Shown one piece after another: positions 1-64,000 of a DNA stretch of 64,000 bases (its first letter is position 1; the number at the start of each line of letters is the position of its first letter). Origin of the DNA: Nakamurella sp. PAMC28650 (GTDB taxonomy: Bacteria; Actinomycetota; Actinomycetes; Mycobacteriales; Nakamurellaceae). The translations under genes and the position numbers were made by a program. Under the pieces are notes generated by a model. It searched no databases and had not been told where the DNA came from. It saw only the letters and a program-made list of their open reading frames with translations. The stretch is from the NCBI RefSeq assembly GCF_014303395.1, contig NZ_CP060298.1, positions 3,925,001-3,989,000 of the forward strand, read 5' to 3'.

Positions 1-715
1 CCCTGGCATTGGCCGCGTCCGTCAGATTGTCCATCGTCAACGCCGCACCCACCGCCGCCACCACGATCAACGGGATGTACACCGCCACCATCACCCGCGG
101 ATGGGTCGCACCCGCGGTGGCGAACACCAACAGCCCCACCAACTGCACCACCGCAACCCCCAGGTTCCCGCCGCCGGCGTTCAACCCCAACGCCCACCCC
201 TTGAGCCGCTGCGGGTAGAACGCGTTGATGTTCGTCATCGACGAAGCGAAATTACCGCCACCGACCCCGGCCAACGCCGCCCCCACCACCAACGTCGTAT
301 ACGACACACCCGGCTTCAACACCACCGCGATGTACACCGTCGGCACCAACAGCAGCAACGCACTGAAGATGGTGAAATTTCGCCCACCGAACTTGGCCAC
401 CGCGAACGTGTACGGCAACCGCAACCCCGCACCGAACAACGTCGGCACCGCCGTCAACAAAAACTTCCCCGCCGGATCGATGTGATACTGCGGCCCCAGG
501 AACAACACCAACACCGACCACAAACTCCACACCGAGAACCCGATGTGCTCCGACAACACCGAGAACCACAGATTCCGACGGGCCACCCTCTCCCCACCGC
601 TGTTCCAGAAATCCAGATCCTCCGGACGCCAATCATCGATCCAACGTCTGCCGCGCAGAGATTTCGTGGTGGTCGACGAGGTGGTTCCGGTCGTGGTGTC
701 GGTGGTCGAACTCAT
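1..715 (-). CDS. narK: Nitrate/nitrite MFS transporter, partial (runs off the window)
   Basis: The first 238 codons of a major facilitator protein; the C-terminal part lies beyond base 1. The start is the ATG at 715. A Ser/Thr-rich tail of about 20 residues is followed by a conserved cytosolic stretch (RRWIDDWRPEDLDFW) and several hydrophobic helices. Two nitrate-porter features are visible: a glycine-rich GVGGGNFASSMTNIN segment and the motif GAALTMDNLTDA near the left edge, which matches the NarK/NasA family. It should import nitrate and/or export nitrite across the plasma membrane. It is the last gene of the leftward narB-nirB-nirD operon, 78 bases after nirD. The function is well supported; substrate direction cannot be told. 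Confidence 0.9.
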   Translation of the reverse strand, partial: MSSTTDTTTGTTSSTTTKSLRGRRWIDDWRPEDLDFWNSGGERVARRNLWFSVLSEHIGFSVWSLWSVLVLFLGPQYHIDPAGKFLLTAVPTLFGAGLRLPYTFAVAKFGGRNFTIFSALLLLVPTVYIAVVLKPGVSYTTLVVGAALAGVGGGNFASSMTNINAFYPQRLKGWALGLNAGGGNLGVAVVQLVGLLVFATAGATHPRVMVAVYIPLIVVAAVGAALTMDNLTDAANAR

Positions 716-793
716 TGCGCGGGGCTCCGATCAGGAGTCGGGGTCGGCACGGGAGATCCCGTGCCGAGAGGAAAATCGGGTCAGCGGTCCAGC

Positions 794-1117
794 TCAGTGC
801 GACTGCGCCTGGATGACGATCTGGCCGTCGTCGTCGACGGCCACCGACCACACGGCAAGTCCGGGTTGCCCGGTGGTGGAACAGCCGGTGGAGAGTTCGA
901 ATGCGTTCAGGTGGAGGGGGCAGAGCACCACGGTGCCGTCGGTCTGACCGTCTGCGATGGGTCCCCCGCGATGGGGGCAGACGGCCGAGACCGCATGTAC
1001 CCGGCCGTTGCGCAGTCGGAAGACGGCCACCTGCTCGCCACCGACGTCGAACGCCCTGCCCTCCCCCGGCGGGATCTGCTCCACCGGGCCGAGCACGGTT
1101 CCCGTGGTGGTCGTCAT
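794..1117 (-). CDS. nirD: Nitrite reductase small subunit (Rieske-type)
   Basis: A 107-residue protein starting at the ATG at 1117; longer in-frame starts lie inside nirB and are not needed. It carries the Rieske [2Fe-2S] ligands as C-P-H followed 15-20 residues later by C-P-L-H (CPHRGG ... CPLHLNAF). NirD pairs with the large subunit NirB in the cytoplasmic NAD(P)H-dependent reduction of nitrite to ammonium. It lies 28 bases downstream of nirB and 78 bases upstream of narK, in the same operon. Length and motif order are normal for the family. Confidence 0.93.
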   Translation of the reverse strand: MTTTTGTVLGPVEQIPPGEGRAFDVGGEQVAVFRLRNGRVHAVSAVCPHRGGPIADGQTDGTVVLCPLHLNAFELSTGCSTTGQPGLAVWSVAVDDDGQIVIQAQSH

Positions 1118-1145
1118 CGGCAGTCCTCGCCCTTGGCGGAGGCGC

Positions 1146-3674
1146 TCATCGGACCGGCACCTGCGGAAGGACCTCCAACGGCAGCGCGGTGCGGAACTGC
1201 CCACTGGTGACCGGCTCCGAACGCTCCTTCCACGGATCCTGGTACGCGGCAACAGCTTCCTCGATGGCCGCATCGAGTTCGGCGGCGATGCCCTCGCTGT
1301 CGTCCACGACGACCGCCCGGATGGTCTCGATGCCGATGCGCGGGACGAAGGCGTAGGTCCGCTCCAGCCATTTCGCGTTCTGCCGGTAGTACTGCATGAA
1401 GCGGCCGGTCAGCGTCATCACGACGGCCGGATCGTCCACGGTGGCCAGCAGGTCGCCCTTGCGGATGTGCGCCCCCGCCGCGCCCCCGACGTAGATCTCC
1501 CAGCGCCCGCCGTCGATCGCTACCACGCCGACGTCCTTGCACAGTGACTCGGCGCAGTTGCGGGGGCAGCCCGAGACGGCCAGCTTGAGCTTGCCCGGCG
1601 ACTCGATGCCCTGGAACCGCGCTTCGATGGCGACCCCCAGTGCGGTGGAATCACCGACACCGGAGCGGCAGAAGTCGCTGCCCACACAGGTTTTCACCGT
1701 CCGGAAGCTCTTCGCGTACGCGTAGCCGGAAGGCATGTCGAGGTCGGCCCAGACGGCCGGGAGATCCTCCTTCCGGATGCCAAGGAGGTCGATCCGCTGA
1801 CCACCGGTGAGCTTCACCAGTTTGACGTCGTACTTGTCGGCCACATCCGCGATCCGGCGCAGCTGGTCCGGGGTGGTGACCCCGCCGCGCATCTGCGGGA
1901 CCACCGAGAAGGTGCCGTCCCGCTGGATGTTCGCGTGCACCCGGTCGTTGATGAACCGGGCGTCGCGCTCGTCGATGTACTCGCCGGCCCACATCATCTT
2001 CAGCAGGGAAGCCAGTCCCATCTTGGACTTCACGTCCTCGGCGCCGTCCGGCGCGAGCGCCGCGAAGACCGCCGAGGCCGACCGGAGACCCTGCTCGCGG
2101 ATCGCCGCCATCAACGCCGGCTTGTCCATCGGGATGCCGGGGACGTACCAGTTGGCCGACGGATCGACCTGGACGGCATCACCGGCCGCCCACTCGACGA
2201 TCTGGCTGACCAGGGTCTTGCACGAACCGCATCCCTTTCCCGCCCGCGTCTTGTCCATCACGGCACCGACGGACTTGCAGCCGCCCTCGACGGCATGCAC
2301 CAGAGCGCCTTTGGTGACCCCGTTGCAGTTGCAGACCTGGGCGTCGTCGGCCAGTTCCGCCGCGCCGACCTCGGCGGCCGGGGCGCCGAGGTCGAACATC
2401 ATCTCCAGCCGTTCGGCCGGCAGCGGCAGGCCGCGGTCGAACGCCTGCATCAGGAAGGCGACCTTCGAGGTGTCGCCGAGAACGGTGGCGCCGATCAGCT
2501 TCTCGTCGCGGATGACGAGCGATTTGAAGATTCCCTTCTTCGGCTCGGAGAACACCAGGTGCTCGTCGGTGTCCCGTTCCGGGCCCTGCACACCCATCGA
2601 TGCGACGTCCACGCCGGCCACCTTGAGCTTCGTGGCGGTGCGCGAGCCGTGGTAGGCAGCCTGCAGATCCTTGCCGGTCAGGTGGTCGGCCAGCACCGCC
2701 GCCTGTTCCCACAGCGGCGCGACGAGCCCGTAGACCTCGCCGCGATGCTGCACGCACTCGCCGACGGCGTACACGTCGTCGTCGTCGATGGTCCGCATCT
2801 GGTCGTCGACCACGATGGCCCGCTCCACGGTGAATCCGCTCAGCATCGCAAGCTCGACGTTCGGGCGGATGCCGGCGGCGACCACCACCAGGTCGCATTC
2901 GATCGGGTCACGATCCTGCAGCGCGATGCCGCTGACCTTCCCCTGTCCGAGAATGGCCGTGGTGCGGGCCTTCAGATGGACCTCGATGCCCAGGTTCTGC
3001 ACGCTCTGGCGCAGGATCTCGCCGGCCTGCGCACCGACCTGGGCGTTCATCAGGTGGGCGCCCGCGTGCACGACACCCACCTGCAGCCCGTAGGCCTGCA
3101 GGCCGCGGGCCGCCTCCAGTCCCAGCAGGCCGCCGCCGATGACGACCGCCCGGGTGTGGTGGTCGTGCTGGGCGTAGGCGACCATGCCGCGGGTGTCGTC
3201 GATGGTCCGGAAGGCGAAGACGCCGGGCGTCAGAGAACCGTCCGGCATCTTCAGGCCGTCCATCGAAGGCATGAAGGAGTTGCTGCCGGTGGCGATGATC
3301 AGCACGTCGTAGGGCGTCGCCGAGGTCTCGCCGGAGCCGTCCAGCGCATGGACGAGCTTGGCGTAGCGGTCGATCCGGGTCACCCGGCTCCCGGTGTGCA
3401 GGGTGATCTGGTGGTCCCGGTACCACTGCAGGGTGTTGAGGAAGATGTCCTGGTCGCTCTCCTCGCCCGAAAGCACGTGCGAGAGCATGATGCGGTTGTA
3501 GTTGCCGTAGGGCTCGTCACCGAACATCGTGATCGAGAACTGGTCGGCCGTCGCACGTTCGAGGATCTCCTCGACGGTCCGCGCACCGGCCATGCCGTTG
3601 CCCACCACGACCAGCCGGCGGGCGCCGGTCTCGGATCCGGGCGCAGGGATCTCGCGGGAGAGCGTCGCGGTCAT
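1146..3674 (-). CDS. nirB: Assimilatory nitrite reductase [NAD(P)H] large subunit
   Basis: An 842-residue protein starting at the ATG at 3674, whose ATG overlaps the TGA of the upstream frame as ATGA. Domains in order: an N-terminal FAD/NAD(P)-binding oxidoreductase (VVVGNGMAGARTVEE; second dinucleotide fold AVVIGGGLLGLEAARGL); a BFD-type [2Fe-2S] domain with C-x-C and C-x2-C (VCNCNGV ... GCGSCK); then the ferredoxin-like and sirohaem/[4Fe-4S] reductase part, where TCVGSDFC and SGCPRNCAE supply the four cluster cysteines. It reduces nitrite to ammonium with NirD in the cytoplasm. The overlap with the upstream gene indicates coupled translation. All expected cofactor motifs are intact. Confidence 0.96.
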   Translation of the reverse strand: MTATLSREIPAPGSETGARRLVVVGNGMAGARTVEEILERATADQFSITMFGDEPYGNYNRIMLSHVLSGEESDQDIFLNTLQWYRDHQITLHTGSRVTRIDRYAKLVHALDGSGETSATPYDVLIIATGSNSFMPSMDGLKMPDGSLTPGVFAFRTIDDTRGMVAYAQHDHHTRAVVIGGGLLGLEAARGLQAYGLQVGVVHAGAHLMNAQVGAQAGEILRQSVQNLGIEVHLKARTTAILGQGKVSGIALQDRDPIECDLVVVAAGIRPNVELAMLSGFTVERAIVVDDQMRTIDDDDVYAVGECVQHRGEVYGLVAPLWEQAAVLADHLTGKDLQAAYHGSRTATKLKVAGVDVASMGVQGPERDTDEHLVFSEPKKGIFKSLVIRDEKLIGATVLGDTSKVAFLMQAFDRGLPLPAERLEMMFDLGAPAAEVGAAELADDAQVCNCNGVTKGALVHAVEGGCKSVGAVMDKTRAGKGCGSCKTLVSQIVEWAAGDAVQVDPSANWYVPGIPMDKPALMAAIREQGLRSASAVFAALAPDGAEDVKSKMGLASLLKMMWAGEYIDERDARFINDRVHANIQRDGTFSVVPQMRGGVTTPDQLRRIADVADKYDVKLVKLTGGQRIDLLGIRKEDLPAVWADLDMPSGYAYAKSFRTVKTCVGSDFCRSGVGDSTALGVAIEARFQGIESPGKLKLAVSGCPRNCAESLCKDVGVVAIDGGRWEIYVGGAAGAHIRKGDLLATVDDPAVVMTLTGRFMQYYRQNAKWLERTYAFVPRIGIETIRAVVVDDSEGIAAELDAAIEEAVAAYQDPWKERSEPVTSGQFRTALPLEVLPQVPVR

Positions 3675-4021
3675 CAGACCTCGACCAGACCGACGTCGAC
3701 GACGACCGAACCGGTCGACCCGGCCTTCGCGGCCACGAAGAGTTCGACCGAGGAACCCGACTCGATGTCCTCGACGACCCGCAGCGGCACATGCACATCG
3801 CCCTTGGCGCCGATCGGGAAGTACCGCATCGGGACGCCGTCCTTCATCAGCACCACCGTGACGAGTTCGTCGGAGGTGTTGCCACCGCGGAAGTACAGCG
3901 CCTGGGCGACCGATCCGTCCGGCACCACGTAGCTCGGTGCGGAATCCAGCGGCATCGGCTTGTCGACACCGACGCCCTCGAACGTGAAGATCCCCTGGAG
4001 AAAGCGATTCCTGCTGGGCAT
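3674..4021 (-). CDS. Small beta-rich domain, in frame with the nitrate reductase but with its own start
   Basis: The last 115 codons of the nitrate reductase frame also look like a separate gene. The ATG at 4021 is preceded by AAAGGA with eight bases of spacing, a better ribosome site than most in this window. It follows a Pro/Arg-rich linker unlike the end of a catalytic domain. The sequence alternates short beta-like strands (ALYFRGGNTSDELVTVVL; MRYFPIGAKGDVHVPL; SVELFVAAKAG). There are no transmembrane segments, signal peptide or metal-ligand clusters. I do not recognise the family. Lying between the catalytic domain and NirB, it may be an accessory or assembly subunit of nitrate reductase. 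It could be made only as the tail of the large protein, only separately, or both. Confidence 0.6.
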   Translation of the reverse strand: MPSRNRFLQGIFTFEGVGVDKPMPLDSAPSYVVPDGSVAQALYFRGGNTSDELVTVVLMKDGVPMRYFPIGAKGDVHVPLRVVEDIESGSSVELFVAAKAGSTGSVVVDVGLVEV

Positions 4022-6259
4022 GTAGATGTCCTTTCGTCGATGGATCGGCGAGTGCTGCGAGATGCGACCGGTGCTGGCTTCCGGCTGCGGCTGTGGGTCT
4101 GCCGGGGTCGGCAGGACCACCGGACGGTGCGGGAGGGACGCGGGCCGCGTGGTGAGCAGGTGGTCGTCGTCGGCATCGCCGATCCGTTCGGCCGATGCGG
4201 CGCAGACCTTGAACGCCGGCATCCGCGAGAACGGGTCGAGCACCGGGTCGGTCAGGGCGTTGGCACTGGACGCGCCTCCCCAGTGGAACGGGACGAAAAG
4301 CGTGTCCGAGCGGATGTTCTCGTCGACGACGGCCCGGAAGTGCGCCCGGCCCCGCCGGGTGCGGACCGCCACGATGTCGTCGGCGGTGACCCCGATCCCG
4401 CGGGCAAGGTCCGGATGCATCTGCACGGTGGGGCCGTTGTGGTTGAGCGAGGCGACACGCCGGGTCTGGTTGCCGCTCTGGTACTGGGCCATCGTCCGGC
4501 CGGTGGTGAGCACGAACGGGAACCTGCGGTCCGGGACCTCGGCCGGCTCGGCGTACTCGGTCGGCAGGAAGCGGGCCCGCCCGTTCGGGGTGGGGAAGTC
4601 GGTGACGAACATCCGCGGCGTACCGGGGTGGTCCGTCGTCGGACACGGCCAGAAGACGCCCTGCTCGGCGTCGATCCGTTCGTAGCTGATGCCGGCGTAG
4701 TCGGCGATCCCGCCGGCGCTGGCCCGCCGGAGTTCGTCGAACACGACCCGCGGGTCATCCGAGAAGTACTGTCCCCGACCGAGTCTGGTGGCCAGAGCCG
4801 TCATCATCTGCAGATCGTCGAGGATGCCAGCCGGTGGCGGCAGAGCGCGACGGCGGTGCAGGACCCGGCCTTCCAGGTTGGTCATCGTGCCCTCCTCCTC
4901 GGCCCACTGGGCCGTCGGGAGGACGACGTCGGCGATCGCCGCGGTCTCGGACAGGAAGATGTCCGAGACCACCAGCAGATCAAGGGCGGCCAGCCGGTCG
5001 GCGATCCGGTTGCTGTCCGGGGCGGAGATGACGATGTTCGAGGCCAGCACCAACAGGGCGTGGACGCCTCCCTCGGTCCCCAGCCGATCGAGCATCTCGA
5101 ACGCCGACAGACCGGGCCTGGGCAGGTCTTCGGGATCGATGCCCCAGACGGCCGCGACGTGCGCCCTCGCCGCCGGGTCGTCGAGCTTGCGGTAGCCGCG
5201 GAGCTGATCGGCCTTCTGGCCGTGCTCGCGGCCACCCTGACCGTTGCCCTGACCGGTGATGGTGCCGTAACCGGATGCCGGACGCCCCGGCAGGCCGAGG
5301 GCGAGAGCGAGATTGATCAAGGCCTGCGCGGTGTCGGTGCCGTTGCGGTGTTGCTCGGCGCCCCGCGCCGTCAGGATCATGGCCGACTTCGCCGCGGCCA
5401 GCGTCCTGGCCACCAGTTGCAACTGGGCCACCGGCACGCCGGTGATGCGCTCGACGCGATCCGGCCAGAACGCCGAGACGGCGCGCTTCACCGCATCGAA
5501 TCCGACCGTTCTGGCCGCGATGTAGGCGGTGTCGACCAGATCCTCGCGGATGGCGATGTGCAGCAGTCCGTTGGCCAGCGCCAGATCCGTTCCGGGACGC
5601 GGGGCCAGGTGGACGGCCGCGCCGGCCGCGGTCGCGGTCCGCCGCGGATCGATCACCATGTGCGCCGCGCCGTTCGCGCGGCCGGTGTCGAAGTACTGCA
5701 TGGCCGGCGGCATGGTGTCGGCCGGGTTGCCGCCGACCAGCAGGACGGCGTCGGCGTCGGCGATGTCCTGGAGCGGGAAGGGCAGCCCGCGGTCCACGCC
5801 GAAGGCCCGGTTTCCCGCCGTCGCCGAGGAGGACATGCAGAACCGGCCGTTGTAGTCGATCGCCGAGGTACGAAGCGCGACACGCGCGAACTTGCCCAGC
5901 GCGTAGGCCTTCTCGTTGGTCAGGCCGCCGCCGCCGAAGCAGCCGACACCGTCGACGCCGTAGCGGTTCTGGGCGGCCAAGATGCCCGCCGTGACCAGAT
6001 CGAGGGCCTCGTCCCAGGTCGCGGGACGGAGGGGGCTCCGCCGGTCACCCCGGACGCTCCGCACCAGCGGCGTCAAGAGTCGGTCGGGGTGGTCCAGCAG
6101 GCTGGTCGCCGTCCAGCCCTTGGAGCACAGACCACCGCGGTTGGTCGGGAAGTCCTCCTGCGGAACCAATGTCGCGGGTCGACCGCCGGCGACCATGCTG
6201 ACACCGCACTGCAGGGAGCAGTACGGGCAGTGCGTCAGCGTCGGCACGGTCGATGTCAC
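3674..6259 (-). CDS. narB: Assimilatory nitrate reductase catalytic subunit (molybdopterin), with C-terminal extension
   Basis: An 861-residue frame from the ATG at 6259. The N-terminus binds a [4Fe-4S] cluster through C11, C14, C18 and C45. The molybdopterin oxidoreductase domain follows, with the likely Mo-ligand cysteine in NGRFCMSSSA and the NasA/NapA-type segments GGNPADTMPP, GQGNGQGGREHG, AQWAEEEGTMTNLEGRV and TGRTMAQYQSGNQTRR. The molybdopterin-dinucleotide domain ends near residue 700. A Pro-rich linker leads into a 115-residue domain that can also be translated by itself (see 3674-4021). It reduces nitrate to nitrite in the cytoplasm and heads the operon with nirB, nirD and narK. No FAD or extra [2Fe-2S] domain is visible, so the electron donor is not evident. 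Confidence 0.92.
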   Translation of the reverse strand: MTSTVPTLTHCPYCSLQCGVSMVAGGRPATLVPQEDFPTNRGGLCSKGWTATSLLDHPDRLLTPLVRSVRGDRRSPLRPATWDEALDLVTAGILAAQNRYGVDGVGCFGGGGLTNEKAYALGKFARVALRTSAIDYNGRFCMSSSATAGNRAFGVDRGLPFPLQDIADADAVLLVGGNPADTMPPAMQYFDTGRANGAAHMVIDPRRTATAAGAAVHLAPRPGTDLALANGLLHIAIREDLVDTAYIAARTVGFDAVKRAVSAFWPDRVERITGVPVAQLQLVARTLAAAKSAMILTARGAEQHRNGTDTAQALINLALALGLPGRPASGYGTITGQGNGQGGREHGQKADQLRGYRKLDDPAARAHVAAVWGIDPEDLPRPGLSAFEMLDRLGTEGGVHALLVLASNIVISAPDSNRIADRLAALDLLVVSDIFLSETAAIADVVLPTAQWAEEEGTMTNLEGRVLHRRRALPPPAGILDDLQMMTALATRLGRGQYFSDDPRVVFDELRRASAGGIADYAGISYERIDAEQGVFWPCPTTDHPGTPRMFVTDFPTPNGRARFLPTEYAEPAEVPDRRFPFVLTTGRTMAQYQSGNQTRRVASLNHNGPTVQMHPDLARGIGVTADDIVAVRTRRGRAHFRAVVDENIRSDTLFVPFHWGGASSANALTDPVLDPFSRMPAFKVCAASAERIGDADDDHLLTTRPASLPHRPVVLPTPADPQPQPEASTGRISQHSPIHRRKDIYMPSRNRFLQGIFTFEGVGVDKPMPLDSAPSYVVPDGSVAQALYFRGGNTSDELVTVVLMKDGVPMRYFPIGAKGDVHVPLRVVEDIESGSSVELFVAAKAGSTGSVVVDVGLVEV

Positions 6260-6292
6260 CCGGTGATCTTGTCGCCGTTCCGTCCCGTGGTG

Positions 6293-6308
6293 GTGACCTC
6301 CGGGTTAC
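6293..6308. promoter_or_regulatory. Candidate GlnR-type box upstream of narB
   Basis: GTGAC-n6-GTTAC lies 34-49 bases upstream of the narB start. The first half fits the actinobacterial GlnR half-site (GTnAC); the second fits GAAAC at only three of five positions. Nitrate assimilation operons are known GlnR targets in this phylum, so the position is suggestive. The match is imperfect and could be chance. Confidence 0.35.
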
Positions 6309-6322
6309 TGCTCCGTTCCATT

Positions 6323-6356
6323 CTCCGCACACCCCCGCTTCGGCGGATGTGCGGAG
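6323..6356. repeat. Inverted repeat between narB and the GNAT gene
   Basis: CTCCGCACA at 6323-6331 is mirrored exactly by TGTGCGGAG at 6348-6356, with a smaller CCG/CGG stem inside. It sits in the 169-base gap between the divergent narB and GNAT genes. It may be an operator or an RNA hairpin; nothing shows which. Confidence 0.45.
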
Positions 6357-6428
6357 CACGGACGGGCCGGGCCGGATTCCTCCGCACCGGTGCCGGCTGC
6401 GCGGGCTTCCCGCCCTATCGTTCGCGGT

Positions 6429-7055
6429 ATGGACTTTCTGCTGCCGACCACGCTGACCGGAGACCTGTTCAGCCTGGAGCCCCTGTCCCACCAGCACCAC
6501 GACGGTCTGGTCGACGCGGCCGGGGACGGCGAGCTGTGGGATCTCTGGTACACCTCGGTACCCCGACCGGGAGCGATGGCCGCCGAGATCGATCGTCGCC
6601 TCGGCCTGCAGTCGGACGGCTCCATGCTGGCATTCACCGCGCGCCGCAACGACACCGGTGCGGTCATCGGGATGACGACGTTCATGAACGCGGACGCCGT
6701 CCACCGGCGGGTGGAGATCGGGTCGACCTGGAACGCGCGCTCCGCCCAGCGGACCGGCACCAACACCGAGAGCAAGTTGTTGTTGCTCGGCCACGCCTTC
6801 GATGTTCTCGAGTGCATCGCGGTGGAGTTCCGGACGCACTGGCTGAACCAGCAGTCCCGCGCCGCCATCGCGCGGCTGGGCGCGAAGCAGGACGGCGTCC
6901 TGCGCAGCCACCAGCGCATGCCGGACGGCACCCTTCGCGACACGGTGGTGTTCTCGATCATCGCCCTGGAGTGGCCGGGGGTGCGGAACGAGCTGCGCCG
7001 ACGGCTCTCCGCCCACCGCCGGGGACCGCGCCAGGATCCTGGGTATCCGGCGTAG
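6429..7055 (+). CDS. GNAT N-acetyltransferase (RimJ/RimL-like)
   Basis: A 208-residue protein. I place the start at the ATG at 6429 (MDFLLPTTLTGDLFSLEPL), where family members begin; a start 13 codons upstream adds only unconserved sequence. The layout is RimJ/RimL-like: a polar N-terminus, AVIGMTTFMN strands, the conserved RRVEIGSTWNARSAQRTGTNTESKLLLLGHAFD region, and HWLNQQSRAAIARLGAKQDGVLRSH near the end. It probably transfers an acetyl group from acetyl-CoA to an amine or protein N-terminus in the cytoplasm. It diverges from narB and is followed 56 bases later by the HemD-type regulator, but shows no obvious nitrogen link. Confidence 0.82.
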   Translation: MDFLLPTTLTGDLFSLEPLSHQHHDGLVDAAGDGELWDLWYTSVPRPGAMAAEIDRRLGLQSDGSMLAFTARRNDTGAVIGMTTFMNADAVHRRVEIGSTWNARSAQRTGTNTESKLLLLGHAFDVLECIAVEFRTHWLNQQSRAAIARLGAKQDGVLRSHQRMPDGTLRDTVVFSIIALEWPGVRNELRRRLSAHRRGPRQDPGYPA

Positions 7056-7111
7056 CACCGGGTTTACACGACGGACGCACTCCAGCGACAGAAGCGGACC
7101 ATGCTGCGCGG

Positions 7112-8248
7112 GTGCGAACCGAAGTGGGGCCCCTGACCGGATTCACGGTCGGGATCACCGCCGCCCGGCGTCGCGAGGAATTCGGCGCAGCGCTCGAGCG
7201 CCGCGGTGCCAGCGTCATGTACGGGCCGGCCATCCAGATCGTCCAGGTCGAGGACGACGAATCGCTCCGCGAGGTCACCCTCGGCTGCCTGACCCAACCA
7301 CCGGACGTGGTGGTGGCGACCACCGGGATCGGCTTCCGCGGATGGATCGAGGCCGCAGACGGCTGGGGGCTGGGCGAGGAGCTGCTGGCCTGCCTCGGCA
7401 CCGCGACCCTGCTGGCCCGCGGCCCCAAGGCCCGCGGTGCGATGCGCACCGCCGGGCTGAAGGGTGAGTGGTCACCCGCTTCGGAATCCTCCACCGAGGT
7501 GCTGGAGAAACTGCTCGAGATGGACCTGCGGGGCCGCCGGGTCGCCATCCAGCAGCACGGCGAGCCGTTGCCGGACGTGGTCGAGGCACTGGAAGCGGTC
7601 GGGGCCACCGTCATCGAGGTGCAGGTCTACCGATGGCAGCCACCGGTCGACCTCGCCCCGCTCGAGAAGCTCTGCCGGGCGGTGGCCGACCGGCTGGTCG
7701 ACGCGGTGACCTTCACCAGCGCGCCCGCGGCGGCCAGCTTCCTGCAGACCGCTGTCCAGCTGGGGATCCAGGCGCCCATGCTGGTGGCCATGCAACACGA
7801 CGTGAAGGTGCTCGCCGTCGGTCCGGTGACTGCGGCCCCGCTGGACCGGGCGGGCCTGCCCGTCGTGCAGCCGCAGCGGGCGCGGCTGGGCGCGCTCGTC
7901 CGGGAGATCGCGGACGAACTACCGAGATCGGCCGCCCGGCATCTGGTCGCGGCCGGTCAACGGCTGGAGATCCGGGGCCATGGGCTGCTGGTGGACGAAT
8001 GCTTCGTCGCGTTGCCGCCGACCGGCATGGCCCTGCTGAACAGGCTGACCGCCCACCCGGGCCAGGTGATCAGTCGCGCGGATCTCGGATCGTGCATGCC
8101 CGGTGGCAGCGGCGACGAGCATGCCGTCGAGATGGCGATCGGCCGTCTGCGCACCGCACTCGGGAATCCGCGGATCATCCAGACCCTGGTCAAACGTGGC
8201 TACCGGGTCGCCTACGACCCGGAATTCGGGACCACCGGCCGTTACTGA
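7112..8248 (+). CDS. Uroporphyrinogen-III synthase-like/winged-helix regulator (NnaR type)
   Basis: A 378-residue two-domain protein. Residues 1-260 are a HemD-like fold (TGFTVGITAARRREEFGAALERRGA; VAIQQHGEPLPDVVEALEAVGA; DAVTFTSAPAAASFL). Residues 275-378 form an OmpR-type winged helix (ALPPTGMALLNRLTAHPGQVISRADL ... EMAIGRLRTALGNPRIIQTLVKRGYRVAY). This is the architecture of NnaR, a known regulator of nitrate/nitrite assimilation in Streptomyces and mycobacteria, and it lies less than 1 kb from the nar-nir operon. A GTG at 7112 is the best start; a second GTG at 7124 is possible, and neither has a strong ribosome site. The last seven bases overlap the convergent DUF952 gene. NnaR-type function is inferred from architecture and position. 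Confidence 0.87.
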   Translation: MRTEVGPLTGFTVGITAARRREEFGAALERRGASVMYGPAIQIVQVEDDESLREVTLGCLTQPPDVVVATTGIGFRGWIEAADGWGLGEELLACLGTATLLARGPKARGAMRTAGLKGEWSPASESSTEVLEKLLEMDLRGRRVAIQQHGEPLPDVVEALEAVGATVIEVQVYRWQPPVDLAPLEKLCRAVADRLVDAVTFTSAPAAASFLQTAVQLGIQAPMLVAMQHDVKVLAVGPVTAAPLDRAGLPVVQPQRARLGALVREIADELPRSAARHLVAAGQRLEIRGHGLLVDECFVALPPTGMALLNRLTAHPGQVISRADLGSCMPGGSGDEHAVEMAIGRLRTALGNPRIIQTLVKRGYRVAYDPEFGTTGRY

Positions 8249-8622
8249 CGGCCGCCGGACCCGGCAGCCGGGGTGGTGAGATCGGGCAGCTGCAACTCCC
8301 CGCCTTCGGTCACCGCGACCGGCGTCACCGTGACCACCGCGTCGACCGGCAGCGGGCCGTAGACGTGCGGGAAGAGTTCGGTGCCGCCGGTGGTGTTCTC
8401 GGCCACCACCGGCAGCCCCAGAAGATCCGGGTCGACGGTGAGCAGCACCACGGGTGATTCAGGTGACCGCCAGAAGCGTGAGGCCACCCCGGCCACCTGC
8501 TCCGCGTAGGAGAAGTGCAGGAACCCCTCTGACTCGAGCGTCATGCCGCGACCCGAGATCCTGTAGGAACCGCCGGCCAGTGCCGCCTCCCAGTCGCGCG
8601 CGAAGGCCAGGTGATAGATCAC
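8242..8622 (-). CDS. DUF952 family protein
   Basis: A 126-residue cytoplasmic protein with a GTG start. It shows the DUF952 pattern: IYHLAFARDWEAAL at the N-terminus, then SEGFLHFSYAEQVAGVASRF, a central VVLLTVDPDLL strand and FPHVYGPLPVDAVVTVTPV. The biochemical role of this family is not established. It follows RNase J by nine bases in the same direction, so it may be co-transcribed with dapA and rnj, and it overlaps the convergent regulator gene by seven bases. The C-terminal 15 residues are low-complexity. Confidence 0.85.
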   Translation of the reverse strand: MIYHLAFARDWEAALAGGSYRISGRGMTLESEGFLHFSYAEQVAGVASRFWRSPESPVVLLTVDPDLLGLPVVAENTTGGTELFPHVYGPLPVDAVVTVTPVAVTEGGELQLPDLTTPAAGSGGRQ

Positions 8623-8631
8623 CGGCGCTGC

Positions 8632-10317
8632 TCAGACCGCGATGACGGTGGGGACGATCATCGGCCGGCGACGGTAGACGTCCCCGACCCAGCGACCGAC
8701 GATCCGACGGACGGACTGGGCGATCCGGTGGGTGTCGATGACACCATCGGCCTCCATCTGGGCCAACTCGGCCTCGACCAGGGGCACCACCTTGGCCAGC
8801 GCTCCGGGGTCGTCGGAGAATCCGCGCCCGGAGATCGTCGGGGAAGCGATGGCCCGCCCGGTGAGCTTGTCGATGGCCACCGTGATGGCGATGAATCCGC
8901 CCTCGCCCAGGATGAGGCGGTCGGACAGCGTGTTCTCGCCGACGTCACCGACAGCGGCGCCGTCGACGTAGACCATGCCGACGTCGATGTGGCCGCTGAT
9001 CCTGGCCCGGCCGTCGATCAGGTCGACCACGGTGCCGTTCGGTGCGAGCACCACCCGCTCCGGCGGGACCCCGGTGAGGACGGCGAGCCTGGTCTGCGCG
9101 CGCAGGTGACGCCACTCCCCGTGCACCGGGATGACGTTCTTCGGCCGGACCGCGTTGTACAGGTACAGGAGCTCGCCGGCCGAGGCGTGACCGGAGACGT
9201 GCACCTTGGCCACCCCCTGGTGGATGACGGTGACGTTCGCACGAGCCAGCTCGTTGATGACGGTGAAGACGCTGGTCTCGTTGCCGGGGATCATCGAACT
9301 GGCGAGGATGACGGTGTCACCCTGGATGAGATTGACCTGTCGGTGCTCGCCGCGGGACATCCGGGACAGGGCCGACAGCGGCTCGCCCTGTGAGCCCGTG
9401 GAGATCAGCAGCACCTGTTCCGGCGGAAGTTCCAGCACCTTGTCCAGGGATCGGACCAGCCCGTCCGGCACCGTCAGCAGGCCCAGCTCCTGGGCGATCT
9501 GCATGTTGCGGACCATGGAGCGGCCGACGAAGGCCACCTTGCGTCCGTGGTTCTGTGCGGCGTCGAGCATCTGCTGGACGCGATGCACGTGCGAGGCGAA
9601 GCTGGCGACGATGACGCGCTGCTTGGCGGACCTGATGTAGTTGTCCAGCACCGGGCCGATCTCGCGCTCCGGAGCGACGAACCCGGGTACCTCGGCGTTG
9701 GTCGAGTCGACCAGGAAGAGATCCACGCCCTCGTCACCGAGGCGGGAGAAGCCGCCGAGGTCGGTCAGCCGACCGTCGAGCGGCAGCTGGTCGAGCTTGA
9801 TGTCGCCGGTGTGCAGCACCGTGCCGGCCGGGGTCCTGATGCCGACCGCCAGCGCATCCGGGATCGAGTGGTTGACGGCGAAGAACTCGAGGTCCCAGGC
9901 TCCGGCCTTGCGCCGTTCGCCCTCCACGACGACCTCGAGCTTGGGAGTGATCCGGTGTTCGCGACACTTCGCCGCGATCAGGGCCAGCGAGAACTTCGCG
10001 CCGATCACCGGAAGGTCCTTGCGAAGCCGCAGGAGCCAGGGCAGCGCCCCGATGTGGTCCTCGTGCCCGTGCGTGATCACCACGGCGTCGATGTCGTCGA
10101 CACGATCCTCGACGAGGCGGAGGTCGGGCAGGATCAGATCGACGCCGGGTTGGGCGTCCTCCGGGAACAGCACGCCGCAGTCGACGACCAGCAGACGGCC
10201 GTCGTATTCGTAGACCGTCATGTTGCGGCCGATTTCGCCGATACCGCCGAGCGCGACGAGCCGGAGGCCGCCCTTGGGCAGGCGGGGTGGGGGGATCGAG
10301 GTGGAAGTTGCCGTCAT
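8632..10317 (-). CDS. rnj: Ribonuclease J
   Basis: A 561-residue metallo-beta-lactamase-fold ribonuclease. The metal motif HGHEDHIG lies near residue 85, with further ligands in NHSIPDA and HTGDIKLD. The beta-CASP region (FASHVHRVQQML; GRSMVRNMQIA; STGSQGEPLSAL; VSGHASAGEL) and a C-terminal domain follow. RNase J is a 5'-3' exo- and endonuclease for mRNA decay and rRNA maturation. Its start at 10317 overlaps the dapA stop as ATGA, so the two are translationally coupled; dapA-rnj is a common actinobacterial pair. Full length, no anomalies. Confidence 0.97.
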   Translation of the reverse strand: MTATSTSIPPPRLPKGGLRLVALGGIGEIGRNMTVYEYDGRLLVVDCGVLFPEDAQPGVDLILPDLRLVEDRVDDIDAVVITHGHEDHIGALPWLLRLRKDLPVIGAKFSLALIAAKCREHRITPKLEVVVEGERRKAGAWDLEFFAVNHSIPDALAVGIRTPAGTVLHTGDIKLDQLPLDGRLTDLGGFSRLGDEGVDLFLVDSTNAEVPGFVAPEREIGPVLDNYIRSAKQRVIVASFASHVHRVQQMLDAAQNHGRKVAFVGRSMVRNMQIAQELGLLTVPDGLVRSLDKVLELPPEQVLLISTGSQGEPLSALSRMSRGEHRQVNLIQGDTVILASSMIPGNETSVFTVINELARANVTVIHQGVAKVHVSGHASAGELLYLYNAVRPKNVIPVHGEWRHLRAQTRLAVLTGVPPERVVLAPNGTVVDLIDGRARISGHIDVGMVYVDGAAVGDVGENTLSDRLILGEGGFIAITVAIDKLTGRAIASPTISGRGFSDDPGALAKVVPLVEAELAQMEADGVIDTHRIAQSVRRIVGRWVGDVYRRRPMIVPTVIAV

Positions 10318-11237
10318 ATCAGATTACCGATTTCTTCGAGATCACGCGCAATCTGCGCAGTTTGATCGTGAGTGGCCGGGATTTGCGGAAGTCGGGGATC
10401 GCCGACCTCGAAACCGGCCAGCCGCAGCGCGGCCTTGGCGAACACCAGGCCGGCTCCGCCTCCGGTTCGGGACATTGCCAGGTGAGCGGGCAACAGCGCT
10501 TCGTGAAGGGTGCGGGCGCGGGCGTAGTCGCCCGCCGCTGCGGCGTCGACCAGGGCCCGAACGTGCGGCCCGACGACGTGCGAGATGATGCTGACGACCC
10601 CGACCGCACCGACGCTCATCCAGGGCAGCGTCAGCGGATCGTCGCCGGAGTAGAACGCGAGATCTGAGTCGGCCATGACCTGCGATCCCGCGTGGAGGTC
10701 GCCCTTCGCGTCCTTCACCGCGGTGATCCTCGGGTGTTCGGACAGCCGCAGCAACGTGTCAGGTGCGATCGCCACCACCGAGCGCGCCGGGATGTCGTAG
10801 AGCATCACCGGCAAGTCGGTGGCATCGGCGACCGCGGCGAAGTGCGCGAGCAGGCCGTCCTGCTGCGGACGCGAGTAGAACGGCGTCACCACCAGCATTC
10901 CGTGTGCACCGGCCTTTTCGGCCTCCCTGGCCAGCCGCACCGAGTGGGCGGTGTCATAGGTACCGACCCCGGCGACCACGGTGATCCGGTCCCCGACCGC
11001 CTCCACCACCGCCCGGACGATCGCCGACTTCTCGGCATCGGTCGTGGTCGGCGACTCGCCGGTGGTGCCGTTGACGACCAGACCGTCGTGTCCCTCCCCG
11101 ACCAGCTTCTCGGCGAGGGCGGCGGTGGCCTCCAGGTCGAGCTCCCCCGCCGAGGTGAACGGTGTCACCATGGCGGCGAGCACCGTTCCGAACGGGCGAC
11201 CTTCCCTACCTGCCGGACCGGCGATGAGCGACGTCAT
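10314..11237 (-). CDS. dapA: 4-hydroxy-tetrahydrodipicolinate synthase
   Basis: A 307-residue TIM-barrel aldolase that condenses pyruvate with aspartate semialdehyde, the first committed step of diaminopimelate/lysine synthesis. The family marks are VNGTTGESPTTTDAEK, the tyrosine region MLYDIPARS and the Schiff-base lysine in ITAVKDAKGDL. It overlaps rnj by four bases and is upstream in that operon. The pathway partner dapB lies at 31.3-32.1 kb. Length and active-site residues are normal. Confidence 0.97.
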   Translation of the reverse strand: MTSLIAGPAGREGRPFGTVLAAMVTPFTSAGELDLEATAALAEKLVGEGHDGLVVNGTTGESPTTTDAEKSAIVRAVVEAVGDRITVVAGVGTYDTAHSVRLAREAEKAGAHGMLVVTPFYSRPQQDGLLAHFAAVADATDLPVMLYDIPARSVVAIAPDTLLRLSEHPRITAVKDAKGDLHAGSQVMADSDLAFYSGDDPLTLPWMSVGAVGVVSIISHVVGPHVRALVDAAAAGDYARARTLHEALLPAHLAMSRTGGGAGLVFAKAALRLAGFEVGDPRLPQIPATHDQTAQIARDLEEIGNLI

Positions 11238-11257
11238 GGGTCAAAACTTACCGTCCC

Positions 11258-11935
11258 TCAGAGGCTCTGCTCGCCCGCCTTGACGGAGGCGATCGCATCC
11301 GGGTCGCCCTCGAACTCGATCCGGACCTCGGAACGCCCGCTGAGCCACAGCAGGATCTCGCCCACCCCACCGCGGATCACCACACCAGGCTGCTCGGCCA
11401 TGACGTTGAGATCGGCCGACGGGACGAGCACGATGGGCCGATCCGGCCCACCCGCGTCGTCCGGGTCGTCGGTGAGCCTGGCCGTCACCGGTATCCCCTT
11501 CTTCTTCAGGCCACCGACCACCAGCGAAGAGGTGAGCAGGGGGATGAGTTCCTGACGGGCTGCCGGGGTCAGGGTGCGGGGCTGCCAGTCGGGCTGCCCA
11601 CGGCGCGCGTCCTCGTGGTGGATGAACATCTCCATGCCGTTGGCCTTGGCATCGATCGGCCCCCAGCCCAGGGGGCTGAACCAGGGCGGACCCGATCGCA
11701 GCAGTTCGATCTGTTCGACCCACGGCAGTTTCTTGTATTCGGCCGAGACGCGCGCCGTCCAGCCGGCCAGCGGCTTGATCACCACACCGAGTGCGGCGTC
11801 CATCCGGCGCTCCCTGATGAGCAGATGGGCCAGCAGGTCGCTGGTGTCCCACCCCTGGCACAGGGTCGGCTGGTCGGGCCCGAGTTCGCCGAACAGGTCG
11901 GCGAGCTCGGCACGTTCGGTCTGGGCGAGGGTCAC
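11258..11935 (-). CDS. TIGR03085-type metal-binding protein (DinB/MDMPI superfamily)
   Basis: A 225-residue four-helix-bundle protein. It shows the start typical of this actinobacterial family (ERAELADLFGELGPDQPTLCQGWDTSDLLAHLLIRERR), a metal-type His in the first helix pair (LLAHLL) and a second in the later helix (MEMFIHHEDARRG). The C-terminus (VRIEFEGDPDAIASV) resembles the sterol-carrier-like part of maleylpyruvate isomerase-like proteins. Members may be thiol-dependent enzymes, but no reaction is established for this subgroup. It lies 20 bases upstream of dapA in the same orientation, a neighbourhood seen in other actinobacteria. Confidence 0.83.
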   Translation of the reverse strand: MTLAQTERAELADLFGELGPDQPTLCQGWDTSDLLAHLLIRERRMDAALGVVIKPLAGWTARVSAEYKKLPWVEQIELLRSGPPWFSPLGWGPIDAKANGMEMFIHHEDARRGQPDWQPRTLTPAARQELIPLLTSSLVVGGLKKKGIPVTARLTDDPDDAGGPDRPIVLVPSADLNVMAEQPGVVIRGGVGEILLWLSGRSEVRIEFEGDPDAIASVKAGEQSL

Positions 11936-12011
11936 TCCTGCACCGTACCCATATCCGTGGCCGACATCCGGGAGCTGTACCAGGGACCGAACCGGCGTCC
12001 TTCGCGACGGT

Positions 12012-13367
12012 TCAGCGGGTGATTCCGGTGTGGCCGAGGCTGTAGCGGCCCGGCAGGGGCATCAGTGCCAGGCCGTGCGGGCCGTCGCCCACCGGGATCT
12101 CCTTGATCATCTTCCCGGTGCCGGTGTCGAACACGTACAGGACGTTGTTGTAGCGGCCCGACAGCCACAGCCGGGTGCCGTCGGCGCTCACGTTGCCCAT
12201 GTCCGGGCTCCCCCCGCCGGGGATCGTCCACTTCGCCTCGATCGCACCGGTGTAGGAGTCGAGCACGCTGACGCTGCCCTCGTGCCGATTGGTCACGTAG
12301 AGCTGCTTCGCGTCCCGGCTGAGATACAGCCCGTGCGCCCCGAGGCCGGTGGCGATGTGCCGTAGAACCTTCGTCGCTGCGCCGTTGAGCACCCAGACGC
12401 CGTTGGAGTCGGAATCCGCGATGTAGTAGACGGAGCCGTCGGGGGCCATCTTGATGTCCTGCGGCCCCATCACGGTGTTCCGCACCGGCATGTCGACGGA
12501 CCGGATGATCTGGTGGCTGGCCACGTCGATGACGACCACCCGGCCACCGAACTCACAGGTGAACACCGCCGTCTTGCCGTCCACGCTGAAGTCGGCGTGG
12601 TCGATCCCGGCGCAGTTGCTGACGTCGGTGGTGTCCTTGACCGTCCAGTCCTTGGGGTCGTACCAGACCAGTTCGCGCCGTGCCTCCGCGACCGAGATCG
12701 CGTATTTCCCGTCCGGGGTGAAGTACATGTTGTACGGGTCCCTGACCTGGTAGGTCTTGCCGCAGTTGCCGGTGGCCGGGTCGATCGCCCTGATCACGTT
12801 GCCGACGTCGTCGGTCGCATAGAGCATGGTCATGTGGTAGTCGGGGACGACGTGCTGGATCTCGATGCCCACGTGGCACTTGTTGACCACCTGGAAGGTC
12901 CTCTGGTCGATCACCCAGACGTCACCGGATTTGTTGTGCGGGACATAGGCGTAGGCCGGGTACTTGCGCTGCACGGCGCTGATCATGTTCGCGCCGGCGT
13001 CGGCGTAGACGTTGTGTGCATCGGTGACGGCCGGCATGCCGGGCAGCACCGCGACGGCAGGGCCCCTGGTCTTGGTCCCGGTCGTGGCGGACGACGGCCG
13101 ACCTGCGGAGGGTGCATGAGTGGAGCTGAAGCTCTGCGCGGTGGTGGAGGTACTCATGCCGGTCATGCCGGTCATGCCGGCCGCCGTGGGTCCGGTACCG
13201 GAGCCCGCGGCGGGGTGGGGGGCGGCGGATGTACCGCCCGCGCCAGATCCCTGGGCGGCGCCCGTCGGGCTCCCCGTCGCGGTGGTGGTCCCGGAGGTGC
13301 ACGCCGCCAGCAACGACGCCGCAGCCACCAAGGCTACCCCCCAGGTCCGAAGTCGTTGCCTGCTCAT
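12012..13367 (-). CDS. YVTN-type beta-propeller lipoprotein
   Basis: A 451-residue exported protein. The ATG at 13367 follows GAGGGAGA and gives a signal peptide RQRLRTWGVALVAAASLLAAC, a lipobox with the lipidated cysteine at residue 23. A Thr/Ser/Gly/Ala-rich, probably surface-exposed linker to about residue 105 contains short TGM repeats. Repeated blades of a 40-residue type follow (VWVIDQRTFQVVNK; VGNVIRAIDPATGN; VVVIDVASHQIIRS; VSVLDSYTGAIEAK; LYVFDTGTGKMIKE), typical of YVTN/NHL propellers. The role is unknown; such proteins often bind ligands outside the membrane. It lies 26 bases after thyX in the same direction. Confidence 0.8.
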   Translation of the reverse strand: MSRQRLRTWGVALVAAASLLAACTSGTTTATGSPTGAAQGSGAGGTSAAPHPAAGSGTGPTAAGMTGMTGMSTSTTAQSFSSTHAPSAGRPSSATTGTKTRGPAVAVLPGMPAVTDAHNVYADAGANMISAVQRKYPAYAYVPHNKSGDVWVIDQRTFQVVNKCHVGIEIQHVVPDYHMTMLYATDDVGNVIRAIDPATGNCGKTYQVRDPYNMYFTPDGKYAISVAEARRELVWYDPKDWTVKDTTDVSNCAGIDHADFSVDGKTAVFTCEFGGRVVVIDVASHQIIRSVDMPVRNTVMGPQDIKMAPDGSVYYIADSDSNGVWVLNGAATKVLRHIATGLGAHGLYLSRDAKQLYVTNRHEGSVSVLDSYTGAIEAKWTIPGGGSPDMGNVSADGTRLWLSGRYNNVLYVFDTGTGKMIKEIPVGDGPHGLALMPLPGRYSLGHTGITR

Positions 13368-13393
13368 GCGTTTCTCCCTCTCTGTTGCGCCCC

Positions 13394-14107
13394 TCATCCG
13401 TCGGCGACCAACGGGGAGGCTGCAAGTTCGGTGCCGTCCGGCAGCAGGCTGATCCGGAAATCGGCGAACACGTGCGGTGCCAACGACTGCAGCTCTCGGA
13501 GGATACCCACAGCTAGCGTTCTTATCTCCACGTCGGCCGCCTCCGTCGCACGCATACCGACGAAATGCCGCCAGGCCCGGTAGTTCCCGGTCACCACCAG
13601 CGCCGTCTCGGCCGCGGCCGGGAGCAGGCCGGCCGCGAGTTGCCGGGCCTGCTTGCGCGCGAGCGTTCCGTCCGGGGCGTGTTCGGCCGCCTGTTCCAGC
13701 GCCTGCAGCAGCGCGCCGTGAGCGGCCTTCGCCGCCTGTGCCGCGGTGGTGAACCGGTCGTGCAGGTCCGCATCTGAGGCCACCGCGTCCGGCTCGACCA
13801 CACGGGTCGGCGCGAACCTGGGAGACAGTTCGGAGTAGGAGAAGTGCCGATGACGGATGATCTCGTGGGTGACAGCACGGGAGATGCCCGTCAGGTAGAA
13901 GGTCGCGGAACTGTGCTCGAGCACCGACAGGTGCCCGACCTGCAGGATGTGCGCCAGGTAACCCTCGTTGGTCGCCGTGGACGGGTTCGGGCGGTCCCAC
14001 GACTGGTAGCAGGCCCGCCCGGCGAACTCGGCCAGCGCCTGGCCACCGGCGGCGTCGGTCTCGAACGGGATGTCCGCCGGTGGTAGGAAATCGGTCCGGG
14101 CGATCAA
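13394..14107 (-). CDS. thyX: FAD-dependent thymidylate synthase
   Basis: At least 237 residues. The ThyX motif [13 protein letters not shown] is intact, as are [32 protein letters not shown] and [16 protein letters not shown]. It makes dTMP from dUMP with methylene-tetrahydrofolate and NADPH. The start is uncertain. The given TTG at 14107 cuts the conserved first strand short. A natural-looking N-terminus ([12 protein letters not shown] from the GTG at 14154) lies upstream but one base out of frame, ending at TGA. The gene may therefore start at TTG/CTG, carry a one-base deletion near 14115, or contain a sequencing error there. Confidence 0.9.
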
Positions 14108-14224
14108 CCGGATGATCAGAGCACGCCGCCGGCAGTGTTTTCGGTAGTGGTCACGCGCCCATCGTAGGAAGCCGCGGGCTCAGCTCCAACCGTGGCGCCA
14201 CAGCGACGTCATCAGGGGTCAGAG

Positions 14225-14277
14225 TTGACGTCATTTCACCTTGCGTGACGCCATGAATGGTGTCATAGTGGTGTCAT
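14225..14277 (+). promoter_or_regulatory. Leaderless promoter with repeated TGACGTCAT / TGGTGTCAT operator motifs
   Basis: TTGCGT (14241-14246) and CATAGT (14264-14269) are separated by 17 bases and place transcription start at or next to the ATG at 14276. The same stretch holds TGACGTCA at 14226-14233 (with a similar GACGTCAT at 14205-14212) and TGGTGTCAT twice, at 14258-14266 and 14269-14277, 11 bases apart, one helical turn. The second copy covers the start codon. Evenly spaced repeats over a promoter suit a ribbon-helix-helix autorepressor, and such a protein is encoded immediately downstream. Confidence 0.5.
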
Positions 14278-14824
14278 GGACCTTCACCCGTACATCCGCA
14301 ATCTGCGCGAGGACCTCCTGGCCGCAGCCGCCCTCGGCGACGAGGAGACCCGTCGCGCTGCCGCCCTGCTGGCCGCGGCGATCGAGCCGGCCGGCCGGCT
14401 CGCCATCATGAACGCTCTCTCCGACCTGGCTGCCGAGGTCACCGCGGCCCTGGACCGTCATGTCGTCGAGGTGAAACTGGACGGCCGCGACGTGCGTGTC
14501 AGCGTGTCCGACAAGGGCGGGGCCGCCACCGCGGACGAACTGCCGGACGACGCCGACGGCCGGGCCGGCCACCACCTGCATGCGGACGAGCTGCGCCGGG
14601 CCATGCAGGAGGCCGGCGGCGAGCTGTCCCGGACCACCGTCCGGCTGTTCAACGATCTCAAGTCGCAGGCCGAACAGGCCGCCTCGGACCAGGGCGTGTC
14701 CTTGAACACCTATATCTCGCGGGCGGTGTCGGACTCCGTCCGCACCGCCATGCCCGCCGGGTCCAAGGGCAAGCGCAGCCGGAACACGGCCGGCCGCACC
14801 GTCACCGGCTTCGTCACGGGCTGA
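14276..14824 (+). CDS. Ribbon-helix-helix (HicB-like) DNA-binding protein
   Basis: A 182-residue protein in three parts: a helical N-terminus (residues 1-60), a charged middle, and a C-terminal ribbon-helix-helix segment around residues 118-150 (TTVRLFNDLKSQAEQAASDQGVSLNTYISRAV) of the Arc/HicB type. A basic tail follows. It probably represses its own promoter, whose repeats overlap the start codon. The next gene, 68 bases downstream, encodes a DUF4097 protein, a pairing seen in other actinobacteria. It is not a standard HicAB system, since no HicA is adjacent. DNA binding is well supported; the target set is not. Confidence 0.8.
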   Translation: MDLHPYIRNLREDLLAAAALGDEETRRAAALLAAAIEPAGRLAIMNALSDLAAEVTAALDRHVVEVKLDGRDVRVSVSDKGGAATADELPDDADGRAGHHLHADELRRAMQEAGGELSRTTVRLFNDLKSQAEQAASDQGVSLNTYISRAVSDSVRTAMPAGSKGKRSRNTAGRTVTGFVTG

Positions 14825-14892
14825 GCGCCGACCGCTCGCGACACCGCGCCCCTTCCGAACCCAACCTTCCCCACTCGAACCCCGAGGACATC

Positions 14893-15828
14893 ATGAAGAG
14901 CTTCCTGACCCCCGATCCGATCACCCTGGAAATCCGCAACGCTGCCGGCGAGATCCAGATCGTGCTCACCGACACCCAGAGCACGACCGTCGACGTCAGC
15001 GCCGGCACCGGTCACCCGCTCGGCTTCCTGGACGACGTCTTCAAGGCGTTCGGTAGCGGACGCGGCTTCGGCCGCGGGCGCTCGGCCGGCTTCCCCGGCT
15101 TCCGCGTAAGCCCGTCCGGCGAGCAGTCCGGCGGGGCGGGCGGTCTCGACACCGCCGAGACCCTCACCGACATCACCGATCTCGTACGGATCGAGCACCG
15201 CGAGGGCGACCGCCCGGCGATCATCGTCGACACCGACCCGGCCCGCGACGGATGGCGCACCTCGTTCACCGTCGTCGTCACGGCCCCGCTCGGGTCCAAC
15301 CTCCGCGTGCAGGCCCAGTCCTCCGACGTCGTCGTGACCGGGACCGCCTCGCTGGTCGACGTACGGACGGCGTCGGGCCGCACCCAGCTCGAAGAGACCG
15401 GCGGCAAGACCCTGGTCCAGAGCGCTTCCGGTGACGTCCGCATCTCCCTCGCGGGCGGCAACGTCGACGTGCGGACGGCTTCGGGCGACGTGGTGATCGG
15501 ACCCGTCCGGGGCGACGCGCTCGTGCACACCACCTCCGGCGACGTCGAGCTCGGGGCCGTGGCGGGCAACATCAACGCCCGGAGCGTCTCCGGTGACGTC
15601 CGGGTGGCCGACGCCACCTCCGGGCTCGCCGAGGTGAACGCGGTCTCGGGCGACGTCGAGATCGGCATCCACGCCGGCTCGGTCGCCGCCATCAGCCTGT
15701 CGACCGTGTCCGGCAGCACCGACACGGACTTCGAGGTCGCGGGCGAGGCCCCCGAAGGCCATGCCCCCGTCCTGGAGATCACCGTCAAGACCACCTCCGG
15801 TGACATCCGCCTGCACCGCGCCGCCTGA
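14893..15828 (+). CDS. DUF4097 family beta-strand repeat protein
   Basis: A 311-residue protein without signal peptide or membrane segment. Residues 130-311 contain a run of short beta repeats ending in SGDV/SGRT (TASGRTQLEETG, SASGDVRISLAG, TASGDVVIGPVR, TTSGDVELGAVA, SVSGDVRVADAT, AVSGDVEIGIHA), typical of DUF4097 right-handed beta-helices. Residues 50-85 are a Gly/Arg/Phe-rich linker. The molecular function is unknown; relatives are linked to envelope stress or polymer-forming scaffolds. It lies downstream of the ribbon-helix-helix gene and is probably in its operon. Confidence 0.85.
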   Translation: MKSFLTPDPITLEIRNAAGEIQIVLTDTQSTTVDVSAGTGHPLGFLDDVFKAFGSGRGFGRGRSAGFPGFRVSPSGEQSGGAGGLDTAETLTDITDLVRIEHREGDRPAIIVDTDPARDGWRTSFTVVVTAPLGSNLRVQAQSSDVVVTGTASLVDVRTASGRTQLEETGGKTLVQSASGDVRISLAGGNVDVRTASGDVVIGPVRGDALVHTTSGDVELGAVAGNINARSVSGDVRVADATSGLAEVNAVSGDVEIGIHAGSVAAISLSTVSGSTDTDFEVAGEAPEGHAPVLEITVKTTSGDIRLHRAA

Positions 15829-15842
15829 CCTCGCGGGCCTCG

Positions 15843-15901
15843 TCGAGCGGATAGTTATTGTCGAATTCTGTCCCTTTTGCCCGCTTTAGGTATCCGCTCG
15901 A
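15843..15901. repeat. 11-base inverted repeat enclosing an A+T-rich 37-base insert
   Basis: TCGAGCGGATA (15843-15853) and TATCCGCTCGA (15891-15901) are exact inverted repeats between the convergent ends of the DUF4097 and gamma-glutamyltransferase genes. The stem could be a two-way terminator. The enclosed bases are richer in A+T than the surroundings, which could also suggest a miniature element. Confidence 0.5.
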
Positions 15902-15922
15902 TGGGCATGTTCGGTCGATGGG

Positions 15923-17326
15923 TCAGAGGAGCAGGGCCAGGCCGCCGCGGCGGGGGTCGGCGGCGGGTCCGTCCACGGCGATGGCGGCCACCCCTCCGAA
16001 ATAGGGGCGGGACCTGTCCCACACGACCACTTCCTCCCCGTCGGCGCGCAGGGCGGCGATGACGTCGTCGGGGAAGCCCGGCTCCAGGTGGACGACGTCC
16101 GGCGTCACCGACATCCGGGGGGCCGCCACGGCCTCGCCGACCCCGCGTCCCTCCCCCAGGACGCCGGCCATCACCTGCAGCAGGGCCGGACGGATCCGGC
16201 TGCCACCCGCGGCGCCACCGGCGAACCGCAGGTCCCCGTCCGCACCGATGACCACCGACGGCACCATCATCGAACCCATCCGGGCACCCGGCACGACCTC
16301 GCCGCGCAGTAGCTCGCCCTCGCCGAGCATCGAGTTGCCATGCACGCCACCGACCCAGATCCCGGACCCGAGTCCCAGTGAATGGGTAGCGGCGCAGGCG
16401 TTTCCGAATCGATCGACGGCGACCAGGCTGGTCGTCTCGGTCCGGGCGAGCGGCGCGCGAAGGGCCCGCACGAAGGTCCGCGCCCGATCGATCCCGCCGC
16501 GGCGGACGGCCGCCAGGTCCAGCGCCCGGGCGGACCGGCCGAACCCGTCGAGGTCGTTTCCCCTGACGTGCAGCGTGTCGGGACCGAACGGCACCCGCAG
16601 CGGCGACAGGTCCGTCACCCGGTAGGCGGCCATGTCCTGGACGGACAGCGCTCCACCGTCCGCACGCACCGCAGCCACCATGGCCCGTCCCAGGTCGCCG
16701 GTGAGCAGTTCCTGTGGGCCGTACTGGGCGAGCGCGGCCAGCGTGCCGGCCAGACCGGGATGATCGATCGTCTCGTCCGCCAGCAGCAGACGGCGACCAC
16801 CGACGCCGTCCTCGCGGGAGTAGATGTCGATCCCGGCACCGGCCACCATGGCGGGCGCGACGTCCGGAAGAAGTTCTGCATGCGCGGACGAGAAGCGCAC
16901 CCCGTCGGAGGCCAGCGCGATGGCCGGCGCGACGATGTCGGCCCACGGCAGCCGGCCGAAGCGCCGGTTCAACTCGGCTGCGCCAGATGGTGCCCCGGGC
17001 ACCGCCACGGTCGGGCCCCCCATCGAGTACGGCATCGGCACGCTACCGAAGAACACCGAGATCTCCTGCGGTGCAGCGGCAATCGTGCCATCCAGACCCG
17101 GCACCGCCACGAAGAAGTCCAAGCCGGTGACGGTCGCGGTCCGTGCGTCGTAGACCGTGGCGAAACCACCCCCGCCCAGACCGCAGAAGATCGTCTCGGC
17201 CACCGAGCCCGCCAGGATCATCGCAGCTGCACTGTCCGCTGCGGACCCGCCGGCCTCGAGCACCGCCAGTCCCGCACGTGCGGTGTCGGGGTGCCCGGCC
17301 GCCACCCCGGCGGGAAGTCGTCTCAC
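15923..17326 (-). CDS. Gamma-glutamyltransferase family protein
   Basis: A 467-residue Ntn-hydrolase with a GTG start overlapping the upstream stop as GTGA. Family segments: DSAAAMILAGSVAETIFCGLGGGGFATVYD near the N-terminus, MGGPTVAVPGAPSGAAELNRRFGRLPW, and the autoprocessing region ETTSLVAVDRFGNACAATHSLGLGSG, where the Thr before Thr-Ser is the expected nucleophile (the family usually has Thr-Thr-His). GGAAGGSRIRPALLQ lies near the C-terminus. It is shorter than secreted enzymes and has no signal peptide, so it is probably cytoplasmic. It may hydrolyse or transfer gamma-glutamyl groups; the substrate is not known. Confidence 0.85.
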   Translation of the reverse strand: MRRLPAGVAAGHPDTARAGLAVLEAGGSAADSAAAMILAGSVAETIFCGLGGGGFATVYDARTATVTGLDFFVAVPGLDGTIAAAPQEISVFFGSVPMPYSMGGPTVAVPGAPSGAAELNRRFGRLPWADIVAPAIALASDGVRFSSAHAELLPDVAPAMVAGAGIDIYSREDGVGGRRLLLADETIDHPGLAGTLAALAQYGPQELLTGDLGRAMVAAVRADGGALSVQDMAAYRVTDLSPLRVPFGPDTLHVRGNDLDGFGRSARALDLAAVRRGGIDRARTFVRALRAPLARTETTSLVAVDRFGNACAATHSLGLGSGIWVGGVHGNSMLGEGELLRGEVVPGARMGSMMVPSVVIGADGDLRFAGGAAGGSRIRPALLQVMAGVLGEGRGVGEAVAAPRMSVTPDVVHLEPGFPDDVIAALRADGEEVVVWDRSRPYFGGVAAIAVDGPAADPRRGGLALLL

Positions 17327-18594
17327 CGGAGGGACGTTACCGCTGCCAGGACCGGGTGAAGATTGCCGCGGGGCATGATGATCACCTCATCCAGACCCAG
17401 CCACCGTGCCATCCGCAGCAGTTCGACGGCAGCATCCTGGGCCACCTGCTCCGGTTCCGTTCCTGACTCCGACCAGGCCGCCTGCACCAGCAACCGGCCG
17501 GTGGCGCGGTCGGCCTTGAGGTCGAACCGGCCGACCAGCTGGTCACCGACGAGCAGCGGGAAGACGTAGTAGCCATAGACCCGCTTCGGCTGAGGGGTGT
17601 AGATCTCGATGCGGTAGTGGAAGCCGAACAATCGCTCCGTGCGGGCACGTTCCCAGATGAGCGGGTCGAACGGGCACAGCAGGGCGCGACCGCTGACCTT
17701 GCGAGGAATCCTGGCGTCCTTGTGCAGATACGCCAGATCCCGCCAGCCCCGGACCCGTACCGGGATGACGGTGCCCTCCTCGGCCAGTTCGGCCAGGGCC
17801 CTCTTGGCCTCGTCGTTGCGGATTCGGTAGTAGTCGGCCAGATCGCCGGCCGTGCCGATCCCGTGGGATCGGGCGGACAGCGCGAGCAGGGCCCGCTTCG
17901 CATCGGCCTCCGGTGGCGTCGGCGTCGCCGCGACGGCTGCGGGCAGGATGCGCTCCGTCAGGTCGTACACGCGCTCGAAACCCCGGCGGTGGGACGTGCC
18001 GATGGCACCGATCGCGAAGAGGTACTCGCTCGCGGTCTTCGTCGTGGACCAACCCCACCAACCAGGCGTCCCCCGGCCGGGCGCCTCCAGCACCTTTTCG
18101 ATGTCGCCGGCCGACAGCGGCCCCTCGTCGCGCACCACGGCGAGCACCCGCTCGAGGAAACCCGGGTGGTCGGCCCGCAGCCTGGCCGCAGAGGACCAGG
18201 GTCCGTCGACGAACTTCTCCTGACGCCAGCGCAGCAGCGGCTGCCGCTCGATCGGGACCAGGGATGCCTCGTGCGCCCACGTTTCCAGCAGCGTCCGATC
18301 GGCGGGTCGGGCCGGCCAGGCACTGTTCGACACCAGGTCGACGGGGTACTCTCCCAGCCGCGCGAAAAGGGGCAGGAAATGGGCCCGGGCCAGCACGTTC
18401 ACCGAGTCGATCTGCAGCAGCCCGAGTCGCTCGACCATCCGCCGCAGATGCCCGCGATTGAGGACGCCGACCGCCTCCGGCAACGCCGAGGACAGCCCCT
18501 GCGCAGCGATGGCCGCCCGCCGGGCCTGCGCCGCGGTGATTTCGAGCCGGGCCGTGGGCATGGCGGAGGTGGTCACAGCAGCACATGCTTCCAT
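17323..18594 (-). CDS. YcaQ-like winged-helix DNA glycosylase family protein
   Basis: A 423-residue protein of the crosslink-repair glycosylase (YcaQ/AlkX-like) family. Visible features are an N-terminal helical segment (ITAAQARRAAIAAQGL), RMVERLGLLQIDSVNVLARAHFLPLFARLG and the conserved C-terminal part (LLCPFDPLIWERARTERLFGFHYRIEIYTPQPKRVYGYYVFPLLVGDQLVGRFDLKADR). The family removes alkylated or crosslinked bases from DNA. The ATG at 18594 is used; a GTG seven codons in is also plausible. The stop overlaps the gamma-glutamyltransferase start by four bases, so the two are co-translated, though a functional link is unclear. Confidence 0.85.
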   Translation of the reverse strand: MEACAAVTTSAMPTARLEITAAQARRAAIAAQGLSSALPEAVGVLNRGHLRRMVERLGLLQIDSVNVLARAHFLPLFARLGEYPVDLVSNSAWPARPADRTLLETWAHEASLVPIERQPLLRWRQEKFVDGPWSSAARLRADHPGFLERVLAVVRDEGPLSAGDIEKVLEAPGRGTPGWWGWSTTKTASEYLFAIGAIGTSHRRGFERVYDLTERILPAAVAATPTPPEADAKRALLALSARSHGIGTAGDLADYYRIRNDEAKRALAELAEEGTVIPVRVRGWRDLAYLHKDARIPRKVSGRALLCPFDPLIWERARTERLFGFHYRIEIYTPQPKRVYGYYVFPLLVGDQLVGRFDLKADRATGRLLVQAAWSESGTEPEQVAQDAAVELLRMARWLGLDEVIIMPRGNLHPVLAAVTSLR

Positions 18595-18654
18595 CGAGGA
18601 CCGACAGCGACGCGGGCCGCAGGCTCACCGGCAGCTGTGGGTCACTCGATGCGT

Positions 18655-19590
18655 TCAGTCCTCGGCGGCGCTCTCGTCGTCGAACAGGCCTTCCACGGAC
18701 AGATAGCGCTCGCCGGTGTCGTAGCAGTAGGTGAGGACCCGGGATCCGTCGGGCAGGTCTGGGAGCTTCTGGGCGACCGCGGCGAGTGAGGCGCCCGAGG
18801 AGGGGCCGACGAAGATGCCTTCGGTGCGGGCGGCGCGAATGGCATATCCGAAGGCGTCCTCCTCGCTGACCTGGATGATGCCGTCGATCGTGTCCATGTG
18901 CAGGTTGACGGGGACGAACCCGGCACCGATGCCCTGCAGCTTGTGCGGCGATGCCTTGCCGCCGCTGATGACCGGCGACTTGGCGGGTTCGACGGCGAAG
19001 GTCTGCATCTGCGGCCAGCGCTCCTTGAGTACTTCACTGACCCCGGTGATGTGGCCGCCGGTGCCGACGCCGGTGATGAGAACGTCGATGCCCTCCGGGA
19101 AGTCGGCGAGGATCTCCTGTGCGGAGGTGCGCTTGTGTGCCTCGATGTTCGCCGGGTTCTGAAACTGCTGCGGCATCCACGCTCCGTCCCGTTCGGCGAT
19201 GAGTTGCTCGGCTTTCGCAATCGCTCCCTTCATTCCGTCGGCCCGGGGGGTGAGGACGAAACGGGCTCCGTAGGCGGCCATCAGTCGGCGCCGTTCGATC
19301 GACATCGACTCCGGCATGACCAGCGTGAGGGGGTACCCCTTCACCGCAGCGACCATGGCCAGACCGATGCCGGTGTTTCCCGAGGTCGGTTCGATGATCT
19401 CGCCGCCTGGCTCGAGTGAGCCGTCGGCCTCGGCGGTCTCGATCATGGCCAGGCCGATGCGGTCCTTGATGGACCCGCCCGGATTGGCCCGCTCGAGCTT
19501 GAGCCACACTTCGACCCGGTCTCCGAACAGGCGGCTGAGTCGGACGTGCGGAGTGTTACCGATGGTGTCGAGGATGCTGTCGGCCTTCAT
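18655..19590 (-). CDS. cysK: Cysteine synthase A (O-acetylserine sulfhydrylase)
   Basis: A 311-residue PLP enzyme that makes cysteine from O-acetylserine and sulfide. The PLP lysine is in [11 protein letters not shown], the substrate loop is [10 protein letters not shown], the phosphate loop is [11 protein letters not shown], and the serine near the C-terminus lies in VGPSSGAS. It lies 52 bases downstream of cysE in the same direction, a standard cysE-cysK pair whose products form the cysteine synthase complex. Full length, no anomalies. Confidence 0.97.
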
Positions 19591-19642
19591 GGCTCTCCAA
19601 TTGTCGGGGACGGTGTGTGGTCACCGCCGCAGATGGGCTTTC

Positions 19643-20530
19643 TCAGAGATGAAATTCCAGGGCGGGGTCGGTTGATTCCGTGGACGCGGATCCGTTCGGG
19701 GTCCGGCGCCGGTCGATTGCTGCGCTGGTGGAGATGAACGAGCCCGGTGGGACGCTGCGGGTGAGCCACACATTGCCACCGATGCGGGCGCCGGCTCCGA
19801 TGACGGTGTCACCGCCCAGGATGGTAGCTCCGGAGTAGATGATCACATCGTCCTGGACGGTGGGGTGGCGTTTGGACTGCATCGCCTTCTGGACTACCAG
19901 CGCGCCGAGGGTGACGCCTTGGTAGAGCCGCACCCGGTCGCCGATTTCGCATGTCTCACCGATGACGACGCCGGTGCCGTGGTCGATGGCGAAGGCATGT
20001 CCGATGCTCGCCCCGGGGTGGATGTCGATGCCGGTGAAGCGATGGGCCAGTTCCCCCAGTACCCGGGGCAGCAGCGGCACCCTGGCGGTCCAGAGCTGGT
20101 GAGCCATCCGATGCACTGCGGTCGCGAAGAAGCCCGGGTAGGCGAGGATGACCTCGTCGACTCCCGATGCCGCGGGATCGCCGTCGGCGGTCGCGGCGGC
20201 GTCCAGCAGCAGCGTCTCCCGGATTCCTGGCAGCGCAGCGACGAACTCATGACTGACGCGGCGGCGGATGTCCAGGTCGATCGTGGGCAGCGTCAGCGCC
20301 TCGTCGAGCAGCTGGAAGAGGGCGGCGGCGTCAGCGTCGACGTCGCCGGCCCGACAGCCGGGTTCCCGCGTGTAGTGCGGAAACAGCAACGCGAGAAAGG
20401 CATGGATCAGTTGCTCGGCCACCTTGGGCAACTGTGGCGGAAGGTCGTAGGCGGCGCGCTCGGCCGCCAGCACATCGGTGAAGCCGGCGGGAAGCGCCAG
20501 CCTCGGTGAGACCTGGCCCGATGCGTCCAT
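19643..20530 (-). CDS. cysE: Serine O-acetyltransferase
   Basis: A 295-residue protein starting at the ATG at 20530 (MDASGQVSPRLALPAGF). A long helical N-terminal part is followed by the left-handed beta-helix acyltransferase region: FTGIDIHPGASIGHAFAIDHGTGVVIGETCEIGDRVRLYQGVTLG, then RHPTVQDDVIIYSGATILGGDTVIGAGARIGGNVWLT. The catalytic His/Asp lie in IDHGTG. It acetylates serine for CysK, just downstream. The long N-terminal extension resembles EpsC-type enzymes. A frame upstream remains open by chance and is not part of the gene. Confidence 0.95.
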   Translation of the reverse strand: MDASGQVSPRLALPAGFTDVLAAERAAYDLPPQLPKVAEQLIHAFLALLFPHYTREPGCRAGDVDADAAALFQLLDEALTLPTIDLDIRRRVSHEFVAALPGIRETLLLDAAATADGDPAASGVDEVILAYPGFFATAVHRMAHQLWTARVPLLPRVLGELAHRFTGIDIHPGASIGHAFAIDHGTGVVIGETCEIGDRVRLYQGVTLGALVVQKAMQSKRHPTVQDDVIIYSGATILGGDTVIGAGARIGGNVWLTRSVPPGSFISTSAAIDRRRTPNGSASTESTDPALEFHL

Positions 20531-20662
20531 TCGTTGGACGTTACGCGATGTTGCAGCCACGGGTGGAGGGTGTCGACCCGGGGGCCGGAGTCGACACCGA
20601 TCCGGTCGTTCTGCTCGGATGTTGGTGGATTCGTGCGTCGCCGCAGTGGGAACCGCTCCCGC

Positions 20663-20920
20663 ATGGCAAATTATCGAGTTCGCCCGAGCAAGCCCGTTGC
20701 CGTCATGGGGGCGGTGTTCGGGGTCGCGATCATGATATTCGGGATCTTCGGCGTCGGTCACAAGGCAGGCGGATTCCTCTTTCTCTGGATTGCAGCCTGC
20801 GTCGCGATCATCGGGTTCAATCTCTGGGCTGCGTTTTCGCGCAACGGCAGCGTGCAGACCATCTCCAGCTCGGACGACGGGCCACCCACCCGTCTCGGTC
20901 AGCGGGTGGAGAAGGACTGA
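20663..20920 (+). CDS. Small membrane protein, unknown function
   Basis: An 85-residue protein starting at the ATG at 20663 (MANYRVRPSKPVAVMG), preceded by GGGA. It has two hydrophobic segments, about residues 12-30 (VAVMGAVFGVAIMIFGIFGV) and 37-56 (FLFLWIAACVAIIGFNLW), and a charged C-terminal tail (RVEKD). The upstream in-frame extension, rich in Arg and Cys, is unlikely to be real. It is divergent from cysE with 132 bases between the starts. I do not recognise the family. Confidence 0.65.
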   Translation: MANYRVRPSKPVAVMGAVFGVAIMIFGIFGVGHKAGGFLFLWIAACVAIIGFNLWAAFSRNGSVQTISSSDDGPPTRLGQRVEKD

Positions 20921-21821
20921 GTCGCGGTCCGCGTCGCGGCAGCGACGGCAGCGCCAGTCACTCGGAGCACCTGGACCGACTGCCAGGTCGGGAATCATCC
21001 TGCAGTGCAATGAGCATTGGCCGGAAGAGTAGATCCGCAGCAACAAGTAGCCCAACGCTGCAACAAAAGGCACAGTTCGCGTCATTGAGGTCAAGACACC
21101 TGGGTGATCGCGAAAGGGGAGCGGATGGGATTCGACGAATTCGTCGAGACGCACCATGGCAGGCCCGGCCTGCTTCTACCGCACCGGCCGATGGCACCAG
21201 GTCACCGGCGGCATCACGTTCACCGACCAGGTCAGCGCCGTCATGTTCTGCTATCGGATCGCCGATCGACGCGACGCAGCCGGCCCTAGCGTCCTGACCG
21301 GACTGGTCGGGGACCTCACAATGACGGTCACCCAGCACACACTGACCCTTCAGAACGCGCACACCGACGCCAATTTCACCGACGCCGGCGTCACGACCGA
21401 CGGCCCCGCCTCCAGCAACACCCCGAAGTCCACCCGTTGAGACCGGGAGCGAACCTCGAGGTTCAGGGTACCTGGCAGGCAGTAGCCGACCACCGCAGTA
21501 CTCCCTCCCGCTCGAAAGATCGACCTTCCGCCCGACCATCCAGGCGCGCCAGGCAGCTCGACGGCTTTGACCCGGTTGGCGGTGTTGGAGGCGTCGAGGG
21601 CGGCCAGTGGGTTGATCAGGCTGCCCAGCAGCTCGCCCGGGGTTGCATTTTGTCGGTGGCCACCTTGCCCGACTCCAATTCGTTGCCCTCCCCACCGGTC
21701 ACTGACCGAAGTGGAGCCGAACAACCGTCGTCGACGCAACGGGCAACAGCGCGCGGCGCACCCCGTCAGCCCACATGGGGAACGGTGACCGGCACCGGAT
21801 CGGTGGAAGAGAAGTCGTGTG
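20921..21821. other. Gene-poor stretch with degraded fragments
   Basis: No confident gene. At 21125 a good ribosome site (GGGGAG) precedes ATG and MGFDEFVETH, like the start of a SigE-type sigma factor, but the frame does not continue as one. A 94-residue frame at 21156-21440 is open and looks partly coding, but I cannot assign it. On the minus strand, 21560-21660 reads as GELLGSLINPLAALDASNTANRVKAVELPG, possibly a remnant of a larger protein. Together this looks like the scar of lost genes. Confidence 0.4.
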
Positions 21822-22082
21822 CTACTGGTCGTAGATGTCGAGTCTGTGTCCAAGCCTGAGGACGACAACCAGCAGGACATCGTCGTGGACGCTGTAGAGG
21901 ATGCAGTAGTCGCCGACCCGAACTCGAAGACCTGGTCGGCCCTGCATTGCACGCGCATTGGGCGGGCGCGGATCTTCGGCAAGCAAAGCGATCGCGCCTT
22001 GGATGCGTCGACTCACCGCCGGGTCGAGCTTGCTCAAGGCACGGGCGGCCGCTGGACGGAGCTCGATGCGATAGCCGCTCAC
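21822..22082 (-). CDS. RelE/ParE-type toxin
   Basis: An 86-residue toxin with the full RelE fold: YRIELRPAAARALSKLDPAVSRRIQGAIALLAEDPRPPNARAMQGRPGLRVRVGDYCILYSVHDDVLLVVVLRLGHRLDIYD. The basic catalytic-type residues and the C-terminal RLGHRLDIY are present. RelE proteins cleave mRNA on the ribosome. The GTG start overlaps a TGA, as in a normal antitoxin-toxin pair, but only the last 15 codons of the antitoxin remain upstream. The toxin is therefore orphaned. Confidence 0.85.
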   Translation of the reverse strand: MSGYRIELRPAAARALSKLDPAVSRRIQGAIALLAEDPRPPNARAMQGRPGLRVRVGDYCILYSVHDDVLLVVVLRLGHRLDIYDQ

Positions 22083-22126
22083 GCCCAGCCGAGGTCAGGT
22101 TTGACCTGCTCCCAGGGAATGGCCTC
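22079..22126 (-). pseudogene. Tail of a lost antitoxin (RelB/Phd type)
   Basis: Fifteen codons, EAIPWEQVKPDLGWA, end in TGA inside the GTG start of the RelE gene. The sequence looks like the C-terminal, toxin-wrapping end of RelB/Phd antitoxins. Further upstream the frame is Arg/Cys-rich and unlike a protein, and the clpP promoter starts soon after, so the N-terminal DNA-binding part is missing. Confidence 0.5.
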
Positions 22127-22172
22127 AGTGCAGCGCCATCGGCGGCACCGTGTGATTCTGCGGTGCTGCTGT

Positions 22173-22186
22173 GGGCAGATCTGCCC
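22173..22186. promoter_or_regulatory. 14-base palindrome in the clpP promoter
   Basis: GGGCAGATCTGCCC is a perfect palindrome ending 51 bases upstream of the first clpP start. It overlaps a second inverted repeat, CTGCC-ctc-GGCAG (22181-22193). The place is right for an operator of the PopR-like regulator encoded after the two clpP genes, but this is inference. Confidence 0.45.
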
Positions 22187-22236
22187 TCGGCAGCGCCCAC
22201 TTGCCCACGTCGTCCCCCTGGGTCAGCATCGAGCAC

Positions 22237-22857
22237 ATGAGTACAGAGAACCCCGATCCCGCCCACACTCTGGACGACCAGCTGCACCGCCAGATGTTCG
22301 ACCGACGCACGCTGCTGTTGGGTGAGCCGTTGGAGGACCGCAACAGCAACCGGTTGTGCAACGCGATCCTGCTCCTCGCCGCCGACGACCCCCGCGCGGA
22401 CATCCGGCTGCTCATCAACTCCCCCGGCGGATCGGTGCCCGGGATGCTGGCCATCCGCGACTGCATGCGCTCGGTGGGAAACGACGTCAGCACCGTCAAC
22501 CTGGGCATGGCCTACAGCGCCGGACAGTTCCTGCTCAGCTCGGGCACCAAGGGCAAGCGCTATATGATGCCGCACGCCCGGGTACTGCTGCACCAGGGTT
22601 CCTCCGGGATCGGAGGCACCGCCATGGACATCGCGATCCAGGCCGACAACCTACGCATCACCCGGGACACGGTGCTACAGCTGATCGCGCAGGACACCGG
22701 ACAACCGTTCGACACCGTCGAGGCCGACTCCCGCCGGGACCGGTGGTTCAGCGCCACCGAGGCGAAGGCCTACGGCTTCGTCGACGAGATCGTAGCCTCC
22801 ATCGAGGATGTCATGCCCGCTGCGCACCGGAGCATCGGACTGGGGGCGCGGGGATGA
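22237..22857 (+). CDS. ATP-dependent Clp protease proteolytic subunit (ClpP3-like), catalytic
   Basis: A 206-residue ClpP starting at the ATG at 22237 (MSTENPDPAHTLDDQLHRQMFDRRTLLLGEPLED). The triad is present: Ser94 in NLGMAYSAGQFLLSSG, His119 in PHARVLLHQGSSGIGG, and Asp168 in DSRRDRWFSATEA. The GTAMDIAIQADNLRITRD handle is of the type seen in Streptomyces ClpP3. It should form a heptameric ring and degrade unfolded proteins with a Clp ATPase, which is not encoded here. It overlaps the second clpP as ATGA, so the two subunits are made in a fixed ratio. This is an accessory copy: the housekeeping clpP1-clpP2-clpX locus is not in this window. Confidence 0.9.
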   Translation: MSTENPDPAHTLDDQLHRQMFDRRTLLLGEPLEDRNSNRLCNAILLLAADDPRADIRLLINSPGGSVPGMLAIRDCMRSVGNDVSTVNLGMAYSAGQFLLSSGTKGKRYMMPHARVLLHQGSSGIGGTAMDIAIQADNLRITRDTVLQLIAQDTGQPFDTVEADSRRDRWFSATEAKAYGFVDEIVASIEDVMPAAHRSIGLGARG

Positions 22858-23444
22858 GCTACCCGATCCCCTACGTCACCACCCGGACCCCGCAGGGCGA
22901 GCGCACCGTCGACATCTACAGCCGGCTGCTGGCCGACCGGATCGTCTACCTCGGCACCGGCATCGACGACGGCGTGGCGAACGCGCTGATCGCACAACTG
23001 CTGCACCTGGAGAACGACAACCCCGACCTGCCGATCCAGCTGTACATCAACTCCGTCGGCGGTCAGGTGCCGGCAACGCTGGCCATCTACGACGCCATGC
23101 AGTTCATCCGGCCACGGGTGGAGACCACCTGTGTCGGTCAAGCCGTGGCCACCGCGGCGGTCCTGCTGGCCGCAGGCGCCGCCGGGCACCGCACGATCCT
23201 GGCCCACGGACGGGTGGTCATCCACGCACCGGCCGCCGAAGGGCGCGGGGCCATCCCGGACCTCATCCTCGAAGCCGAGGAGGTGGAGCGGGTGCGCACC
23301 GTGCAAGAGACGATCCTGGCCGCGCACACCGGGCGCAGCCCCGCCCAAATTCGCGCCGACACCGAGCGCGACCTGATCCTGACCCCCGAGGCCGCGGTCG
23401 ACTTCGGCGTCGTCGACTCCGTGGTCCGCTCCCGCAGCGTGTGA
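22854..23444 (+). CDS. ClpP-like subunit lacking the catalytic serine (ClpP4 position)
   Basis: A 196-residue protein with the full ClpP fold (VDIYSRLLADRIVYLGTGIDD; LYINSVGGQVPATLAIYDAMQFI), but the nucleophile is gone. Where active subunits have GQAASMGA, this one reads CVGQAVATAAVLLAAG, with Ala99 at the serine place. His124 (VVIHAP) and Asp173 (TERDLIL) remain. It should assemble but not cleave by itself, like the ClpR subunits of plants and cyanobacteria. It starts within the stop of the active clpP (ATGA) and ends one base from the end of the convergent regulator gene. Loss of activity is inferred from alignment by eye. Confidence 0.87.
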   Translation: MSYPIPYVTTRTPQGERTVDIYSRLLADRIVYLGTGIDDGVANALIAQLLHLENDNPDLPIQLYINSVGGQVPATLAIYDAMQFIRPRVETTCVGQAVATAAVLLAAGAAGHRTILAHGRVVIHAPAAEGRGAIPDLILEAEEVERVRTVQETILAAHTGRSPAQIRADTERDLILTPEAAVDFGVVDSVVRSRSV

Positions 23445-23445
23445 C

Positions 23446-23775
23446 TCAGGCGGCCAGGCAGACCGGGCCCGAGTGCCCAGAGCCGGCACTCGGTGCCGAC
23501 AGGCGATCAGCCACCCGCCGAGTCAGATCCACCACAGACAGCTCCAAGGCACCGGCGAGGGCGGCGATGATCTCGGAGGACGCCTCCTTCTTGCCGCGCT
23601 CCAGCTCCGACAGGTACTGCGTGGACACCCCGGCGTTGCTCGCGACGTCGGCCAGCCGCTCGCCGCGTCGGTGCCGCTCGGCCCGCAGCTGCGCTCCGAG
23701 ACCGGTGCGCCACAACGGCTCCGGCCCGAGCGGTGCGGAAGGGACGGGTCCTCGCAGCGGTATTACTGTGCCCAT
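23446..23775 (-). CDS. XRE-family regulator, PopR-like, ending in Leu-Ala-Ala
   Basis: A 109-residue protein with a helix-turn-helix at about residues 27-80 (LGAQLRAERHRRGERLADVASNAGVSTQYLSELERGKKEASSEIIAALAGALELSVVDLTRRV). The C-terminus is VCLAA. In Streptomyces, PopR controls clpP3-clpP4 and is removed by housekeeping ClpP through two C-terminal alanines. Here a helix-turn-helix protein with an Ala-Ala end lies next to a clpP pair, so I read it as PopR-like. It is convergent with clpP, one base apart, rather than upstream. Direct control of the clpP promoter is inferred. Confidence 0.8.
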   Translation of the reverse strand: MGTVIPLRGPVPSAPLGPEPLWRTGLGAQLRAERHRRGERLADVASNAGVSTQYLSELERGKKEASSEIIAALAGALELSVVDLTRRVADRLSAPSAGSGHSGPVCLAA

Positions 23776-23959
23776 CGGCCTACCGTAGCCGGGCTCACAT
23801 CAGCGGGAACCCTCCTGTCTACGCCCAGAGCGGACACCGACCCCTGAGACGCAGCCGCACCCGCGCTCCCGGCCTAGGGCGGTCGTGTGATCGTGGCGCT
23901 TCCGACGAATCACTCACGGACCGGGGTGGCACCGACCACCCACCGAGGCAGGTCACTCG

Positions 23960-24330
23960 TCACACGACGATCGGCGACCGGGCGGATGCAATCCACTCCT
24001 CGGCGAGCAGGGCGTAGCCGTAAGCGTCGAGCCACTGCCCGTTGCGGTGCAGCGACTCACGGACGGTGTGCTGCTCATGTCGAAGTTGCAGGCGTTCCAT
24101 CAGCCGCCAGGAGGCGGTGTTGTCGGCGAAGCAGCTGGCGGTGACCCGGCGCAGCGAGAGGTCTGCGAAGCAGACTCGGAGTAGCTCGCCGACTGCTTCG
24201 GTGGCGTAGCCGCTGCCGTGGTGGGCGGGGTCAAGGCACCATCCGAGCTCGGCCTGCACCCCAAGTGCTTGGTCTTGGACGTCGGACTGGGCCCAGGCGT
24301 CCTGGACAGCCCACTGCCGCCCCGACAACC
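23960..24330 (-). pseudogene. C-terminal part of a GNAT acetyltransferase
   Basis: About 120 codons match the last two thirds of a RimJ-type GNAT: WAVQDAWAQSDVQDQALGVQAELGW, CLDPAHHGSGYATEAVGELLRVCFADLSLRRVTASCFADNTASWRLMERLQL, and RESLHRNGQWLDAYGYALLAEEW. The acetyl-CoA loop (HHGSGYATEA) is intact, but the first strands are missing; upstream in frame the sequence loses family character, and no good start or ribosome site is seen. A truncated remnant is the best reading. Confidence 0.6.
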
Positions 24331-24446
24331 CGGAGCATTCTTCACGAGCCTCCGAGCTTGTCACGTGCCCATCGTGACAAGCTGCCTCGTGCGGGCGTGC
24401 CGGTAGACGAACGCTGACCGAGCAGGACGGGCCGTAAACTTCTGGG

Positions 24447-24761
24447 GTGGCCACGTTCCTCACCTACAAGCGTTGGCGTCTGCGCGCCGGCGTGGACGTG
24501 CAGGCAGTGATCGACATGGTCCGCGATCGGATCGTGCCTTACTACGAGGCGCTGGATCCGACCGTTCGGCTGGGTTTGGAGAAGATCGACGGCTCTCCCG
24601 CGGTTTTGGCCACCCAGCGCTGGCCCGATCGCGAACGTCGAGACCGGACAATTGGTGGAGCCAGCTTCCAAGCATGGCTTGATGCATATGGCCCGCTGCT
24701 CGACGACTGGGATCGATTGGTCGAGTTCGAGGCGGGATGGGAATCGAACGAATTGATCTGA
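24447..24761 (+). CDS. Small hypothetical protein, possibly a dimeric alpha-beta barrel
   Basis: A 104-residue protein with a GTG start at 24447. It begins with a strand (ATFLTYKRWRLRAGVDVQAVIDMVRDRIVPYY) and ends with an acidic/aromatic helix (ASFQAWLDAYGPLLDDWDRLVEFEAGWES). The alternation of strands and helices and the length resemble small ferredoxin-like (antibiotic monooxygenase-like) barrels, but I do not recognise a family motif. It has no signal or membrane segment and stands alone between decayed genes. Confidence 0.55.
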   Translation: MATFLTYKRWRLRAGVDVQAVIDMVRDRIVPYYEALDPTVRLGLEKIDGSPAVLATQRWPDRERRDRTIGGASFQAWLDAYGPLLDDWDRLVEFEAGWESNELI

Positions 24762-25107
24762 GCGGTCCAAAGGCCAACGCCACAAACTGTCATCGGTACG
24801 CAGGTGGCTGCACATCTGGCTGTCGAGAGCCCGAAAGTCATTCCTCTTTAGGCAGTTTCGTCCTGGTCATGTCGTTCGGTATAGACGAGTCAAGCCTAGC
24901 TGCGGCACGGCGCAATCATTGGGTGGATGCCGACTGCGTCTCCACCGCTCGCTGGCAGTTCCGGCGGGCGTGGTGACCGACCCGGACTCCGCGCCGAGGT
25001 GTCCTGGCCGGCACGGCACACGGTGTTGTTGTCGAACTCCGTCGGCTCGGGTCCGAATGGGACCTTGGGTGGGAATCGACCGGCATGGACGTGACACGAT
25101 ACTTCGT

Positions 25108-25509
25108 GTGAAGGAGCTCGACGATCGCTTTGTGATCACCGCTGGAGGTTGGGATCCGCGGTATGCCGTTACGCTCGCAGTCGCCTGGCATCAAGGCGTG
25201 GGCGCCGCGCTCATCGATACGAACGGCGACGAGGCGGATGTCGACCTAGACCTCTACGACCTGGACGCCGATGGCGTTTGGCAGGCCGGCAGTTCGGTTG
25301 GCGTAGGCGAGTCAGGCGGCTTTTTGTCGAACCGGATCGCGGTCTGCTCAGGACGCACCGAGCCCGGGTCAGTCGTTGACATCGAGTATTCGGGGCAATG
25401 CCATTCCGTCCGCGCATCAGCGACGGGGTGGTGGCTGTTCGTGACGGTGGCGGCCCCCAATTCGGATGCATTCCCCACCGTCGTCCGTACCCGACCGGGA
25501 ACGCTGTGA
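25108..25509 (+). CDS. Hypothetical protein
   Basis: A 133-residue frame from the GTG at 25108 (VKELDDRFVITAGGWDPRYAVTLAVAWHQGVGAALIDTNGDEADVDLDLYDLD). The coding look is good from here on, while the in-frame sequence upstream is Arg/Cys-rich and probably non-coding. It is acidic, beta-rich and lacks membrane segments. I do not recognise it. The 24762-25107 stretch before it holds nothing I can assign. Confidence 0.5.
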   Translation: MKELDDRFVITAGGWDPRYAVTLAVAWHQGVGAALIDTNGDEADVDLDLYDLDADGVWQAGSSVGVGESGGFLSNRIAVCSGRTEPGSVVDIEYSGQCHSVRASATGWWLFVTVAAPNSDAFPTVVRTRPGTL

Positions 25510-25559
25510 AGTCGGAGCGCGGTCATCGAAGTATGTATTTCGGCTGAGAGTGTGGGGGC

Positions 25560-25745
25560 GCTCGACTTCGAACGTAGCCCGAGGCTGCGCCTCATGCCGC
25601 GCGCTTTCGAGATGCGCGCCAACGTCAGCGCCTGCGACGCCTTCACGTCGCACTCGACGAGCAGTTGGGCCGCGAAATGCTGACCGTCGATGGGCGGTTG
25701 GCCAATGCAAGAGGCCCGCGCTGCTCGATGCGAGTCTTGCGCTGA
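25560..25745 (+). pseudogene. Remnant of a VapC (PIN) toxin with a frameshift
   Basis: Two frames join to give the last third of a VapC protein: LRLMPRAFEMRANVSACDAF in one, then ALDEQLGREMLTVDGRLANARGPRCSMRVLR and a stop in another. The match to the VapC pattern (SAYDA-YVALAEQLGAPLVTCDARLA) requires one base to be restored near 25645. The N-terminal catalytic Asp region is absent. Nothing else is seen between 25510 and 25940. Confidence 0.6.
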
Positions 25746-25940
25746 AACCGCAAAACCCAACCGGAGCGGCGATTGTGGATCGCTGACCGGGTTGAATAAT
25801 CTGCGGTCGACTGCCAGCGCGCCGGGCCCTCCTACCCACCGCGCAACGACAGATATTCACCGTCGCACCGGATGACGATCGTCTACCGAGAAGTAGACCA
25901 CGGGGCCGGCGGTGTCATCTGGGTATGCCAGGCTGCTCCT

Positions 25941-26552
25941 GTGATCGACGACTTCGCCAAAGCCCACCTGCACGAGCATCTGCGCTGGGTACGCGAGGCG
26001 CTGGTGTGGAAACTGGAAGGCCTGCCCGAATACGACATCCGCCGTCCCCTGACGATGACCGGGACGAACCTTCTCGGCCTGATCAAGCACAACGCCATCT
26101 CCGACTCCCGATACTTCGGCGAAGTGTTCGACCGTCCGTTCGCCGAACCCCTCCCCCGATGGGATGACAAGAGCACGGCAGGCTCCGATCACTGGGCCAG
26201 ACAGGACGAGACGCGCGCCGACATCCTCGGCCTGTACCGACGGGTGTGGGATCACGTCGATGCCACGATCAACGCACTGGAGATCGACAGTCCTGGATTC
26301 GTGCCCTGGTGGAACGAGGACGTCCGGTTGTTCAGCGTCATGGTCCACCGGCTATCGGACACCACTCGGCACGCCGGACACGCCGACATCCTGCGTGAAC
26401 AGCTGGACGGCTCCGTCGGAGTCGACCCCTCGAACCGGCCGCTCCATGGCCGTGACTCGCAGTTCTGGACCGCCCGCACCGTTGAGCTGGAACGGATTGC
26501 CGCAGCGACGGCGCAGCCACACACCTTGCCCAACGCCGGTCAGCGAACCTGA
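25941..26552 (+). CDS. DinB/DUF664 family protein
   Basis: A 203-residue protein. I place the start at the GTG at 25941 (VIDDFAKAHLHEHLRWVREALVWKLEGLPEYDIRRPLTMTGTNLLGLIKHNA), which matches where DUF664 proteins begin; a longer frame to 25872 is possible. Metal-type histidines are in LIKHNA and in MVHRLSDTTRHAGHADILREQLDG. These are four-helix-bundle proteins related to mycothiol- or bacillithiol-dependent enzymes; the reaction of this member is unknown. It has no clear operon partners. Confidence 0.85.
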   Translation: MIDDFAKAHLHEHLRWVREALVWKLEGLPEYDIRRPLTMTGTNLLGLIKHNAISDSRYFGEVFDRPFAEPLPRWDDKSTAGSDHWARQDETRADILGLYRRVWDHVDATINALEIDSPGFVPWWNEDVRLFSVMVHRLSDTTRHAGHADILREQLDGSVGVDPSNRPLHGRDSQFWTARTVELERIAAATAQPHTLPNAGQRT

Positions 26553-26794
26553 ACAGGGGATACTCCGACGGGCACGTCATTTGATGGCAGTGGGGCCAGG
26601 GCGGAGCTAGATAGTGGGCCGTCCAACGGCGAACTCGGCGGAGATCTGCACGACGGTTCGGCTTCGCCTGCCGTTGGCGTCGACTTGGTCATAGATCCTC
26701 CGGGCCAGTCAATCCTGCACGCCGGCGTAGCAACGCTTGAGCTTGCCACCCCCACCCACGTACGCAACATCGACACCATCGGGCAAGCACCCCA

Positions 26795-27010
26795 AGCGGT
26801 CGGCTGGTGATTCCTGCGGAGGTTCGCGCGGCTCTAGGGCTGGCCCCTGGCGATTAGCTGCATCTTCATGTCACTGGATCCCGGCTGACGTTGGTACGGC
26901 CACAAGACGCAGTCAACGAGCTCCGCGCATTGGCAAAGGACGTTCTGAAGTCGCGGTCGTTGGTCGACGAACTACTCGCCGAGCGCCGACTCGCAGCCTC
27001 TGCGGAATGA
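26795..27010 (+). pseudogene. AbrB-type VapB antitoxin with an in-frame amber codon
   Basis: The reading frame that ends in the ATGA overlap with the downstream toxin reads [19 protein letters not shown], then TAG, then [16 protein letters not shown], and continues to [16 protein letters not shown]. This is an AbrB/SpoVT domain plus toxin-binding tail. The TAG stands where the family usually has a polar residue (PGDQL/PGDRL), so CAG to TAG is the simplest history. The N-terminus also lacks a clear start: the sequence before GRLVIP (CGACACCATCGGGCAAGC) seems shifted. The antitoxin is therefore probably not made, while the toxin gene is intact. Confidence 0.65.
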
Positions 27011-27387
27011 CGGTGCTTGATCCCTCGGCCCTCCTCGCGCTGATCCATGACGAGCCAGCGAGCGCAGTCGTGGCATCGCGCATCTCCGGGGCCGTACTGG
27101 GCACCGTGAATTTGGCCGAACTTGTCGGCAAGCTCGTGGATGCTGATATCGACGTAGCTCGTTTGCGGGAATTGCTGGCCGCGGCCGGGGTGACTATCGA
27201 ATCCCTCAGCGCCGCTGACGCCGGACTCGCGGGCGCGATGCGATCACTGCCGGGTGGCCTATCGCTGTCGATCGGCGACCGCTGCTGCCTCGCACTGACC
27301 GTCCGGACTGACCCTGCCGAAGTCCTGACTGCCGACCGGGCGTGGGCCGATCTCGACCTTCCGATCCAGGTTCACCTGATCCGTTAG
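27007..27387 (+). CDS. VapC-type PIN-domain ribonuclease toxin
   Basis: A 126-residue PIN protein. All four acidic positions are visible: Asp in [10 protein letters not shown], Glu in NLAELVGK, Asp in [11 protein letters not shown] and Asp in VLTADRAW. Such toxins cleave tRNA or rRNA. The ATG overlaps the antitoxin stop as ATGA. Because the upstream vapB carries an amber codon, the translational coupling that normally feeds this start may be weak; otherwise the toxin would be unopposed. Confidence 0.83.
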
Positions 27388-27620
27388 CCGATCGCGTTCC
27401 GGTCACCGTTCCGCTTGCGGTGCCACGATGAGCAAAGAGGATGCGCTTCAGGTGGAGGCAAGACCGCCTTGGTCGACTGAAGGCGTTTTCAAGTCAGCGC
27501 GCCGTCGTCCAGTGTGGTCCTTCACCCTCGGCTGACCCCAGAATGACGGCCGCTGGCGGACGCGGAGCGGAACACAGCCCCCTTTCGTCCCGGAGCGAGC
27601 TGGCACTCTGGTTTCACTTG

Positions 27621-27651
27621 TGGCTACACTGACCACATGAAAGTAGCTACA
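27621..27651 (+). promoter_or_regulatory. Leaderless-looking promoter and repeated GCTACA operator of the phd-vapC pair
   Basis: TACACT (27625-27630) sits six bases before the ATG, like a -10 element of a leaderless transcript; no convincing -35 is visible. TGGCTACA (27621-27628) and TAGCTACA (27644-27651) are near-identical repeats 23 bases apart, and GTAGCTAC (27643-27650) is itself a palindrome. Phd-family antitoxins bind short palindromes at such positions. Confidence 0.4.
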
Positions 27652-27930
27652 TCCAGTGGGTCGGCCCCGGTTGGCGTACGTGACCTGAAGAATCACCTCA
27701 GTGCCTACCTCGACCTGGTCAAGAGCGGGCAGGAGATCCTGGTGACCGAACATGGACGGCCGATCGCGAGGTTGAGTCCTGTGACTGCGGACATCGATCG
27801 GATGGTTGCTCTGGTGGAAGCCGGCATAGTCCAACCGCCACTGTCAGCACAACGCGGGCTCCCCACTGAGCGGATCAAGCTGGTGGGAACGAGTTCTCTG
27901 GACGACGATGTCGCTGCGCAGCGCGGATGA
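27637..27930 (+). CDS. Phd/YefM-type antitoxin
   Basis: A 97-residue protein with the Phd pattern: VGVRDLKNHLSAYLDLVKSGQEILVTEHGRPIARLSPV at residues 12-50, then a tail rich in Pro/Leu (PPLSAQRGLPTERIKLVGTSSLDDDVAAQRG) that would wrap the toxin. It overlaps the PIN gene by four bases (ATGA). It should neutralise VapC and repress its own promoter. This is the only complete toxin-antitoxin pair in the region. Confidence 0.9.
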   Translation: MKVATSSGSAPVGVRDLKNHLSAYLDLVKSGQEILVTEHGRPIARLSPVTADIDRMVALVEAGIVQPPLSAQRGLPTERIKLVGTSSLDDDVAAQRG

Positions 27931-28346
27931 TCGCGTACTTCGACACGTCGATGCTGGTCAAGCTCCTCGTCGACGACGAGGCGTACAGAGCAGACGCGGA
28001 ACGGATCTGGCTCGAGGCAGATCACCTTGTGTGCGCGGAAGTCGGCTATGTCGAAGCGCGAGCAGCTCTGGCCGCCGCCCGGCGCGGTGGGCGTCTTGAC
28101 GATGCCGACATGCGAGTTGCCAAGGAGCAGTTCGAGGCGCTCTGGGAACAGGTCAACGTCGTCGCGGTGGATACAGTGCTGGTGAGGGCGGCCGGAGATA
28201 TAGCCGAACTCGACGGGCTCCGTGGATACGAAGCCGTACATTTGGCAGCTGCCGTGGCGGTGCGGGCCACTGTTGTGGCAAGCGCCGACCGGCAATTGAT
28301 CGGAGCCGCCAGAAACCGGGGATTCGGCGTAGCCCAACCGCGGTAG
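27927..28346 (+). CDS. VapC-type PIN-domain ribonuclease toxin
   Basis: A 139-residue PIN protein with the catalytic acids in YFDTSMLVKLLVDDE, AEVGYVEARAAL, YEAVHLAAAVAV and VASADRQLIGAA (the last two giving Asp/Glu near the C-terminus). It starts inside the stop of the Phd-type antitoxin, so translation is coupled. It is probably an RNase. Length and motifs are normal. Phd with a PIN toxin is a common mixed pairing in actinobacteria. Confidence 0.9.
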   Translation: MIAYFDTSMLVKLLVDDEAYRADAERIWLEADHLVCAEVGYVEARAALAAARRGGRLDDADMRVAKEQFEALWEQVNVVAVDTVLVRAAGDIAELDGLRGYEAVHLAAAVAVRATVVASADRQLIGAARNRGFGVAQPR

Positions 28347-28468
28347 CTCACCCCCGACGACGCCCGTCGCTGATGCCCGGTCATCGATCGCTGACCGGTC
28401 GCCGGTTCCGCACTTGGACGCACCGCCGTACTCTGGCCGGACCTGGGAGCTTGCGGCGTCGCCAGCCG

Positions 28469-28755
28469 TCAGTGGTTGCCGCGATATGCCTCACGACGAT
28501 GTGCAACGTCCAAACAGTGACGGTTCGCTGCGTGTCATCGATCCGGTAGATGACGCGATAGGTCCCACGCCGGGCGCTGTGACGGTCGGCCAACGGTGGT
28601 CTGAGTCGTCTGCCGATGCGTTGAGGGCTGTCGAGAAGCGGCCCCCCGATGAGCTCGTACGTCGCGAACGCCGCCGCCTCGGGCAGGCGGTCGGCAAGCT
28701 GACGCCGAGCAGTGGGCGTGATGACCAGCAAATAGCGACCGGCAGCTTGCGTCAC
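28469..28755 (-). pseudogene. RelE-type toxin with a one-base frameshift near its C-terminus
   Basis: From the GTG at 28755 the frame reads as RelE: YLLVITPTARRQLADRLPEAAAFATYELIGGPLLDSPQRIGRRLRPPLADRHSARRGTYRVIYRIDDTQRTVTV. It then leaves the family pattern. The expected end, LDVAHRREAYRGNH followed by TGA at 28469-28471, is in another frame and is joined by adding one base near 28506. The catalytic C-terminal HRREAYR is thus lost in the actual frame, which runs to 28381 through unrelated sequence. The start overlaps the stop of an antitoxin remnant. Confidence 0.7.
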
Positions 28756-28850
28756 ACAGAGCGCCTGCGCGGATCCGCCATCGCCTGGGCGAGATGAGCC
28801 TCGGATTCGGCTTCGCCGCGTGACAGCTCCGCATCAGAGGATGCCAGCCG
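28752..28850 (-). pseudogene. C-terminal remnant of an antitoxin
   Basis: The 32 codons before the RelE start read RLASSDAELSRGEAESEAHLAQAMADPRRRSV and end in a TGA shared with the GTG of the toxin. The acidic DAELSRGEA segment resembles the tail of Phd-type antitoxins. The N-terminal DNA-binding half is not found; the frame upstream belongs to a different remnant. Confidence 0.45.
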
Positions 28851-28925
28851 CTGGTCGTGCCCGGATCGGAAAGGATCGCCATGGGAGCCCGCCCTCGACA
28901 GCGCAGCGCAGGTCCTTGCGTTGCT

Positions 28926-29063
28926 GAACGGGCACTGACATACCAAGGCGAGAAGTTGTAGGTCCTCACCCGTGCTCGCGGCCGGTTCGAGCTTGTGGTG
29001 CCCGTCGAGCACGAAGTGCGTCAGTGCCCAATGCTCGTAGTGGTCGCCGCTCAGGTCGTTGAC
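28926..29063 (-). pseudogene. Fragment of an unidentified protein
   Basis: About 46 codons (VNDLSGDHYEHWALTHFVLDGHHKLEPAA, STGEDLQLLALVCQCPF) look coding, with a DGHHKL motif I have seen in actinobacterial hypothetical proteins but cannot name. There is no complete gene around it. The rest of 29064-29492 holds only short repeats and the leader of the DeoR gene. Confidence 0.35.
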
Positions 29064-29376
29064 TGCGGGCCAAGGTGGCACCGATGCGGACACGAACCCG
29101 GTCATGGAGATCTTCGGTTCAGCGGACCGGCCCCGGCGCTGGTCAGCTGTGTCCCCGCACGACACCGCCAAGGTGCAGGACGTCCTCAGGACTGTTGCTT
29201 GTCCAGACGCGGCCGGCCGCGTTCTCCTGCCCGAGCGGCGTCGTGGAGACGACTGCTGCCACGGCCTGGGCAGGGCCGACGTCCGCTCAAAAGGGCGGGA
29301 CCAGGCTGGCGCCGGCGCGCGGCAGGCTCCTCGCACCCCTCACGGACCGGAAGCCGACCGGAAGCCGACCCAGAGC

Positions 29377-29409
29377 CGACACCGCGACACCCCGACACCG
29401 CGACACCCC
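29377..29409. repeat. Two tandem copies of a 16-base unit
   Basis: CGACACCGCGACACCC occurs twice head to tail (29377-29392 and 29393-29408), with a shorter GACCGGAAGCC duplication just before (29345-29367). This is a small slippage-prone repeat in the non-coding leader of the DeoR-family gene; no function is evident. Confidence 0.6.
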
Positions 29410-29492
29410 GACCCCGAAGGTGCCGACAAGTGGCATTCCGACGACCCGGGGAGGCAAGATCAGCGCAGCAGCAGCGACGAGGAGGAGAGTCG

Positions 29493-30287
29493 ATGGGTCC
29501 GCACGAACGCTGGACCGCCCTGCTCGACATCCTCGGGCGGGACGGCCGTCTCGACGTCGCGCTGGCCGCGAACGAGCTGGAGGTGTCCGCCGCGACCATC
29601 CGGCGCGATCTGGATCACCTGGCCGGTCAGCAACTGCTGAGCCGGACCAGAGGCGGCGCGGCGCCGGCCAGCGTCGCCTACGACCTGCCTCTGCGGTACA
29701 AGACCGGTCGGCATACCGAGGAGAAGTTCCGGATCGGCGCGGCCGCCGCCGCGCTGATCCGGCCCGGCTCCGTGGTCGCCGTGAACGGCGGTACCACGAC
29801 GTCCGAGGTGGCCAGAGCATTGGTCACGGTGCCGGCCCAGCAGGACTTCGACGGGCTGGGTGACAATCCGACGTTCACCGTCGTCACCAACGCGCTGAAC
29901 ATCGCGAACGATCTCGCGGTGCGCCGCAACGTCAAACTGGTCGTCACCGGAGGGGTGGCCCGGCCCAGCTCCTACGAACTGATCGGCCCGCTCGCCGAAC
30001 CGGCTCTGGAGCGACTGCACCTGGACTACGTCGTGCTCGGCGTCGACGGCTTCGAACTCAGGACGGGCGCCACCGCGCACCACGAAGGCGAGGCCGCCGT
30101 CAATGCACTGATGGTCAACCAGGCGACCACCGTGGTGGTGGTGGCCGACTCGTCCAAGCTGGGACATCGGTCCTTCGCGCGGATCTGTCCGACCTCGGCG
30201 GTGGACATCCTGATCACCGACACCAACGCCGATCCAGACCTGGTGGCCGCGTTCGTCGACGCCGACGTCCGCGTCATCCAGGCCTGA
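29493..30287 (+). CDS. DeoR/GlpR family transcriptional regulator
   Basis: A 264-residue repressor starting at the ATG at 29493 behind GGAGGAG. Residues 5-60 are the DeoR helix-turn-helix (RWTALLDILGRDGRLDVALAANELEVSAATIRRDLDHLAGQQLLSRTRGGA). Residues 75-255 are the sugar-phosphate-binding DeoRC domain (AAALIRPGSVVAVNGGTTTSEVARAL; VVTNALNIANDL; YVVLGVDGFELRTGATAHHEGEAAVN; VVVVADSSKLGHRSFARI). It probably senses a phosphorylated sugar. No sugar-metabolism genes are adjacent, so the target is unknown. The GNAT gene follows after two bases, probably in the same operon. Confidence 0.93.
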   Translation: MGPHERWTALLDILGRDGRLDVALAANELEVSAATIRRDLDHLAGQQLLSRTRGGAAPASVAYDLPLRYKTGRHTEEKFRIGAAAAALIRPGSVVAVNGGTTTSEVARALVTVPAQQDFDGLGDNPTFTVVTNALNIANDLAVRRNVKLVVTGGVARPSSYELIGPLAEPALERLHLDYVVLGVDGFELRTGATAHHEGEAAVNALMVNQATTVVVVADSSKLGHRSFARICPTSAVDILITDTNADPDLVAAFVDADVRVIQA

Positions 30288-30289
30288 TC

Positions 30290-30802
30290 GTGGCCGACGC
30301 CCTGGTCCGGCCGGCCTCGCCGGAGGACGCCCCCACGCTGGCCCGTCTGCAGCTCGGTGTCTGGCAGCAGGCCTACTCCGACCTCCTGCCGGCCTCGGCG
30401 CTGCTGGCCGATCCGGGCCGGCAGGCCGAGGTGTGGACGGCCCGGATCGCAGCCGGTGGCCTCGTGCTGATCGCGTACGAGGGGGCCGAGCCGGTCGGGC
30501 TGGCCGCTACCGAAGACGAGTACGACGGCGAAGGGCGCGGTCAGCTGGAGCTGCTCCACGTGCTGCCGCGATGGTCGCGCCGTGGGCACGGTGGCCGATT
30601 GCTGGGTGCGGCGGCGGGCCACCTGCGCGGCCGGGGCGCGACCCGCGGGACGTGGTGGGCGCCGGAGGTCGACGAGAGCGTCCAGCAGTTCCTGCTCGGC
30701 GTGAGCTGGGCCCAGGACGGCGCCCGTCGGGTCCTCGACACCGGCGAGGGTACGTTCGCCGAGATCCGCTACGCGGGAAACCTCGATCTCCTGCTGGTCT
30801 GA
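30290..30802 (+). CDS. GNAT N-acetyltransferase
   Basis: A 170-residue GNAT with a GTG start two bases after the stop of the DeoR gene. It begins ALVRPASPEDAPTLARLQLGVWQQAYSDLLP, has the central strands GLVLIAYEGAEPVGLAATEDEY and LELLHVLPRWSRRGHGGRLLGAAAGHL (acetyl-CoA loop RRGHGG), and ends with GTFAEIRYAGNLDLLLV. It is an amine or protein acetyltransferase by family; the substrate is unknown. Confidence 0.87.
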   Translation: MADALVRPASPEDAPTLARLQLGVWQQAYSDLLPASALLADPGRQAEVWTARIAAGGLVLIAYEGAEPVGLAATEDEYDGEGRGQLELLHVLPRWSRRGHGGRLLGAAAGHLRGRGATRGTWWAPEVDESVQQFLLGVSWAQDGARRVLDTGEGTFAEIRYAGNLDLLLV

Positions 30803-30852
30803 GCGTCGCCGACCCGACCCGGACCGGTATCACCGCTTTGCTGGTGCACCGT

Positions 30853-31293
30853 TCAGGGACCGGCGAGCTCGATCGCGGTCCGCATGGCCGACCGGGCCCG
30901 CTTCCGGTCGCCGGCCAGGTTGTAGGCGTAGCCGAGCTGGTACCACAGCCGCCAGTTGCGGTCGTCGGCCTCGACCCTGGTCCTGATCGTCTCGAAGTAC
31001 TCGTCGGCCGCGGCGCGCTCGATGCGGCCGGAGGGCCGGCGGGCCAGTTCCGAATCGTCGGGCAGGTCGCCGGTCTCGGCCAGCTTGCGGGCCAGTCTGG
31101 CCGTCGCGGCACCGAAACGAAGCTCGAAGACCACCAGCACGATGCCGACGACCGGCAGCAGGAGCACTCCGATCCCCAGGCCGACGCCCACCACGGTGCC
31201 CAGCTCTAGCAGGTAGACGCCCCGCTGACCCAGCAGCCAGAAGTACGCCACCAGCGCCACCGTCAGCACGGCGACGGTCACCCGTGCCTTCAC
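30853..31293 (-). CDS. Membrane-anchored protein with one TPR-like repeat
   Basis: A 146-residue protein with two N-terminal membrane segments (VTVAVLTVALVAYFWLLG; VVGVGLGIGVLLLPVVGIVLVVFEL). A cytosolic helical part follows, whose end (NWRLWYQLGYAYNLAGDRKRARSAMRTAIELA) is one tetratricopeptide-like repeat. It lies five bases after dapB in the same direction, so it is probably part of the rpsO-pnp-M16-dapB transcript. The role is unknown; related small membrane proteins follow dapB in some actinobacteria. Confidence 0.75.
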   Translation of the reverse strand: MKARVTVAVLTVALVAYFWLLGQRGVYLLELGTVVGVGLGIGVLLLPVVGIVLVVFELRFGAATARLARKLAETGDLPDDSELARRPSGRIERAAADEYFETIRTRVEADDRNWRLWYQLGYAYNLAGDRKRARSAMRTAIELAGP

Positions 31294-31298
31294 CGCAT

Positions 31299-33429
<2,131 letters not shown>

Positions 33430-33442
33430 CGGTCGGTCGCGC

Positions 33443-35659
33443 TCAGACCGACACGGACTCAGCCGGCTCGGATCCGGCCTCTGCCACCACCGGGATCAGC
33501 GAGATCTTTCCGCGGGCGTCGATCTCGGCGATCTCGACCTGCAGCTTGTCGCCGACGTTCGCGACGTCCTCGACCTTGTTGATCCGCTTGCCGTTGCCCA
33601 GCTTGGAGATGTGCACCAGGCCGTCGCGGCCCGGCAGCAACGAGACGAACGCACCGAAGGCGGTGGTCTTCACCACGGTGCCCAGGAAGCGCTCGCCGAC
33701 CTTCGGCAGCTGCGGGTTCGCGATCGAGTTGATGATCGCGATCGCGGCTTCCGCAGCTTCGCCGGAGGCGGCCGACACGTAGATCGTGCCGTCGTCCTCG
33801 ATGGCAATCTCCGCACCGGTCTGCTCGGTGATGGAGTTGATCATCTTGCCCTTCGGCCCGATGACCTCGCCGATCTTGTCGACCGGGACCTTGATGGTGG
33901 TGATCCGCGGCGCGTTGTCGCTCATCTCGTCGGGAGCGTCGATCGCCTCGTTCATCACCTCGAGGATGGTCAGCCGGGCGTCGCGGGCCTGCTGCAGGGC
34001 GGCCGCGAGGACGTCGGAGGGGATGCCGTCGAGCTTGGTGTCCAACTGCAGCGCGGTGACGAAGGTCTTGGTGCCGGCGACCTTGAAGTCCATGTCGCCG
34101 AACGCGTCCTCGGAACCGAGGATGTCCGTCAGCGCCACGTACGTCGTCTTCGGGCCATCAGCTGTGTCAACAACGTCAGACACCAGACCCATGGCGATCC
34201 CCGCGACCGGGGCTTTGAGCGGCACCCCGGCGTTGAGCAGCGACATGGTCGAGGCGCAGACCGAACCCATCGAGGTCGAACCGTTGGAGCCCAACGCTTC
34301 CGACACCTGGCGGATGGCGTACGGGAACTCGACCTTGGACGGCAGCACCGGCACCAGGGCGCGCTCGGCGAGCGCCCCGTGGCCGATCTCGCGACGCTTC
34401 GGCGAACCGACGCGGCCGGTCTCCCCGGTGGAGTACGGCGGGAAGTTGTAGTTGTGCATGTAGCGCTTGCGCGTCTCGGGGGAGAGAGTGTCGAGCTGCT
34501 GCTCCATCCGCAGCATGTTCAGCGTGGTGACGCCCAGGATCTGGGTCTCGCCCCGCTCGAAGATCGCACTGCCGTGCACGCGGGGCAGGTAGCCCACCTC
34601 GGCGGCCAGGGTCCGGATGTCGGACAGCCCGCGGCCGTCCATCCGGATCTTGTCCGTCAGGACGCGCTGGCGGACCAGCTTCTTGGTGAGGCTGCGGAAC
34701 GCCTGCCCGATCTCGGAGCCACGGCCGGCGAACTGCTCGCCGAGCGCCGCGACGACATCGGCCTTGACGGCGTCCGTCGCTGCGTCGCGCTCCTGCTTGC
34801 CGGTCAGCACCAAGGCGGCGGCCAGCGAAGCGCTTGCTGCGTTTTCGACGGCTTCGTAGACATCGGACTGGTACGGCGGGAAGAGCTTGAACTCCGCGGT
34901 CGGCTTGGACGACTGGGCAGCGAGCTCGCTCTGGGCGACGCAGAGGGTCTTCAGGAACGGCTTGGCCGCCTCCAGACCGGCCGCCACGACCTCTTCGGTC
35001 GGAGCGGTCGCGCCTCCCGCGATGAGCTCGATGGTGTTCTCGGTGGCTTCGGCCTCGACCATCATGATGGCGACGTCATCGCCCACGACGCGGCCCGCGA
35101 CGACCATGTCGAAGACGGCCCTGGTCAGCTCGCTGTGCGTCGGGAAGGCGACCCACTGGCCCTCGATCAGCGCGACGCGCACGCCGGCGATCGGGCCGGA
35201 GAACGGGAGCCCGGCGATCTGGGTGGACGCGGAGGCTGCGTTGATGGCCAGCACGTCGTAGAGCACGTCGGGGTTCAGCGCCATCACGGTGATGACGACC
35301 TGGATCTCGTTGCGAAGGCCGGCGGTGAACGACGGCCGCAGCGGGCGGTCGATCAGGCGGCAGGTCAGGATGGCGTCCTCGGAGGGACGTCCCTCGCGAC
35401 GGAAGAACGAACCGGGGATGCGGCCCGCGGCGTACATGCGCTCTTCGACGTCGATGGTCAGCGGGAAGAAGTCGAACTGGTCCTTCGGGTGCTTGCCCGC
35501 GCTGGTCGCGCTGAGCAGCATGGTGTCCTCGTCGAGGTACGCCGCGACGGCGCCGGCGGCCTGCTGGGCAAGTCGGCCGGTCTCGAAGCGGATGGTGCGG
35601 GTGCCGAAAGCGCCGTTGTCGATGACAGCGGTTGCGCTTATGGCGGTGGGGTCGGACAT
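33443..35659 (-). CDS. pnp: Polyribonucleotide nucleotidyltransferase
   Basis: A 738-residue exoribonuclease starting at the ATG at 35659 behind GAGGAG. Two RNase PH-like domains ([24 protein letters not shown] ... [29 protein letters not shown], and [49 protein letters not shown]) are followed by a KH domain ([36 protein letters not shown]) and an S1 domain ([31 protein letters not shown]). It degrades RNA 3' to 5' using phosphate. It lies downstream of rpsO, as in many bacteria, with a hairpin between them. Confidence 0.98.
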
Positions 35660-35894
35660 GTGTCTCCTCTTTGGTGAACCCCGGCCTCGTAGACCGGGGA
35701 ATCGGTGCTCCGCGCACGGACATCGGTGCCCGTTCGCGGTGCCACCCCTGCCGTTGCCGTCCCCGTGCACTCTGTGCGGTGCCGGCCGTCGATCGAAGCC
35801 AACGGACCTCGCTGCGGGAAGCAGGTGTTCCGGTGGCCACTACCGAGGACCGGTGAGTGGTCGGGAGACGACGCCGATGGGCGGCGGGTAGTAC

Positions 35895-35926
35895 TCAGGG
35901 GAGCGCCCGTGTGGGCACTCCCCTGA
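35895..35926. terminator. Hairpin between rpsO and pnp
   Basis: TCAGGGGAG and CTCCCCTGA form a 9-base-pair stem, continued after a bulge by GCCC/GGGC around a four-base loop, beginning 11 bases after the rpsO stop on the minus strand. There is no U-tract. It could be a partial terminator or, as in E. coli, a ribonuclease processing site in the pnp leader (277 bases without other features). Confidence 0.6.
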
Positions 35927-35936
35927 CGTGTGACGA

Positions 35937-36206
35937 CTAGCGGCGCAGTCCCAGCCGTTCGATCAACGAACGGTAGCGGGCGATGTCGATGTTCTGCAGG
36001 TACCGCAGCAGTCGACGGCGCTTTCCCACCAGGCCGAGGAGGCCGCGGCGGGTGTGGTGGTCGTGCTTGTGCTCCTTGAGGTGTTCGGTGAGATCCGAGA
36101 TCCTCTTCGTGAGCATGGCCACCTGGGCCTCGGCCGAGCCGGTGTCGGTCTCGTGCAGGCCGTACTCGGCCAGGATGGTCTTCTTCTGCTCGGTGGTCAA
36201 AGCCAC
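35937..36206 (-). CDS. rpsO: 30S ribosomal protein S15
   Basis: An 89-residue ribosomal protein. The GTG at 36206 is the start: GAGGAGC lies before it and the protein then begins [30 protein letters not shown] as in the family; a longer frame to 36290 is spurious. The rRNA-binding residues lie in [26 protein letters not shown]. It is placed before pnp, as usual. Confidence 0.98.
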
Positions 36207-36342
36207 TGTGGTGCTCCTCGCGGTGTTCGCATTCGTGCACTGCCCGCACCGGACGCGATTCGCCGGGGGGATGACGGTACCGGCCGCCACGAATTGAGGC
36301 CGGACCCAACATGTGAGATTACCAGGTCCGCCTGCGACTCCG

Positions 36343-36882
36343 TTACGGGATGAAATGTCCCAGCGCCAGGATCACCGCGGGGGTCAGGAACGTGTACAGC
36401 GCGGTGAAGACGAGCATCGCGCCCAGGATCTTGCCGGAGAGCTTCCCGTAGACCGTCAGGGTGACCGATCCGAAGACGATCAGCCAGACGACCAGGATCG
36501 AGCGGAACATCCATCCGCCGGCGAAGAACTGCCACCAGAACAGTGGGACCACCGCGACCGCGGCGGAGAGGTTGGCGACCGGACGGAGGTCCAGGCCCTT
36601 CACGAGGCTGGTTCCGAGCAGGGTGAAGAAGGCTCCGTAGAACATCACCAGCCCCGCGAGCACCTCGGAAAGAGCACCGAGAGGAGCGGGTTGGACGGCC
36701 ATGATGTAGGCGGCCTGGACGATGTCCACGATGCCGGCGATCAGCGCGATCCAGCCGACCGTGGTCATCGGGTTCGATGCGCCCTCCTCCTCGGAGGGCT
36801 TGGCCCCGATCCCCAGGAACGCGAGACCGATGACCCAGACGGCGAGACCCGTGGTGACGAAGACGATGGAGATGGGTGGCAT
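36343..36882 (-). CDS. AmiS/UreI-type channel protein
   Basis: A 179-residue membrane protein with six hydrophobic segments and no large loops. The pattern fits the AmiS/UreI family of urea and short-chain amide channels: [26 protein letters not shown], then [33 protein letters not shown], then a hydrophobic C-terminus. The start ATG is preceded by AAGGA. No urease or amidase gene is adjacent. A strong hairpin lies 100 bases upstream of the start. Family assignment is moderate and the substrate is unknown. Confidence 0.7.
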
Positions 36883-36982
36883 GTAACATCCTTCGGTGAG
36901 CGGCCCCGATGACGAGCCCGGTTGATTGGTGTTCCAGGGGTGTGCTCATGTGGCCGGCCGCTTGTCCAGAAGCACCGCCACC

Positions 36983-37015
36983 GATGGGCTGGCAGAGTTG
37001 CTCTGCCAGCCCATC
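36983..37015. terminator. Perfect 15-base-pair stem with a three-base loop
   Basis: GATGGGCTGGCAGAG (36983-36997) and CTCTGCCAGCCCATC (37001-37015) are exact inverted repeats around TTG. It lies 272 bases past the end of the serine hydrolase gene and 101 bases before the AmiS-like start, both on the minus strand. It has no U-tract on either strand. It may terminate the upstream transcript or control the downstream gene. The rest of 36883-37286 shows no gene. Confidence 0.65.
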
Positions 37016-37286
37016 CGGGCACATCGATTCGCGTTGGTGCAGGCGGCGTCTCGCGTTCCAGACGATGCGTCGCCGTCGTCCCGAGATCTGTGTCGGGAGG
37101 CAGTCGTCGAGGGAATCCTGTTGCGGCCGTTCCTTTCCGGGCGATTCGGTGTTTCAGAGGGGACCCGTCTTCCCGGGCGAACCGGTCGACAGGTGGGATG
37201 AAGCGGGCCAGACTCCGTGAGGCACACCCTCGAGCCCCGGAGATCTGCCGGCCCCTGTAGTCAAAGGCCCGGACATTTCAGTTTGG

Positions 37287-38093
37287 TCACGTCAGGAACA
37301 ACTCTGTGTTGCGGGCGTGAGCTGCGATGATCAGGCCGAGCTGACGCTGACGGGCCAGCACGACATCACGGAGATCGGGGGCCGCCTCCTCGTCCCAGTT
37401 CGCGATCACTGCGTAGGCGATGTTCGCGGCCGGGCCCGAGAGCACCCCGACGTCCGCACGGACGCCGCGGTCGGTCCCGGTCTTGTTGACCAGCCGCAAC
37501 CCGCGATCGGGATCCAGGTGGGCCAGTGGGTCCAGCCCCCAGCCCGCCGCCACCTGCGAGAGATCCAGGCCCTTGCTCAGCCAGGCGTGCACCCGGGTGG
37601 TGACGCCACCCCCCGACCGTGCACCCCGGTGCAGCCCGGACATCAGATGGGCCAACTCGGCCGCGGTGCCGCTGGACAGCGTGGCGGGGTCCGCCGGACC
37701 CCGGACGTCCCGCACCCTGTCATGCAGCGCGGTCCGCACCATCCCCCGTCGTGACGCGGTGCGCGCCACCCCGGAAAGTCCGACCCGACGGAGCAGCACG
37801 TTCGTGGCCAGGTTGTCGCTGGCCATGCCGACCAGTTCGCACAGATCCTGGACGGCCAATCCCTCGGTCGACAGGTACTGCCAGATGCCGGAGTCGGCCA
37901 CGGCGTCCTCGGGGAGCCGGGTCAGCAGTTCGCCGTGTTCGATTTCGCCGCGCGCCAGCAGTTCGGCGACCCGGAACAGCAACAGCACCTTCCCGACGCT
38001 CGCCGTCCGCCGCACCTCGTCGGCCGACTCCTCGTGGATCACCGCGTCGGTGTCGGCATCACGCAGGCTGATCGACCACCCGACGCCGCTCAC
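37287..38093 (-). CDS. Serine hydrolase of the class A beta-lactamase family
   Basis: A 268-residue protein with all three family motifs: S32-V-G-K35 (RRTASVGKVLLLF), S92-D-N (GMASDNLATN) and K-T-G (VNKTGTDRG). There is no signal peptide or lipobox, unlike secreted beta-lactamases, so it is probably cytoplasmic and may not act on antibiotics. A clear omega-loop glutamate motif is not obvious. It follows ribF by 13 bases in the same direction. Resistance should not be inferred. Confidence 0.83.
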   Translation of the reverse strand: MSGVGWSISLRDADTDAVIHEESADEVRRTASVGKVLLLFRVAELLARGEIEHGELLTRLPEDAVADSGIWQYLSTEGLAVQDLCELVGMASDNLATNVLLRRVGLSGVARTASRRGMVRTALHDRVRDVRGPADPATLSSGTAAELAHLMSGLHRGARSGGGVTTRVHAWLSKGLDLSQVAAGWGLDPLAHLDPDRGLRLVNKTGTDRGVRADVGVLSGPAANIAYAVIANWDEEAAPDLRDVVLARQRQLGLIIAAHARNTELFLT

Positions 38094-38106
38094 GAACCAG
38101 GGCGCC

Positions 38107-39045
38107 TCATGAACTGCTGCGCCCGAGGATCTCCCTGGTCTGTTCCACGTCGACCCCGATCTGCTCGATCAGCTCCGCCACCGAGTCGTACCTGACCATC
38201 CCGCGCAACCGCTCGACGAAATCCAGCGCGACCCGGCGGCCGTAGAAATTGGCTCCCTCGTCGAGCACGAACGCCTCGACGGTGCGCACCCGCCCCGAGA
38301 AGGTGGGATTCGAGCCGATCGAGATGGCCGCCGGAGATCGTCTGTCACCCAGGACGAACCAGCCTGCATAGACACCATCACCCGGAATCGCACCGTGCGG
38401 GACCACGTCGAGGTTCGCCGTCGGGTAGCCGAGTTCGCTACCGCCGCGGCCGTCGCCGTGCACCACGACGCCCTCGACCCGGTGCGGACGACCCAGCGCT
38501 TCCGCGGCCGCGTGCACATCACCGGCGTCCACCGTCGCCCGGACCAGCGTGGAGGTGACCGTCAGACTGTCCTTGCTGATCAGCGGGACGCCCTGGGCGG
38601 TGAACCCGAACTTCACCCCGAGACTTCGCAGCAGCTCGACGTCACCGGCACCGCGGTGGCCGAAACGGAAGTTCTCCCCCACCACCACGCTCGCCACGTG
38701 GAGCTTCTCGACGAACACGTCGTGGACGAAGGTCTCGGGTTCGGTGGCGGCCATCGCCGGGGTGAAGGGCAGCACCACGAACACGTCGACGCCCAGCTCG
38801 GCGGCCAGTTCGGCCTTCCGGCGCAAAGTGATCAGCTCGGCCGGATGACTCCCCGGCCTTACCACCTCCGCGGGATGGGGGTCGAAGGTCATCATCACGG
38901 CGGGCAGGCCGATCTCGGCCGCTCTGGTGACCGCGGCGTGCACCAGTTCCTGGTGGCCACGGTGCAGCCCGTCGAAGACCCCGACGGTCAGGACGCATCG
39001 TCCCCACCCGGGCGGAATCGCATCCAGACCTCGCCATCGCTCCAT
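38107..39045 (-). CDS. ribF: Bifunctional riboflavin kinase/FAD synthetase
   Basis: A 312-residue enzyme that converts riboflavin to FMN and FAD. The nucleotidyltransferase domain has VGVFDGLHRGHQELV and VVGENFRFGHRGAGD, TSTLVRATVDAGDV; the C-terminal riboflavin kinase has VVHGDGRGGSELGYPTANLDV and SIGSNPTFSG. It lies 69 bases downstream of truB, the usual actinobacterial pair. Full length. Confidence 0.97.
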   Translation of the reverse strand: MERWRGLDAIPPGWGRCVLTVGVFDGLHRGHQELVHAAVTRAAEIGLPAVMMTFDPHPAEVVRPGSHPAELITLRRKAELAAELGVDVFVVLPFTPAMAATEPETFVHDVFVEKLHVASVVVGENFRFGHRGAGDVELLRSLGVKFGFTAQGVPLISKDSLTVTSTLVRATVDAGDVHAAAEALGRPHRVEGVVVHGDGRGGSELGYPTANLDVVPHGAIPGDGVYAGWFVLGDRRSPAAISIGSNPTFSGRVRTVEAFVLDEGANFYGRRVALDFVERLRGMVRYDSVAELIEQIGVDVEQTREILGRSSS

Positions 39046-39114
39046 GGCTCCAGTATGCCGCGGGCCCCGGCGGTCGTCCGCCCGGTTCCGGCCGGTGCGG
39101 CGCGACGTCTGCGA

Positions 39115-40074
39115 TCAGCCGGCCGGATCCCAGACCAGGCGGGGCCTGGCCATCCCGTCCGACTCCTCGACCAGCGCCAGCAGCGCGCGGTCGTTGAAGA
39201 CGCCGTAGACGCCGTCGAGTCCGGCCGCCGGAACCGGCCGGCCGTAGCGCAGATCCCTGGCCAGGCTGTCGTCGATCTCCCTGGTGGCGAAGGCGGCCCG
39301 CACCGCGTCCGCCGCCGGGACGACGGCGGCCGCCACGGCTGCTGAGAAGTCGGCGGTGACGTCCACCCGCTGCTCACCGCGGACGGGTACCCCCTCCGGG
39401 CCGTAGACGTCGATGGCGTCGCGGATCACGAACGGCCCGACGGTGGTCCGGCGGAGGGCGGTGAGATGGCCGCCGATTCCCAGCGCGTGCCCGAGATCTC
39501 TGGCCAGCGAGCGGATGTAGGTGCCGGTGGTGCACTCGACCAGCACATCGAGGTCGATCACGCCGTCGGCACGGCGGATCGGGCCCAGCACGTCGAAGCG
39601 TGCGACGGTGACCGGCCTCGCGGCCAACTCGACCGTCTCGCCGGCGCGGACCAGGTCGTACGCCCGCCGGCCGTCGACCTTGATCGCGGATACCGAACTG
39701 GGGACCTGCAGAATCGGTCCCGTCAACGCCAGGACCTCCCGGTGGATGTCCGGATCGGCCACGTCGGCGACCACCTCGGGCACCGCACCCGCGGTGATCT
39801 CGCCCTCGGCGTCGTCGGTGGTGCTCGACCGGCCGAGACGGATGGTGGCCAGGTAGGTCTTGTCGGTGAGGGCCAGGTGACCCAGGAGCTTGGTGGACCG
39901 TTCGACGGCCACCACCAGCAGGCCGGTGGCCATCGGGTCCAGGGTGCCCGCGTGCCCGACCCGGCGGGTGCCCAGCACCCGACGGAGCCGGCCGACCACG
40001 TCGTGCGAGGTGCAACCGGCCGGCTTGTCCACCAGCAGCAGGCCGCCGCCGGGCGGGAGATCAGGACCGGTCAT
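39115..40074 (-). CDS. truB: tRNA pseudouridine(55) synthase
   Basis: A 319-residue enzyme that makes pseudouridine 55 in the T-loop of tRNAs. The catalytic motif GHAGTLDPMATGLLVV holds the Asp, with GCTSHDVVGRLRR before it, and YLATIRLG and CTTGTYIRSLARDLG after it. The C-terminal domain is of the actinobacterial type. The first 14 bases overlap the end of the transporter gene, so translation is probably coupled. Function well supported. Confidence 0.97.
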   Translation of the reverse strand: MTGPDLPPGGGLLLVDKPAGCTSHDVVGRLRRVLGTRRVGHAGTLDPMATGLLVVAVERSTKLLGHLALTDKTYLATIRLGRSSTTDDAEGEITAGAVPEVVADVADPDIHREVLALTGPILQVPSSVSAIKVDGRRAYDLVRAGETVELAARPVTVARFDVLGPIRRADGVIDLDVLVECTTGTYIRSLARDLGHALGIGGHLTALRRTTVGPFVIRDAIDVYGPEGVPVRGEQRVDVTADFSAAVAAAVVPAADAVRAAFATREIDDSLARDLRYGRPVPAAGLDGVYGVFNDRALLALVEESDGMARPRLVWDPAG

Positions 40075-41668
40075 CGGTGCTGGTCCCTGCGGCGGACGGA
40101 TGATCCGGGCCGGCGGCGGCGGCCGCAGCGGCAGTCGCGGCCACCGCCGCCAGTTCGGCCTCGTCGACCAGCTCCCACCGGTGCACCCGCAGGTGGACGG
40201 GGACGTCCTCGCCGCGAGCGGCTGCCATCAACACCATCGCCCGCGTCCGGAGCCACCAGGTCAGCATGCGCGTCAGGCCGATGGCCGTCAGCACCACCAG
40301 GGCGCAGAACGCGAACCGGTAGGCCTCGACATCCCTGGTCGCCGCGTCAGGCTGCGCCAGGTCCAGGATCTGCCCGACGAGGAAGATGCCGATCACCGCG
40401 CCGCAGAACCCGCCGATGTTGACCATGCCGGTCGCCGTCGAGATCCGGTGGCGGGGGTTGTAGTCGCGGGCGAGCATGAAGGCGACGGCCGACGTCGGGC
40501 CGCTGATCGACAGGACGATCACGACGAGCAGGACCACCGGGAACGGCGGTCTGCCCCCGGGCCAGGCGATCAGCACCAGCCAGCTCAGGATGGCCAGGCA
40601 GCAGACGAGGACCGCCATCGGGGTGCGGACCTCCGGCCGGCGGCCGACGATCTGTCCGACGGCGATGTTGGCCAGCACACCACCGAGGACCAGCACCAGC
40701 ATCAGCGACGACGCCAGCGAGGTGGTGTATCCGAGCCCCTGCGTGAGGTAGGGGAAACCCCAGAGCGTCGCGAAGGTGGTCGGTCCGGCCATGCACGTGA
40801 AGTGGACCCAGAATCCCAGGCGTCCGGACGGCAGCCGCCAGGCGCTCTTCACCTCGGTCCAGACCCGCCGCCCGGCCACCGGACCGTGGGCGGCCCGTTC
40901 CTCGGCCGCCCGGAAGGGTGCAGCGGTCGCCGGGCGGAGCAGCAGGACTCCGTAGGCGACGGAGATTCCGCCGGCCACGGCGAAGGTGGTCTGCCACCCG
41001 AGCCCGTGCAGCAGACCGGTCAGCGGGAGGGTCGCGACGATGTTGCCGATCGACCCCGCCAGCCCCGTGAAGCTGGTCAGCACCGCGTAACGGCGGGCCG
41101 GGAACCAACCGGCCACCAACCGCAGCACCGAGATGTAGGTCATGGCGTCGCCGCAGCCGAGCACACCACGGGCCAGCAGCGCCGGCACGTAGCCGCCGAC
41201 GAAGGCGAAGGCGAGCTGACCAACTCCCATGGTCAGGGTGGCGGCCAGCAGCATGCGGCGGGGACCGAAGCGATCGACCATGATCCCGGTCGGCACCTGC
41301 ATCAGCGCGTACACGGCCAGCTGCAGCATGACGAACGACGACAGCTGCGCGGCCGTCAGATGCAGCCGCTCCGCCGCGAGCGGCCCGGCCACCCCGAGGG
41401 TGCTGCGGTGGAAGACGGCCAGGACGTAGACGCCGGCACCGATCCCCCAGACCAGCCAGGACTTGGCGGGTGCCCGGACCGGGTACGCGGCGACCGCCGA
41501 CTCGGCGGGTGGGGCGACTTCGACTGACTGCACAACGGGCCTTTCGGGTCTTCGGTCGGTCACTGGTCGGTCGGTCACCGACCCGGTCGTCAGGGATCTG
41601 GTCGCCACCGATCCGGTGGTCACCGCTCGCCCGGTCGCCGGTCGGTCGGGTGGGGGTCCGTCGCTCAT
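40061..41668 (-). CDS. MFS transporter
   Basis: A 535-residue protein. The conserved part begins near residue 69 (KSWLVWGIGAGVYVLAVFHRSTLGVAG) and has about twelve membrane helices, with the MFS loop between helices 2 and 3 (GIMVDRFGPRRMLL). The 68-residue N-terminus is rich in Thr, Arg and Val with near-repeats (TGSVATRSLTTGSVTDRPVTDRR), and the true start could be later. A C-terminal Ala-rich tail follows. The substrate is unknown. It overlaps truB by 14 bases and follows the GntR gene by 25 bases. Confidence 0.85.
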   Translation of the reverse strand: MSDGPPPDRPATGRAVTTGSVATRSLTTGSVTDRPVTDRRPERPVVQSVEVAPPAESAVAAYPVRAPAKSWLVWGIGAGVYVLAVFHRSTLGVAGPLAAERLHLTAAQLSSFVMLQLAVYALMQVPTGIMVDRFGPRRMLLAATLTMGVGQLAFAFVGGYVPALLARGVLGCGDAMTYISVLRLVAGWFPARRYAVLTSFTGLAGSIGNIVATLPLTGLLHGLGWQTTFAVAGGISVAYGVLLLRPATAAPFRAAEERAAHGPVAGRRVWTEVKSAWRLPSGRLGFWVHFTCMAGPTTFATLWGFPYLTQGLGYTTSLASSLMLVLVLGGVLANIAVGQIVGRRPEVRTPMAVLVCCLAILSWLVLIAWPGGRPPFPVVLLVVIVLSISGPTSAVAFMLARDYNPRHRISTATGMVNIGGFCGAVIGIFLVGQILDLAQPDAATRDVEAYRFAFCALVVLTAIGLTRMLTWWLRTRAMVLMAAARGEDVPVHLRVHRWELVDEAELAAVAATAAAAAAAGPDHPSAAGTSTDDRS

Positions 41669-41693
41669 CTGTCGCTCATCAGGCGGGTGCCAC

Positions 41694-42350
41694 CTAGACC
41701 AGCGATCTGGCCGCAGTGGCCAGGTGTTCGATCGTCAGTCGCACGGCGTCGGCGACGTCCTCCCGGGCGATCGCGTCCGCGATCGCCCGGTGATCGGCGA
41801 TGGTCCTGCGCAGCCGGGCGGAGTCCGCGAAACCACCCTCGGCGAGCAGGTTGGCCGTTCCCATCCGCAGTTGCCGGTCGCGAAGCGAACCGTAGAGGCG
41901 GGACAGGATGCTGTTACCGGCCGACGCGACGATCCCGGCGTGGAAGTCGCGGTCGGCCGAGACGTAACCCGTCAGATCACCGGCTGCGGCCGCCTCCCCC
42001 AGGTCGGCCAGGGAGCGGGCCAGGGCCGGCGACAACATCGGGGCCCGGCCTGATTCGATGACGACGCGGATGCAGTGCGTCTCCACGAGTTCGCGGGTGG
42101 ACAACACGTCACGCCACTCCTGGGCGCTGACCGGCAGCACGAGAGCTCCACGCTTGGGGAGCAGCCGCACCATGCCTTCGGACTCCAGCCTGAGCAGAGC
42201 CTCGCGCACCGGGGTCCTCGAGACACCCGTCTCGTCGGCGATCCGGCCTTCGGCCAACAGGTCGTTGTCGGCGTGACGTCGAGTCAGGATGCCGGCGCGG
42301 ACATGCTGGTAGACCCGGTCCGCGGCGGAGGGATGGGCTGTTGCATCCAT
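41694..42350 (-). CDS. GntR-family (FadR-type) transcriptional regulator
   Basis: A 218-residue protein. The N-terminal winged helix (VYQHVRAGILTRRHADNDLLAEGRIADETGVSRTPVREALLRLESEGMVRLLPKRGALV) and the all-helical FCD-type effector domain (ELVETHCIRVVIESG; DRDFHAGIVASAGN; HRAIADAIAREDVADAVRLTIEHL) place it in the FadR subfamily, with metal-type histidines at the expected positions. It probably controls the MFS gene that follows. A 20-base inverted repeat covers its start codon and suggests self-repression. Confidence 0.92.
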   Translation of the reverse strand: MDATAHPSAADRVYQHVRAGILTRRHADNDLLAEGRIADETGVSRTPVREALLRLESEGMVRLLPKRGALVLPVSAQEWRDVLSTRELVETHCIRVVIESGRAPMLSPALARSLADLGEAAAAGDLTGYVSADRDFHAGIVASAGNSILSRLYGSLRDRQLRMGTANLLAEGGFADSARLRRTIADHRAIADAIAREDVADAVRLTIEHLATAARSLV

Positions 42351-42366
42351 GATGTATCTATCATGG
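42347..42366. promoter_or_regulatory. Inverted-repeat operator covering the gntR start codon
   Basis: CCATGAT-gtatct-ATCATGG is an inverted repeat with 7-base arms; the start codon (42350-42348 on the minus strand) lies inside it. Binding there would block transcription or a leaderless start. The placement fits autoregulation by the GntR-type protein. Confidence 0.5.
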
Positions 42367-42415
42367 CCGACGATGGGGACCCGATCAAGTCACCGGCCCG
42401 CCGGTGTGTCCGGCG

Positions 42416-43471
42416 CTACAGCGCCAGCGCAGCCGTCAGCGCTTCGATGGTGGCCGCCGGTGTTCCGCGAAAGCCGAAGCCCGCGGCGCGGACGTGGCCG
42501 CCGCCGCCGAGCTCGGTCGCCACCGCAGCCACGTCGACCCCGGAGACGGCGGGCCCGCCGGCATGACCGCCGGGACGCGACCGCAGGGACACCTGCCACT
42601 GATCGGGACCGGTCTGCTTGAGCACGGCGGCCACCTGGGCCTGGGCGGCGGTCCGCAGGATGTCGATGACCGAGTCGAGTTCCTCCTGACGCATCCCGGC
42701 CGCGGCCTGCTGCGTGATGACCGTCGAGACCAGGCCACGCCCGCCGGCGGCCGACGGGTCGAGCACCGCAGCACCCAGAACGCCCGAGAGCATGTCGAGC
42801 CAACAGAACGGGTGCAGGTCGGTGATCGGCCGCATCAGTTCGTCGGGATTGACCCCGGCGTCCAGCAGACGGGCAGCCAGCCGGTGGGCCGAGGCGGACG
42901 CGAACCGGAAACCGACGGTGTCGGTGGCCAGGCCGGCGTAGATGTTGGCCGCCATGTCGCGGTCGATCGCGAGCCCGAGCCGGTCGAGGATCGCCGCGAC
43001 CAGCACGGAGGTCGATTCGACACCGATCTCGACGAGGTGATGGCGGCCGAACCGGGTGTTCGAGGCATGGTGGTCGATCACCAGGCTGTCGGACGCGCTG
43101 TCCAACAGGGTCTGCAGCGAACCGAGGCGCTCCCGCGAGTTCACGTCGAGCGTGACCACCAGGTCCGGGTCGGACGGCACCTCCGCGGTGGCGCGGACCA
43201 GATGTTGCCCGGGCAGCCCCCGCAGGGATTCCGGCACCGCGGTGGGCTCGGAGAAGGCGACGCACACCTCGGTGCCGGCGGCCTCGAGACCAAGACCCAG
43301 CGCGAGTGCGCTGCCCAGGGCATCGGCGTCGGGCGAGATGTGCGCGAGCAGCACCACCGAGGCGGCCGACTCCAGCAACCGGCATGCCGTCGTGAGGTCG
43401 CTGGGCTCGCCGAGCTGACTGTCGGACCTCTGGACCGAACGTCGATGAGAGGAAGTGGTAGCCCTGGTCAC
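42416..43471 (-). CDS. nrnA: DHH-family nanoRNase/pAp phosphatase
   Basis: A 351-residue enzyme. The start is the GTG at 43471: GGAGGAG lies eight bases before it, whereas the longer frame to 43549 (TTG) has no ribosome site. DHH marks: LLAHISPDADALGSALALG, VVTLDV, VIDHHASNTRFG, and a DHHA1 domain with GGGGHVRAAGF. It degrades oligoribonucleotides and dephosphorylates 3',5'-pAp. It follows rbfA, an order conserved across actinobacteria. Confidence 0.94.
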   Translation of the reverse strand: MTRATTSSHRRSVQRSDSQLGEPSDLTTACRLLESAASVVLLAHISPDADALGSALALGLGLEAAGTEVCVAFSEPTAVPESLRGLPGQHLVRATAEVPSDPDLVVTLDVNSRERLGSLQTLLDSASDSLVIDHHASNTRFGRHHLVEIGVESTSVLVAAILDRLGLAIDRDMAANIYAGLATDTVGFRFASASAHRLAARLLDAGVNPDELMRPITDLHPFCWLDMLSGVLGAAVLDPSAAGGRGLVSTVITQQAAAGMRQEELDSVIDILRTAAQAQVAAVLKQTGPDQWQVSLRSRPGGHAGGPAVSGVDVAAVATELGGGGHVRAAGFGFRGTPAATIEALTAALAL

Positions 43472-43545
43472 CGACACCTCCTCCGCTGGATTCCCCTGCT
43501 GCACGACCGGGAACGGACGACCGACCCGATGTGCAACGTACCCCG

Positions 43546-44076
43546 TCAATTCTCGTTGTGGAGGCCCGAGCCGCGGCGGCTGGATACCTCCAACTCTTCG
43601 TCACGATCGGTCAACTCATCGTCATCGTCATCGTCGATGTCCGAGTCCTCCTCGGCGGTCCTCGGCACCTTGTAGGGGTCCGCGTCGCCGGCGTACTGCG
43701 CCCCGGCGGCCCGCGAGGCGACCTCGGCGTCCGACGCCTTCGCCGCCGCGATGAGATCGTCGATCCGGTGGGCGTTCTCCGGCACGGTGTCGAGCTTGAA
43801 CGCCAGCGTCGGGGTGAACTTGATCCCCGTCTCCCGGCCGACCGCACTGCGCACGACACCAGTGGCGCTGGCCAGCGCCGCCGCGGTGGACGTCACGTCG
43901 TCATCGTTGCCATAGACGGTGTAGAACACCACGGCCTCCCGGAGGTCCGGGGTGACGGTCGCCGCGGTGATGGTGATCATCGCGAGACGCGGGTCCTTGA
44001 CCCTCAGCTCCAGTTCGGTGGCCACGATGGCAACGATGCGTTTGGCCAGCCTGCGAGCCCTTGCCGAATCGGCCAT
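43546..44076 (-). CDS. rbfA: Ribosome-binding factor A
   Basis: A 176-residue protein. RbfA marks: ARARRLAKRIVAIVATELE, KDPRLAMITITAATVTPDLREAVVFYTVYG, VRSAVGRETGIKFTPTLAFKLDTVPENAHRIDDLI. The acidic Asp/Glu-rich C-terminal tail is a common extension. RbfA is needed for 30S maturation. It lies between the DUF503 gene and nrnA, in the infB transcript. Confidence 0.97.
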   Translation of the reverse strand: MADSARARRLAKRIVAIVATELELRVKDPRLAMITITAATVTPDLREAVVFYTVYGNDDDVTSTAAALASATGVVRSAVGRETGIKFTPTLAFKLDTVPENAHRIDDLIAAAKASDAEVASRAAGAQYAGDADPYKVPRTAEEDSDIDDDDDDELTDRDEELEVSSRRGSGLHNEN

Positions 44077-44111
44077 CGGGCACTCTCCTTCTTAGAAATG
44101 ACAATCGGCCA

Positions 44112-44408
44112 CTACTCGTCGTCCTGGGCACCGATCACCCGGCGGCGAGCCTCCAGCAGTTCGATCTCGACCTCGCCCGCGACCTGGCGCTCGCAGGAGT
44201 CCAGGACCCGCTGCACCTGCGCATGGTCACCGGACACCGTGGCCACCCCGATCAACGCCCGGCGCAGTCGGTCGGTGTCGCCCGCCTCGGTCACCGAGAC
44301 GTCGAGTCGACGCAGGCGCGCCAGGATCGGGCGGATCACCGCGCGCTTGTACTTCAGGGAATCGACCTGTCCCAGCAGGACATCGAGTTCCAGCACACCC
44401 ACGTACAC
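44112..44408 (-). CDS. DUF503 family protein
   Basis: A 98-residue protein. The GTG at 44408 (VYVGVLELDVLLGQVDSLKYKRAVIRPIL) is chosen because GAGGAGG precedes it and the family begins here. It contains the DUF503 pattern LRRLDVSVTEAGDTDRLRRALIGVATVSGDHAQVQRVLDSCERQV. It is found between infB and rbfA in many actinobacteria. The biochemical role is unknown; the context suggests a link to ribosome biogenesis. Confidence 0.92.
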   Translation of the reverse strand: MYVGVLELDVLLGQVDSLKYKRAVIRPILARLRRLDVSVTEAGDTDRLRRALIGVATVSGDHAQVQRVLDSCERQVAGEVEIELLEARRRVIGAQDDE

Positions 44409-44476
44409 GACAGCCCTCCTCCTCTGCTGGGCCCTGGCCGGCGGTACCGGAGTACCGCCGGCCAGGAGCAATCAGA

Positions 44477-47461
44477 TCAGGCGCGGGGCTTTTCCCGGAT
44501 CTCGTAGGTCTCGATGGTGTCCTCGACCTCGATGTTGTTCCAGGTGCCGAGCCCGATACCGCACTCGAAACCCTCCCGGACCTCGGTGGCATCGTCCTTG
44601 AACCGCTTGAGCGAGTCGATCGTCAGGTTGTCGTTGATGACGACCCCGTTCCGCAACAGGCGGGCCTTCGCATTGCGCCGGATCTCGCCCGAACGCACGA
44701 TGCTGCCGGCGATGTTGCCGAACTTGCTGGAGCGGAAGACTTCGCGGATTTCGGCGGTGCCGACCGCGACCTCTTCGAACTCCGGCTTGAGGAGACCCTT
44801 GAGAGCCGCCTCGATCTCGTCGATCGCCTGGTAGATCACCGTGTAGTACCGGATGTCGACGCCCTCGCGGTCCGCCAGGTCCTGCACTCCACGCACGGGC
44901 TTGACGTTGAAGCCGATGACGATCGCGTCGGTGATGACGGCCAGGTTGATGTCGTCCTGGGTGATGCCACCGACACCTCGGTGGACGACACGCAGGTTGA
45001 CCTCCTCGCCGACGTCCAACTTGATCAGCGAGTCCTCGAGCGCCTCGACGGTGCCCGAGTTGTCACCCTTGATGATCAGCGTGAGCTGCTCGATCTTCTT
45101 CTCCGCCAGGGCGTCGTTGAAGGTCTCCAGGGTGACCCGGCGGCGGTTGGCGACCTGGGCCTTGCGGGTCCGGGCCTGCCGCCGCTCGGCGATCTGCCGG
45201 GCGACACGATCCTCTTCGACGACCATGAACGAGTCGCCGGCGCCAGGGACCGAGGTGAACCCGAGTACCTGGACCGGACGCGACGGGGTGGCCTCGGCGA
45301 CGTTCTCGCCGTGGTCGCCCAGCATCGCCCTGACCCGGCCGTAGGCGTTTCCGGCCACGATCGAGTCACCGACCCGCAGCGTTCCGCGCTGGACCAGCAC
45401 GGTGGCGACGGCGCCACGACCACGGTCGAGGTGAGCCTCGATGGCCACACCCTCCGCCTGCATGTCCGGGTTGGCCCGGAGATCCAGAGCGGCATCGGCG
45501 GTCAGCAGGACGGCTTCGAGCAGGCCGTCGATGTTGGTCCGCGCGCGGGCCGAGATCTCGACGAACATGGTGTCCCCGCCGTACTCCTCGGCGACCAGAC
45601 CGTATTCGGTCAGCTGCTGCCGGATCTTGTCCGGGTTCGCGCCTTCCTTGTCGATCTTGTTGATGGCCACCACGATCGGGACCTCTGCGGCCTTCGCGTG
45701 GTTGATGGCCTCCACCGTCTGCGGCATGACGCCGTCGTCGGCCGCGACCACCAGCACCACGATGTCGGTGGACTTCGATCCACGGGCACGCATGGCGGTG
45801 AACGCCTCGTGACCCGGGGTGTCGATGAAGGTGATCAGACGCTCGACGTCGTTGAGATGCGTCGCGACCTGGTAGGCACCGATGTGCTGGGTGATGCCAC
45901 CTGCTTCCTTCGCCACCACGTTGGTGCTGCGGATGGCGTCGAGGAGCTTGGTCTTGCCGTGATCGACGTGGCCCATGACGGTGACGACCGGCGGACGGAT
46001 CTGGAGATCGTCCTCGCCGCCCTCGTTCTCGCCGTAGGACAGGTCGAAGGTGTCGAGCAGCTCGCGGTCCTCGTCCTCCGGGGAGACGATCTGGACCTTG
46101 TAGCCCATTTCGTCGCCGAGGAGCTCGAGGATGTCGTCCGAGACCGACTGGGTCGCGGTGACCATCTCGTTCAGGTGGAACAACGCCTGCACCATCGAGG
46201 CCGGGTTGGCGTCGATTTTGTCCGCGAAGTCGCTCAGCGAGGATCCGCGGGCCAACCGCACGATGGATCCGTTGCCGCGCGGCAGCGTGACGCCACCGAT
46301 CGACGGAGCCTGCATGTTGTCGAATTCCTGACGGCGCTGCTTCTTGGACTTCCGGCCCTTGCGGACCTGTCCGCCCTGGCGCCCGAAGGCGCCGGGTGCT
46401 GCGCCACCACGGCCACGCGCGCCACCACCGGGACGGCCTCCGCCGCCACCGGCCGGAGCACCGCTGGGAGCACCGCCTCCGGGACCGCGGTACCCGCCGC
46501 CACCGGCCGGAGCCCCACCGGGACCACCACCGCGGTAGGCACCACCGCCCGCACCGGGACGCGCCGGACCACCGGCGGCCGGCGGGCGACCGCCGGGCGT
46601 GCCGGGACGCGGGGCGCCGCCGGGAACACCGGGACGGGCACCGCCGGGAGCCGGACGGGGTCCGCCGGCGCCCGGCGCGCCACCGGGACGGGTCCCGGGG
46701 GCGGCCTGCGGCGGACGGGGGGCTCCAGGAACGCCACCCGGACGGACCGGGGCGCTGGCGCCGCTGGGCCGGAACGGGTTGTTGCCCATCCTCGGCGTCC
46801 GCGGAGCGCCGGGCACACCACCCTGGACACGCGGAGGACGCGGAGCCACCGGAGTGGACGCGGCATCAGCGGGGGCCGGCTGGGTCGGCGGAGCACTGAA
46901 TTCCGGCCCCGCCGACGAGGCCTGGACCACCGGAGCAGCCGGTGTGGCGGGACGGGCGGGAGCCGGAGCCACCGATGCTGCGGCCGCCGGCCGGTCGGCT
47001 GGGACTGCTGGTGGCGCGGTGGTCGCCGGTGCCGGTGTCACGACGGACGGCGTGACGGCAGCGGCCGGGGCCTCTACGCCACCCCGAGCAGGAGCGACAG
47101 GCGTTCCGGGGGTGACCCGCGGGGTACTGGGGACACCTGGGGCCGGACGTGCCGGCGACGGTGCACCGGGCCGCACTGCGGTGGTGCGAGGGGCGGTCGT
47201 CTCGGAGCCGCCGTTTTCGTGGCCACCGTTCGCGGTGGAACCGTTTGCAGTACCGCCGTTCGCGGTACCTCCGCCGTTCGTCACCGGTGCGGCGGGCGCT
47301 CCGGCCGGGAACGCATCGCGCAACTTCCGGACGACGGGCGCCTCGATGGTCGAGGACGCACTCTTGACGAATTCTCCGAACTCGTTGAGCTTGGAGATGA
47401 TTTCTTTGCTGGACTTGCCGAGCTCTTTTGCGAGCTCATGCACTCGGGCCTTGCCTGCCAC
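44477..47461 (-). CDS. infB: Translation initiation factor IF-2
   Basis: A 994-residue GTPase. The GTG at 47461 with AAGGAG before it is the start; the ten codons further upstream are not needed. Layout: N-terminal IF2N helices ([37 protein letters not shown]), a 300-residue Pro/Gly/Ala/Arg-rich low-complexity region, then the G domain ([46 protein letters not shown]), domain II, and the C-terminal tRNAi-binding domain. It brings fMet-tRNA to the 30S subunit. It lies in the nusA-ylxR-infB operon. Confidence 0.98.
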
Positions 47462-47548
47462 TGCTCTCCTTACGGTGAGGCCGGGCGGCAAGTACCGCTC
47501 GACCTCGTGTTAGTTGTACCGGCTCATTGCTGGGACTTCACGGCGTAC

Positions 47549-47836
47549 TCACGACGGGTCGACCTGCTTTCGATGTACTCGGGCGAGGAACTCTCGAACC
47601 TCTGAACTTTCGGGCGTCACGGATGCCAGGCGCAGGGCCCGTCCGAACGCACGACGACGCCCCGCGAGGTCCAGGCATTCCACACGGGAATGCAGCCACG
47701 CCCCCCTTCCGGGGAGCCGGTGCCGGGGATCCGGGGTGAGAACCCCAGCCACGGCGACGACGCGGAGCAGTGTTGAGGCGTCCACCTTGTCACGGCAACC
47801 GACGCACGTGCGGATCGGACCGGTCGACTTCTCCAA
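47549..47836 (-). CDS. ylxR: YlxR family protein (DUF448)
   Basis: A 95-residue protein of the YlxR family, in its standard place between nusA and infB. Marks: PIRTCVGCRDKVDASTLLRVVAV and the GRGAWLH-SR-CLDLAGRRRAFGRAL segment. A TTG at 47836 is the likely start, the only start codon after an upstream stop. YlxR is an RNA-associated protein; RNase P regulation has been reported for relatives. Confidence 0.92.
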   Translation of the reverse strand: MEKSTGPIRTCVGCRDKVDASTLLRVVAVAGVLTPDPRHRLPGRGAWLHSRVECLDLAGRRRAFGRALRLASVTPESSEVREFLARVHRKQVDPS

Positions 47837-47970
47837 GACATCCGTCCAACTGGTGATGACCTGCCATCAGGGCCGACCTGACGACTGCAAGTCAGGAGGA
47901 TCTGGTGACCGGACGATCGGGTGACAAGTGGAGCAGGGTGCAAACGTCCCAACCGGCTAAGTCTACCGCC

Positions 47971-48969
47971 TCAATCGGTAGCGGGCGGCACGGCCGGTGC
48001 GGCATCGCTGCGGATGTCGATCCGCCACCCGGTCAGTCTGGCCGCCAGTCGGGCGTTCTGGCCCTCCTTGCCGATGGCCAACGAGAGCTGGAAATCCGGG
48101 ACGATCACCCTGGCTGCCTTCGCGACGGCGTCGACGACGGTGATGGACAGCGCCCGCGCCGGCGACAGTGCGTTCCCGACGAAGGTGGCCGGGTCCTCGT
48201 CCCAGTCGATGATGTCGATCTTCTCGCCGCCGAGTTCGCTCATCACGGCGCGCACGCGTTGGCCCATCGGACCGATGCACGCTCCCTTGGCATTGATGCC
48301 GGCCACCATCGGGCGGACGGCGATCTTGGTCCGGTGCCCGGCCTCCCTGGCCACCGCGGTGATCTCCACGCTGCCGTCGGCGATCTCCGGGACCTCCAGC
48401 GCGAACAGCTTGCGGACCAGGTTCGGGTGCGTGCGGGACAGGGTGATCTGCGCGCCGCGCGCGCCCCGGGTGACGGCCACCACGTAGCAGCGCAGCCGTT
48501 GGCCGTGGACGTAGCTCTCACCGGGCGCCTGCTCCGCTGCCGGGATGATGCCCTCGACCTCGCCGAGGCTGACCACGACGACGCCACGCGCGTTGACCTT
48601 GGCGTCGGCACTGACCGTGCCGGTGATGAGCTCGTGTTCCCGGCCGGCGAAGTCACCGAAGGTGCGCTCGTTCTCGGCGTCCCGCAGTCGCTGCTGGATC
48701 ACCTGGCGTGCCGTGGTCGCAGCGATGCGACCGAAATCGTCAGGCGTGTCGTCGAACTCGGGTCCGAACCCGCCGTCGCCCTCCGGTTCCGCCACCAGCA
48801 CGCTGATCCCACCGCTCTTGCGGTCCACCTCGACCCTGGCGTGCTGGAAATGGCCCTCGGTGTGCTTGTAGGCGGTCAGCAGCGCCGTCTCGAGCGTCTC
48901 GATGAGGGAATCGAATTCGATCCCCTTCTCTTTCTCGACCGCGCGCAGCGCTGTGATGTCAACGTTCAT
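47971..48969 (-). CDS. nusA: Transcription termination/antitermination factor NusA
   Basis: A 332-residue protein. The N-terminal domain ([36 protein letters not shown]), S1 domain (FDSLIE ... [37 protein letters not shown]) and two KH domains ([51 protein letters not shown]) are all present. It binds RNA polymerase and RNA and affects pausing and termination. It overlaps the end of rimP by four bases and precedes ylxR by 134 bases, with no gene in the gap. Confidence 0.97.
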
Positions 48970-49616
48970 CTTCTCGTTCGAACCTCATCGTCTTCTTCGT
49001 CGTCGTCCGGCAGATCTTCTTCGTCGTCCGGCAGATCGTCTTCTTCGTCCGGCACATCCTCGTCCCCGAGGTCGACCGGCTCGTCCTGGTCGAACTTGTC
49101 CGCGGTCTCGGGCCCGAGGAGCGCGAGCACGGCCGCCGAGGGCGGACCGAACTCCACCTCGACCCTGGCCCTGGCGATCTCGGAGTAGGCCAGCGTTCTC
49201 GATTCCAGCCCCGACTTCCCGACCAGCAGGACGACCTCGGTGTCCCCCGCCCGCAATACCCGACCGATCAGCGCCGCACCGTCGGGTCCGGTGACGGCCA
49301 GCAGCCGGCCCCTGGCCCGACGAAAATGACGGGGCAGCGTCAGCGGCCGTCCGATGCCCGGGCTGGTGACCTCCAGCGTGTAGGCCGCAGCGCCCATCGG
49401 ATCGGCGTCGTCGTCCAGATCGTCGAACTCCCCGGAGATGTCCCGGCTGACGGCGGCCGCGTCGTCGAGGTCGACACCGTGGTCGGAGTCGATCACCACC
49501 CGCAGCAGACGGCGGCGACCGGCCGCGACGACCGTCAGCTCCTCCAGGTCGTACCCGGCACGGGTGACGACGGCGTCGACCACTTCACGCAGTCTCGCCT
49601 GGTCTGCCGCTGCCAT
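48966..49616 (-). CDS. rimP: Ribosome maturation factor RimP
   Basis: A 216-residue protein. RimP marks: [57 protein letters not shown], and [26 protein letters not shown]. The last 40 residues are an acidic Asp/Glu-rich tail ([20 protein letters not shown]) longer than usual. It acts in 30S assembly. It starts the rimP-nusA-ylxR-infB transcript and is coupled to nusA through a four-base overlap. Confidence 0.96.
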
Positions 49617-49774
49617 GGTGCCTCCCGGGCGTCTGAAGTTGTCTGCGTCGCACCGGGCCCCGGTGAGTCGCGCTGGTTCGCACCGGGGTCGTGCGCACCG
49701 ATGCGGGCCGGTAGATGTCGAACGGTGATCTTATCCGTCTCCGGACCTCACAGCGGTCCTGACATGATGGTGTC

Positions 49775-50341
49775 GTGTTTTCCAACCCCCTGCATCCGCC
49801 ACCGACCCCGTCGACCCCGACCCGCCCGCTGCTGGCGCGGCGAACGCTGATGGTCGGGGCGGGCACCGCGGCGCTGTTGGCCAGCGCCGGCTGCAATCCG
49901 TTCTCGACACCGACCAGGGTGACCCAGACGGTCACGGCGGCAGCCGCTCCGGTGGCCGACCCGATCCCGACGCTGATCGCCACCACCCGCCTGCACCTGG
50001 TCCGGTTGACCAATTCGATCGCAGCGGACAAGACGCTGATCGCCCGGCTGACGCCGCTGCGTGACGACCGGCAGGCACATCTGACCGAGTTGATCGCCGA
50101 GCTGGCCAGGTCCAGTCCGCAGGCTGCCACCGCGCAGAAGGCGGCGCCGACCACGGATCCGAGCATCTCCGTTCCGGGCTCGTCCGTGCTGATCCTGGCC
50201 GGCATGGGTGCCGACGCGGCGCAGGCCCAGGGTCTGTTCACCGATGCGTTCCCGCTGGCGACCCGGTACCGCGCGGCACTGTTCGGCTCGATCGCGGCCT
50301 GCCTGGCCAGCCACCGCGTGGCCCTGGCGACGACCTCATGA
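49775..50341 (+). CDS. Lipoprotein with twin-arginine-like signal
   Basis: A 188-residue exported protein with a GTG start. The N-terminus has RRTLMVGAGTAALLASAGC, a twin-arginine-like pair and a lipobox (LASAGC), so it is probably anchored outside the membrane. The mature part is helical and Ala-rich. I do not recognise the family. It overlaps the DUF4439 gene by four bases (ATGA), so the two act together or in sequence. It diverges from rimP across 158 bases that hold only promoter sequence. Confidence 0.7.
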   Translation: MFSNPLHPPPTPSTPTRPLLARRTLMVGAGTAALLASAGCNPFSTPTRVTQTVTAAAAPVADPIPTLIATTRLHLVRLTNSIAADKTLIARLTPLRDDRQAHLTELIAELARSSPQAATAQKAAPTTDPSISVPGSSVLILAGMGADAAQAQGLFTDAFPLATRYRAALFGSIAACLASHRVALATTS

Positions 50342-50895
50342 CGACACCCGTGACCCCCGCTCCGCAGGCCGCCGTGTCCGGCGCGCCGCGTTCGGTCCCG
50401 ACCACCCCCGCACCCACGACTGCGGCACCCAGAACTGCGGCCCCGACCACTGCGGCCGGGAAACTGGCCAACGACGTCGCCAAGGCCCTGCAGGTCGCTC
50501 TGGCCGCAGAGCAGGTGGCGGTCTGGGTCTACGACCTGGTCGCGGCCTACGACCCCGACGACGCCAACATCATCGCGACCATCCGGAACGGCCACCTGGC
50601 CAGACGGGACGCGACGGCCGGACTGCTGACCGGCGGAGGCGCCAAGGCCCCGATCGCGGCGCCCGGTTACTCGATCCCCCAGCAGGTCAACGACCCCAGG
50701 AGCGCCAGAGCCCTCAGCGCGACGATCGAGGGTGACTGCGCGGCCGCCTGGCGAGGCGTCATCGGTTCGACCGACAGCGTCGCCCTCCGGACCACGGCCC
50801 TGGCCGGACTGTCCGACTCGGCCGTCTGGCTGACCACCATGAAGGTGGCCGCGAAGACCCAGCCGGCGACCGTCGCCTTCCCCGGCGGGGTCTGA
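50338..50895 (+). CDS. DUF4439 (ferritin-like fold) protein
   Basis: A 185-residue protein. After a Pro/Thr/Ala-rich head comes a helical bundle (AAGKLANDVAKALQVALAAEQVAVWVYDLVAAYDPDDANIIATIRNGHLARRDATAGLL; YSIPQQVNDPRSARALSATIEGDCAAAWRGVIGSTDSVALRTTALAGLSDSAVW), the pattern of DUF4439 ferritin-like proteins common in actinobacteria. It has no signal peptide of its own. It starts inside the stop of the lipoprotein gene. The function is unknown. Confidence 0.82.
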   Translation: MTTPVTPAPQAAVSGAPRSVPTTPAPTTAAPRTAAPTTAAGKLANDVAKALQVALAAEQVAVWVYDLVAAYDPDDANIIATIRNGHLARRDATAGLLTGGGAKAPIAAPGYSIPQQVNDPRSARALSATIEGDCAAAWRGVIGSTDSVALRTTALAGLSDSAVWLTTMKVAAKTQPATVAFPGGV

Positions 50896-50898
50896 CCG

Positions 50899-50938
50899 GG
50901 TCCGGCCGGACCGCGTTTCGCTGGGTCCGGATGGACCG
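50899..50938. terminator. Two GGTCC/GGACC stems between convergent genes
   Basis: GGTCCGGCCGGACC (50899-50912) is a perfect palindrome; a second stem GGTCC-ggat-GGACC follows at 50925-50938. They fill the 48-base gap between the convergent DUF4439 and proS genes, the usual place for a two-way terminator. There is no U-tract. Confidence 0.5.
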
Positions 50939-50943
50939 GCGGC

Positions 50944-52701
50944 CTAGGACGCGACGATCGCCTTGAGCCGGTCGACCACCTCGCCGACCGCCACCTCCGT
51001 GCCCTGCCCGGAGCGGCGGTCCTTGATCTCCACCGTGCCGTCACCGACGCCGCGGCCCACGACCAGGATCGTCGGCACGCCCAGCAGTTCGGCGTCGGCG
51101 AACTTCACCCCTGGTGACACCTTGCGGTCGTCGAGCAGCACCGAGATGCCCGCGGCGTCCAGCTCGCCCGCGATCTCCTCGGCGGCGGCCACCACCTCCG
51201 GCCACTTGCCGGCCATCACCAGGTGCACATCGGCCGGCGCCAGCTCGCGGGGCCAGATGAGACCCTTGTCGTCGTGGGAGTTCTCGGCAACCGCGGCGAC
51301 CGCGCGTGAGACACCGACTCCGTAGGAGCCCATGGTGACGGTGACCAGTTTCCCGTTCTGGTCGAGCACCTGCAGGCCGAGCGCGTCGGCATACTTGCGC
51401 CCCAGTTGGAAGATGTGCCCCATCTCGATGCCCCTGGCCAGCGACAGCGGACCGGATCCGTCCGGCGCCGGGTCGCCCGCAAGGATCTCGGCCGCCTCCA
51501 CCACACCCTCACCGGTGAAATCCCGGCCGGCCGTCAGGTCGAAGACATGCTTGCCGTGGGCGTCCGCGCCGGTGATCCACCGCGTCCCGGGGACGATCCT
51601 CGGGTCCAGCAGGTACCGGATCCCGCTCGACTTCGCGGTGCCGAGAACACCCGGCCCGATGTAGCCCTTGACCAGGGTGGGGTGACGTCTGAAGTCCTCC
51701 TCGGTGAACGGCTCGATCTCGGCCGGTGCCATCTGTGCCTCGAGCCGCTTCATGTCCACCTCCCGGTCGCCGGGCAGGCCGATCGCCAAGGCCTCCCGGG
51801 TGCCGTCCGGCATCCGGAGCGTCACGATCAGGTTCTTGAGCGTGTCGGCTGCTGTCCAGGATCGGTCGGCCCGCGGGAAACTCGTGTTGGAGAGGGCGAC
51901 GAGGCTCTCGATGGTGGGTGTGTCCGGGGTGTCCCGGATCTGCGCCGGGAGTTCGTCGTCGAACGGGATCGAATCCGGGACCGGCGTGGTGACCGCCTCG
52001 ACGTTGGCCGCGTACCCGCCGGGCGAGCGCACGTACGTGTCCTCGCCGACCTCCGAGTCGGCCAGGAACTCCTCCGACGCACTGCCTCCCATCGCGCCGG
52101 ACGTCGCGGCGACGATGACGTACCGCAGCCCCAGCCGGTCGAAGATGCGGATGTAGGCCTCCCGGTGTCGCTGGTAGGAGGCTTCCAGACCGGCGTCGTC
52201 GATGTCGAAGGAGTACGAGTCCTTCATGACGAATTCGCGCCCGCGAAGGATGCCGGCCCTCGGCCGTGCCTCGTCCCGGTACTTGGTCTGGATCTGGTAG
52301 AGGGCCAGCGGCAGACTCTTGTAGGAGGAACAGATGTCCTTCACCAGGAGGGTGAACATCTCCTCGTGGGTCGGCCCCAGCAGGTAGTCGCCGCCCTTGC
52401 GGTCCTTCAGGCGGAAGAGGTTGTCCCCGTACTCGGTCCAGCGGCCGCTCGCCTCGTAGGGCTCGCGGGGCAGCAGGGCCGGGAAGTGGACCTCCTGGGC
52501 GCCGATCCCGTCCATCTCCTCGCGGACGATGCGCTCCACGTTGCGCAGCACCCGGTAACCCAGGGGCAGCCACGAATAGATGCCGGGGGCGGCTCGGCGT
52601 ACGTATCCGGCCCGCACCAGGAGCTGATGGCTCGGCACCTCGGCGTCGGCTGGATCCTCTCGCAGAGTGCGAAGGAACAGGTTCGACATCCGGGTTATCA
52701 A
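50944..52701 (-). CDS. proS: Proline-tRNA ligase
   Basis: A 585-residue class II synthetase. The start is TTG at 52701 ([32 protein letters not shown]): GAGGAG lies about ten bases before it and ITRMS is conserved in actinobacterial ProS. Motif 1 is in [39 protein letters not shown], motif 2 in [26 protein letters not shown], and motif 3 in [10 protein letters not shown] YbaK-type editing insertion lies between motifs 2 and 3 (bacterial type). It charges tRNA-Pro. Confidence 0.97.
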
Positions 52702-52777
52702 CGCTCAGAACTCCTCGATCGGGGATACCGCCGGTAGCTGTACCGGCACCGATCCAGCCTAACGGGATCGCGCAACG

Positions 52778-53734
52778 TCAAAAGTCCAGCCCGAGCACCT
52801 GGTTGGTGTGCAGCAGGACGTAGCCGAGCCGCTCGTAGAGTCGGCCGGCACCGGTCGGCGAATCGGCGTCCACCCCGAGTTCGGCGTAGCGGCAACCGGA
52901 CTCGCGCTGGGCCCGCATCGAATCGGTGAGCATCGCCGCGGCCACTCCCCGGCCCCGCACCGACCGGACCGATCCCACCCGGTCGACGTATCCGGTGCGA
53001 TGGCCGTTGGCCTCGGTCGCGGCCGGGAACTCTGCGACCATCACGAAACCGACCACCGTGCCGTCGGCGAGCGCCACCCGGGAGAACTCGGGTCGGAAGA
53101 ACGCCGAGCCGGCGAAACTGGTCCGCCACCGGTCCACCGTCATCGGGGTCGAACCCCAGTGGTCGGCGAAAGCCTCGTTGTAGGCCAGCCGCGCACCGTC
53201 GTCGTCGGCCGGGCTCCAGGCACGGATCTCGATGCCGTCCACCGACGGCGTGGTGACGTCCTGAGCCAGGTCGGCCCGCATCTCGAAGAAATACCGGCGG
53301 CTGCTGAACCCGGCGGCCGCCGCGAACGCTGCTGCGGAGGCCCGACCTCCACCTACCCACATCATCAGTTCGCCGGGCAGGTCCCCCTGGCCGGCCCGCG
53401 CCCGCAGGGCCAGCGCCTTGTCCTGGAGGCCGTCCAGGATCATCCGGCCGATTCCGCGGCGCCGGAATTCCGGTAGCACTCCGCCGAACAGGCCGGCCTT
53501 CCACGACTCTTCGGCGGGACGAGCCTGCAGCAGGCCGACACCGACGATCGACTCCCCGGACAGCACGGCGATGCTGCCCTGTTCGAGGTCGATGCCCGGC
53601 TGTGCCAGCTCCTCCCGGATTCGGACCAGATCGACGAAGTGCTGTGCGGGTTCTGCCCTTTCGGCAGCCAGTTCGATCTCCAGCAGCGCCGGCGCATCGG
53701 AGGTGAGCACTGGTCGAGAGGTGAAGCCATCCAT
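52778..53734 (-). CDS. Double-GNAT acetyltransferase
   Basis: A 318-residue protein with two GNAT folds in tandem. The first has FGGVLPEFRRRGIGRMILDGLQDKAL, the second VGSVRSVRGRGVAAAMLTDSMRAQRESGCRYAELGVDADSPTGAGRLYERLGYV with the acetyl-CoA loop VRGRGVAAAML. The layout resembles mycothiol synthase-like proteins, but I cannot tell if it makes mycothiol. The ATG at 53734 is chosen; a GTG three codons earlier is possible. Its start lies about 15 bases from that of the divergent yaaA. Confidence 0.8.
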   Translation of the reverse strand: MDGFTSRPVLTSDAPALLEIELAAERAEPAQHFVDLVRIREELAQPGIDLEQGSIAVLSGESIVGVGLLQARPAEESWKAGLFGGVLPEFRRRGIGRMILDGLQDKALALRARAGQGDLPGELMMWVGGGRASAAAFAAAAGFSSRRYFFEMRADLAQDVTTPSVDGIEIRAWSPADDDGARLAYNEAFADHWGSTPMTVDRWRTSFAGSAFFRPEFSRVALADGTVVGFVMVAEFPAATEANGHRTGYVDRVGSVRSVRGRGVAAAMLTDSMRAQRESGCRYAELGVDADSPTGAGRLYERLGYVLLHTNQVLGLDF

Positions 53735-53749
53735 GACGGGCACGCTAGC

Positions 53750-54508
53750 GTGTCGCTGGTGTACGTACTCCTGCCGCCGTCGGAAACCAAGGAGATCGGC
53801 GGGGCCGGACCGGTCCTGGATCTCGATGGGTTGCCGTTTCCCACCCTGGGTCCGACGAGGGCCCGGCTCGTCTCGGCACTCACCTCGCTCGCCGCGGATC
53901 TACCCGCCTCGCGTGCCGCGTTGAAGGTATCTGCCGGTCTGGACCACGAGATCGCGGCGAATGCCGTCCTCTCCAGCGCTCCCACCTCGTCAGCCATGCG
54001 GCGGTACACCGGAGTGCTCTACGCGTCCATGCAGACCCCGCCGATGAGCGCGTCGGAGCGCTCGAGGGCCGAGCCCAGGATCCTGATCACCTCGGCGCTG
54101 TTCGGACTGTTGACGGGCGACAGTGCCATCCCCGCCTACCGACTGTCCGCCGGATCCAGACTGCCCGGCCTCCCGACGATCGCATCGCTGTGGAAACCCG
54201 AGATGGCCGCCGTGCTGGCCGGTCTGGACGAGCCGGTGCTGGATCTACGATCCGGCGCCTACGCGGCCTTCGCACCGGCTCCCGGCGCGATCGCCGTTCG
54301 GGTGGTGACGGTCACCCGGGCGGGCGAGACCAAGCCGGTGAGCCATGACAACAAGGCGATCAAGGGTGTGCTCGCCCGACTGGTGGCGACCACCAGGGGC
54401 AGGGTCGACACCATCCCGAAGTTGCTGACGCTCACCTACCGGGCCGGACTCTCGGTCAAACGCACCGGCCCACTCTCGCTCGACCTGATCGCGCCACCCG
54501 TCCACTGA
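53750..54508 (+). CDS. yaaA: Peroxide stress protein YaaA (DUF328)
   Basis: A 252-residue protein with the YaaA start YVLLPPSETKEIGGAGPVL and later segments LITSALFGLLTGDSAIPAYRLSAGSRLPGL, LDLRSGAYAAFAP and VVTVTRAGETKPVSHDNKAIKGVLARL. Family members lower peroxide damage, probably by limiting free iron and binding DNA. GTG at 53750 or 53759 is the start. It diverges from the double-GNAT gene with only about 15 bases between starts, so the promoters must lie inside each other's genes or the transcripts be leaderless. Confidence 0.9.
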   Translation: MSLVYVLLPPSETKEIGGAGPVLDLDGLPFPTLGPTRARLVSALTSLAADLPASRAALKVSAGLDHEIAANAVLSSAPTSSAMRRYTGVLYASMQTPPMSASERSRAEPRILITSALFGLLTGDSAIPAYRLSAGSRLPGLPTIASLWKPEMAAVLAGLDEPVLDLRSGAYAAFAPAPGAIAVRVVTVTRAGETKPVSHDNKAIKGVLARLVATTRGRVDTIPKLLTLTYRAGLSVKRTGPLSLDLIAPPVH

Positions 54509-54510
54509 CG

Positions 54511-54521
54511 CCCCCCCCCCC
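54511..54521. repeat. Run of eleven C
   Basis: A homopolymer of eleven C bases just after the yaaA stop, followed by a further C-rich stretch. Such runs change length in replication and sequencing. It is outside the coding sequence. Confidence 0.85.
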
Positions 54522-54536
54522 GTCCCCCGTCCGGCG

Positions 54537-54610
54537 TGGATCAACTTCCCAGGCATGGACGAAAGTGACAACTTCTGTCACACCGGTCCCAAAAGAGCGA
54601 AGTTGATCCA
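54537..54610. repeat. Miniature inverted-repeat structure (TGGATCAACTTC)
   Basis: TGGATCAACTTC at 54537-54548 is repeated exactly inverted at 54599-54610 (GAAGTTGATCCA), 50 bases apart, and the flanking GC matches with one change. Between them lies another perfect stem, GTGACA-acttc-TGTCAC (54565-54581). The 74-base block sits between yaaA and the ankyrin gene. It may be a transposable miniature element or a terminator. No target duplication is evident. Confidence 0.5.
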
Positions 54611-54765
54611 TGCAGCACGCCTGACGGTGCTACGGGTCGACCAGACGGGCCCGATGTTGCATCTCCCGATGCTGCATCTGATGACGGCCTACGCCATCGA
54701 TTTCAATCGACCCAATACCAATGAGCGGGATCCACCCCCAGTCGACAGCCCGTTACATTGAGCCC

Positions 54766-55641
54766 GTGACGAAAGCGCCTCCGCGGTCATGGGAGTGGCA
54801 GGACGGCGCGGATGAAGTCCGGATTGAATGTGCCGGCGCCGAACTGTCATGGCAGGTGACCGGGTTTGACGAGCGGCTCGGTGACATGAGGCAGGACGGT
54901 GAAATCCAGACCCTCGAGGACTTTGTTGCCTACGGGCCCGTCCGTCGTGGTCCCGAACTGGTGATCCGAGAGGTCGCCGCTCATCTCGGACTGACCGATC
55001 CGCAATGGCTGCGTCCGCTGCCGCCTGTCAATCGGCAGGCGATCGATCTTGCGCGCCGTGGCGACACCACTGGCCTGCTCGGTCTGGTCCGATCCGGGGT
55101 CGGCGTCGATGCTGCCGACCACCAGGGTTACAGCTTGCTGTGGTCGGCGACAGTGAATGGCCGGGTCGACACGGCGCTCGCACTGATCTCGGCCGGCGCC
55201 GATGTCAGCCGGCGCTTCCGCTACGGGACTGAAGTACTGCACGCGGCCGTGACCGGTGGCCACGTCCGTTTGGTGGCGGCGATCTGCGCAGCCGGGGTCG
55301 CCGTCGACGCGGTGGAGGATGTGCGTGGCGACACGGCATTGTCGCTCGCCGTCCGCAGCCCGAATGCGTGTCCGATGGCGCAGCTCCTCATCGCGGCGGG
55401 TGCGGATGTGGACCGTCGACGTCGCGACGGACGTACGGCATTGGTGCTCGCTGTTCGTTCAGGGGACATCGAGTTGGCCGGGCTGCTGTTGACTTCTGGA
55501 GCCGACCCGAATCTGGTCGATGCCGATGGATCGAGCGCTCTGCACATGGCAGCAGAATCCTCTCGGACATCTGCCTACCGGTTACTGCTGGAAGCGGGCG
55601 CGAACCCAGCACAGTGCAACCGGTGGAGGAGCACCCCTTGA
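54766..55641 (+). CDS. Ankyrin-repeat protein, N-terminal part (frame broken at its end)
   Basis: A 291-residue frame from the GTG at 54766 (an ATG at 54721 is also possible). An N-terminal region (WEWQDGADEVRIECAGAELSWQVTGFDERLGDMRQDG) is followed by ankyrin repeats: QGYSLLWSATVNGRVDTALALISAGADV, GTEVLHAAVTGGHVRLVAAICAAGV, RDGRTALVLAVRSGDIELAGLLLTSGADPN, DGSSALHMAAESSRTSAYRLLLEAGANP. It stops at TGA (55639-55641) after CNRWRSTP, just where the next repeat should continue, because one base is missing. It probably mediates protein-protein contacts; partners are unknown. Confidence 0.75.
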   Translation: MTKAPPRSWEWQDGADEVRIECAGAELSWQVTGFDERLGDMRQDGEIQTLEDFVAYGPVRRGPELVIREVAAHLGLTDPQWLRPLPPVNRQAIDLARRGDTTGLLGLVRSGVGVDAADHQGYSLLWSATVNGRVDTALALISAGADVSRRFRYGTEVLHAAVTGGHVRLVAAICAAGVAVDAVEDVRGDTALSLAVRSPNACPMAQLLIAAGADVDRRRRDGRTALVLAVRSGDIELAGLLLTSGADPNLVDADGSSALHMAAESSRTSAYRLLLEAGANPAQCNRWRSTP

Positions 55642-56015
55642 TGGAGGCCGCGTTGCACGGCCGGCTTGTCGGGGTTCGTGCGCTGCTCGCCGCCGACGCC
55701 GATGTCAATGCCGCAGCCGAGGATGGTTCGACGGCTCTGATGCACGCGTGCTACCGCCGCCCGGTGGTCGAGGTCATCGCGCTGCTGATCGACCACGGAG
55801 CGTGGGTGAATGCGGCCCGGACAGACGGTTACACCGCCTTGATGTCGGCTGCTCGAAATGGAACAGCAGCGACCGTCGAGCTGTTCTGGGCCTGCGGTGC
55901 TGATATCGCGGCCGTCGACGGGACCGGACGGGACGCGTTGGCTCATGCCACTGATGCCGGCAATGCCGACACGGCGAAGATCCTGCGGGCTGTCGGTCCC
56001 ACGAACGAACGGTAG
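55641..56015 (+). CDS. Ankyrin-repeat protein, C-terminal part
   Basis: A 124-residue frame that starts with the ATG at 55641, whose A is the last base of the preceding TGA (TGATG). It holds the next repeats: MEAALHGRLVGVRALLAADADVNAAAEDG, STALMHACYRRPVVEVIALLIDHGAWVNAARTDG and YTALMSAARNGTAATVELFWACGADIAAVDGTG. Together with the first frame it would be one long ankyrin protein if one T were added near 55638. The overlap would let ribosomes restart, so both halves may be made. Confidence 0.7.
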   Translation: MEAALHGRLVGVRALLAADADVNAAAEDGSTALMHACYRRPVVEVIALLIDHGAWVNAARTDGYTALMSAARNGTAATVELFWACGADIAAVDGTGRDALAHATDAGNADTAKILRAVGPTNER

Positions 56016-56372
56016 GTTCACCGGTGTCATCACGGCGCAATGGGGCCGATGAGGTCGTGGCGCAAGCGGCAAAGACGAATGCTCCGGCGTCGCTCGGAAA
56101 GGCCATGTCCGCTGTCGGGGCCGGTGCGGTGGCCGTCGTTGCCGGATTCGCCGGTCGAAGTAGCCTGCTGGGGAGGATCTCTGGTGTCGTCATGGCCGTC
56201 CCCCCGATCAGATGAGCTCGGTCGAACATGGCACCGTCAACCTCGCCGAGGTCAGCCGGACACCGTTGGGTTTTATTTGCGCCGATCGGCCTCGACGGTT
56301 CTCGTCGTCCCCTGACCGAGCAAGGTCCGCACGGCGAAACCGGCTCATCACAATCGACGGTGTAGTCCCGAT
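56016..56372. other. No gene identified
   Basis: 357 bases between the ankyrin gene and an insertion-sequence remnant. Short open frames exist on both strands, but none has family character. An Ala/Val-rich stretch at 56070-56200 might encode a short membrane peptide, without a convincing start. Confidence 0.4.
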
Positions 56373-56480
56373 CTAAATTGGCACCTCAGGGCGTGGGTCG
56401 CCTTCGGTCACCTGCAAACCAAGTCCCTCGAGCCGGGCGGATGCGATCAGGTCAGGTGTCAAAAATGTAGAGTCAGCCAT
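56373..56480 (-). pseudogene. N-terminal remnant of an ISL3-type transposase
   Basis: A 35-codon frame (MADSTFLTPDLIASARLEGLGLQVTEGDPRPEVPI) from ATG at 56480 to TAG. It resembles the first residues of some ISL3-family transposases (TFLTPDLT--RLD-LGLEVTGQRLEPDRAV) but ends abruptly. It is outside the intact ISL3 element at 60.8 kb and is a different lineage. The likeness is from memory and short, so the call is tentative. Confidence 0.4.
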
Positions 56481-56848
56481 GTCGAGGTCTTCCGTGTGGA
56501 CAGCGTCAGAACTTCCATCATCGGAGGACCTCGACCCCTATCCCGGCAACGACGCGCCAACCCCGCTTGGACCTCACCGGGCAAGAGACGCTAATGTCTT
56601 CGCCGATGACTACTGGCGATCGGCCCGCGAATATCGGGTCTCGGCTGCCCGAGGGAATTGACCGATACGGAGTCAGCCTTCAACGATGGAAGGTGCGCGA
56701 CACCGCGGAATTACATGGATTGATCCTGGCCAATGTTGATCATCTGCGCCCGTACATGCACTGGATTGGATTTGAACCGCAAACCATGCAGCAGCGCAGC
56801 GCCCTCATCGAGCAGTGGAGTACCGAATGGGCGGCTGGCGGTGACCTT

Positions 56849-57322
56849 CTAGGGCGTGTCTTCCAATAGTCGGTTCCAGACGATGCACGCCGAAAGCACC
56901 ACTGCCGCGCGGTAGGTGATGGCGAGCTTGTCGTAGCGGGTGGCCAGCCCCCGCCACTGCTTGATCAAAGCGAAGGAACGCCCGACAACGTTGCGTTCCC
57001 GGTACATCTGGCGGTCCAGCGCAGGTGGACGGCCACCCTTGCTGCCCTTACGTTTGCGGGCGGCGATCTGGTCGCTCTTGAGCGGAATGACCACCTTGAT
57101 CCCGCGGCGCTGCAGCATCCTGCGGGTGATCCCGGCGGCGTAGGCCTTGTCCGCCAGGACGGCATCGGGTCGGGTCCGTGGTCGCCCCCGACCTCGGCGC
57201 GGAACCCGGATGTCGGCCAGTACCTGTTCCAGGACGGCACCGTCGTTGCGTTGCCCACCGGTGATGACGATCGCCAGTGGCCGGCCCTTGCCATCGACCG
57301 CGTGGTGGATCTTCGTGGTCAA
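56849..57322 (-). CDS. IS5-type transposase, orfB
   Basis: A 157-residue frame with the second half of the DDE domain: TTKIHHAVDGKGRPLAIVITGGQRNDG, VLADKAYAAGI (second Asp) and YRERNVVGRSFALIKQWRGLATRYDK (Glu). The true reading joins from orfA by a frameshift: the frame continues upstream as GAVSNYKNLPLVDAEPAGHGIGRSRGGLTTK. The stop codon TAG (56849-56851) lies in the CTAG target duplication rather than in the element. Confidence 0.88.
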   Translation of the reverse strand: MTTKIHHAVDGKGRPLAIVITGGQRNDGAVLEQVLADIRVPRRGRGRPRTRPDAVLADKAYAAGITRRMLQRRGIKVVIPLKSDQIAARKRKGSKGGRPPALDRQMYRERNVVGRSFALIKQWRGLATRYDKLAITYRAAVVLSACIVWNRLLEDTP

Positions 57323-57820
57323 CCCGCCCCGGGACCTGCCAATGCCGTGACCTGCAGGTTCAGCATCGACCAGTGGCAGATTCTTGTAGTTCGATACTGC
57401 CCCCTGTGTCCTGCTCGGGCCGTGTCGTGTTTGTGCTGGTGGGCGCGGTTGATGGTGGCATCCACCGACACGGTCCAGTCGATCTGACCGGCAGCGTCAG
57501 CGTCGGTCAACAACGCCGCGAGCACCCGGTCCCAGGTGCCGTCTCCGGCGTACCGGCGGTGCCGCTTCCACACGGTCTGCCACGGTCCGAACACGTCCCG
57601 AGGCAAGTCCCGCCAGGGGATCCCGGCCCGGTACCGGTAGGCGATGCCTTCCACCACCCGCCGGTGCTCACCGAACGGATGACCCCGCCGGCCAACATTT
57701 GTCGGCAACAACCGCTCGATCCGTTGCCACTGCTCGTCACTGAAGACGCGGTACCGCGACGAAGGAGAACTCATTCAGTGAGCATCCCGCCACACCTACC
57801 CAACTTTTGGGAGACACGCC
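56853..57820. mobile_element. IS5-family (IS427-like) insertion sequence
   Basis: A 968-base element with imperfect inverted ends (GGCGTGTCTTCCAATAGT at the left; the right end, read inward, is GGCGTGTCTCCCAAAAGT; 16 of 18 match). CTAG flanks both ends (56849-56852 and 57821-57824), the expected target duplication. It encodes orfA and orfB in different frames on the minus strand. It interrupts the GNAT gene at 56.6-58.2 kb and lies in the opposite direction to it. Confidence 0.92.
57319..57774 (-). CDS. IS5-type transposase, orfA
   Basis: A 151-residue frame with the N-terminal helix-turn-helix region (FSDEQWQRIERLLPTNVGRRGHPFGEHRRVVEGIAYRYRAGIPWRDLPRDVFGPWQTVWKRHRRYAGDGTWDRVLAALL) and the first catalytic Asp in VSVDATINRAHQHKH. 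After HKHDTARAGHRGQY the frame leaves the family. A run of five G (CACAGGGGGCAGT, about 57396-57408) is the likely slippage site for making the OrfAB fusion. Confidence 0.88.
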   Translation of the reverse strand: MSSPSSRYRVFSDEQWQRIERLLPTNVGRRGHPFGEHRRVVEGIAYRYRAGIPWRDLPRDVFGPWQTVWKRHRRYAGDGTWDRVLAALLTDADAAGQIDWTVSVDATINRAHQHKHDTARAGHRGQYRTTRICHWSMLNLQVTALAGPGAG

Positions 57821-58292
57821 CTAGTCGGAATCTGGCGCGGTGCTCGCGTGATCGGGTCCGCCGGGTTACATCGGCGCGTCGGCCCCAGCGGCTTGGAGAT
57901 CGGATATTGGGTTGATCGAGATCACCTCAGACAGGGCGTGGCCACTGCCACCGCGCGTGCGCTGACGGATCTGGCGTTTACGGTCGACGGTATCGACAGC
58001 GTCCAGATCAGCCACGACGCGACCAACCTGGCCAGTGCGGGTGTTCCTTTTCAGCTTGGGTACGACCGCTTGCCAAACCACCCGTCCATTGCGCAACCCG
58101 GCACGGCTGGCAGCGGAGTCGAGGGTGTCTGGCTCGTCCGCCGAGACCAATGGTCTAACTGCCCAGCTCGCCGCGGGTAGTAAATCGGGTACCATTATAC
58201 GTTCGACGCTGAGATGACCGTTTCCGGAAAGCTGCTCGACGATCGTTTGGGTGGGCGGACGCAGTGTCAACCACATCGAGGTCTGTCGTTCG

Positions 58293-59789
58293 GGTAACCA
58301 TTCAGTCAGCTGAGGGCTGGTTTCCAGGGGTCGCCAAGGATGGTGTTGCGGATTCCGTCGAGTGTGTTGAGTCCGTGTTTTCGTAGGGTGGAGATGTGGG
58401 CTCGGACGGTGAGCCACGCTTTCGCGCCGGTTTCGGATCGGTGGGATCCGGAGATGTTGGCCTGCGTTTTGGCTGGTCTGACGTCTCGTTCGGCCTGGTT
58501 GTTGGTGAACGGCACCCTCAGGTCGCGGGCGAACAGCAGCACCTTGTCGTCGTGGCGGTGCAGTCGTTCCAGCAGGTTCCGGGTCTTGGATTGCTTGAGG
58601 CCGGCGTGGCGGGAGTTCTGGGCGAGGCCGACGAGGATGGCCTGGTGGAAGTCGGCGGTCAGGCGGGTCAGTTCGGTGGGGCTGATCTGAGTGTGGCCGG
58701 CGTCACGGGCCTGGTGGGCGGCGGTGTTCAGAGCTTGGTAGGCCTGGATCGCTGCGGTGGGCCACGCTGCGTGGGGGTTTTCGTCGGCGGCGGCGACGAT
58801 TTCGCGGGTGATGTGCGCACCGCACCAGGCGTGTCGGGCGGTGGCGTACTTGGCGCCGTCGTAGACGGTCAGGCCGTCGTGGACGGCGGTGCCGGTGTAG
58901 CCCGGGAGCACCGCGAACTCGTCGACGGCGGTCCGGCCGCGGGATTGGTGCAGGTGGTAGGCGGTGAGCTTCTGGGTGCAGGCGACGTGCAGCCACCATT
59001 TCACCCCGTTGACCTTCACCGTCGTTTCATCGACGTGCAGCACCGGGCCGACATTGAGGTGCGCTTTCACGGCGTCGGTGGATTCGGTGAGCAGGTCCGC
59101 GACCTGCTCGATGACCGAGCTGATCCACCCGACGGACGGTCGGGTGCCGGTGACGTCGGCGATCAACGTTTGCGCCCGGTGGACCGGGATGTGCTGGAAC
59201 ACCACCAGGTAGCACGCCAACGCCCGGATGTTCGGTCCGTACTGCACTGGCCGGTCCACTCCGGCTGGCGCGGCGGCGGTGTTGACGTGGCCGCAGCGGC
59301 AGCGCAACCGGTGCAGGCGGTGCTCGGTCACCGTGGCGGTGGTTGCCGGGATGTCGGTCACCTGCCGAGCCAGGATTCCCACTTCGACCGCGCCGGCCAG
59401 GCCGGATCCGCAGCCGCCGCACGCGGCGGGTCGGTGATCGACGGTGACGTCGGGGGTGTCGGTGCGGCGCAACGCGAACCCTTGACCGCCGGGTTGTTTC
59501 CCGGGCTTACGTCCGGCCTTGGCCTGCTCCCGCCGGGCCGGGGAGCGGTCCAGCCGGTCGGTGGATGGCGGCATCGAGGAGTTCCTCGAGTTGGTGCCCA
59601 ACCGCCGCTTCAACTCGACGATCTCAGCAGCCATCTCGGCGATCCTGGCTTCCAGTTGCTGGATCTTCTGGGCCTGGGCGGCGACCAGCTCCGCAAGTTC
59701 GGAGTAGGTAGGATCGGCCACAAACGCATTGTCCCGCAACCGATCTCAACGAGTCAGTAGACACGCCGACCGGCCCACTGAATGGTTAC
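58293..59789. mobile_element. Compact IS66-family element with an 8-base target duplication
   Basis: A 1497-base element with exact 13-base inverted ends, GTAACCATTCAGT (58293-58305) and ACTGAATGGTTAC (59777-59789). GTAA ends are typical of IS66. The target duplication TCGTTCGG is perfect (58285-58292 and 59790-59797). It carries only the transposase (tnpC); tnpA and tnpB are absent. Confidence 0.95.
58306..59721 (-). CDS. IS66-family transposase
   Basis: A 471-residue transposase from the GTG at 59721 (VADPTYSELAELVAAQAQKIQQLEARIAEMAAEIVELKRRLG). Order: leucine-zipper-like N-terminus; a Ser/Pro/Arg stretch (NSSMPPSTDRLDRSPARREQAKAGRKPGKQPGGQ); zinc finger (ACGGCGSGL ... LRCRCGHVN); and the DDE catalytic core with VGPVLHVDETTVKVNG (first Asp), GTAVHDGLTVYDGAKYATARHAWCGAHITREI (second Asp) and VPFTNNQAERDVRPAKTQANISG (Glu). 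It fills almost the whole element and appears intact. Confidence 0.95.
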   Translation of the reverse strand: MADPTYSELAELVAAQAQKIQQLEARIAEMAAEIVELKRRLGTNSRNSSMPPSTDRLDRSPARREQAKAGRKPGKQPGGQGFALRRTDTPDVTVDHRPAACGGCGSGLAGAVEVGILARQVTDIPATTATVTEHRLHRLRCRCGHVNTAAAPAGVDRPVQYGPNIRALACYLVVFQHIPVHRAQTLIADVTGTRPSVGWISSVIEQVADLLTESTDAVKAHLNVGPVLHVDETTVKVNGVKWWLHVACTQKLTAYHLHQSRGRTAVDEFAVLPGYTGTAVHDGLTVYDGAKYATARHAWCGAHITREIVAAADENPHAAWPTAAIQAYQALNTAAHQARDAGHTQISPTELTRLTADFHQAILVGLAQNSRHAGLKQSKTRNLLERLHRHDDKVLLFARDLRVPFTNNQAERDVRPAKTQANISGSHRSETGAKAWLTVRAHISTLRKHGLNTLDGIRNTILGDPWKPALS

Positions 59790-60045
59790 TCGTTCGGACC
59801 GGCGAGAACTGGCGCTATCGGAATAACGTCGACCTTACGCGGTACCGAGGCGCCGACCCCATCTACGCCCTCCAATGCGAAGAGCCGGATTTCGCTGGCT
59901 GCAGTCCGCGATCGACTTTGTGCGCCGCCGACTCGGCCGGGATGGAGACGCTCGGCAAGCTCACCATTCGCCGACAGGGCAAATTTCTTGCCGTGCTCGG
60001 AGTCGACGAATTGGTCTGTCCTCGTTCAAGAATACTATCGGCAGG
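59790..60045 (+). pseudogene. Fragment of an unidentified gene between two insertion sequences
   Basis: The 256 bases between the two IS66 elements have one frame with clear codon bias: VRTGENWRYRNNVDLTRYRGADPIYALQCEEPDFAG and METLGKLTIRRQGKFLAVLGVDELVCPRSRI. Joining across both insertion sites (removing the elements and one target copy) keeps this frame open upstream to a GTG near 58266 and downstream to a TAG at 63084-63086. I do not recognise the protein. It was probably broken by the first insertion. Confidence 0.45.
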
Positions 60046-60053
60046 GTAACTGG

Positions 60054-60839
60054 TCAAGTGTGGGCGGGTAGCCAGGGGTTCCTGCTGGTCAGCTGGGTGA
60101 GGGCGGCCAGGGCTGGTACGCCGTGTTTTGCGGTCGTTTGTAGGTAGGAGCGGAGGTCCGCGAAGTGTCCGGCTCCTTTTTCGGTGCGCATGGTGCCCGA
60201 TATTTTCTGTCGGATCTTGGTCATGCGGATCTCTTGTTCGGCGGGGTTGTTGGTGAACGGGATCGCCGGGTCGGAGGCGAATTTGAGGTAGTCGACTTCT
60301 CTGCGGTGGATGCGGCGGGCCAGTGCTCGGTGTTTGCGGCCGATGGCGCCGTCGGGGTGGGTGGCGGCGAGGAGGGCGTGCCGGATCTTGACGGTTTCGG
60401 CGGCGATGACCGCCTGGTCGACGGGGGTGTCGGGGTGGGCGGCGGCCGCTTTGTGCAGGGTGAGCAGCGCGTCGCGGACTTGCTGCGCCCAGCACCAGGC
60501 GCCGGGCAGGTCTGTGTTGCTGGCGTGGTGGTGGTCGGTGACGGCCTGTAGCTCGCGGAGCAGATGCGCATTGCACAGCGCATGCCGCGCGGCGGTGTAG
60601 GTGTCATACGGTGCCCACGCGTCGTGGACGGCGGTGCCGGTGAAGCCGGGCAGGATGTTCATCTTGGCCATCGCTTCGGTACCGCGTCTGCGGTGGAAGA
60701 ACAGTCTGGTGAAGGCCGGGGTGGACGCGGAGTGCAGCCAGTGGTTGCGACCTTCGCAGCGCAGCCCGGTCTCATCAAAGTGCACCACCGGAGAGGATTT
60801 CAAGCGGGCGGTGACCTGGGCCAAAAATTGGGCTCTTGT
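60054..60839 (-). pseudogene. IS66-family transposase, C-terminal half (split by ISL3)
   Basis: About 261 codons with the IS66 core: AQVTARLKSSPVVHFDETGLRCEG (first Asp), GTAVHDAWAPYDTYTAARHALCNAHLLRELQAV and IPFTNNPAEQEIRMTKIRQKISG (Glu). It is joined to the N-terminal half on the far side of ISL3: ...DLGEF/LAQVTARL.... It has no start of its own with a proper ribosome site. Confidence 0.9.
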
Positions 60840-62211
60840 GACGTTCTCGTGGGTGGTTTGACCCCTGGTTGTGGGCGACACACCGGGCTGCGTATAGGTT
60901 CTGGCTTATCTAGGGTCAGTCACTATCCAGGAGCACGGTGTGCGCGGTGTAACGATATGGCGAAAGCTGCTCGGTGTCGAGCAACTGCAGGTGTGCGATG
61001 TGGCGTGGGAGGAGGCCGACGACCGGCAGGTGCTGGTCGTTTCGGTGCGTGCGACGAAGGGCGCCCGGAGTAGGTGCAGTCGATGCCGGCGTAGACGGCC
61101 GGGCTATGACCAGGGCGGCGGAACCCGGCGGTGGCGGTCGCTGGACTGGGGGTCGACGATGGTATTCCTGCAGGCTGCGGCTCCGCGGGTGAACTGCCGG
61201 ACGCACGGGGTGGTCGTCGCGGCGGTGCCGTGGGCCCGACCCGGCGCGCGGGCAACCCGAGCGTTTGAAGACCAGTGCGCGTGGTTGGCGGCGCACACCG
61301 CTTCGTCGGTGGTGGCGCAGTTGATGCGGACGTCGTGGCGGCACGTGAGCGCAATCATCGAGCACGTCGTCGCCGACGGTTTGGCCGGCCGGGACGTGCT
61401 CGCGGGGCTGCGGCGGATCGGCATCGATGAAATCTCCCACCGCAAAGGCCAGCGGTATCTGACGTGCGTGGTCGATCAAGACTCCGGCAGATTGGTGTGG
61501 GCCGCACCGGGCCGCAACAGCGACACCCTGGGTCGGTTCTTCGACCAACTCGGCCCAGAACGGGCGGCGGCGTTGACGCACGTCTCGGCCGACGGGGCGC
61601 AGTGGATCCACGACACCGTGACGGCCCGCGCGCCGCAGGCGGTGCTGGGATTGGATCCGTTTCATATCGTGGGGTGGGCCACCCGGGAGTTGGACAAGGT
61701 CCGTCGTCAGACGTGGAACACGCTGCGGGGTAACAGTAGCTCTGCGCAGGCGTCGTCGGTGAAGGGCAGCCGCTGGGCATTGCTGAAAAACCCGGCGGAC
61801 CTGTCCCCGGAGCAACGCGGGTCCCTCGCTTCGATCGCCCAGACCAACCGGCATCTGTATCGGGCGTATCTGCTGAAGGAGCAACTGCGCGCGGTGTTCC
61901 AGGTCAAGGGCCAGGCCGGCCGTGAACTGTTGGCCGGCTGGATCGCCTGGGCCCGCCGCTCCCAACTCCCCGGCTTCATCGCCCTGGCCGCAACGTTGAA
62001 GCGGTTCCAGCAGCTGATTTGGAACACCCTGATCCACCAGATGAGCAACGCCCAATCCGAGGCCACCAACACTCACCTACGGGCCTTGACCCGCAGGTCG
62101 TACGGCTTTCACAGCCCAGAAGCGTTGATAGCCATGGCAATGCTCACCCGCGGCGGGTTATGCCCGCCGCTTCCCGGACGCTAAACCACCCACGAAAACG
62201 TCAGGAGACCC
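60840..62211. mobile_element. ISL3-family insertion sequence inside IS66
   Basis: A 1372-base element with imperfect inverted ends of about 30 bases (GGGCTCTTGTGACGTTCTCG at the left; the right end reads GGGTCTCCTGACGTTTTCG inward; both continue TGGGTGGTTT). The 8-base target duplication is CAAAAATT (60832-60839 and 62212-62219). It carries one transposase gene on the plus strand and lies within the IS66 transposase gene, so it arrived later. Confidence 0.93.
60940..62184 (+). CDS. ISL3-family transposase
   Basis: A 414-residue transposase with a GTG start. Zinc-finger-like Cys pairs in ARSRCSRCRRRR and APRVNCRTHG precede a helix-turn-helix segment (SSVVAQLMRTSWRHVSAIIEHVV) and the DDE core: IGIDEISHRKGQRYLTCVVDQDSGRLVWAAPGRN (first Asp), VSADGAQWIHDTV (second Asp), LDPFHIVGWATRELDKVRR, and SEATNTHLRALTRRSYGFHSPEALIAMAML (Glu region). 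It appears intact. Confidence 0.94.
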   Translation: MRGVTIWRKLLGVEQLQVCDVAWEEADDRQVLVVSVRATKGARSRCSRCRRRRPGYDQGGGTRRWRSLDWGSTMVFLQAAAPRVNCRTHGVVVAAVPWARPGARATRAFEDQCAWLAAHTASSVVAQLMRTSWRHVSAIIEHVVADGLAGRDVLAGLRRIGIDEISHRKGQRYLTCVVDQDSGRLVWAAPGRNSDTLGRFFDQLGPERAAALTHVSADGAQWIHDTVTARAPQAVLGLDPFHIVGWATRELDKVRRQTWNTLRGNSSSAQASSVKGSRWALLKNPADLSPEQRGSLASIAQTNRHLYRAYLLKEQLRAVFQVKGQAGRELLAGWIAWARRSQLPGFIALAATLKRFQQLIWNTLIHQMSNAQSEATNTHLRALTRRSYGFHSPEALIAMAMLTRGGLCPPLPGR

Positions 62212-62856
62212 CAAAAATTCGCCCAGGTCACCGGCGGCGCGACTGGTCACCGCGGCGACGGTGCCATCAGAGACAGGAATGCCGAACAGTTCGCTGATGG
62301 CCTGGGCGGTCCGCTTCTTGGACAGGAACTGCCCCATGAACAGATAGATGACGACCGCGCACATCACCGGCCCGTACTGCACGGGTCCGCCCGCCTGGGC
62401 GGGTGTGTCGCCGGTCGAGGTCTTCCCGCAGTGGCAGCGGCGGCTGATGATCTGATGTTCGGTGACGTGCACTTTGATCGGCGGGATGTCGAAGACCTGC
62501 CGGCGTGAGCAGCCAACCTCGGTCGCATCGGCCAGATCCGATCCGCAGCCAGTGCAGCAGCTCGGTTCGTGGCGGATCACCACATCCGGGTCGGCGACCT
62601 GGGCTGAAGTCTGCCCGCGGTGCCCGTCCTGTCCGCCGGGCTTGCGTGTGGACGGCGTGCGCAGCGACCTGGTCTTCGCCTTGCCGGGTCCGTCCGCCGA
62701 TGGTGGCTTCGAGGAGTTCTGCGAGTTGGTCCGCAACCGTGCTTCCAGGTCCGCGACCCGCACCTTTAATGCCGCATTCTCGGCGCGGAGGGTGTTCAGT
62801 TCGGTGCGCATTTCGACGATCAGTTCCACCAGTTCGGCGTACGTCGGCTGCGTCAT
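62212..62856 (-). pseudogene. IS66-family transposase, N-terminal half (split by ISL3)
   Basis: About 215 codons: coiled N-terminus (VELIVEMRTELNTLRAENAALKVRVADLEARLR), the linker NSSKPPSADGPGKAKTRSLRTPSTRKPGGQDGHRG, and the zinc finger CCTGCGSDL ... RRCHCGKTSTG, then AISELFGIPVSDGTVAAVTSRAAGDLGEF. After this the frame runs into ISL3 DNA and stops there. Confidence 0.9.
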
Positions 62857-63001
62857 TCCATTATTATCGCATCAGACAACACCATTGTTCGGCGACACGC
62901 CGACACGGCTCACCCCACATAGATCGACATTCTCCGGTCTATTCGCCCAATGAATGACAGTCTATTTCACCGCGGTGAGACCTGACCAGTTACTCGGCAG
63001 G

Positions 63002-63325
63002 TATCAATCGCCGGCTCCAAAAGAGCCATTCCACGGTACCGTCAGGTCACGAGTGCGTCCAGATTGCCGACCTCGCCGACCGATAGGATGACGACCCTCA
63101 TTCCCCACCGTTCCCCCCTTTGTCAGGCGGCTCGGACATCCGGGTCGAACCCACCAACGATGGTGGTCGTCGCGGTGAGCAGTCGTGCGCGTCGGCCGGA
63201 CGTCCGATGTACCTGCGTCCCATCAATTCGGTTGCGCGCACCGGGCTCGGCGGACCACAGTGGCAAGGTCAGGCAGCGAGCGGCGAGCACGTCGAACTGC
63301 GCCGAGAACCGGGAGGGACCCACCC
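63002..63325. other. No gene identified; leader region of the RIO kinase
   Basis: 324 bases after the IS66 element. The first 85 bases complete the frame of the broken gene seen at 59.8-60.0 kb. The rest has no convincing gene on either strand and probably contains the promoter of the downstream RIO-type kinase, but I see no strong -35/-10 pair. Confidence 0.4.
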
Positions 63326-63400
63326 ATGACTGTTCGAGCGGTAGCCCCGTCCCCTTCCCTTTCCGCCCCCGCCGCCGCACGTCCGGCCGGGGGTACCTGA
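63326..63400 (+). CDS. Possible 24-residue leader peptide
   Basis: ATG at 63326 behind GGGAGGGA, a good ribosome site, opens a frame of 24 codons (MTVRAVAPSPSLSAPAAARPAGGT) ending in TGA at 63400, 14 bases before the kinase start. It is Ala/Pro/Ser-rich without stalling motifs. It could couple translation to the kinase or be chance. Confidence 0.3.
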   Translation: MTVRAVAPSPSLSAPAAARPAGGT

Positions 63401-63414
63401 CCCCAGGAGCCGCA

Positions 63415-64000
63415 GTGCCCATGTCCGACCACCACGACCACCACGACCACCACGACCACCACGACCACCACGACCACCACGACCACCACGACGACCACCA
63501 CAACCACGACGACCACGACGACCACGACGACCACGACGACCACGACGACGACGACAGTCCCCCTCGCCGTACCACCCGCCGGCGTTCAGCCGGGCCACGC
63601 CTCGTGGCCGAGGGCCGGTCCGGCCGTTTCACGGTCGAGTCCGACGACGGCAACAAACAACGGGACGAGATCCGTTTCTCGTCCTACAATGTCGCCACCC
63701 ACGGCCCGGCCCCGGTGCCGGACTGGCTCATCACCGATCTCTCGGCCCACGACACCCCGCTCGGGGCACTGAAGTCGGGCAAGGAGGCGGACGTCACCCT
63801 CCTGGACCGATCACTGCCGGGTGGTCCGGGATGTCCGCTCGCCGTCAAGACCTACCGTGACAGCAATCACCGGATGTTCCACCGCGACAGCGGTTATCAG
63901 GAAGGCCGCCGGACGCGCCGATCACGCGAGGGTCGGGCGATGGCCAATCGAACCGCCTTCGGCCGGGACCTGTTGTCCGCCAAGTGGGCTGGCGCCGAGT
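63415..64000 (+). CDS. RIO-type serine/threonine kinase with a His/Asp-rich N-terminal tract, partial
   Basis: The first 195 codons; the gene runs off the right edge. The start is the GTG at 63415, since AGGAG lies seven bases before it (an ATG two codons later is the alternative). Residues 5-47 are a tract of 21 His, 21 Asp and one Asn, first as DHH repeats, then DDH. A basic stretch (SPPRRTTRRRSAGPR) follows, then the kinase: DWLITDLSAHDTPLGALKSGKEADVTLLDRS (nucleotide-binding SGKEADV), CPLAVKTYRDSNHRMFHRDSGYQEGRRTRRSREGRAMANRTAFGRDLLSAKWAGAE. This is the RIO1-like family known in actinobacteria; the catalytic loop lies beyond the window. The His/Asp tract may bind metal ions. Confidence 0.87.
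   Translation, partial: MPMSDHHDHHDHHDHHDHHDHHDHHDDHHNHDDHDDHDDHDDHDDDDSPPRRTTRRRSAGPRLVAEGRSGRFTVESDDGNKQRDEIRFSSYNVATHGPAPVPDWLITDLSAHDTPLGALKSGKEADVTLLDRSLPGGPGCPLAVKTYRDSNHRMFHRDSGYQEGRRTRRSREGRAMANRTAFGRDLLSAKWAGAE

Follow-up and report, generated by a model that had tools for sequence, protein, structure and literature searches.

Recurrent loss of catalytic triad residues in ClpP4, the second subunit of an accessory Clp protease pair of actinobacteria

The ClpP4 proteins of actinobacteria appear, on balance, to be pseudoproteases that have evolved recurrently: the P2-type ring would have become a dedicated docking and gating ring in several lineages, through differing losses of catalytic triad residues, and serine would have been regained in a few nested ones. 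Such proteins, Streptomyces ClpP4 included, would form an independent bacterial counterpart of ClpR that has spread partly by horizontal transfer and on plasmids. The division of labour between the two rings seems to be old and to have become permanent. The pair analysed in most detail lies in the window, the whole stretch of 64,000 nucleotides that was studied (positions 3925001-3989000 of an actinobacterial genome of 5.63 Mb in one contig).

Organization of the clpP3-clpP4 locus

The two clpP genes of the window overlap by four bases, with ATGA common to both, and are followed by a convergent regulator gene (Table 1). The triad residues of both proteins were checked by alignment. The first-pass annotation had described an overlapping pair with a complete triad in the first subunit, an alanine in place of the catalytic serine of the second subunit with His and Asp retained, and a neighbouring regulator with an Ala-Ala end; the ORF coordinates, codon 99 and the alignment bore out each of these points. 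Both proteins matched PF00574 over nearly the whole profile, the second subunit with 202 bits.

Table 1. Features of the clpP3-clpP4 locus and other genes of the window (window positions)
Feature	Position	Strand	Properties
ParE-family toxin gene	21822-22082	-	PF05016, 39 bits; divergent from clpP3
Probable PopR operator	22165-22194		two dyads in tandem, GCTGCT-GTG-GGCAGA and TCTGCC-CTC-GGCAGC; 42 bases upstream of the clpP3 start
clpP3-like gene	22237-22857	+	206 aa; Ser94/His119/Asp168 intact; without axial N-loop motif; docking positions Arg57/Leu59/Ser79
clpP4-like gene	22854-23444	+	196 aa; Ala99/His124/Asp173; canonical axial N-loop; docking patch Gln62/Tyr64/Phe84
Codon 99 of clpP4-like gene	23148-23150	+	GCC, Ala at the catalytic serine position, within CVGQAVATAAV
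popR/clgR-like HTH regulator gene	23446-23775	-	109 aa; protein C-terminus LAA; convergent with the clpP pair
Mycothiol-S-transferase family protein gene	25872-26552	+	PF04978, 125 bits

The window ClpP3 is 46.8 % identical to ClpP1 of the same genome, 31.2 % identical to its ClpP2 and 29.3 % identical to the window ClpP4. Both the tree and the identities placed ClpP3 on the ClpP1 side and ClpP4 on the ClpP2 side. A canonical clpP1-clpP2 pair with intact triads is present in the same genome (genome positions 4472065-4473340), and a Clp-ATPase D2-small domain was found at three places, one of them near this canonical pair.

The ParE-family toxin gene and clpP3 have a common 154-base upstream region, which contains the PopR-like operator. 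No antitoxin-like gene for this toxin was recognised among the listed local ORFs of at least 40 aa. A gene for a Mycothiol-S-transferase family protein was also present in the window.

Alanine at position 99 within the genus

The first-pass annotation had proposed a survey of the genus for the loss of serine. The genus set consisted of 17 genomes, 12 of which gave a second subunit closer than the canonical ClpP2; in the alignment, six of these 12 had Ala and six had Ser. The loss therefore recurs in relatives, but the second subunits of the genus are not uniformly dead (the term used here for those that lack a triad residue and are predicted to be inactive). One Ser-bearing subunit, that of G015 (a genome 88 % complete), was on a contig of 3.5 kb, and the concatenated tree grouped it with the ClpP2-like outgroup. 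The Ala-bearing second subunits of the five other genus genomes were 58-75 % identical to that of the window, which indicates that the change is old.

A sequencing error at codon 99 was excluded by the presence of Ala in five other genus genomes and in many sequences elsewhere. A strain-specific mutation was also excluded, since 48 of the 72 second subunits with a changed triad in the class sample described below have lost the Ser itself. The Ala subunits of the genus did not form one clade and were interspersed on the tree with those of other families, a pattern suggestive of horizontal exchange of the cassette. The canonical clpP1-clpP2 pair was present in all six genus genomes with a dead ClpP4. 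In two genus genomes (G013, C40:50919-57290; G014, C178:12633-18950) no more than about 6 kb separates an Ala-type pair from the canonical pair on the opposite strand, an arrangement from which the window genome differs.

Distribution of triad changes across the class

A set of 606 ClpP ORFs was extracted by order, class, genome-contig and plasmid searches, in which one gene may recur; these collections are biased, as both queries were dead proteins. The tree of these ORFs contained 303 first-type and 303 second-type sequences. All but one of the first-type ORFs (302 of 303) had an intact Ser-His-Asp triad (SHD), the remaining one being truncated, and SHD was also found in 19 of 19 ORFs of the clade with the canonical ClpP2s of the genus (repeats of one locus included). 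Among the other second subunits the triad was changed in 204 of 284, or 195 of 269 after removal of identical sequences and 186 if Asp-only changes are set aside.

A class sample of 394 genomes, drawn evenly, was searched with thresholds of E<=1e-59 for query P0002 or E<=1e-70 for query P0004. Matches were obtained in 122 of the 394 genomes, and 72 of these 122 lacked at least one triad residue (65 of 122 without Asp-only changes). The second-subunit match had an intact SHD in the other 50, a proportion to be read with the reservations that the sample, which depends on two dead queries, may under-count distant live pairs and that some of the 50 may be housekeeping ClpP2s. The most frequent changed states were AHD (22), SGD (15), GHD (7), EHN (6), EHH (5) and SHN (4), with WHT (3), SHS (2), GHE (2) and single cases of SHH, SDD, SGE, WHD, FHN and AQD making up the remainder. 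At the serine position the replacements included Ala, Gly, Phe, Trp and Glu; His gave way to Gly, and Asp to Asn, His or Ser. By genus, 22 were all changed, 22 all intact and two mixed. One clade (L169, L170, L171, L173 and L216) combines Ser to Glu with Asp to Asn or His (EHN/EHH).

The Streptomyces-type ClpP4

The plasmid-borne ClpP4 of S. fungicidicus (L140, 2995-3597) has kept Ser, but its catalytic His is Gly: the motif reads LLGQP, in place of the IHQP or LHQP of most relatives. This combination was found in 17 of 17 Streptomyces-type ClpP4s (16 SGD and one SGE; L140 and L144-L159), a type that comprises the S. fungicidicus sequence and 16 sequences of one genus, taken as Streptomyces by clustering. 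Judged from its triad, the Streptomyces-type ClpP4 also appears to be dead. The first-pass annotation had stated that Streptomyces ClpP4 has the serine and had set the window apart as an exception. The serine is indeed present, but the triad is incomplete, the catalytic His being Gly in all 17 sequences, and the contrast was not upheld: loss is recurrent and extends to the Streptomyces type. The viability of S. lividans is reported to need either clpP1P2 or clpP3P4 (PMC9765437); if its ClpP4 is like these 17, the species can live on a pair whose ClpP4 is dead.

Cassettes of clpP3, clpP4 and regulator were also observed on plasmid records of Prescottella equi (L142), Tsukamurella (L143), Embleya (L141) and Streptomyces. 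This suggests horizontal spread.

Repeated origins of the lesions

A quick tree was reconstructed from 85 representative concatenated pairs with the triad columns of the second subunit removed. At least seven dead/live changes and 23 triad-state changes were required on this tree, in which 25 of 82 inner branches are weak. A single ancient loss was rejected when all dead subunits were constrained to one clade (AU test, p-AU 6.7e-42), as was a single origin of the Ser-to-Ala/Gly/Phe group (one-clade constraint, p-AU 1.5e-27), the groups in both tests having been defined only once a first tree had been inspected. Three main lesions were distinguished: loss of Ser in a large clade to which the window pair belongs, loss of His in the Streptomyces type, and a change of Asp, followed in part by Ser to Glu, in a third clade.

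Ser-bearing sequences from Arsenicicoccus, Agilicoccus, Kocuria, G018, G062 and G246 were nested in the Ala clade, for which either reversion or repeated loss is likely. At this site Ala is encoded by GCN, and Ser by TCN in every SHD second subunit except one; the two codon types are one base apart. Six nested Ser second subunits (L206, L037, L039, L061, L066 and L074) are possible reversions; the codon of L037 is AGC and those of the others are TCN.

Selection and retained features

The dead subunits are under purifying selection. Pairwise dN/dS (Nei-Gojobori, dS 0.1-1.5) had medians of 0.298 in the Ala group (largest 0.888), 0.103 in the Gly group, 0.192 in the Streptomyces type and 0.171 in the Asp-changed clade, with medians of 0.332, 0.163, 0.215 and 0.211 for the partner ClpP3s in the same order. 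The SHD second subunits (median 0.383) and the P2-like ones (0.461) are more distant sets, so that these medians depend on set make-up and are not rankable against the others.

An axial N-loop motif was detected in 182 of 188 ClpP4-clade and 15 of 32 P2-like sequences and in none of 17 canonical ClpP1 or 205 first-side sequences. With a looser motif the counts were 166 of 186 for dead and 84 of 89 for live second subunits, and zero of 286 for the first type. Because live pairs share this distribution, and canonical ClpP1 is also without the motif, the split between the two subunits needs no lesion. The split is probably the older event and the loss the later one, the lesion being permitted rather than required.

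The docking face was compared at the three positions established for docking in E. coli, M. tuberculosis and Streptomyces. Among 154 changed ClpP4s with a partner, two of these positions were aromatic in 122 and one in 32; the first subunits paired with them had no aromatic in 22 cases, one in 131 and two in one. In the window pair the N-loop and the docking aromatics are on the second subunit only, a contrast that is weaker across relatives. Among dead subunits Tyr64 had a weighted frequency of 1.00, and position 84 was Tyr (0.38), Phe (0.36) or His (0.23). An AlphaFold model of the window ClpP4 (pLDDT 88.6) had N-terminal strands at residues 7-12 and 15-20 and lower confidence over residues 121-140, including the handle. 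Its best structural matches were M. tuberculosis ClpP1P2 chains (TM 0.93), with 4u0g_A, named ClpP2, at rank 16.

Erosion of the dead subunits extends beyond the active site. Thirteen columns were listed as losing most conservation in dead relative to live subunits. Four of these (99, 98, 122 and 127) coincide with the serine site or lie at most three residues from Ser or His, three (68, 71 and 73) belong to the NSPGG loop or adjoin it, and the remainder (10, 12, 39, 107, 140 and 175) are elsewhere, with 10 and 12 in the N-loop.

Two other interpretations of the second gene bear on these data. The loss of a triad residue and the erosion of several neighbouring columns are features of a decaying pseudogene, but the ORF is full length, the dN/dS medians are well below 1, mean column identity is 73 % in 38 sequences, and the N-loop and docking residues are mostly retained; decay can be given almost no credence. 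A ClpP4 that is still a peptidase, through a displaced nucleophile or a rescued triad, would account for the retention of His and Asp in most Ala/Gly variants (29 of 33 AHD or GHD in the class sample, with GHE, AQD and similar states counted as changed), and Listeria ClpP1, with Asn for Asp, is reported to be active in a heterocomplex (PMC9765437). Residual activity of this kind is nevertheless highly improbable, given that the Streptomyces type has lost His and other changed sequences Asp, and that the columns near the active site are eroded.

Regulator and operator

A convergent ClgR/PopR-like regulator was found within 1.2 kb of 230 of the 269 distinct second subunits, and 221 of these 230 regulators end in AA; for 34 of the 269 there was no such regulator despite more than 450 bases being available. 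The window regulator scored 56 bits with the ClgR model, below the cut-off of 170 bits, and is therefore regarded as a ClgR paralogue. Of 269 distinct clpP4 genes, 267 adjoin a first-type clpP and two have none within the distance applied; an NTGA stop/start overlap was present in 227 of 267 distinct pairs.

The PopR site described for S. lividans is TCTGCC-N3-GGCGAA/TCTGCC-N3-GGCAGA (PMC9775585). The dyads upstream of the window clpP3 have the same layout with imperfect outer ends, and a one-mismatch search was not significant in the window alone. Four groups of pairs were tabulated; in the AHD, SGD and SHD groups, but not in the GHD group, no other 6+6 dyad was as frequent in the upstream regions as TCTGCC-N3-GGCAGA. 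The shorter TCTGCC-N3-GGCA occurred in 64 of 267 upstream regions, compared with 0.3 in shuffles and none in coding controls.

The resemblance to clpP3-clpP4-popR of Streptomyces that had been noted at first pass found support: both loci have a ClpP1-like followed by a ClpP2-like subunit and a convergent, AA-tailed PopR-like regulator that is a ClgR paralogue, and the window has a probable PopR-type site. They differ in the lesion, as the Streptomyces-type ClpP4 has lost His and kept Ser while the window ClpP4 has lost Ser. In S. lividans, clpP3P4 is reported to be a backup induced on failure of ClpP1P2 (PMC9765437, PMC12607617). The enrichment of the PopR-type site and the AA tails of the regulators support the prediction that the pair is a backup of this kind, induced when ClpP1P2 fails.

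Proposed division of labour between the two rings

As read from the sequence, the clpP3-clpP4 locus would encode a conditional second Clp protease core. It is quite likely that, within such a core, ATPase docking and gating fall to a ClpP4 ring and all of the cutting to a ClpP3 ring. The first-pass annotation had proposed a hetero-oligomeric, half-active or gated protease; the sequences suggest a narrower task for the dead ring, namely docking and gating. ClpP3, of the P1 lineage, and ClpP4, of the P2 lineage, would be made together and would most likely assemble as an asymmetric double ring. The ClpP4 ring, with its axial N-loops and hydrophobic docking clefts, would bind ClpX or ClpC and gate entry without cutting, and the ClpP3 ring, without an N-loop and, in the window lineage, without an aromatic docking residue, would supply every active site. 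A PopR-like activator would switch the operon on through the tandem TCTGCC-N3-GGCAGA-type site, the trigger being that housekeeping ClpP1P2 ceases to degrade the activator through its Ala-Ala tail.

The actinobacterial ClpP1P2 proteases of M. tuberculosis, M. smegmatis and Streptomyces resemble the window pair in being asymmetric, the second subunit bearing both the N-loop and the docking patch, but the Ser-His-Asp triad is complete in the housekeeping ClpP2s (19 of 19 ORFs) and incomplete in the window ClpP4. In Streptomyces ClpP1P2, a Ser-to-Ala mutant of ClpP2 is reported to be fully active, only the serine of ClpP1 matters, and ClpP2 alone docks ATPases (PMC9765437); M. tuberculosis ClpP2 is described as docking ClpX and ClpC1 and bearing a long N-loop (PMC4416901). 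Given this division of roles, and the positions of ClpP3 and ClpP4 on the P1 and P2 sides, the simplest reading is that the dead ring docks and the live ring cuts. The repeated loss of triad residues from ClpP4 may be due to P2-type catalysis being dispensable in Streptomyces ClpP1P2 and probably in the ancestral pair too.

An alternative composition is the mixing of ClpP3 and ClpP4 within the same ring, like the plastid R-ring and cyanobacterial ClpP3/ClpR, giving a tuned protease with fewer than seven active sites per ring. Tight translational coupling, seen in the NTGA overlaps of 227 of 267 pairs, fits one-to-one mixing. Mixed rings are reported in plastids (PMC7966870). Mixing is nevertheless unlikely here: ClpP3 and ClpP4 are only 29.3 % identical and fall on the ClpP1 and ClpP2 sides, and M. 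tuberculosis ClpP1 and ClpP2 are described as stacking as one ring each (PMC6889138).

A further possibility is that ClpP4 regulates the housekeeping core by entering ClpP1 or ClpP2 rings to inhibit or retarget them, somewhat like S. hawaiiensis ClpP-ADEP, which is reported to disrupt ClpP1 tetradecamers and to replace ClpP1 in a core with ClpP2 (PMC12607617). The canonical pair does co-occur with the dead ClpP4 in each of the six genus genomes that carry one. A regulatory role is very improbable, however, as a first-type clpP adjoins clpP4 in 267 of 269 cases and the docking face, needless for a poison subunit, is kept. ClpP-ADEP is likewise an accessory actinobacterial ClpP, but unlike the window ClpP4 it is most similar to ClpP1 and, together with ClpP2, makes up an active core (PMC12607617).

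Discussion

Dead ClpP homologues are known in the form of ClpR (PMC7966870), and a survey from 2008 classed 21 of the 121 S14 proteins in its 91 genomes as putative inactive homologues (PMC2605481). A statement that ClpP4 of Streptomyces or of other actinobacteria lacks a triad residue was not found in the literature searched, in which older and subscription papers are thinly covered; the additional file of PMC2605481 may list such cases.

The ClpP/ClpR systems of cyanobacteria, plastids and apicoplasts are similar to the window pair in that an inactive ClpP homologue is partnered with an active one, and the apicoplast ClpR is reported to form its own heptamer (PMC7966870). They differ in that the window copy has lost one triad residue only and belongs to an extra, apparently conditional core and not to the main one. 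The window ClpP4 scored 149 bits, below the cut-off of 263 bits, with NF009204, which we take to be a ClpR-like model, and it grouped with actinobacterial ClpP2 in trees that held no ClpR sequences. The comparison with ClpP/ClpR made in the first-pass annotation stands as an analogy, the subunit being fixed, selected and apparently dead; on a tree of actinobacterial ClpPs only, ClpP4 groups with the ClpP2 lineage, from which it probably descends. The best reading is that the window ClpP4 would work like ClpR by analogy and would complete the split known for ClpP1P2.

The clpP3-clpP4 pairs amount to a natural experiment, repeated many times, on the question why the two rings of a protease retain different subunits. 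Catalysis seems to have been stripped in evolution from the very ring that, according to biochemical work on the Streptomyces housekeeping core, can do without it. The Streptomyces backup Clp protease is reported to be insensitive to ADEP antibiotics (PMC12607617). If the interpretation given here is true, this backup protease has one catalytic ring only, which bears on the drugging of actinobacterial ClpP.
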